From IMG/VR virus record IMGVR_UViG_3300034103_000451, positions 1-25,092 of that record: DNA of 25,092 bases; one strand, written 5' to 3'. Each line of letters begins with the position of its first letter. The stretch's first letter is position 1. Source of the stretch: a virus. The translations under genes and the position numbers were made by a program. The notes beneath the pieces are model-generated. The model was not told the DNA's origin, did no database searches, and was given only the letters and a program-made list of their open reading frames with translations. This document shows, in pieces, positions 1 through 25,092 of the stretch.

Positions 1-102
1 AGCTTCAAGAGAGCTCTCCGGTTATGCGACGGCTATTTCTGAAGATGGCGGCTGTCGGCCATGATTACGAAGCAAATATTAAGGCCAAAGGAGTCGCTGG
101 AA
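1..102 (+). other. Left edge: possible tail of an upstream plus-strand gene
   Basis: Two forward frames are open from the window edge. One ends with TGA at 62-64 and would overlap an ATG at 61 in the ATGA style used elsewhere in this operon. The other ends with TGA at 108-110 and would overlap the ATG at 103 by 8 nt. Either could be the C-terminus of a gene that begins outside the window, and the sequence does not decide between them. A strong Shine-Dalgarno sequence (AAAGGAG, 87-93) lies here and serves the start at 103. I see no convincing -35/-10 pair. Confidence 0.35.
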
Positions 103-372
103 ATGTCTGATATCACCATTGGATACATGTCGCAGGACGGTCGGCTCGTCGTGGTCGACGAGGAACAGATCGTCGTCGCGGAGATCCGCGCCATGCACGC
201 CCAGGGCAAGACCCTGCGGGAGATCGCTGGCGATCTGAACGACCGGGGCATCGTCAGCAAGGATGGCGGGAAATATACGGCATCTGCGGTCTTGGATGCG
301 TTGAAAGACGCAGATGGTCACTGGGCTTTGCGACAAGCATGCCGCGAAATAATCGAGGAGACATCGAAATGA
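103..372 (+). CDS. Small HTH protein resembling the serine-recombinase 'recombinase' domain helix-turn-helix
   Basis: This 89-aa protein has a central segment (EIRAMHAQGKTLREIAGDLN, then RGIVSKDGGKYTASAV) that follows the pattern of the helix-turn-helix in the recombinase domain of large serine recombinases: a trigger helix, 'LREIA..LN.RGI', then 'GGK[WY]TAS.V'. There is no catalytic resolvase domain, so it is not a recombinase. DNA binding and a regulatory role are inference. I chose the ATG at 103 because AAAGGAG sits 9 nt upstream. An in-frame ATG at 61 would add 14 residues and cannot be excluded. The stop overlaps the next start in an ATGA, so translation is probably coupled. Confidence 0.75.
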   Translation: MSDITIGYMSQDGRLVVVDEEQIVVAEIRAMHAQGKTLREIAGDLNDRGIVSKDGGKYTASAVLDALKDADGHWALRQACREIIEETSK

Positions 373-545
373 CCACCGACACACACACCCTCGCCGCCCG
401 CCTCGCGCGGGCAGATGTGGGGGAAGCATTCTGGGAGCGCGTGACGCCGCACTTCAGGCACCACGCCACCGAACGCTGGAAAGACACGCTGGAGACGGTG
501 CGGCGCGCGGGGCTGGCGGTGGTCGAGGCGGAGGATGGGAGATGA
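369..545 (+). CDS. Small hypothetical phage protein, 58 aa
   Basis: I do not recognise this protein. It is short, charged and probably helical, with an N-terminal TDTHTLAARLARADVGEAFW stretch and a C-terminal 'VVEAEDGR'. The start at 369 is supported by GAGGAG at 355-360 and by the ATGA overlap with the preceding stop. An in-frame ATG at 339 lies inside the upstream gene and is less likely. It has no signal peptide, membrane segment or cysteine motif. The gene sits in the small-gene operon and shares the tight 4-nt overlaps on both sides. Its product may be an early phage accessory protein, but this rests only on position. Confidence 0.65.
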   Translation: MTTDTHTLAARLARADVGEAFWERVTPHFRHHATERWKDTLETVRRAGLAVVEAEDGR

Positions 546-790
546 CTGAAATTAAAACGTGGCACCAGCGGTGCATGGAGCATCCCGACCACCAGACCGG
601 AATGGTCTCGGAGGGAATGATCCGCTCCCGCATGTGCGAGGAGATCGAGGAGTTGCGCTCCGAGAGCGAGCGGCTGCGCGCCCGCGTCGAGGTGCTGGAA
701 ACTGCGCTGCGCCATTACGCAGACGATGCCTACAACGGCCACAATGCAAACGGGTCCTGCGCCCGCGTTGCGCTGGAGGCCAAGCCATGA
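542..790 (+). CDS. Small coiled-coil phage protein (EAKP-ending family), 82 aa
   Basis: The N-terminal half (about residues 1-32) contains 'WHQRCMEHPDHQTGMV', and the middle (about 33-57) is a predicted coiled coil with the segment ESERLRARVEVLE. That segment recurs in the genes at 1002 and 1486. The protein ends in LEAKP, the tail shared by most proteins of this operon, because the last codons lie in the 15-bp junction repeat. GGAGG at 530-534 precedes the ATG by 7 nt. Function is unknown. The WH.RCM..PDHQTGMV pattern is typical of small phage orphans, but I cannot assign a family. Confidence 0.72.
   Translation: MTEIKTWHQRCMEHPDHQTGMVSEGMIRSRMCEEIEELRSESERLRARVEVLETALRHYADDAYNGHNANGSCARVALEAKP
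776..790 (+). repeat. Junction repeat copy 1 (GAGGCCAAGCCATGA)
   Basis: This exact 15-mer encodes the EAKP end of the upstream protein. It contains the GAGG Shine-Dalgarno element and ends in the ATGA that overlaps stop and start. Confidence 0.85.
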
Positions 791-1005
791 CCAAGAACGT
801 CGTCTCGATAGTGCTAGTTGAAGGCGGTTACTGTGAGGGAAGAACCTGGACGTATGTTTACAAGGTCTTTGCTGATAGGGAGATGGCAGAGTCCTGCGCA
901 AAAGAAATTGAGGATAACAAGTATAACAAGAAATTCGCCGGGATATGGGTTGAGGAAGCCTGGGTGTCCGACGAGTATGTCTTGCACAGAGAGGCCAAGC
1001 CATGA
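787..1005 (+). CDS. Small hypothetical protein, AT-richer insert in the operon, 72 aa
   Basis: The product starts MTKNVVSIVLVEGGY, has a mixed alpha/beta look ('YVYKVFADREMAESCAKEIE', then 'GIWVEEAWV') and ends in REAKP. I do not recognise the family. Unlike its neighbours it has no ERLRARV coiled coil. Its codon use is visibly more A/T-rich, with many AAG/AAC/GTT/GAA codons around 900-960. It is bounded on both sides by exact copies of the 15-bp junction repeat. The start at 787 follows from the ATGA overlap and the GAGG in the repeat. The composition suggests a different origin from the flanking genes. Confidence 0.72.
   Translation: MTKNVVSIVLVEGGYCEGRTWTYVYKVFADREMAESCAKEIEDNKYNKKFAGIWVEEAWVSDEYVLHREAKP
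991..1005 (+). repeat. Junction repeat copy 2 (GAGGCCAAGCCATGA)
   Basis: This exact copy is followed by GCGAC, so the next protein begins MSD, as at copies 3 and 4. It carries the upstream EAKP codons, the GAGG ribosome-binding element and the overlapping ATGA. Confidence 0.85.
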
Positions 1006-1241
1006 GCGACAAAATCGCCCGCATCACGCCGCGCGAGATCGCAGAGATGATCGTGAACGAGCAAGCGTATGCCGACACGCGCTTCGTCCTGGCGGCGCAG
1101 CACGACGCCGAGATCGAGCGCCTCCGCGCCCGCGTGGCGGTGTTGGAGAGGGTGCGGGAGGTGGCGCTTCCACACCTGTTCACGCCGAGCATGGAGACCG
1201 GGATCGCGCTTCTGAAGGCGGTGCAGGAGGCCAAGGCATGA
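1002..1241 (+). CDS. Small coiled-coil phage protein (EIERLRARV module), 79 aa
   Basis: The N-terminus (ITPREIAEMIVNEQAYADTR) is helical. The coiled coil EIERLRARVAVLER lies at about residues 37-50, and the tail ends in QEAKA. The coiled-coil codons (1110-1148) are close at DNA level to those at 662-700 and 1630-1668, so these genes share a duplicated module. The last residue is A rather than P because the junction repeat at its 3' end has one base change. Function is unknown. A homotypic or heterotypic coiled-coil partner among the neighbouring proteins is plausible. Confidence 0.72.
   Translation: MSDKIARITPREIAEMIVNEQAYADTRFVLAAQHDAEIERLRARVAVLERVREVALPHLFTPSMETGIALLKAVQEAKA
1227..1241 (+). 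repeat. Junction repeat copy 3 (one mismatch, GAGGCCAAGGCATGA)
   Basis: It differs from the other copies at one base (C to G), which turns the terminal proline codon into alanine. The GAGG element and the ATGA overlap are unchanged. Confidence 0.8.
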
Positions 1242-1489
1242 GCGACTTCGCCAGACTGATGATTGACGAGGAGGCGGTGCGTCGCTGGAGGGCCGAACGC
1301 GAAAACGCAAGCGCGCGCCTAGAAATCGCGAGCGCACGACGCAACTGCTCCTTCCTCCTCTCACAGCATGATCCGGTCGCCAAGTTGGGCATCGACCGCG
1401 AAAAGCTGCGCGCGGTTCTGGCGTTTGTCTGGCATGGAGACGTTGACCGAATGGAGCGGGATTTCGCCAAGCTAGAGGCCAAGCCATGA
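1238..1489 (+). CDS. Small hypothetical helical phage protein, 83 aa
   Basis: The product begins MSDFARLMIDEEAVRRWRAE and is rich in R, E and A, so it is probably all helical. The C-terminal part contains 'LGIDREKLRAVLAFVWHGD', and the end is LEAKP. I do not recognise a family. It lacks the ERLRARV module but shares the MSD start and EAKP end dictated by the flanking junction repeats. The start at 1238 is the ATG of the overlapping ATGA. The longer in-frame extension to 818 runs through the two preceding genes and is not used. Confidence 0.68.
   Translation: MSDFARLMIDEEAVRRWRAERENASARLEIASARRNCSFLLSQHDPVAKLGIDREKLRAVLAFVWHGDVDRMERDFAKLEAKP
1475..1489 (+). repeat. Junction repeat copy 4 (GAGGCCAAGCCATGA)
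   Basis: This exact copy is followed by GTGAC, again giving an MSD start for the next protein. Confidence 0.85.
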
Positions 1490-1797
1490 GTGACACCGAC
1501 AAGAAGCTGGACGAGATCCGTGCGAGGCACGCACATGAGGTGCGGTGGCTTTGCACCTTTGGCGCGGCAGGCCTGCATCTGACAACGTCCAGCTTCCAAT
1601 CGCACGACGACCGGGCGTTTCTGCTGGCAGAGATCGAGCGTCTGCGCGCTCGCGTGAAGGAATTGGAGCGGGCCGACAGGACGCCGCGCCCGCCGGAGGA
1701 GCTTGTCGGCGCGCTGCACGACCGCATCCATCCGACCAGCGGTCGGCTGATCCACTCCAGCCCGATTGCGCCGCCGACGCAGGAGGCCAAGCCATGA
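1486..1797 (+). CDS. Small coiled-coil phage protein (EIERLRARV module), 103 aa
   Basis: The protein begins MSDTDKKLDEIRARHAHEV, continues with 'SHDDRAFLLAEIERLRARVKELERADR' (written here in overlapping parts: SHDDRAFLLAEIE and EIERLRARVKELER) and ends in QEAKP. The coiled coil at about residues 49-62 is the third copy of the module also present at 662-700 and 1110-1148. The 'H..DR.FLLAEI..LR' arrangement is common in small phage and prophage proteins from GC-rich hosts, whose function I do not know. The start is the ATGA overlap within junction repeat copy 4. The proline-rich C-terminal third looks disordered. Confidence 0.72.
   Translation: MSDTDKKLDEIRARHAHEVRWLCTFGAAGLHLTTSSFQSHDDRAFLLAEIERLRARVKELERADRTPRPPEELVGALHDRIHPTSGRLIHSSPIAPPTQEAKP
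1783..1797 (+). repeat. Junction repeat copy 5 (GAGGCCAAGCCATGA)
   Basis: This exact copy joins the coiled-coil gene to the HExxH mini-protein gene. It is followed by GCCAC, so the next protein begins MSH. Confidence 0.85.
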
Positions 1798-2060
1798 GCC
1801 ACCGCCCCGCCCCGCTCGTCATCCGCTGGTGGCTCCGCGTCACAGGCTACGAGGCGATCACGATGCCCTGGCGCGTCGCTTACTACGCGGCGTGGCCACC
1901 GGACCACGGGTTGGTTGCCCACGAAGAGGTCCACTTGGAGCAGATCGAGCGGTACGGAGCGTGGGGGTTCTCGGCGCGGTATCTCTGGTGGCTGGCGCGG
2001 TATGGATACTGGCGGCATCCGATGGAGATCGAGGCGCGGGAGAGGAGTGGGTATTCGTGA
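1794..2060 (+). CDS. HExxH mini-metallopeptidase-like phage protein, 88 aa
   Basis: Residues 43-47 read HEEVH, a gluzincin-type HExxH motif, in the context 'VAHEEVHLEQIERYG'. About 30 residues later comes 'HPMEIEARE', whose E78 or E80 could be the third zinc ligand. The pattern HEE.H..Q....G...F..RYL......Y..hP.E.EAR recurs in very small phage proteins. I infer a minimal zinc-protease fold, but activity is unproven. The protein is rich in W, Y and R and has no signal peptide. It starts at the junction-repeat ATGA. Its stop TGA shares one base with the methyltransferase ATG. It differs from its neighbours in lacking both the coiled coil and the EAKP end. Confidence 0.65.
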   Translation: MSHRPAPLVIRWWLRVTGYEAITMPWRVAYYAAWPPDHGLVAHEEVHLEQIERYGAWGFSARYLWWLARYGYWRHPMEIEARERSGYS

Positions 2061-3034
2061 TGGACAAGATATTTTTTGGAGATTGCAGATCAATTCTCAA
2101 GGATTTGTCGGGCGCAAATGTGAAGGCGCAAACTTGCGTCACAAGCCCTCCGTATTTCGGGCTGCGCGACTACGGGCACAAAGGCCAGATTGGGCTGGAG
2201 CAGACGCCCGAAGAATACATCGCCGCGATGGTCGAGGTGTTCCGCTGCGTGCGTGATGTGCTGGCTGATGATGGGACGTTGTGGTTGAACATTGGGGATA
2301 GCTATGTCGCCACAGGCGGCGAATATAAGAATGGCAGTCAAGGGAAAACATCTATTGTTGGGAAAACATCTCCTGAAAATGTTCCCGGTTTTGGGCGTGT
2401 CGAGCGCAGAAAGGCGATGGAGGCTAAAGGTTTAAAACAAAAAGACCTAATCGGCATCCCTTGGATGCTGGCCTTCGCGCTTCGCGCTGATGGTTGGTAT
2501 CTGCGCCAAGACATCATCTGGCACAAGCCGAACCCGATGCCAGAGTCGGTGCGTGACCGCTGCACGAAGGCGCATGAGTACATTTTCCTGCTGTCGAAGT
2601 CGGAGCGGTACTATTACGATGCAGAGGCAGTGAGTGAGACTGCGATATGTGACAGAAAACCCGGCCAGAAAATTACGGACACCCGCAAAACACACGGCAC
2701 CGGAGGCGGAAACGCTGGCATCAATTCATTTTTGGCAAGATACCACGAAGGCAATGCCCCTAAGACCCGCAACCGTCGCAGCGTCTGGACCGTAGCTACT
2801 CAACCCTACAGCGGCGCACACTTCGCCACGTTCCCGCCCGCGCTTATTGAGCCGTGCATCCTCGCTGGCTCACGACCCGGCGACATTGTGCTTGACCCGT
2901 TCATGGGCAGCGGCACGACGGCGCAAGTCGCGGTGCAGCATCGTCGGCGGTATCTTGGATGCGAGTTGAATCCGCAATATGAAAAGCTTCAAGCGAAGCG
3001 CATTGCATCTGTTCAGCCCGTTCTAGGGATGTGA
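2060..3034 (+). CDS. Orphan site-specific DNA methyltransferase, beta class (m4C or m6A)
   Basis: This 324-aa protein has motif IV TSPPYFGLRDYG at residues 28-39 and the AdoMet-binding motif DPFMGSGTT at 279-287, in the circularly permuted order of the beta/N4-type amino-methyltransferases. Other family features are 'QIGLEQTPEEYI', 'LWLNIGDSY' (about 76-84), 'QDIIWHKPNPMPESV' and the C-terminal 'YLGCELNPQYEKL'. The SPPY form is commonest in N4-cytosine enzymes, but N6-adenine cannot be excluded. No restriction endonuclease is nearby, so the likely role is modification of phage DNA to evade host restriction or to mark it. ATG 2060 overlaps the previous stop by one base; GTG 2057 is an alternative. 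Parts of the gene are less GC-rich than the late genes. Confidence 0.92.
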   Translation: MDKIFFGDCRSILKDLSGANVKAQTCVTSPPYFGLRDYGHKGQIGLEQTPEEYIAAMVEVFRCVRDVLADDGTLWLNIGDSYVATGGEYKNGSQGKTSIVGKTSPENVPGFGRVERRKAMEAKGLKQKDLIGIPWMLAFALRADGWYLRQDIIWHKPNPMPESVRDRCTKAHEYIFLLSKSERYYYDAEAVSETAICDRKPGQKITDTRKTHGTGGGNAGINSFLARYHEGNAPKTRNRRSVWTVATQPYSGAHFATFPPALIEPCILAGSRPGDIVLDPFMGSGTTAQVAVQHRRRYLGCELNPQYEKLQAKRIASVQPVLGM

Positions 3035-3400
3035 TGCCCACGGCAGCTGGAAATGCGGCCCGTCGAAGAACGAGCGCCAATCCCCGCCCCACTCGACAGT
3101 CACCCCTTCCGCCGCCGCCGCCGCCTTCACCTCGGCGGCGAGCGCGCGATAGGCTGGCGCATCCCAGCGCGCTTTGCCCGCCTCGTCCAGCACCGCAAGA
3201 TCGACAGCATGGCCCGTCAGATGCCGAGAGCGCATGGTCTGTGATCTGCCATCACGCGCTAGCTGCGCCTGTCGTTCCATCGTCCTGAGACCCTCGGTGA
3301 CGATGAACCTCACCCTGCCGAGCGCCGCGCGCTTGACCACGCGGACGAGGTCAGGATGCACGCCTTCCAGGCGTTTCCGATCGCGCGGCGTCAGGCTCAT
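3023..3400 (-). CDS. Endolysin, M15-type L-alanyl-D-glutamate or D,D-endopeptidase (VanY-like)
   Basis: The 125-aa protein is a single-domain peptidase of the M15 family. 'RTMERQAQLARDGRS' is followed by the zinc site SRHLTGHAVDLA (H60, D67), then 'VEWGGDW' (E103, D107) and GPHFQL with H116 as third ligand. Known members cleave peptide bonds in peptidoglycan stem peptides and act as phage lysins. There is no signal peptide, so access to the wall needs the holin encoded just upstream. The start at 3400 lies in an ATGA overlap with the holin stop. It is the last gene of the late run, and its final 12 nt overlap the convergent methyltransferase gene. Confidence 0.9.
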   Translation of the reverse strand: MSLTPRDRKRLEGVHPDLVRVVKRAALGRVRFIVTEGLRTMERQAQLARDGRSQTMRSRHLTGHAVDLAVLDEAGKARWDAPAYRALAAEVKAAAAAEGVTVEWGGDWRSFFDGPHFQLPWASHP

Positions 3401-3786
3401 TTCTTCAGCGCCGCGACGATCTGCGGGGCCACTTTCTCAACGCTGCGCCCGACGACGTAGCCGCCGAGACCGATCTTGACGATCTCCCAGAGCATCAGCA
3501 CTTCGGCCTCGCTGATGTTCGGCGCGCTGTAGCCGAGCCACCGCGCCACGATCAAGCCCCCGAACGTGAGCATCAAGATCGGACGCCAGCACGCGGCCAG
3601 GAAATGCTCGCTGCGTGCCTCGGCCAGCACAATCTCGCCCGCCGCGCGCTCAAGCTCGGCGCTCGACGCGAGCAGCTGCTTCGCGATCTCGGCCTCGGCC
3701 TGAGCGCGGGCGGATGCGTCGGGAATGAGGTTGCCGAGGGCTTTGCCCAGAATGGGAACGAGCGCGGGAAGGAGAGCAGCGATCAT
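3397..3786 (-). CDS. Holin, three-transmembrane type
   Basis: This 129-aa protein has a hydrophobic N-terminus (residues 2-21), an amphipathic helix rich in A, E and Q (about 23-60), and two clear membrane segments at about 67-85 (WRPILMLTFGGLIVARWLG) and 97-113. The 'EARSEHFLAACWRP' entry to the second segment is typical of the Holin_3TMs family (PF11351). Such proteins form the membrane lesion that releases the endolysin. I chose the ATG at 3786 because it overlaps the preceding stop in an ATGA. An in-frame ATG at 3855 would add 23 polar residues from inside another gene. It is directly coupled to the endolysin gene. Confidence 0.85.
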   Translation of the reverse strand: MIAALLPALVPILGKALGNLIPDASARAQAEAEIAKQLLASSAELERAAGEIVLAEARSEHFLAACWRPILMLTFGGLIVARWLGYSAPNISEAEVLMLWEIVKIGLGGYVVGRSVEKVAPQIVAALKK

Positions 3787-3998
3787 GACTGGACCTGTTC
3801 TATGAGGAATGCATGTCGGTGATGATGCGTCGCGCGTTGCGCCGCGACGCGCCATCCATCAGGTATCGGTTCGCCGACGCGAAGCCACGCGACGACGGCG
3901 ACCGCTGGCGCGATACGCCGCCGGGTCGATGCAAAAGCCGAGCGGCCCGCGCTTTGGCTCGTAGGGGCGTCCTGGAGGGTCTGCGGATCGTAGCTCAT
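3783..3998 (-). CDS. Small phage protein of the lysis region, 71 aa
   Basis: The C-terminal half, 'WLRVGEPIPDGW' followed by 'ATHHHRHAFLIE', fits a motif I recognise from small phage proteins of unknown function (GE.[IL]P.GW ... HHHR...LIE). The stop overlaps the holin ATG in an ATGA, which supports expression. The ATG at 3998 has AGGG eight bases upstream, but its first 140 bases lie in another frame of the gene ending at 3859. No other ATG or GTG is available in this frame downstream. The first about 30 residues look less protein-like than the rest, so the overlap, or a frameshift linking the two genes, deserves a check. Confidence 0.55.
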   Translation of the reverse strand: MSYDPQTLQDAPTSQSAGRSAFASTRRRIAPAVAVVAWLRVGEPIPDGWRVAAQRATHHHRHAFLIEQVQS

Positions 3999-4083
3999 GG
4001 ATGGAGCCCTGCATCATCTCGCCCGTGTGCGCGGCGGCTTCGGCCCATTCGGGGTCGTCGTATCCGGCTTTGCGTCGTGGCAT
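3859..4083 (-). CDS. Small phage protein overlapping both neighbours, 74 aa
   Basis: The protein reads MPRRKAGYDDPEWAEAAAH at the start, then 'MMQGSIHELRSADPPGRPYE', then 'GPLGFCIDPAAYR', and ends in an arginine-rich tail. I do not know its function. Coding is suggested by the sensible amino-acid make-up up to 'DPAAYR', since antisense or shifted frames in this region give low-complexity R/A/S runs. It overlaps the metallophosphoesterase gene by 70 nt (4014-4083) and the next small gene by 140 nt (3859-3998), both out of frame. The arginine-rich end after 'PAAYR' may be a read-out rather than functional sequence. Confidence 0.5.
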   Translation of the reverse strand: MPRRKAGYDDPEWAEAAAHTGEMMQGSIHELRSADPPGRPYEPKRGPLGFCIDPAAYRASGRRRRVASRRRTDT

Positions 4084-5228
4084 GCTGCCGCCTCCCACCG
4101 CGCGCGCTTGTATCCGAGGATCTCGACCGCTTCCGCGAGATCGGCATAGCACTGGATCGCCGCCGGGCCATCGCGCGACGGGTCCACGACGACGGCGATG
4201 GTCGCGCCGTGCTGCTGCTGCGGGTATTGATGCCGATCGGCGTGAGGGTCGAGGTACTTGTAGCCGCGCGCGCGGATGAGCCAGTGGGGCTTGCTTCCCT
4301 TGTCGGCGTCCTCGCCGCTGAAGATTTCCCAGTGGTGCTGATGCCCCGCCGCCAGGATGTCGGCCTCGCCCGCCGAGAAGCGCTGCGCGCGCATCGGCCC
4401 ATGAAGCGGGTTATACATCGACTGGCCCTTGAAGTCGTGGCTCGCCCATATCCGCACGACATGCTCGCCCGCCGCGACCTCGAAACGCGCAGACCAGTCT
4501 TCGAGGCCAGCAGCGCCGCGCGCCATCCAATCGAGCGGATCGCCCTGGCCGTGCGACTGGCTCCAGATATCGTGATTGCCCTTGAGCAGCAGCAGCCACG
4601 GCACGGTGGCGAAATACCACTCGGCCAGCTTCCACGCGCGGTCGCGCGTCACATCCTGGTGCGCGTAGAGCCGCTGGAGTTTCCCGCTCCAATTGTTCGT
4701 GACGTCGCCGAGCATGATGCCGTGGCAATGCGGCGTTCGCATCAATTCCACATCGCGCCGCAGCAGCGGCCAGTTGCATCCGTTGTCGTCCAGATGCGGA
4801 TCGCCGACAAACGCCAGCAGATACGGACCGGCGTCGTGGAGTGCGTAGCGCATCCACCGCTTCGCCGCTGCGTTCTCGGCGCGGCGCTCAAAACGCTCGC
4901 TCAGTTGCTCGATCAGCTGCTCGACCGGCACATCATCAGCAGGGATCGTCGGCGGATCAAAGCGCGGCTTCGGCGCGGCGTCTGGCGAGATCCTGGCGTC
5001 CGGCGAGAGCGACCAGTCGATCAGACGACCGGCAGCTTGTTCGAGCTTCTGGATCGATCCTCTATCCACGCTCTGCCGCAGACCGAGCCTGTCGAATGCC
5101 ATGCGAACTGCCGACTTCTCGCCGCGCCGCGACATCACGCCCATCGCGGTTCCGCCCTCGCGCAACGCCTGTTCGATAGCGTCGATGCGACGGTGAGCTT
5201 CGGCCCGCGAGATCGGTGGTGTCGGCAT
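4014..5228 (-). CDS. Metallophosphoesterase (calcineurin-like) with an N-terminal HTH-like region
   Basis: This 404-aa protein carries the metallophosphoesterase signature in order: GDPHLDDN (142-149, D143/H145), GDVTNN (174-179), GNHD (217-220), SHDFKG (H264) and GHQHHW (295-300). These residues bind a di-metal centre and hydrolyse phosphoesters; the substrate (DNA, RNA or nucleotide) is unknown. Residues 1-75 are helical and resemble helix-turn-helix regions joined to such enzymes in other phages, so a DNA-linked role is inferred. Residues 76-105 are proline-rich and look like a linker. The start shares one base with the preceding stop. The gene lies between tail-fibre and lysis genes, an odd place for a nucleic-acid enzyme. 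Confidence 0.88.
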   Translation of the reverse strand: MPTPPISRAEAHRRIDAIEQALREGGTAMGVMSRRGEKSAVRMAFDRLGLRQSVDRGSIQKLEQAAGRLIDWSLSPDARISPDAAPKPRFDPPTIPADDVPVEQLIEQLSERFERRAENAAAKRWMRYALHDAGPYLLAFVGDPHLDDNGCNWPLLRRDVELMRTPHCHGIMLGDVTNNWSGKLQRLYAHQDVTRDRAWKLAEWYFATVPWLLLLKGNHDIWSQSHGQGDPLDWMARGAAGLEDWSARFEVAAGEHVVRIWASHDFKGQSMYNPLHGPMRAQRFSAGEADILAAGHQHHWEIFSGEDADKGSKPHWLIRARGYKYLDPHADRHQYPQQQHGATIAVVVDPSRDGPAAIQCYADLAEAVEILGYKRARWEAAACHDAKPDTTTPNGPKPPRTRAR

Positions 5229-5446
5229 CAGCGCAGCGGCAGGAAGGGCAGGAGCTTAACCAGGAGCGCCGTCACCGCGCCGGATGCCGCTCCGACCGCC
5301 ACCAGCACCCGCCAGCCGCCGCCCGCTGCGTCGAGCGCGCTTCGCACGGCCTTGAGGTCCGCTGCCATCGCCTCGACGGTTTTGGTCAACGTGGCGACCT
5401 CGGCCTCGAGGCGTCCGAAATCGCGCGGGTCGATATGATCGCTCAT
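5228..5446 (-). CDS. Small coiled-coil protein with one C-terminal membrane segment, 72 aa
   Basis: Residues 10-40 form a likely coiled coil (FGRLEAEVATLTKTVEAMAA). They are followed by a glycine hinge (GGG at 48-50) and a hydrophobic segment at about 51-67 that ends in KLLPFLPLR. The layout is like haemolysin XhlA-type or auxiliary holin proteins, but the sequence alone cannot place it. The ATG at 5446 overlaps the tail-fibre stop in an ATGA; a further upstream start at 5482 lies inside the fibre gene. It is separated from the three-TM holin by the phosphoesterase and two small genes, so it may be a second membrane protein for lysis. Confidence 0.7.
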   Translation of the reverse strand: MSDHIDPRDFGRLEAEVATLTKTVEAMAADLKAVRSALDAAGGGWRVLVAVGAASGAVTALLVKLLPFLPLR

Positions 5447-6324
5447 GCTGCGATCTCGGTGACGGTGATTGAGGACGCGCACACGCCGCCGAACAGCCGC
5501 GCGCCGTTGTCGCCGTTGAAGGTGAAGGTCGATCCCGCATTGCTCTGCCCGCCGCGCACCTTGAACGTCGTCGCGCTGGTCGTGCCGGCGGTCATGTAGT
5601 GCGAGAACGAGATCTCGATCATCGCGTTAGCGCGGTTGATGATGTCATGCCCGCCAGCCGCCAGCGCATTCGCGGTGCTGTCCTGAAATAGCGCGACCAC
5701 CATATCCCCGAAGGATGAGGCACAGAACACGGTGACGTCGATCCGAAGCTTGTTGCTCGAGTTCGACGGCGTGATCGTCGCCGTCATCAGTTCTGCGCCC
5801 TCTGTGTTTTGCGGGACGCTGTCATCATAGAACATCGCGTTCGTGTTCGTGGCGACTGCGCTGCTCGTCGTGTTGACGACCTGAAGAACCTTGCCCGTCG
5901 TCACCGTGGCGCGTTTCAGCTTGTTGCTGTCGCTTGCATCGAGGATCAACACTTGATCGCTCGCTGCGAAGGTCACGCTGGCCGGCGAAATATTCGCGAG
6001 CTTCAGCGGCGTCAGCGCGCGCGTGTCATCGGTGCCGTTGTTGGCCTCGGTCTGCGTCGCGATCTCGATACGACCGGCGGCGCTTTCGGTCGCGTCCTCG
6101 ACGCCGAGGTTTGTCCTCGCCGCTGCGGCGGTCGCCGCGCCTGTTCCACCGTTCGCGACCGAGAGCGGGATCGATGCTGGCCCGCTGGTGATCGTGGAGA
6201 GGTTGAGGTGGGCGAGCAAGTCATTGAACTTGTCCACCAGGTCCGCGAGGTCAGGACGCGCGAGTTTTGGATCGTCCGTCGCGCTGTCGAGGTTCGCTTT
6301 CGAGGCGTTTGTCGGGAGCGTCAT
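5443..6324 (-). CDS. Tail fibre / receptor-binding protein
   Basis: The 293-aa protein has an N-terminal region 'LVDKFNDLLAHLN' and then two repeat-type motifs that recur in tail fibres: 'VANGGTGAATAAAARTNLGV' (about 57-76) and 'ATQTEANNGTDDTRALTPLK'. The C-terminal about 150 residues are rich in beta-forming residues and S/T/N ('NTNAMFYDDSVPQNTEGAEL', 'SNSSNKLRI') and would form the receptor-binding end. It starts in an ATGA overlap with the tail-tip gene, which suggests attachment to that protein. I see no intramolecular chaperone motif at the C-terminus. Confidence 0.85.
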   Translation of the reverse strand: MTLPTNASKANLDSATDDPKLARPDLADLVDKFNDLLAHLNLSTITSGPASIPLSVANGGTGAATAAAARTNLGVEDATESAAGRIEIATQTEANNGTDDTRALTPLKLANISPASVTFAASDQVLILDASDSNKLKRATVTTGKVLQVVNTTSSAVATNTNAMFYDDSVPQNTEGAELMTATITPSNSSNKLRIDVTVFCASSFGDMVVALFQDSTANALAAGGHDIINRANAMIEISFSHYMTAGTTSATTFKVRGGQSNAGSTFTFNGDNGARLFGGVCASSITVTEIAA

Positions 6325-9128
6325 GCTTGCGGCCCTCGTAGTTCTACATCGATTGTAGCATTGGCGAGTGTACCAGAGGAATTGTAGACTTTGAACTCTG
6401 CCGCCGGCTCACTGTTCACTGTCTGCGTCTTCGATATCAACTCCCACGACCAGCCCGCGCCGACGTTCTGAAGCGCGAGGATACGCGCGGTCGAGATCGC
6501 CGCCAGCTGGCCGCGCGCGCCGATCTTGAAATGTCCCGCCGCGACCGACGAGAACCACGACGCCGTCTCGGTGGCGGTGTTCACATCCTCGTAGGTGTCC
6601 GTATACGCGGACGACGAGATGATCGTGGTCAGGCCAGACAGGACCGGCGTGGCATCTGAGACGCTCGCGCGGATCTGCACATACCGTTTGCCCTCGACCA
6701 GCGCGAGCGCGACCCAGGAGCCGGTGACGGTGCCGTCCGCCTGGGTGCCAGTCTTCATCTCCAGCGTCACTGTGCCGTTCGCCGTCGCCGTCACCAGCGG
6801 CGTGAACGTCACATCGGCCCCGAGATCGAGGACCGGCGTCTCGTAGCGGATCGGGCTGTTGTTCGTGAGGATACTGTCCCAGGTCGAAGGCAAGCTCGAC
6901 CAGGCGCTCGGGAGGTTCGACCAGTTCTGACTGCTGGTCGCGTGGAGCGCGTTGTCGGTGTCCAAGAAGCACGACGTCTTCGTCCCCGGCCATGTCAGCG
7001 ACTGCTCGATCCGCTGGAGCAACACATCGCGCAGCGGCGGATCACCGAGCACGGCGGACGAGATGAAGCGCGCGTCGGTGCTTTCGTTGCCGCTGCTGTC
7101 CACGGTCTTGATGGCGAACCAGTATGTCCCCGAGGCCAGATCGGCGGTCTCATACGGAGACGAGATGAGCAGCCCTTCATGCAACGCCGTCATCGAGGAC
7201 CAGTCGGTCGTCGAGGAGGTCTTGTAGCGGATGCGATAGCCGCCGCCGCTGCGAACGTCCGCCGGAAGGCTCGCAAGGCTCCAGGTGAAACGCCGCGTGC
7301 CGTCCGCGATACGCGCGACCTGAAACGTGTCAGGGCGCGGCGGCGCAGCCGATTTCCCGGCCACCACATGCCCGGTGACCGTCACCCACCCCGACACCAC
7401 GCCGAGACCAGAGATCGATCGGACACGCACATCGTAGGCCGTGCCGTCCTCGACCGGCGCGACGTAGCCGACCGAGACCGAGGCCGAGGACAGCACGCTA
7501 TCCCAGTCGGTCTCGGCGCTCTTCTTCCACGCGAGTTCGTAGTTCGCGACCCTGGCGTCGGACGGCGCGGTCCATGTCGCCTTGATCCGCGAGATGACCG
7601 AACCCTCGGCCAGCTGGAGGATCTCGGCGTCGCCGCTCGCTAGGACTAGTGACGTCGGCGCGCTGACGCTGAATGGATTGGGGAGGTCCGTATCCGGCGC
7701 GGGATCAACCTCTTCCTCATCGGTGCCCGCCGTCCAGTCGTAGACGGTCGAGGCGGTCTCACGCAGATCGAGATCGACGCCGAGGCTACCGTCGCCATCG
7801 GTGACGAAGCGGAGGCCCGTGACCTCAAACGGTTTCGCCGTCCAGCCCATGCGCGTGTTCGTCAGGCCGACCACATCGCCAGGAACGAGGCGATACGCCG
7901 TCAACTTCGCGGCCAGCTGCACGCTGATCTGCTGCCGCGCCTTGCGTAGCTCGATGCGCGCGATGCGCTGCGCGGTCGCCGCCGATGTCGTGAAGGGGAG
8001 ATCGATATCGCGCCACAGCTTCTCGCCGCCGTCGTCGCTGACATAGGTCGCGTTTGTGACCGGAGGGAAATCGCTCGCTTGCCACTTGTTGTCGGGGCTG
8101 ACGAAGGTGCCTTTCACGCCGTTGGCGAGATCGCGGCGGCTCAAGCGCGACGAAACGCGGATAGGCCCGCGCAGATCGGCCTCGGTCAGCGTGATGGTCG
8201 GCGCGGTGTACGCACCAGCGAAAATCGACCATGTCCCACCGACCAACGATGCGCGGCCCGCCATCGCGCCGGTCATCGAGGCGATGATGTCTCTCGGCCT
8301 CTGAGATGTATCGAATGTGCCGTTCGCCGTGTACCGGTCCTCGGTCCCGCCCGCCGCGAGCGTCACGTTCTCGTCGCAGATGTTCGCGGCGGCGATGAGG
8401 TCGGCCTCATCGATGCGCGTCGCATAGTCCACGCCGAGACCGCGTATCGGGTCGGTGAGATAGTCGGCCAGGCAGAGCGCCGCGTTCGCGCTCCAGGCCG
8501 TCGTGGATGTGCGCGGGTCGTAGACCTTCTTGCCCTTCACGACGGCGGTGATATTCGGGATGCCGGACGCGAAGAGGTCCGAATTGTGGGTCAGCCGGAC
8601 GTAGATGCACGCGCGACCACGCTGGCGGTGGTCGGCGGTCCATTTGTCGGACGCCTCGGTGATGAGATCCGCGAAGGCCGTCTGTGTGTCGGTGCCGAGC
8701 TTCTTCTGGACGCGGACATATCCGGCGTATTTGCCAGTTGCGTTGCCCGAGCCGTCGAGCGGCACGATCTCGTCATCGAAGTATATGTCCCCGATCTCCT
8801 CGCATTCATGACCGGCGAGCGTGATGATCAGGTGGAGCTTGGAATTGCTGTCGGTCGTATGCAGGAACGTGATCGCGCCGCCGGTCCGCACCTGGCCGTA
8901 CACCACGCGCCACGGCGTGATCGGCTCGCGCACGGTCTGCGTGCGTTGAGCGCCGGCGAAAGGGTCGCTGAACTTCGGCTGCTTCGGCTTGAAGATAGCC
9001 CCAGCGATGGCCGAAAGCGTCATTGCAACCGCAAGTCCGCCCACTATTCCGACGAGGCTGGCGGCAACGACGCCGCCAATCCCGATGATTTTCACCGCAG
9101 CGGCAATAGCCGGGACAACAAACGGCAT
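6321..9128 (-). CDS. Tail tip / host-specificity protein (J- or megatron-like) with FN3 domains
   Basis: This protein is 935 aa. Its first about 48 residues are strongly hydrophobic (PFVVPAIAAAVKIIGIGG onward), as in J-like tail tip proteins. Residues about 60-480 form the hub region with 'PWRVVYGQVRTGGAITFLH', 'DYLTDPIRGLGVD' and 'LVPGDVVGLTNTRMGW'. Two fibronectin type III-like domains lie at about 490-590 and 595-700, followed by a beta-rich C-terminal region. It forms the central tail-tip spike that contacts the host and triggers DNA ejection. ATG 9128 shares one base with the previous stop; a longer frame to 9320 lies antisense-like inside the preceding gene and is low-complexity. Confidence 0.9.
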   Translation of the reverse strand: MPFVVPAIAAAVKIIGIGGVVAASLVGIVGGLAVAMTLSAIAGAIFKPKQPKFSDPFAGAQRTQTVREPITPWRVVYGQVRTGGAITFLHTTDSNSKLHLIITLAGHECEEIGDIYFDDEIVPLDGSGNATGKYAGYVRVQKKLGTDTQTAFADLITEASDKWTADHRQRGRACIYVRLTHNSDLFASGIPNITAVVKGKKVYDPRTSTTAWSANAALCLADYLTDPIRGLGVDYATRIDEADLIAAANICDENVTLAAGGTEDRYTANGTFDTSQRPRDIIASMTGAMAGRASLVGGTWSIFAGAYTAPTITLTEADLRGPIRVSSRLSRRDLANGVKGTFVSPDNKWQASDFPPVTNATYVSDDGGEKLWRDIDLPFTTSAATAQRIARIELRKARQQISVQLAAKLTAYRLVPGDVVGLTNTRMGWTAKPFEVTGLRFVTDGDGSLGVDLDLRETASTVYDWTAGTDEEEVDPAPDTDLPNPFSVSAPTSLVLASGDAEILQLAEGSVISRIKATWTAPSDARVANYELAWKKSAETDWDSVLSSASVSVGYVAPVEDGTAYDVRVRSISGLGVVSGWVTVTGHVVAGKSAAPPRPDTFQVARIADGTRRFTWSLASLPADVRSGGGYRIRYKTSSTTDWSSMTALHEGLLISSPYETADLASGTYWFAIKTVDSSGNESTDARFISSAVLGDPPLRDVLLQRIEQSLTWPGTKTSCFLDTDNALHATSSQNWSNLPSAWSSLPSTWDSILTNNSPIRYETPVLDLGADVTFTPLVTATANGTVTLEMKTGTQADGTVTGSWVALALVEGKRYVQIRASVSDATPVLSGLTTIISSSAYTDTYEDVNTATETASWFSSVAAGHFKIGARGQLAAISTARILALQNVGAGWSWELISKTQTVNSEPAAEFKVYNSSGTLANATIDVELRGPQA

Positions 9129-9547
9129 CAGACGCCCCAGGCAGCGACGATGCAGCGCGAGGGCATCATCAGTAGCCCCGACTGCGAAAGGCACGCCACG
9201 CGCGCGCCCGCCACGATCCCGGTGGCTTCGGTCTCGCCATAATCGGTCGTGACGAGCACGACATCGCCGCGCTTTGCCATCAGCGTGTTGTTCATGGCCG
9301 GACCTAACGCCTTGCTCCACACCGCACGCAGCCCGCCGCCGGACAGCGCGAGCATCGTGGCGCGCGCGCCCTCCTCGTCGGTGTATTGGCCGCGATAGAG
9401 CGCCACCGGGTCGGTGTCAGTCATCGCGCGGACGCAGTCGCCCGCGAACAGGCCGCAGTCGTGAACGCCCCATTGGAATGGCTTGTCGCGCGCATCCTCA
9501 AACGCAGCGGCGAGCCTCGATGCCCAATCTTCGCGGCGAACGATCAT
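9128..9547 (-). CDS. DUF6950 / NlpC-P60-like tail-tip protein
   Basis: The 139-aa protein contains 'FQWGVHDCGLFAGDCVRAM', where C31 is in the position of the NlpC/P60 nucleophile. It later has 'KRGDVVLVTTDYGETEATGI' and 'SRCIVAAWGV'. This matches the DUF6950 family found between the hub protein and the J/megatron protein in alphaproteobacterial siphophages and gene transfer agents, the slot of the tail cell-wall peptidase. I do not see the second catalytic histidine expected downstream of the 'GDVV' strand, so peptidase activity is doubtful. The start at 9547 overlaps the preceding stop by one base; ATG 9559 is a possible longer start. Confidence 0.82.
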   Translation of the reverse strand: MIVRREDWASRLAAAFEDARDKPFQWGVHDCGLFAGDCVRAMTDTDPVALYRGQYTDEEGARATMLALSGGGLRAVWSKALGPAMNNTLMAKRGDVVLVTTDYGETEATGIVAGARVACLSQSGLLMMPSRCIVAAWGV

Positions 9548-10101
9548 CAGCGGCCCCATGTGATCTGCGCGTCTTGTAGCGATGCAACATACGCGAAACC
9601 GAGATCGCCGGGATAATCTATCGCCTGATCCTCGGGCGTGTAGCGGCGCTCGCGAGCGCGCTCCAGGTCGATCAGTTCGCTCTCGTAGCTGATGGCGATT
9701 GTCGCGGTGTCCTCGCCGTCCTCGATAGCCGGGACATCGAGCCGTCCCTCAAATTGCAGCACCGGGTCTGCCACGACCGAGCCGCCGCTGAAGAACGCGA
9801 GATAGACCCGGCCTGTCTTGCCCGATCGCGCATCGCCAAGCGCGGCAGCGAGCAGATCAGATGGCACGCCTGAGAGCGTCACCGTCAGGCCCGAGGCGCG
9901 GATCTCGTTCGTCTCATCGATGGCCGAGATGCCGAGGAGCGTGCCGACGCCGGACCACGTCTTCCCGTCCCAGGACAGGTTCCCGATGCCCGACCAGAGC
10001 CGGACCCAGCCTGAGGCGAACTCGCCCTCGAACAAAATGCCGACCTCGACGGACGCGGCCTGTAGCTGCGTGATGACGGATGCGGTGAGGTCGCGCGCCA
10101 T
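9547..10101 (-). CDS. Tail-tip / baseplate hub-like protein
   Basis: This is a 184-aa protein with 'VEVGILFEGEFASGWVRLWS', 'LSWDGKTWSGVGTLLGIS', 'IRASGLTVTLSGVPSDL' and a C-terminal 'YESELIDLERARERRYTPED'. It occupies the position of the DUF2163-type hub protein (gp13 of the Rhodobacter gene transfer agent) between the distal-tail protein and the NlpC/P60-like protein, but is shorter than that family. It probably builds the tail-tip ring that carries the J-like protein. The assignment rests on position and these motifs. Stop and start share one base with both neighbours. Confidence 0.7.
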   Translation of the reverse strand: MARDLTASVITQLQAASVEVGILFEGEFASGWVRLWSGIGNLSWDGKTWSGVGTLLGISAIDETNEIRASGLTVTLSGVPSDLLAAALGDARSGKTGRVYLAFFSGGSVVADPVLQFEGRLDVPAIEDGEDTATIAISYESELIDLERARERRYTPEDQAIDYPGDLGFAYVASLQDAQITWGR

Positions 10102-10703
10102 CAGATCGCCTCGACCGCGCCGAAGGCGAGGGTGTAGCGCAAGCCAGAGCCCTGTAGCGCCCAGCCCTGCGTGTTGCTCGCGAGCCGGAACAAGCCCTTG
10201 GCGGCGCTCGTCGTCACGACGGCGTTGTCGGCAGGGCTCTCACGCAAGCGCGGCCAGATGTCGAGCGTGATCTCGCCGCTGCTCTCGGTGGCGTCCAGCA
10301 GCACCTTGTAGAGCCGGTCGCCGATCTGGAAATAGTCGCCCGCCTTGACCGTCGCCCCCGCCGAGAAGCCATCGACCAGCAGCGTCTCGCCGGTCTGGCC
10401 CGCACCCTTGACCAACGGCGTGCCCGCCCATGTTCCACGCGGCGTCGCGCCACCGGGATCGGCTAGGCGGAACGTGCCCCAGGCTCCGCGCAGCGAGGCC
10501 AGCGCGGCGATCCATTCCTCGGCGGCGGGACGTTCCATCTCCGCGACGGTGACGTCCGCTTCCCATCGCGCGCCCTGATGCCGGACCAGCTGCTGTTGCA
10601 ACGTGAACGGCGACGTCGAGACGCCGACCACATTGCCCATGCGGAACTCGACGCGCGCGTAGCCGCCGGATGTCGGGAGGGAGATCGGATAGGAGATCGT
10701 CAT
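10101..10703 (-). CDS. Distal tail protein-like (tail-tip ring) protein
   Basis: The 200-aa protein starts 'MTISYPISLPTSGGYARVEF' and includes 'SPFTLQQQLVRHQGARWEAD', 'LRGAWGTFRLADPGG' and 'GLFRLASNTQGWALQGSGL'. The 'ARWEADVTVAEM.R..AEEW.A.L..LRG..G.F.L.DP' pattern recurs in minor tail proteins encoded right after the tape measure gene, the Dit slot in siphophages. It would cap the tail tube and connect it to the hub protein. The TMP stop lies 3 nt before its ATG. No strong Shine-Dalgarno sequence is visible, so coupling to tape measure translation is likely. Confidence 0.72.
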   Translation of the reverse strand: MTISYPISLPTSGGYARVEFRMGNVVGVSTSPFTLQQQLVRHQGARWEADVTVAEMERPAAEEWIAALASLRGAWGTFRLADPGGATPRGTWAGTPLVKGAGQTGETLLVDGFSAGATVKAGDYFQIGDRLYKVLLDATESSGEITLDIWPRLRESPADNAVVTTSAAKGLFRLASNTQGWALQGSGLRYTLAFGAVEAI

Positions 10704-10706
10704 AGC

Positions 10707-12704
10707 TCAGGTTCCCATCGCGGCGGCGAACGATCCGCCGCGCATCCTGGCGTCCGCCACCGCATCGACGGTCTGGCGCTTGATCTTGGGCATGAGCGCG
10801 GCGATCTCGGCGCGGACGGTCTGGGCGACGCCCACGCTGATCTGGATTGTCTGATTGACCACGGTGGAACCGGTCTGCCCGTTCGGGATGATGCGGCCCG
10901 ACTGACCGGGCATGAATAGCTCTGGCCCCTGCTCACCGACCAGATAGGCGCTGCCCGCCTCGACCGGCCCGCCGAGAGCGCGAGGCCCGCCGAATTGAAT
11001 GCTGGTCGATCCGCCCGGCCCGCGAATGTCGCCTGGCCCGCCGCCGAATAGGCCGCCGAAGGCGCTGGAGAGCCCGCCCATGACGAGGTTCGCGAGCGGC
11101 GTGGTGACCGTCTGGCGCAGGATGATGCGCGCGATGTCCTGAGCGATCCCGGCGAGCACGCCGCGCAGCTTCTCGCCGCGCAAGATCGCGTCCTCGAAAG
11201 CGGACTGGAACGACAGGCCGAGATCGCGCGCGAGGTTCTCGTTCTGCCGCGACTGCTTCTCGATGCCGGTCAGGTATTCGGTCTGCTTCTCGGTGGCCTT
11301 GCGAAACGCCTCGTCCGACATCGCGACCAGTTCGTTGTAGCGTTCCTGGCTGATGATAGCGGCGTCGAGCGCCTGGGCCAGCAGCGCCTGCTGGTCGGCC
11401 CAGCGGCGAGTCGCGGCGGTCAGCGGGTCGAGGGTGTTTTCGAGGGAGGTGACGTCGGCGAGAAGGCGCTTCGACGCTTCCTCACGCGCGCGGGCGGCCT
11501 CTTCCTCTATGCGCCGACGCTCGCGCTGCTTCTCAAGGATGCCGTCAAGCTGCCATCCCTGCTCGCGCTCTTCCTGCGTCCGATCTGCTGCTGCCTTTCG
11601 CAGTTGATCGTATATCGGGATCTGCTCTCGGAGCGCCTTGATCTGTGCTTCAAGGATCGCTGGCTGCGTTGCGCCGACCATCGCAGCCGCGCCGAACTCA
11701 TCTCCTCTGCCGCCGATGCCCTGCTGCATGAGGGCGTCGCGGATGGCCTGAGCCTCTCGGAGTTGACCCTCAAGGTCCGCGAGCCGCCGCCGTGCGCGCT
11801 CGCCGGGGTCTCCAAGAGACCGTTCTTCCGCTTCGTCGTTGAACTTCTTGATCGCATCGGTGAGCGACTCGATCTCGGTCTTGGTCGCCTTCGCCGCATC
11901 CCGCGCCGCCCACATCTGATACGCCACGCCGCCGATAGCCAGCGCCGCACCAGCGACCGCGCCGAACATGCCGAACATGCCCAGCATCTGCGATCCCTGC
12001 TGGACAAACGCCGTTACCGCCGAGCCGCCGGACGCGACCTGCGAGGCGAAGTCTCCGATCTGATAGCCCGCCTGTTGGGCGACCGCGCCGAAGTTCCGGC
12101 CCGATGTTGCAGCAGCCGCCGTGGCCGCGCCGAGCGCCGCCGTCGCAGTCGCGGCGGACATATACCGCTGCTGCGCGAGGCTGATGATCTGCGCGCCGCG
12201 CTCCTGCGAGATGCGCCCGCGCTCCATCGCGGAATTGACGCGGTCCACGATCTGCTCGTAGCGCAGCTGAGACGCAAAGCCCTTGTCGAGAGATGCCTGG
12301 AGGCGGTCCATGCTCGTCGCGGACGACACAATGGTCCGCGTCATCTCCTCCTGCGAGGACGATGTGCGGCGCGTCTGCTCGGACGTTCGGGCAAGCGCCT
12401 GTTCGTATCGCGCCTGAGCGGCGGCGTTCTTCGCCGCCGCATCCTCCTCGGTGATCGCGCCGCGCTGCACGGCCTCGGCGATCAGCTTCTGCGAGCGCGC
12501 CAGTTCGTTCTTCGCCTTGGCCGACCGACGCTCGGCTTCCTCGAATGCCTGGAGCGCCTGAGCCCCGGTCAGGTTCGCGCGCTCGACCTCGGCGGCGCTC
12601 GACGCCATAGCCTCGTTCGCCCTGTCGATCTCCTGCGCTCCGCGCGTGTATTCGCTCGCGTCGAGGCCAGCCTTGAGGATCGATTCCTTCGGCGCGTTGA
12701 TCAT
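10707..12704 (-). CDS. Tail length tape measure protein
   Basis: The protein is 665 aa. The N-terminal about 180 residues are helical and coiled-coil rich ('LKAGLDASEYTRGAQEID', long A/E/R/Q runs). A hydrophobic stretch at about 240-266 (MLGMFGMFGAVAGAALAIGG) may be the part that enters the host membrane. More coiled coil follows, then a glycine-rich part and the typical C-terminal 'GSAYLVGEQGPELFMPGQSG' near residue 590. By the usual rule of about 0.15 nm per residue the tail would be roughly 100 nm, a rough estimate. It begins in an ATGA overlap with the frameshifted chaperone, the classic siphophage order. Confidence 0.93.
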   Translation of the reverse strand: MINAPKESILKAGLDASEYTRGAQEIDRANEAMASSAAEVERANLTGAQALQAFEEAERRSAKAKNELARSQKLIAEAVQRGAITEEDAAAKNAAAQARYEQALARTSEQTRRTSSSQEEMTRTIVSSATSMDRLQASLDKGFASQLRYEQIVDRVNSAMERGRISQERGAQIISLAQQRYMSAATATAALGAATAAAATSGRNFGAVAQQAGYQIGDFASQVASGGSAVTAFVQQGSQMLGMFGMFGAVAGAALAIGGVAYQMWAARDAAKATKTEIESLTDAIKKFNDEAEERSLGDPGERARRRLADLEGQLREAQAIRDALMQQGIGGRGDEFGAAAMVGATQPAILEAQIKALREQIPIYDQLRKAAADRTQEEREQGWQLDGILEKQRERRRIEEEAARAREEASKRLLADVTSLENTLDPLTAATRRWADQQALLAQALDAAIISQERYNELVAMSDEAFRKATEKQTEYLTGIEKQSRQNENLARDLGLSFQSAFEDAILRGEKLRGVLAGIAQDIARIILRQTVTTPLANLVMGGLSSAFGGLFGGGPGDIRGPGGSTSIQFGGPRALGGPVEAGSAYLVGEQGPELFMPGQSGRIIPNGQTGSTVVNQTIQISVGVAQTVRAEIAALMPKIKRQTVDAVADARMRGGSFAAAMGT

Positions 12705-13458
12705 TTCTTCCCCTCGATCTCGCCGCGCACGGCGAAGAACTCGCGATCCACTCGCATGATCAGTGCCACCTCATCCGGCCTCATCTCCGCGCCGGTCAGC
12801 CTCGACCATGCGTCGAGATCGGCCCAGGATAGCGGCTCGGCACCGTTGAAGCCGACGCGGCGACCCTGGTGGAGATCGAGCCACGCGGACCAGATGTGCT
12901 CGCCCCATGCGGGCAGCGGTGGCCCGTCGAGCCCCGCAGGGCGGCGTCCTAGCTGCCGCGCGACACTCTCCAGATGGTCGCGCTTGCGGCCACCCTTGCG
13001 CGGCAAGTCCAGGTCGAAACGGTGATGCGCGAAAGCGATCAGGTCGCCGTCGCGCTCAACCAGTTTCCCAGGTCGCCTATGTGCTCCTCGACCTGACGGC
13101 GGACCCAGGCAAAGGTCGGATCGCTCATCAATTCGCGCTTCGCCGCTTCGTCACACTCGACGTCGAGCGGGTCGCCGGCCAGCGAGTAGAGCCGCCAGCC
13201 GGTGATGAGCGCGACGAGCATCCCGACCTGTTCGGCCTCGATGTCATCGGCGGTCAGCTTCGCCGCGCGGCGATCGAGGCGCGCGATAGCGGATGCGCGA
13301 CGCTGCGCGCCAGCCTCGCGGCTGTCGAGCGACAGGCAGTCGATGTACGCCGGATCGCCATCGCGCGACAGAAGAGGCGGACGACCGGCGACGGGGATCG
13401 AGAGATAGCAGCGCGTCGGCTTGTCCACCGACGCGCCGAGACCGGCGAAACGCGACAT
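12701..13458 (-). CDS. Tail assembly chaperone, -1 frameshift fusion (GpGT-like)
   Basis: Ribosomes that slip -1 at GGGAAAC (13069-13063) join the first 132 codons of the upstream frame to 120 codons of the downstream frame, giving about 252 aa. The downstream frame has no stop between the slip site and 12704 and reads LVERDGDLIAFAHHRFDLDL just after the slip, then 'PRKGGRKRDHLESVARQLGR' and ends in 'RGEIEGKK'. It has no ATG of its own; only TTG 13006 exists, without a clear ribosome-binding site. In lambda the equivalent GpG and GpGT bind the tape measure and recruit tail tube subunits. Here the fusion stops in an ATGA overlap with the tape measure start, the conserved arrangement. The slip itself is inferred. 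Confidence 0.85.
13039..13458 (-). CDS. Tail assembly chaperone, unshifted form (GpG-like)
   Basis: The 139-aa zero-frame product starts 'MSRFAGLGASVDKPTRCYL', contains 'RRAAKLTADDIEAEQVGMLV' and 'WRLYSLAGDPLDVECDEAAK', and ends 'GDLGNWLSATAT'. It follows the tail tube gene with a 2-nt gap and precedes the tape measure gene, the fixed position of the GpG chaperone. The late placement of the slip heptamer, seven codons before the stop, is also typical. The protein is not expected in the virion. Confidence 0.82.
   Translation of the reverse strand: MSRFAGLGASVDKPTRCYLSIPVAGRPPLLSRDGDPAYIDCLSLDSREAGAQRRASAIARLDRRAAKLTADDIEAEQVGMLVALITGWRLYSLAGDPLDVECDEAAKRELMSDPTFAWVRRQVEEHIGDLGNWLSATAT
13063..13069 (-). 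promoter_or_regulatory. Programmed -1 ribosomal frameshift site (GGGAAAC)
   Basis: On the minus strand the zero-frame codons are CTG GGA AAC, giving the X XXY YYZ heptamer G GGA AAC. A slip to the -1 frame keeps pairing at both sites and enters the open frame that ends at 12701. Lambda uses the related GGGAAAG between its G and T genes. I did not identify a definite downstream pseudoknot. Confidence 0.85.
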
Positions 13459-13460
13459 GC

Positions 13461-14717
13461 TCAGGCCGCCGTGTCGTGGATGCGGATCGTCGTGGTGTCG
13501 CGGCCCGCCGCGCTGCCGGTGTAGCGGAGCGCCTGGAACGGCAGCGAGATGGTCTGACCATTCGCGCCGGACAACGGCATGTCCGCACCGCCAAGCTTGA
13601 CGCGCGGGAGGTAGATGCAGATGGCATCGGCGTTCGCCGCCGAGCCGCTATCGACGCGCACGATCAGCTGAAGCTCGCTCTCGTTGAGGAAGGCGTTGAA
13701 GAGGGCGAAGTCCTCGACAAACGCCGACACCGTGCCCGTCACATTCGCGCGACCGAGGAAGATCTCGGGCGCGATGTTCTGATTGATCACGGCTTGCATC
13801 TCGGCCTCGAGATCGAGCGCGATGTCGAGGCCGGTGACGATGCCAAGCGGCGAGCTTCCCGCGTCCGGCGACAGGATTAGGCCGTTGGCCGAGGCACAGG
13901 CCGAGGTCGTCGTCGCGGCGGTCGGCGCGGTGAAGTAAGGTGCGGACCCGGCGGACAGCGAGACCGCGTTGCGGCCCATCACCGGGATCTCCACCGTCGA
14001 GAGGCCGGTGGCCGGGAGCGACAGCGAGTAGCCGGACACGCGGCATTCGGTGAAGAGGCGCGAGAGGTCAAGATCCTCGCGGTACTCCTCGATGCCGAAC
14101 TTGCGCGCGGTGAAGCCCGAGGCCGGGACGATAGTGGTCTTGCCGGGGCGCGACAGATTGAACGAGGTATCGGCCACCGCGTCGGTGGTCGGCGCGGGCG
14201 ACACCGTCACCGTGCGGTTGCTCGTCCCGCCGAAGCTGCGGATCACGAAGTTCTTGTCGTTGTTCGCCGTCGTCGCGAGGTTCGTGAAGCGTATAATGTC
14301 TCCAACGCGCAGACCGCTCGTCACCGGATCGCCGGCAGTGAAGACGAAGGTCGAGGTCGAGCTGTCGCTCGTCACCGAGGTGAACTGCGTGTTTGACAGC
14401 GACAGCGACGACACCGCCGCGTCGCGATGCGCGGCGACGAGCAACTCGAAATAGGTGCTGGGCGAAAGCTCGCCCGAGATCGCGCCTTCGACGCGCCGCA
14501 GCCCGTGCCGGAAGTCCGCGATCTGCCGATCGGTGCGGATCTCCTCGGACTGGTAGCTGTCCTTGACCAGGTTGAGACTGGACGAGACGCGCCGCAGCAC
14601 CTGACCGCCGGACGCACCGGGATCGGTCGCAGTATCCGGCTCGCTGTTGGCCGTGATCGACCCGCTGCTGTAAGCCTTGTAGACGATGCGTGACTGCACG
14701 CCTTCACTGATCGGCAT
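13461..14717 (-). CDS. Major tail tube protein
   Basis: This 418-aa protein has the N-terminal signature 'QVLRRVSSSLNLVKDSYQSE' followed by 'RTDRQIADFRHGLRRVEGAI' and 'GELSPSTYFELL', which I recognise as the phage tail tube family (PF18906-type). The rest is beta-rich, ending 'GQTISLPFQALRYTG' and 'DTTTIRIHDTAA'. The length is greater than that of minimal tube proteins, so an added surface domain is possible. A Shine-Dalgarno AAGGAG lies 8 nt before ATG 14717, one of the stronger sites in the late run, fitting a highly expressed subunit. It sits between the tail terminator and the chaperones, as expected. Confidence 0.9.
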   Translation of the reverse strand: MPISEGVQSRIVYKAYSSGSITANSEPDTATDPGASGGQVLRRVSSSLNLVKDSYQSEEIRTDRQIADFRHGLRRVEGAISGELSPSTYFELLVAAHRDAAVSSLSLSNTQFTSVTSDSSTSTFVFTAGDPVTSGLRVGDIIRFTNLATTANNDKNFVIRSFGGTSNRTVTVSPAPTTDAVADTSFNLSRPGKTTIVPASGFTARKFGIEEYREDLDLSRLFTECRVSGYSLSLPATGLSTVEIPVMGRNAVSLSAGSAPYFTAPTAATTTSACASANGLILSPDAGSSPLGIVTGLDIALDLEAEMQAVINQNIAPEIFLGRANVTGTVSAFVEDFALFNAFLNESELQLIVRVDSGSAANADAICIYLPRVKLGGADMPLSGANGQTISLPFQALRYTGSAAGRDTTTIRIHDTAA

Positions 14718-14729
14718 GATCGGGTCTCC

Positions 14730-15164
14730 TTAGCCCTGGAAGCGATATTGGAACGGGATCGACGCGCCGCGACTATACCACGCGCCGTTCGAGCGTGTTG
14801 TGTCGGCAATGCCGACGATAGGTCCGACGAAGGTCAGATTGCCCGCGCGCCGCGCGCGGAGAGCCACGACGGCGGCGTCGAGAAGGTCGAGGGTAACGTC
14901 CTCACCGATGCCGACTTCAGAGAACACGCGCACCGCGACCGCGCCGAACCAGAGCCGCTCATTGGCGAGCGATCCGCCGCCAAATGCGCGCATCTCCTCG
15001 CGGCTGAACTCGGTATGCAGATGCAGCCAGTGCTGCACCTCGCCAGGCGTCGGCGTGTCGGGATGGTCGTTCTGGTGCCAGATGACGCGGTAGGTTTCGC
15101 CGTGCGGCCAGCGCGCATCCCAGACGGCCTTGATCTCGGTGCGGATAGTGGTGCGGAGGCTCAT
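14730..15164 (-). CDS. Tail terminator / tail completion protein
   Basis: The 144-aa protein starts 'MSLRTTIRTEIKAVWDARWP' and has 'HGETYRVIWHQNDHPDTPTP', 'LHTEFSREEMRAFGGG', 'LDLLDAAVVALRARRAG' and the end 'GASIPFQYRFQG'. Its position directly before the tail tube gene and its helix-then-beta layout with a C-terminal 'PFQYRF' strand fit the hexameric tail terminator family. It would stop tail tube growth and bind the head completion proteins. The neighbouring larger gene encodes a second, clearly related copy of this domain. The start lies in an ATGA overlap with that gene. Confidence 0.75.
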   Translation of the reverse strand: MSLRTTIRTEIKAVWDARWPHGETYRVIWHQNDHPDTPTPGEVQHWLHLHTEFSREEMRAFGGGSLANERLWFGAVAVRVFSEVGIGEDVTLDLLDAAVVALRARRAGNLTFVGPIVGIADTTRSNGAWYSRGASIPFQYRFQG

Positions 15165-16600
15165 GCCCGGTACTCATACGTCCAGGGCATCATCGTGCCA
15201 CGGATGAACCACGCGCCGTCCTCGGTCGCGCTATCGAAGATCTCGGTCGATCCCTCGATGAACGACAGCCCCGACTCGCGGCGCGAACGGTAGACGCCGA
15301 CCGCGTCATCGAGCAGGTCGAGCGCGGCGTCGTCACCGTAGCCCGTCTCAGCGATCACGCGGATCTCGACCGTCCCGCGCCACTCGCGGTCGGACGCCTC
15401 GCGACCGCCGGCATACGCGCGAATGTCCTCGCCGTCGAAGTCGATCATCACATGCACCCACGCACGCGCCTCGCCGGGCTCTGGGACGCTCTCGTTGTCG
15501 TTCTGCTGCCAGAGTACCCGGTAGGTCGTTCCGTGCGGCCAGCGGGCGTCCCAGGCGGTTCTGATGGCATCGCGGATGACACGCAGCGTGCCGGGAGGCG
15601 CGATAAGCTGGATGCGCGGCGGGATGCCGCCGATGGCGATGGCCGCAGAAGCGACCTCGATGGCCTTGCCCGCCGCCAGCGTCGGAGACGTGGCGGTCAG
15701 TGTGATGGTCGCGACCGGGACCGCAATGCTCTTGCCCGCCGTCAATTGCGGCGCAAGCGCCGCGAGAACCTGAGCCGAGGCGACCGGGACGGCGATGGAT
15801 TTTCCCGCCGAGATCGCCGGCGTCTCGCCGCCGAGGAGGATGGCGGCGGCGGGCACATCGATTACCTTGCCGGCCGCAATGATCGGCGGAGAAGCCGCTA
15901 GCGCAACTATAGCCGACGGCGGAGAAACAGATGCGCCCGTTATCAGTGATGGTGCGGAAGCAGACAGCGTGACCGTTGCGACGGGAACGGCGACTGCATC
16001 ACTGATCGAAACAGTCGGGGCGGATGCCAAAAGCGCAATATTGGCGGCGGGAACGGTGACGACCTTGCCAGCCGAAATCGTCGGAACGGTGGAGGCGAGG
16101 CTGATCGTCGCAGCGGGAACATCGATGCGCTTGCCCGCCGCGAGGCTCGGCGTGCTGGCCGAAAGCGTGATGATCGCCGCCGGGACGGCGATGGCGACGC
16201 CAGTCGCGGCCTGAATGGTCGGCGCGAATCCAGAAAGCGTGATCGTCGCAGCGGGAGCATCGATGCGCTTGCCAGCGTTGATCGACGGAGCATTGCCCGC
16301 GAGTGCGATTGTCGCGGCGGGAACAAAAACGGATTTAATTATCGATAGGGTTGGAGCGTTAGCTGCGAGGCTGATCGTCGCAGCAGGAGCGTCGATGCGC
16401 TTGCCCGCGCTGACCGCCGGCGCGGTCGAGGCAAGTGTGATTGTCGCGACAGGAACGATGACACTCTTGCCCGCCGCCAGGCTTGGCGCATTCACAGCAA
16501 CGGTGATCGTCGCTGCCGGAACAGTGATCGTCGTGGCTGGCGTTGCGCCAGCACCAGACGCGCCGAGCGGCGCAGATGCTAGCGGCGCTGATCCGAGCAT
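15161..16600 (-). CDS. Tandem-repeat protein fused to a second tail-terminator domain
   Basis: This 479-aa protein has three parts. Residues 1-26 are a small-residue leader (APLASAPLG). Residues 27-338 are about fourteen units of 22 aa with consensus VPAATITLA..AP.L.AGK.I. Residues 339-479 are homologous to the adjacent tail terminator: WDARWPHGxTYRVxWxQND is shared with 16 of 19 positions identical, and both have 'LDLLD.A' and a 'GAW..RG....' ending. The repeats, each with two likely short beta-strands and a turn, suggest a beta-solenoid or a string of small beta modules. I infer an appendage attached to the head-tail junction through the terminator-like domain. The ATG lies 3 nt after the previous stop. 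Confidence 0.85.
   Translation of the reverse strand: MLGSAPLASAPLGASGAGATPATTITVPAATITVAVNAPSLAAGKSVIVPVATITLASTAPAVSAGKRIDAPAATISLAANAPTLSIIKSVFVPAATIALAGNAPSINAGKRIDAPAATITLSGFAPTIQAATGVAIAVPAAIITLSASTPSLAAGKRIDVPAATISLASTVPTISAGKVVTVPAANIALLASAPTVSISDAVAVPVATVTLSASAPSLITGASVSPPSAIVALAASPPIIAAGKVIDVPAAAILLGGETPAISAGKSIAVPVASAQVLAALAPQLTAGKSIAVPVATITLTATSPTLAAGKAIEVASAAIAIGGIPPRIQLIAPPGTLRVIRDAIRTAWDARWPHGTTYRVLWQQNDNESVPEPGEARAWVHVMIDFDGEDIRAYAGGREASDREWRGTVEIRVIAETGYGDDAALDLLDDAVGVYRSRRESGLSFIEGSTEIFDSATEDGAWFIRGTMMPWTYEYRA
15587..16522 (-). repeat. Array of about fourteen 66-bp coding repeats
   Basis: The units encode 22 residues each, starting at V/A-P-A-A-T-I/V. Unit 5 has 24 residues, unit 12 has 23, and unit 14 is degenerate before the terminator-like domain. 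The DNA copies share words such as the plus-strand GCGGGAACATCGATGCGCTT and variants, so expansion was partly recent. All indels keep the reading frame. Confidence 0.85.
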
Positions 16601-16603
16601 CGC

Positions 16604-16843
16604 TTACTCGGTCGGTGCTTCGTCAGCAGCCGGTGGCGCGGGCGGGATTTCGATCTCGCGCCATGTCTGCCGCATCGCCCCGTCACGCATCTCGGGTTCG
16701 GCCTCGACCAGCATCATGCCGGGAGCCGGACGCCAGCGCGGCGTCGGCAGAACGAGCGGGATGCCCGCGCGCTTCAGCGCTTCGACATTCGCGCCTTCGG
16801 GGATCGAGCCGTCCGCATTGAGGAGGAACTGCTTCACGCCCAT
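16604..16843 (-). CDS. Small protein paired with the glycine-rich adhesin, 79 aa
   Basis: The product reads '[20 protein letters not shown]', '[20 protein letters not shown]' and '[20 protein letters not shown]', ending in a proline/alanine-rich tail. Short proteins of this pattern (FL.n.dG..P.g.....L...GIP.V.PTP ... GM..VEAEP..RDG...QTWRE) occur beside tail-fibre genes in phages, where they may act in fibre assembly or attachment. I am not sure of a family name. ATG 16843 overlaps the adhesin gene by 10 nt. GTG 16861 is an alternative start. Confidence 0.65.
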
Positions 16844-17991
16844 GAGATCACCCGCACCCACCCGTCGCCGCCGTTGCCGCCAGCGCCGCTGGCGAAGCCG
16901 TTATCGGATGCTGCGCCGCCGCCGCCGCCAGAGCCATAAATGCCATTTCCGCCAGCGCCGGTCGCTTGGCCGGTGGCATATGATCCGCCGCCAGCGCCTG
17001 TCGCTGCAACACGGTCCATTAGGGCTTGACTATTCCCTGCCGATCCATTGGCGCCAGAGGTGCCGCCCGCCCCTCCTGCGAGATTCGTTGATATCACGCC
17101 GGAAAGGCTGGTCGTTGGCGCACGAATCAGACCGCCATCTCCACCAACGGACGTAGTGGTCACGTTTGCATCCCTGCCGCCCCCACCGCCGCCGCCAGTA
17201 GTCGATATGCCGTTTGATGCTGCTGGCGCAGTGCCACCAGAGCCTCCAGAACCGCCACCATTTGCGCCCGATCCACCGCTTAGAGACTCAAGTGATATTT
17301 GTCCACGGCTCACTCCCGCCGTTGGAACACTGCTTGAGTTTCCACCGTTTCCACCTGTCCCCATTGCTGCTGCAAAGACAGAGAATGACGAAACGCCGCC
17401 CGGATTACCGGCCGATCCGTCTGTGCTATCAACAGAAATCGACGCCCCTCCAGTTCCGCCAGCACCAACAACCACGCTTTCTGTCGCATTAAAATATTGA
17501 GCGGGAGCAGTAATGCAGACCAGCGCGCCGCTCCCCCCTCCAGCCCCTCCCGATCTGTATGATGTGGTCGCACCTCTGCGTCCCGATCCACCCCCACCCC
17601 CACCACCGATGAGGATGACCTTGACCATCTTCGCCCAGCTAGGCTTCGTCCAGGTGGTCGATCCCGCCGTCGTGTAGGTATCGATCTTGACCTGGGCAAC
17701 ATCCTCTGCCGCAGCGGTGATCAACACCGTGGCCGAGCCCGACAGGCTGATGGCGGTGTCGCTGTTGCTGCTTTCCAGCACCGTGCGCGAGAGGGTCGTG
17801 CCGCTGGCGGTGTAGGTGCCCTGGCCGATCTCCCAGTTGTTTCCATCCTCGATGACGTAGCGGACGACATCGCCATCGACCACGCCAGCCGCTGCAAACG
17901 ACTGATAGCCCGACGCCGCCGAGCCGAGCGTGAGCGTGCCCGTGCCGGTGGTGGCAGTGGACATCTTCGCACGGTTGGCGAGCTTCAGCAT
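16834..17991 (-). CDS. Glycine-rich adhesin / receptor-binding protein
   Basis: The 385-aa protein has an N-terminal domain (residues 1-95) with '[20 protein letters not shown]', '[19 protein letters not shown]' and '[12 protein letters not shown]', a module common at the start of phage fibre proteins. Then '[20 protein letters not shown]' introduces a long glycine-rich region to the C-terminus with runs such as GGGGGGG and many GAGG/GG.G units. Such regions can fold as polyglycine-II helix bundles, as in the gp38 adhesin of T4-like phage S16; that fold is inferred here. A start at 17997 would be TTG, so ATG 17991 is preferred. It lies in the head-tail region, not at the tail tip. Confidence 0.85.
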
Positions 17992-17993
17992 TA

Positions 17994-18425
17994 TCAAGCC
18001 ACCGTGAAGCTAAAGATGCCGTTGGCGTCCCAGATGATCTTGAAGTCAGTGCCCGCGCCCGCCGACTGCGACCCGTCAAAGTCGATGAACGCCAGCGGCG
18101 GATCGTTCGCGTCGGTGTCGTTGTAGATCACGCCGTAGCTGGCCGTGATCGAGCCGCCGCTCGCCGTCAACGTCACGTCGTCGGCGTCGAACTTCGCATC
18201 GTTCGTGGTCACGGTCGTTACGGCGACGTTCGCGAGCGAGGGACCGCCAGCCGTGTAGCCGGTGCCAGTCGTGGCCTCGGTGCCACCGACGCCCGCGAGC
18301 GTCGTATGCGTCGCGTTGAAGGTCGCGGCGGTGTAGAGCTTCACCTTGTAGGTGTCGCCCGGCACGTTGGAGCCTTCGGCGAACAGCTTGGCCGTGTGGT
18401 TGTAGAGGGAGATGGTCACTGCCAT
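17994..18425 (-). CDS. Conserved phage virion-associated protein
   Basis: The 143-aa protein starts '[20 protein letters not shown]' and includes '[20 protein letters not shown]', '[20 protein letters not shown]', '[20 protein letters not shown]' and '[13 protein letters not shown]'. This pattern recurs in many siphophages near head-tail genes; its role is uncharacterised as far as I know. It is predicted all-beta. AGGAG lies 8 nt before the ATG. Adjacency to the glycine-rich protein suggests that it may anchor or decorate the same structure. Confidence 0.75.
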
Positions 18426-18436
18426 TTGGAAGGCTC

Positions 18437-19099
18437 CTAGAGCTTGGAAACACGGACGCCGGGATAGGAGATCTCCGATCCGGCCTGACGGTCGCGGCGC
18501 TTGCCCTGCGCGCGTCGTAGACGATATGCACCCGACAGGGTGACGAAGGTATGCCGAACCAGCGCGACGTTGCCGAAGCGCGCTTTGGCAGCCTTAGCGA
18601 CGCTGTCCACATACCGATAGCGGCTGTCATCCACGATGAACGGCGAGCCGGACTTCGTCTTGCCGACCTCCAGCCGCCGCGCGTAGGGCTGCGTGTTCGC
18701 GACGACGAAGGACTGCGTGTCGTGCGTGATGGCGGAGACCTGAGCTTCGACGCCATCGACTAGAAGGACGAAAGACCGCGAATAGACGCCGCTCTCGCCG
18801 CGCACCGCGCCACGCTCCAGCGTGTCGAGGAGCCACGCCGCGATCTCGCGGAGGTATTCGTATTCGATGATGATGGTGGACTTGTCGGTCGCGGCATCGA
18901 TAGGCGCGCCGCGCCGTCCGTCCACGATGGTCTCGGTTGTCGGCGCGATGCCCGCACGTTGCGTCTGCTCGGCCAGAACGCGCGCCTTCTCGCGACGCGC
19001 GGCGTCTTCAAGCAGCGCCTCGACTTGCGCCGGGAACAGGTTCTTCGATGCCACCGTGATCTCGCGCGCGAAGACGCGCGGCGAGAGGGCGGCTCTCAT
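18437..19099 (-). CDS. Head-tail joining / minor structural protein, 220 aa
   Basis: The protein begins 'MRAALSPRVFAREITVASKN' with a helical region to about residue 60. It then has a mixed part with 'DKSTIIIEYEYLREIAAWLL', 'GESGVYSRSFVLLVDG' and 'NTQPYARRLEVGKTKSG'. The 'V.N..PYA..LE.G' segment is the hallmark of HK97 gp10-like neck proteins, which link the head closure ring to the tail. The family is larger here than the usual about 130 residues because of the N-terminal insert. ATG 19099 overlaps the preceding stop in an ATGA; 19108 would be TTG. The C-terminus is rich in R and K. Confidence 0.72.
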   Translation of the reverse strand: MRAALSPRVFAREITVASKNLFPAQVEALLEDAARREKARVLAEQTQRAGIAPTTETIVDGRRGAPIDAATDKSTIIIEYEYLREIAAWLLDTLERGAVRGESGVYSRSFVLLVDGVEAQVSAITHDTQSFVVANTQPYARRLEVGKTKSGSPFIVDDSRYRYVDSVAKAAKARFGNVALVRHTFVTLSGAYRLRRAQGKRRDRQAGSEISYPGVRVSKL

Positions 19100-19428
19100 C
19101 CTCGGCAAACCATGTTGTAACGCTCGACCGCCTCACCGACGCGCACCGTCTCGACCGACTGCACGTTGAGCAGCCGCCCTTCGAGGAGCAACTTGTCGTC
19201 GCGACGCGGCGGAGCCGGCCATTGTGCGGCGTCGATCTCGGCGTGGTGCGCGATGATCTGGCGGTCGCCTTGCTGTAGCCCAGACCCCGGCACGATCTCC
19301 TGTGCGCGGAACTGGCGCGCGAAAACGCGCAATGTGACTTCGTGCCAGACCTGGTTCGCGCCGATGCCGGTCAGCCGACGCAGCTGCGCGACCTGGCCGA
19401 GCCGATCGATCGCGCCGCGCGTGTTCAT
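19096..19428 (-). CDS. Head closure / head-tail adaptor protein
   Basis: This 110-aa protein has 'RLGQVAQLRRLTGIGANQVW', 'EIVPGSGLQQGDRQIIAHHA' and 'DKLLLEGRLLNVQSVETVRV'. The G-x-x-x-GDR.....EI and D.....G....V..V pattern is that of small head closure (stopper) proteins. Its place between the connector and the gp10-like neck gene fits. It would seal the portal channel after packaging and receive the tail. ATGA overlaps link it on both sides. Confidence 0.72.
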   Translation of the reverse strand: MNTRGAIDRLGQVAQLRRLTGIGANQVWHEVTLRVFARQFRAQEIVPGSGLQQGDRQIIAHHAEIDAAQWPAPPRRDDKLLLEGRLLNVQSVETVRVGEAVERYNMVCRG

Positions 19429-19823
19429 CGGACGTTGGCGCGGACCGAGACCACCGTGGACCCGGCATAGGTGCCCGTCGAGACCACCGTCGCGCGCAGC
19501 CGGTCGCCCAGCGTGCCGTCGAGCGCGGTGTCAGCGGCGAGGCTTCCGGCGGTCGCGGCGGCGATGCGCGGCGTGAGTCCGGAAACGGTCATCACCTTCT
19601 GGAGCCCCGATGTCGTGAAATCGAAACGCGCGATCTGCACCCAGGTCACGCCCTGATCGAGCGAGGTCTCGACCACCGCGTAGCAGGATGTGCCGCCCGA
19701 GCCATAGGCCAGTCGCGCCGACAGCGTGACGGCGAGCGCGCCGCTGAGATCATCGACAACATCCCCGACTTGCGTCGCGGCGGTCGTGATCGAGAAATCG
19801 CCCAGACTGAACGTGCCGCTCAT
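19425..19823 (-). CDS. Small beta-rich virion protein, 132 aa
   Basis: The product starts 'MSGTFSLGDFSITTAATQVG' and contains 'GGTSCYAVVETSLDQGVTWV', followed by 'IARFDFTTSGLQKVMTVSGL' and 'LGDRLRATVVSTGTYAGSTV'. The layout (noise-like T/S/G strands, 'V.tSlDqG.TW..iA.F.f') is like sandwich-fold decoration or neck proteins seen in phages near the head-tail connector. I cannot name the family. It is coupled by ATGA overlaps to the connector and the head closure genes, so it is probably part of the head-tail interface or a surface decoration. Confidence 0.68.
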   Translation of the reverse strand: MSGTFSLGDFSITTAATQVGDVVDDLSGALAVTLSARLAYGSGGTSCYAVVETSLDQGVTWVQIARFDFTTSGLQKVMTVSGLTPRIAAATAGSLAADTALDGTLGDRLRATVVSTGTYAGSTVVSVRANVR

Positions 19824-20413
19824 ACGATGACCTCTCGATAGGGATTGAGCAGCGCGACCACGCCGTCAGGAAGCGGCCCGCCGCCGTTACGCGGGTCGAG
19901 CCAGGATTGCGCGCCGATGCCCTCGACGCTCTCGGAGCGTAGCGAAGGATCGCGACCGCGAGAGGCATTCATCGCGACGACCAGCTGCGTCGCCGCGCGT
20001 TCGATGGCCGGCGCGACGTTGTCCGGCAGATCGTAGCCCGCGACGTAAGTCAGGATGACCTTGACCGCCGGCCAGCGTGCGCGCTCGTCGTCAAAGAGGC
20101 GATAGGCGAAGCTGCGGTCGATCTCGTAGTCGGTGGCGGCGAGCGTCACGCCGTCCTCGACGATGCTCGTCACGCTGACCACCGGCCAGCGCGATAGCAT
20201 GATCACCTCGGACGCCGCTGGCAGCCGCAGCGTCTCCGCGACGGTCTCGCGACCGAGCGGTCGCCCGAGGTAGTCAGCGATGACGGCACTGGCCTGATCG
20301 ATATAGGCCAGCAGCCGCGCGTCGTCGCTCGTTCCCGAGATCGAAAGCTCGCGCTTGACCGCGTCGAGCGAGGTCAGGCGTGAGGATGTTGCGGGAACGA
20401 GGACTGAGAGCAT
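19820..20413 (-). CDS. Head-tail connector protein (gp6-like adaptor)
   Basis: The 197-aa protein begins with 'TSLDAVKRELSISGTSDDAR' and 'LLAYIDQASAVIADYLGRPL', the start of the HK97 gp6 / SPP1 gp15 connector family. It continues with 'VIMLSRWPVVSVTSIVEDGV', 'LTYVAGYDLPDNVAPAIERA' and ends 'GVVALLNPYREVIV'. Connectors form a ring beneath the portal. The helix pair at residues 14-45, 'Y.aGY..P...P..i..A', and the C-terminal 'LL.PYR' are the recognisable features. Overlapping stops and starts link it to both neighbours. Confidence 0.87.
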   Translation of the reverse strand: MLSVLVPATSSRLTSLDAVKRELSISGTSDDARLLAYIDQASAVIADYLGRPLGRETVAETLRLPAASEVIMLSRWPVVSVTSIVEDGVTLAATDYEIDRSFAYRLFDDERARWPAVKVILTYVAGYDLPDNVAPAIERAATQLVVAMNASRGRDPSLRSESVEGIGAQSWLDPRNGGGPLPDGVVALLNPYREVIV

Positions 20414-20796
20414 CAGATCACCGTGATGATGAACTGGCCGACCTTGGCGTTGCCGCCCTCCGCCAGCACGATCTTGATGCGGTCGTTCGCGAGGCAGATC
20501 AGATCAGGCACCGAATGTTCGGTGCCGCTGCCCTGGAAGAAGCGATCCGTTCCGTCTTGTTCATGCGTCGGCTGACGCGGCGCGCGCGTCGTGCTGGCGT
20601 TGATATCGGATTGCGTCCAGAGACCCTGCCCGGTGCTCTCGACCGTGATGGCGAAATCGACGCCGTCAGTGTAGGAGTCACTCGCGGCCTTGACATACGC
20701 GATGGACGAAATCGCGCCGGTGATGGTCGGCGAATAGGCCGTCGCCGACCCATCCGCCGCCGTCGTCACAGAGACGCTGAAGCGCTCGACTTTCAT
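20413..20796 (-). CDS. Small virion protein of the head region, 127 aa
   Basis: The protein starts 'MKVERFSVSVTTAADGSATA', then 'YSPTITGAISSIAYVKAASD', 'GVDFAITVESTGQGLWTQSD' and ends 'DRIKIVLAEGGNAKVGQFII'. The 'V......aDGSat.ysp.itG.i..I.Yvka' and 'G.DF.IT.E.tG..lwt...i..s....PR' patterns recur in short structural proteins of siphophages of GC-rich hosts. It is predicted all-beta. Function in head decoration or the neck is inferred from position between the connector and capsid genes. Confidence 0.7.
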   Translation of the reverse strand: MKVERFSVSVTTAADGSATAYSPTITGAISSIAYVKAASDSYTDGVDFAITVESTGQGLWTQSDINASTTRAPRQPTHEQDGTDRFFQGSGTEHSVPDLICLANDRIKIVLAEGGNAKVGQFIITVI

Positions 20797-20801
20797 CAGC
20801 G

Positions 20802-21272
20802 TTACTCGATGACGTAGTCGAAGATCACATCGATATGCGTCGCCGTCGTCACGCTCGAGCCCGTCTTACCGACCAGGATCGCCGTGCCAGCGTCGTTCGC
20901 GGTGTAGCTCGCGCCGTCAGCGAGCACCGCCGCGCCCGAGTCGCCGTCCGTCAGGACGGTGGACTGCGTCAGGCTCGCTTGTGCGAATGCGACGAGCTTG
21001 CGCGAGGTCGAGACCGTGCCAGTGACATCGACCGTCGTCACTGCACCCGCAGCGCCGCCGATCGAGATCGCCTTACACGCGACCATGCGATAGCTCTTGC
21101 CCGAAATCGCGGGCAGGAGCGTCGCACCCGCGTTGATCTCAGCGATGGTGAAGCGCTGGCGCTTGTTGAGGATCGCGCCGCCGCTGATGTAGCCGCCCGA
21201 GATGCGAAGCTCGCCCCCGATGACGGAGAGCGCGCCGCCCTGCGCGTCGTAGTTCAGAGTGTTGTAGCTCAT
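20802..21272 (-). CDS. Small beta-rich structural protein, 156 aa
   Basis: The product starts 'MSYNTLNYDAQGGALSVIGG' and 'ELRISGGYISGGAILNKRQR', continues with 'SGKSYRMVACKAISIGGAAG' and ends 'TGSSVTTATHIDVIFDYVIE'. The N-terminal half has glycine-containing short repeats (ISGG.ISGG). The C-terminal part is a likely beta-sandwich. Similar proteins occur near capsid genes, but I cannot assign a function. A GAGGTGC-like ribosome-binding site precedes ATG 21272, and a strong hairpin lies between it and the preceding gene. Confidence 0.68.
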   Translation of the reverse strand: MSYNTLNYDAQGGALSVIGGELRISGGYISGGAILNKRQRFTIAEINAGATLLPAISGKSYRMVACKAISIGGAAGAVTTVDVTGTVSTSRKLVAFAQASLTQSTVLTDGDSGAAVLADGASYTANDAGTAILVGKTGSSVTTATHIDVIFDYVIE

Positions 21273-21295
21273 GAGAGCACCTCGTTCGGTAGAGA

Positions 21296-21321
21296 GGGCG
21301 GCGAGCCGAAGCCCGCCGCCC
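21296..21321 (-). terminator. GC-rich hairpin with UUCG loop after the decoration-like gene
   Basis: On the minus strand the RNA reads GGGCGGCGGGC, UUCG, GCUCGCCGCCC, which is 11 paired positions including one G-U wobble closed by a C(UUCG)G tetraloop. It begins 7 nt after the stop of the gene at 21329-21757 and is followed by UCUCU only, not a long U tract. It is either a weak terminator or an mRNA-end stabiliser. Confidence 0.65.
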
Positions 21322-21328
21322 AGTCAGA

Positions 21329-21757
21329 TCAGGCCGGCGGGTTCGACGTCGGGGCGGTCCGGGCGTTGCCCAGAACCCACACCGCCGAGAGCAGCGCCGC
21401 GCTGGCGTTGCTGGCCGGCGTGATCGTCGCGCGGACGTAGCGCTTGCCGCCGACGTAGCCGATCTTCCGGCACTCGTTGTCGTCGTCGAACGCGAAGCCC
21501 GCGAGAGCTTCGGTGCCAAGCAGGAACGTGTCGGACACCGCCGCCGCGTCCGTCAGCGTCGCACTGTCGCCGTCCTCGATGAGGACGGTGAACGTCGCGT
21601 CCGCGTCGGCAATCGAGCCGGTCGCGATGACCAGCTCGACGCTCTCGTAGCCGCGCGTGTCCACGATCTGCGACACCTGGGCGGTGTTGTCGGACACCGA
21701 CACGGGCGAGATTGCCCGCTTGATGTCGATGTTGTTGTGGAGGTCTTTCGAGGCCAT
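21329..21757 (-). CDS. Decoration-like small virion protein, 142 aa
   Basis: The protein starts 'MASKDLHNNIDIKRAISPVS', with 'DTRGYESVELVIATGSIADA', 'FTVLIEDGDSATLTDAAAVS', 'ECRKIGYVGGKRYVRATITP' and an NPPA end. The pattern 'L..n.......p......vdt.Gy.sv...i..G...D....f.v.ieeg' with 'KIGYvG.KRYvRa' is widespread in siphophages just after the capsid gene. It is usually listed as a head or structural protein. It is predicted beta-rich. AAAGGA lies 8 nt before the ATG. With the capsid gene before it and a hairpin after it, the pair may be expressed more than later genes. Confidence 0.75.
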   Translation of the reverse strand: MASKDLHNNIDIKRAISPVSVSDNTAQVSQIVDTRGYESVELVIATGSIADADATFTVLIEDGDSATLTDAAAVSDTFLLGTEALAGFAFDDDNECRKIGYVGGKRYVRATITPASNASAALLSAVWVLGNARTAPTSNPPA

Positions 21758-21781
21758 TGGGATGGTCCTTTCTCAGTCAGA

Positions 21782-23047
21782 TCAGAGGGCGACGTTCTGC
21801 AACACGATGGCCTCGGGCAGCACGACCTGACCGCCAACGCGACGGCGGAAGATCATGCGGACCGCACCGGAGGTCGCCTGGGTATACGGATCACGCAGCA
21901 TCTCCATCGCGATGCGATCGACGATGACGTAGCCGCGACGGAAGTCACCGAACGCGACGGGCTTGGCCGACGCGCCCACATCCGGCATGTCAGCGGCCTC
22001 GACGTAGGGCGCGCCGTTGATCGTGTTGGGGACGCCGCCCGCGAGGCCAGGAGCCCAGAGATACTCGCCGTCGCCGTCCTTGAGGCGGCGGATCTGACCG
22101 ATGGTCGAGCGATTCATCATCCACACCGCCGCGCGCGCATAGTCGGTCTTGATGCCGTAGTAGACCGACAGCAGACCGTCAGCCGTCAGCGCCGCCGCCG
22201 CGCCGCTGTTCACGGTCGCGATGGAAGCGTTGTTGAGGAAGCCGAACGGACGACCGACGCCCGAGCCGCTCAGGAACGCTGCGCCTTCGGCCTTCGCGAA
22301 CTGCTCGGTGGCCTCGGCGCGAACCTCGGCCTCCATGTTGAAGGCGGCGTCTTCGAGCATCTGGTTGGTGATGTCGACCAGCGCGTACATCTCATGCGTC
22401 GGGATCTCGTCCATCCCATACGTCAGCCCAGTGGTCTCGGAGCGCGTGCCCTGCTCCTGGACCCACTGCGCCGAGAACGTGCCGGTGCGCTTCGGCAGCT
22501 GGATCGCCTTCTGCGTGGTCTGGCGCGTGCGCGCGACCCCGCGGAACGGCGTGACTTCGACAACGCCCTTGATGATCTCGCGGACGTACTCGGTCGGCGC
22601 GAGATAGCCGCCGAGCGTGTCGGGCGACAGCGAGAGGCTCTTCATCTCGGCGGCGACGCCGTCGAGGCTCTTGCGCTCGCTCTCGGACAGGGCGCCATCG
22701 CCGCGCGCGATGGAACGGACCACGGCCCGCATCCAGTCGTTGGCGCGCGCCTTGACCTCGTCGGCCTCGGGCGCGGACTTGCCCGAGCCGAGACGGTTCA
22801 GCTTCGCGGCCAGATCGGCAGCGGTCTCGCTGGCGTTCTTCGCCGCGAGCTCGGCCTGAACCAGCTTCTGGTTCAGCGACTCGTACTTCGCGAGCGACGT
22901 CTCGATCCGGTCGAGCTTGTCGCGCGTCACGACGTCGGCGCTGCCCTTCTTCTCGATCTCGGCCAGGCGCGCGTCGTTGGTGGCCTTGAAGGCCTCGAAG
23001 GCAGAGCCGACAGCATCGACCGCGCCCTTCAGTTCGTTGAGTTCCAT
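21782..23047 (-). CDS. Major capsid protein, HK97 fold
   Basis: The 421-aa protein has an N-terminal coiled-coil delta domain (about residues 1-100, 'LNELKGAVDAVGSAFEAFKA' and later 'LDRIETSLAKYESLNQKLVQ') that acts as built-in scaffold in this family. The HK97 core follows: 'LSPDTLGGYLAPTEYVREII', 'PKRTGTFSAQWVQEQGTRSE', 'HEMYALVDITNQMLEDAAFN', 'FLSGSGVGRPFGFLNNASIA', 'NRSTIGQIRRLKDGDGEYLW' and 'VAFGDFRRGYVIVDRIAMEM'. The adjacent protease would remove the delta domain, probably between about residues 110 and 145; the exact site is not evident. AAAGG lies 8 nt before ATG 23047; a start at 23122 lies inside the protease gene. Confidence 0.95.
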   Translation of the reverse strand: MELNELKGAVDAVGSAFEAFKATNDARLAEIEKKGSADVVTRDKLDRIETSLAKYESLNQKLVQAELAAKNASETAADLAAKLNRLGSGKSAPEADEVKARANDWMRAVVRSIARGDGALSESERKSLDGVAAEMKSLSLSPDTLGGYLAPTEYVREIIKGVVEVTPFRGVARTRQTTQKAIQLPKRTGTFSAQWVQEQGTRSETTGLTYGMDEIPTHEMYALVDITNQMLEDAAFNMEAEVRAEATEQFAKAEGAAFLSGSGVGRPFGFLNNASIATVNSGAAAALTADGLLSVYYGIKTDYARAAVWMMNRSTIGQIRRLKDGDGEYLWAPGLAGGVPNTINGAPYVEAADMPDVGASAKPVAFGDFRRGYVIVDRIAMEMLRDPYTQATSGAVRMIFRRRVGGQVVLPEAIVLQNVAL

Positions 23048-23051
23048 AGGA

Positions 23052-23762
23052 CTAACCTTTCGTGGAGAGGATGGAAGCCGCGCGCTTGAGCGACACGACC
23101 AAAGCCTCGACCTCGTCATCACGAGAGGCGTCGGCGTGTTCGTCGCCTGCGTCGCGCAGGTGACGACGGACCACCGCGACGAGGCTCTTGGCCTCTGCGA
23201 TGGACATCTTGTGCTCTTCGCGCAGAGCGGCTTCGAGGCCGCGCGCGTCGAGGATGAGCGCGGGCGCGCTCTTGAGATAGGCGAGCTTCGCCAGCGGGTT
23301 CATCGGGTCATCGACCACCGAGACCTCGCGCAGATCAATGGCCTTGAGCCACCGCCTCGGTTCTCCGGTTCGCCCCGTGCCCATCTTCGATCCGCCGGCA
23401 GGAACGCGATAGCCAATCGACATGCCCTTGATCGCGCCTTCACGCAGCCGCGCGTAGGTCATCTTTCCTTCGTCGGTGTCGAGGCCGATGATCCGGCCTT
23501 CGACATGCAGACCGTTCTGGTCCTCGCTCATCTTTTCCCAGACGCCGACAGCGCCCTTGGAGCGGTCGTGGTTGTAATACATCGCGGGCAACATGCCCTT
23601 GCTCGACCACGACGCCAGGCTGCGCGCCATCGCGCCCGGCGTGATCATGTCGCCGCCTTCGTCGATGTTGCCGTAGACCGCGCCGTAGCCCGAGAACGAG
23701 CCCATCGGCTTATCTGCGGCGAACTTGACTTCGAGCGCGATGCTCGCGACGCCGTTTCTCAT
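23052..23762 (-). CDS. HK97-type prohead maturation protease
   Basis: This 236-aa serine protease has the fold's N-terminal 'FSGYGAVYGNIDEGGDMITP', the histidine in 'MYYNHDRSKGAVGVW' (H65), the serine in 'IKGMSIGYR' (S115) and the acidic residue in 'LREVSVVDDPMNPLA' (E146), which together suit a His-Ser-Glu triad. It cleaves the capsid delta domain and itself during head maturation. The C-terminal about 60 residues ('MSIAEAKSLVAVVRRHLRDA' and a charged end) are probably helical and may help assembly. It starts in an ATGA overlap with the portal gene. Confidence 0.93.
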   Translation of the reverse strand: MRNGVASIALEVKFAADKPMGSFSGYGAVYGNIDEGGDMITPGAMARSLASWSSKGMLPAMYYNHDRSKGAVGVWEKMSEDQNGLHVEGRIIGLDTDEGKMTYARLREGAIKGMSIGYRVPAGGSKMGTGRTGEPRRWLKAIDLREVSVVDDPMNPLAKLAYLKSAPALILDARGLEAALREEHKMSIAEAKSLVAVVRRHLRDAGDEHADASRDDEVEALVVSLKRAASILSTKG

Positions 23763-25092
23763 TCTCCGAGTTCCTCGATCCGATCAGCGATGCGATTTGC
23801 CCATGCGCGGCCAGCGTCGCCGCCCCAGAGATCCCATGCGATGCGTCCATTGGACGGGAAGCCAGGTTCGCCCTGGCGGAAGCCTTCGGCCTCTTTGTCC
23901 ACCTCGTGCCGCGCGAAGAACGAGACCATCCGCATGATGGTGTCGCGCGGCAGACGGCGACCGTTGCTGATGTCGCGCGCGCGAGCGATGCCGACAGCGG
24001 TGCCGCCGCGTCCGAACTCGTCGCGCCACGCCAGCGCGCGCCGCGCGTTCGCCGCCATCTCGTCGGTCGGCTTCCACGGGTTCTTCTGCGCGTCGTCCTC
24101 GACGTCGATCGGCTGCGCGACATCCGCATCAGAGCCCTGACCGACTACCTCGCCCATGTTGAGCGGGAACAGAGGCTTGTCGAGACCGTCGATCGGGTTC
24201 CACCCGTCGTCCTCGCGCGCCTCGTTGCGCGTCATCCAGCCGCCGCGAATCGCGCGGTCGTAGTATTCGGCGCGGTCCTTCAGCGACCCGCGCAGAAGCT
24301 CCGACGTATCCATCGTGAAGCGATAGCCCGCGCTCCACTCCTCGTCGGTGAGCAGCTGCGCGTTCAGCGCGCTGGTCATCGCTTTAATCTCGGGCTGCAA
24401 CGTGTAGCGGACATGCGCCGCGAAGAACGCCTCGGCGCTCGCGAATGTGGGCGAGTTGTTGCCCGCGTGCCCGAGCATGATGCTGAACACGCCCATGAGC
24501 CGCGCGATCTCTTCAATCTGATGCTTGCGCGTTTCGAGATGCTGAGCATCGACGCCGGTCATCTGCGTCGGAGTGAACTTGAGCGCGCCGCTCGCGAGCA
24601 CCGGCTTTCCGGTGTTCGACGCCGAGCCATACATCGAAGCGATGGCCTCGCGCACGCGGTCGCGCTGCTCCTGCGACGGATTGCCATCGAGCGTGAATAG
24701 GCCGGTCGTGCGGACGCCGTTCTTGTGCAGCGCCGCCTGTGATCTCTCGCTCGCTTGCGCCAGACCGAGCGCCTGGCGACCGAGCAGCACCGGGTCGAGC
24801 CCGCGCGCGCTGTCCCAGGACGGCGACCTGAGATGGAAGACCTCGCCGCGCGAAAGCGTCAGTGTCTTGTTGTTCTCAAAGCTGATCGTGTATTCCAGTT
24901 CCAGATCCTGCCGAACGGTGATCTGGACATTGTCGGGCTTGATCGGGATCAACTCGCGGATCTGGCCGTTGACCACGTTGCGCCACGACACCGCGCACCC
25001 GGTCGAGGCCTTGTGCATCATGGTCGTTCTGACCCACTCGCTCGCGTCCTGCCACGCATTCGGCGAGCGCGCGAAGAGATCGAACAGCGGAT
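23759..25092 (-). CDS. Portal protein, 5' end beyond the window, with an extra C-terminal domain
   Basis: The frame is open to the window edge: before the first in-window ATG (25021) it reads 'PLFDLFARSPNAWQDASEWV', typical portal sequence, so that ATG is internal. Visible are 443 residues, including 'RGEVFHLRSPSWDSARGLDP', 'QHLETRKHQIEEIARLMGV', and 'FMAEWS'-like C-terminal core elements such as 'YYDRAIRGGWMTRNEAREDD'. The portal forms the dodecameric DNA channel. After a short linker the last about 95 residues are a separate domain (GRGGTAVGIARARDISNGR, FFARHEVD, GRIAWDLWGGDAGR). I know this domain from other phage head proteins but have no function for it. The terminase gene is probably just upstream. 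Confidence 0.9.
   Translation of the reverse strand, partial: PLFDLFARSPNAWQDASEWVRTTMMHKASTGCAVSWRNVVNGQIRELIPIKPDNVQITVRQDLELEYTISFENNKTLTLSRGEVFHLRSPSWDSARGLDPVLLGRQALGLAQASERSQAALHKNGVRTTGLFTLDGNPSQEQRDRVREAIASMYGSASNTGKPVLASGALKFTPTQMTGVDAQHLETRKHQIEEIARLMGVFSIMLGHAGNNSPTFASAEAFFAAHVRYTLQPEIKAMTSALNAQLLTDEEWSAGYRFTMDTSELLRGSLKDRAEYYDRAIRGGWMTRNEAREDDGWNPIDGLDKPLFPLNMGEVVGQGSDADVAQPIDVEDDAQKNPWKPTDEMAANARRALAWRDEFGRGGTAVGIARARDISNGRRLPRDTIMRMVSFFARHEVDKEAEGFRQGEPGFPSNGRIAWDLWGGDAGRAWANRIADRIEELGE

Follow-up and report, generated by a model that had tools for sequence, protein, structure and literature searches.

A duplicated tail terminator fused to a 22-residue repeat array as a candidate anchor of exchangeable adhesins at a phage neck

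Gene organization around T2R

The window, i.e., the whole virus record of 25,092 bases that was analysed, contains genes that are read mostly on the minus strand. Along this strand, the head half encodes the portal, protease, major capsid protein, adaptor, Hc1, p16336 and p644, and is followed by the genes for a Gly-rich protein, an 85-aa protein, T2R, T1, the tail tube, the tape measure and the distal tail. An ordinary tail-tip set is present, with a J-like protein (6321-9320) and a short fibre (5443-6324). A DNA methyltransferase gene (phrog_67) is located at 1766-3034, on the strand opposite to the structural genes. The features of the locus are the following:

13461..14717, minus strand: tail tube protein, 418 aa (Phage_tube_2 / phrog_290)
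14730..15164, minus strand: T1, stand-alone tail terminator, 144 aa (phrog_179, E 4.5e-7), directly before the tail tube gene
15161..16600, minus strand: T2R, 479 aa, with an N-terminal cap, repeats and the terminator-like T2
15161..15610, minus strand: T2, duplicated tail-terminator domain of T2R (phrog_179; 46% identity to T1; dN/dS and structure matches below)
15611..16522, minus strand: repeat array inside T2R, which holds the swap breakpoint between relatives
16604..16861, minus strand: 85-aa protein, last cassette gene of the MLG type, no family match, always with the MLG N-terminus
16834..17997, minus strand: Gly-rich fibre-like cassette protein (phrog_863, Gly_rich_2)
17994..18425, minus strand: p644, cassette entry gene (phrog_644), which adjoins repeat proteins in other phages
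18437..19108, minus strand: p16336 (phrog_16336), with a short motif in common with a protein annotated as HK97 gp10 (probability 13%)
19096..19428, minus strand: head closure Hc1 (phrog_161)
19820..20413, minus strand: head-tail adaptor (phrog_442)

Judged from its sequence, p16336 is a possible, albeit weak, candidate for a Ne1/HK97-gp10-like neck protein. The 85-aa cassette protein (16604..16861) is a possible fibre chaperone.

The initial annotation had described the open reading frame at 15161-16600 as carrying about fourteen 22-aa repeats, which was confirmed, with exactly 14 units on the minus strand. T2R overlaps the T1 gene by 4 bp and begins with a cap (residues 1-26), followed by the array (residues 27-340), whose units measure 22-25 aa, eleven of them exactly 22 aa, and the last of which enters the linker to the T2 domain (about residues 331-479). 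The 22-aa periodicity is far above chance, the autocorrelation of the array being 0.39 at lag 22, compared to a maximum of 0.23 in 2000 shuffles at any lag from 10 to 49. The repeats were modelled as short strands and not helices, with a pLDDT of about 55, which is too poor to call a beta-solenoid. Complete T2R-type proteins of the relatives range from 342 to 568 aa, a difference mainly due to array length; the variation is given as protein lengths, a regex count of repeats over-counting in relatives. An internal start that would release a stand-alone T2 was looked for, but a separate start is not evident because codons 321-350 of T2R contain no ATG, GTG or TTG. In most relatives (L014, L016, L019, L036 and others), a hydrophobic motif, GL.FLF..L.G, is found at or near the T2R N-terminus and sometimes within the array; the window copy does not carry it.

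Duplication and conservation of the tail terminator

Tail terminators are hexameric rings that stop the polymerisation of the tail tube. In the window, the tail tube gene directly follows T1, and T2R is located one gene further up. The relationship of the C-terminal domain of T2R to the adjacent terminator, initially noticed in the WDARWPHGxTYRVxWxQND stretch, was reproduced (16 of 19 positions identical), and overall T2 and T1 share 46% identity over about 145 residues. Both match the phrog_179 'tail terminator' profile (E 4.5e-7 for T1 and 2.3e-6 for T2), which supports the suggested gene duplication of a tail terminator. The structural model of T2 is of low confidence (pLDDT 49) and its matches rest on overall arrangement; nevertheless, the top Foldseek and VIA matches are almost all solved terminators, with lambda gpU as the best (Z 10.9), followed by the GTA protein 6tba (Z 9.2), and with those of T5, T1, Mu and R4C. 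The lack of a terminator fold in this domain, which had been named as a refutation of the initial reading, was thus checked and not observed in this low-confidence model. T2 belongs, by profile and by predicted fold, to the terminator family.

Purifying selection on T2 (dN/dS 0.14) is about equal to that on T1 (0.11) and on the tail tube (0.12), hence T2 is a working part and not a relic. T2 was kept in all 55 records that contain T1 and at least 500 bp upstream of it, and no single-terminator member of the T2R group was found among the relatives fetched, which are IMG/VR records plus one from a proteobacterial MAG (UBA964); the host of the group is probably a proteobacterium. A tblastn search of a phage collection returned no match for T1; for T2R, two Gordonia phages matched, in the repeats only. 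A sequence search of the PDB with T1/T2, p644 and T2R returned no convincing match, the terminators of the outgroup phages DMCA and P26059A gave no significant result in a profile comparison, and no open-access paper was found that describes a repeat-fused terminator.

The relatedness of T1 and T2 also bears on the ring that they could form. T1 and T2R might alternate in a mixed hexamer on a tube ring of pseudo-six-fold (trimeric) symmetry, which would display three arms and not six. This reading, which corresponds to the neck adhesin proposed below with a different stoichiometry, is consistent with the 46% identity of the two proteins and with the 418-aa tube protein (13461-14717), whose N- and C-terminal parts align in register around G..V.G, suggestive of a domain duplication. 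In addition, the only solved relative of the tail tube is 8xan, an entry with three chains, and in T5 the tube beneath the terminator is trimeric and domain-duplicated, its symmetry being C3/pseudo-C6 (PMC11784142). However, the self-comparison of the tube is not significant (probability under 1%), and such an alternating ring is considered rather unlikely.

Repeat proteins outside the T2R group

Proteins with the same repeats but no terminator were found in L039/L083, L089 and L166, i.e., three cases in partial genomes, two of which (L089 and L166) are related to each other. Hence the repeat does not always sit beside a terminator domain, a point that the initial annotation had raised. These proteins start with MLGF.PLAS.PL and come after p644 and a fibre gene, directly before a 106-107 aa protein of the BppU_N type, the Pfam BppU_N match being shown for L039 and L089. 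As such repeat proteins occur independently of a terminator, the fusion is likely to have added the spare terminator to a shaft protein that was already present.

No BppU_N was found in the window and 17 relatives (18 T2R-group records, mostly fragments), nor in T2R itself. When 47 records were scanned, most of them picked via p644, two matched, indicating that p644 alone does not predict BppU_N. A BppU_N likeness of MiniFlayer gp9 and of the L088/L093 proteins was noticed by eye only and was not confirmed by Pfam. In 936 phages, a BppU-like domain was proposed to form a neck collar ring that carries fibres with carbohydrate-binding tips (PMC6669499). As the same repeat module pairs elsewhere with BppU_N, which was not found in the 18 T2R-group records, the terminator copy may have taken over the docking role of BppU_N.

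In the satellite phage MiniFlayer (L081:5186-9997, gp6-gp8), gp6 is a homologue of p644 (44%). The large gp8 comes after it, repeatedly shows V.PM.GSG.. motifs and gives a virion-structural match. MiniFlayer attaches to the neck of its helper (PMC10690885), and in view of its p644 homologue, a p644-type module may take part in this attachment.

The repeat protein of L039/L083 adjoins tail-tip genes, while the copies of L089 and L166 are located between a Mu-like portal and the capsid genes. T2R and the cassette could form a virion adhesin whose T2 docks at another site, such as the distal tail or the length of the tube, which is conceivable because the terminator fold resembles other tail ring proteins. 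The related modules of L039 and of the Gordonia phage Gibbles are indeed found among tail-tip or minor-tail genes, and T5 p143, which is encoded beside the terminator but sits at the tail tip, is a precedent for docking away from the neck and cautions against reading virion position off gene order (PMC11784142). On the other hand, T2 is closest to T1, its structural matches are terminators and not distal tail or hub proteins, and the T2R gene is placed between Hc1 and the tail tube, so that docking away from the neck appears doubtful.

The variable cassette and its exchange

All relatives whose sequence extends far enough carry a variable cassette, which is bounded by T2R and by p644 or the protein that replaces it. 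Its contents include a Gly-rich fibre-like protein, proteins starting MADNVAITPGSG, a kelch-like propeller (below the Pfam cut-off) and a LamG-like protein ending in NRPPLIGD. The latter may be called LamG-like from a reading of its sequence, and its profile kin are phrog_10356 virion structural proteins. The LamG-like proteins (L011:3371-4147, L028:4670-5464 and relatives) diverge strongly in their middles and all end in NRPPLIGD, which is perhaps a docking tail. The cassette of the window (16834-18425) is short and without the propeller, MADNVAITPGSG and 53-aa genes, which in relatives stand between p644 and the Gly-rich gene. In L072 (1871-2302), a different protein of 143 aa occupies the p644 position, hence p644 itself appears exchangeable.

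Three classes of T2R N-terminus were observed, each of which is invariably accompanied by its own last cassette gene (31 of 31 distinct cases: MLR with LamG, n=18; MLG with the 85-aa protein, n=8; MPQ with the 53-aa protein, n=5). The classes are scattered on a tree of T1 and tube DNA, with 7 changes for a minimum of 2. This linkage between cassette and N-terminus may simply reflect the fact that the two DNA segments are neighbours. In L024 and L028, the DNA is identical over T1, the tube and the 3′ half of T2R, whereas the 5′ half and the cassette differ, and the crossover falls inside the repeat array. Both are single contigs, for which assembly chimeras at repeats are a concern. However, L023 (near L024) and L027 (near L028) come from other samples and match in N-terminal class, which makes an artefact less likely. 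The repeats connect a conserved terminator-like domain with an N-terminal region covarying with the adhesin-like cassette just upstream.

Alternatively, T2R could act in assembly or as a ring chaperone and be missing from mature virions, with the repeats as a little-selected spacer. The variable length of the array (full proteins of 342-568 aa) would be in agreement with this role. It is nevertheless very unlikely, as T2R is strictly linked to fibre and adhesin-like genes and as the same repeat proteins, there lacking a terminator, neighbour genes of these kinds in other phages.

A proposed adhesin at the phage neck

The presence of a duplicated terminator, fused to a repeat arm and located beside a swappable, sugar-binding-like set of proteins, suggests that the phage probably has exchangeable host-grabbing arms at the neck in addition to the tail tip. 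The repeat proteins found elsewhere beside fibre and BppU_N genes, together with the linkage of the cassette, make a neck adhesin arm the most likely mechanism. It is therefore proposed, with a probability of about 0.5, that T2R provides both the anchor and the shaft of an adhesin which can be exchanged and which is docked to the phage neck by the duplicated terminator.

In the proposed neck adhesin, a tandem copy of the tail terminator would have been fused to the C-terminal end of a pre-existing, repeat-built shaft protein. T2 would dock atop the tail, where it would either stack as a second ring onto that of T1 or be incorporated into it, and the 22-aa repeats would point outward and serve as a spacer whose length differs between relatives. 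The cassette proteins (i.e., the Gly-rich fibre, LamG-like protein and propeller) would be received by the N-terminal cap, the class of which varies with the cassette, and would contact the host surface from the neck, besides the ordinary tail tip. Exchange of the cassette by recombination inside the repeat array would keep the docking end constant while the binding end changes. The initial suggestion of a neck appendage was hence retained as the most likely role, but the repeats themselves are probably not its business end, since it is the N-terminus that covaries with the cassette. The tips of neck fibres need not bind the host, as illustrated by the carbohydrate module of gp80 of phage A-1(L), which did not bind its host (PMC10966104). 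A more elaborate version, in which the duplicated terminator is the docking hub of a portable adhesin module, replaces the BppU_N dock and alternates with T1 in one ring to present three exchangeable receptor-binding neck arms, is considered quite unlikely.

For siphophages, host range is commonly deduced from the tail-tip proteins. If the neck adhesin is correct, an uncultured phage group, present in many metagenomes, keeps a second and rapidly swapped binding device at the neck, on a reused tail-capping ring. It would be a clear case of gene duplication converting an assembly part into a display platform, and annotators should then seek receptor-binding genes between the head closure and tail terminator genes.

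Comparison with known systems

The neck passage structure (NPS) of lactococcal 936 and TP901-1 phages resembles the adhesin proposed for T2R in having a constant ring-docking domain, a shaft and a swappable carbohydrate-binding end, and was proposed to be located at the neck (PMC6669499, PMC4493119). In the NPS, an N-terminal BppU-like dock, a trimeric coiled-coil shaft and a CBM are contained in one chain (PMC6669499, PMC4493119), whereas in T2R the proposed dock is the C-terminal terminator domain and the proposed shaft consists of 22-aa repeats, and the variable adhesin-like proteins have genes of their own instead of being a swappable binding domain in the T2R chain. The T2R system would work like an NPS without belonging to this class, given that the search for the defining BppU-like domain was negative and that the adhesin-like proteins form chains of their own.

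Similar to the system proposed for T2R, the neck fibres of the Anabaena phage A-1(L) are built from several genes, with a ring-protein anchor and a carbohydrate-binding module at the far end; unlike T2R, they are attached via gp82 to a pentadecameric neck protein, and no duplicated or fused terminator was described (PMC10966104). In the Gordonia phages Gibbles (gp36/gp37) and GMA1 (Orf27/Orf28), a p644 homologue is followed by a repeat-containing protein, as in the T2R group, but without a terminator domain and among minor tail, lysis and hypothetical genes.

T2 resembles the tail terminators (lambda gpU, T5 p142, the GTA terminator and phrog_179) in fold, in profile match and in its place before the tail tube gene. 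T2R differs from the solved terminators in being a second copy with about 330 additional N-terminal residues. Nearly all the solved terminators that were matched align from within their first dozen residues, hence no comparable N-terminal fusion was seen among them. The PVC terminator, for its part, carries a second terminator-like domain within one chain (PMC11784142).
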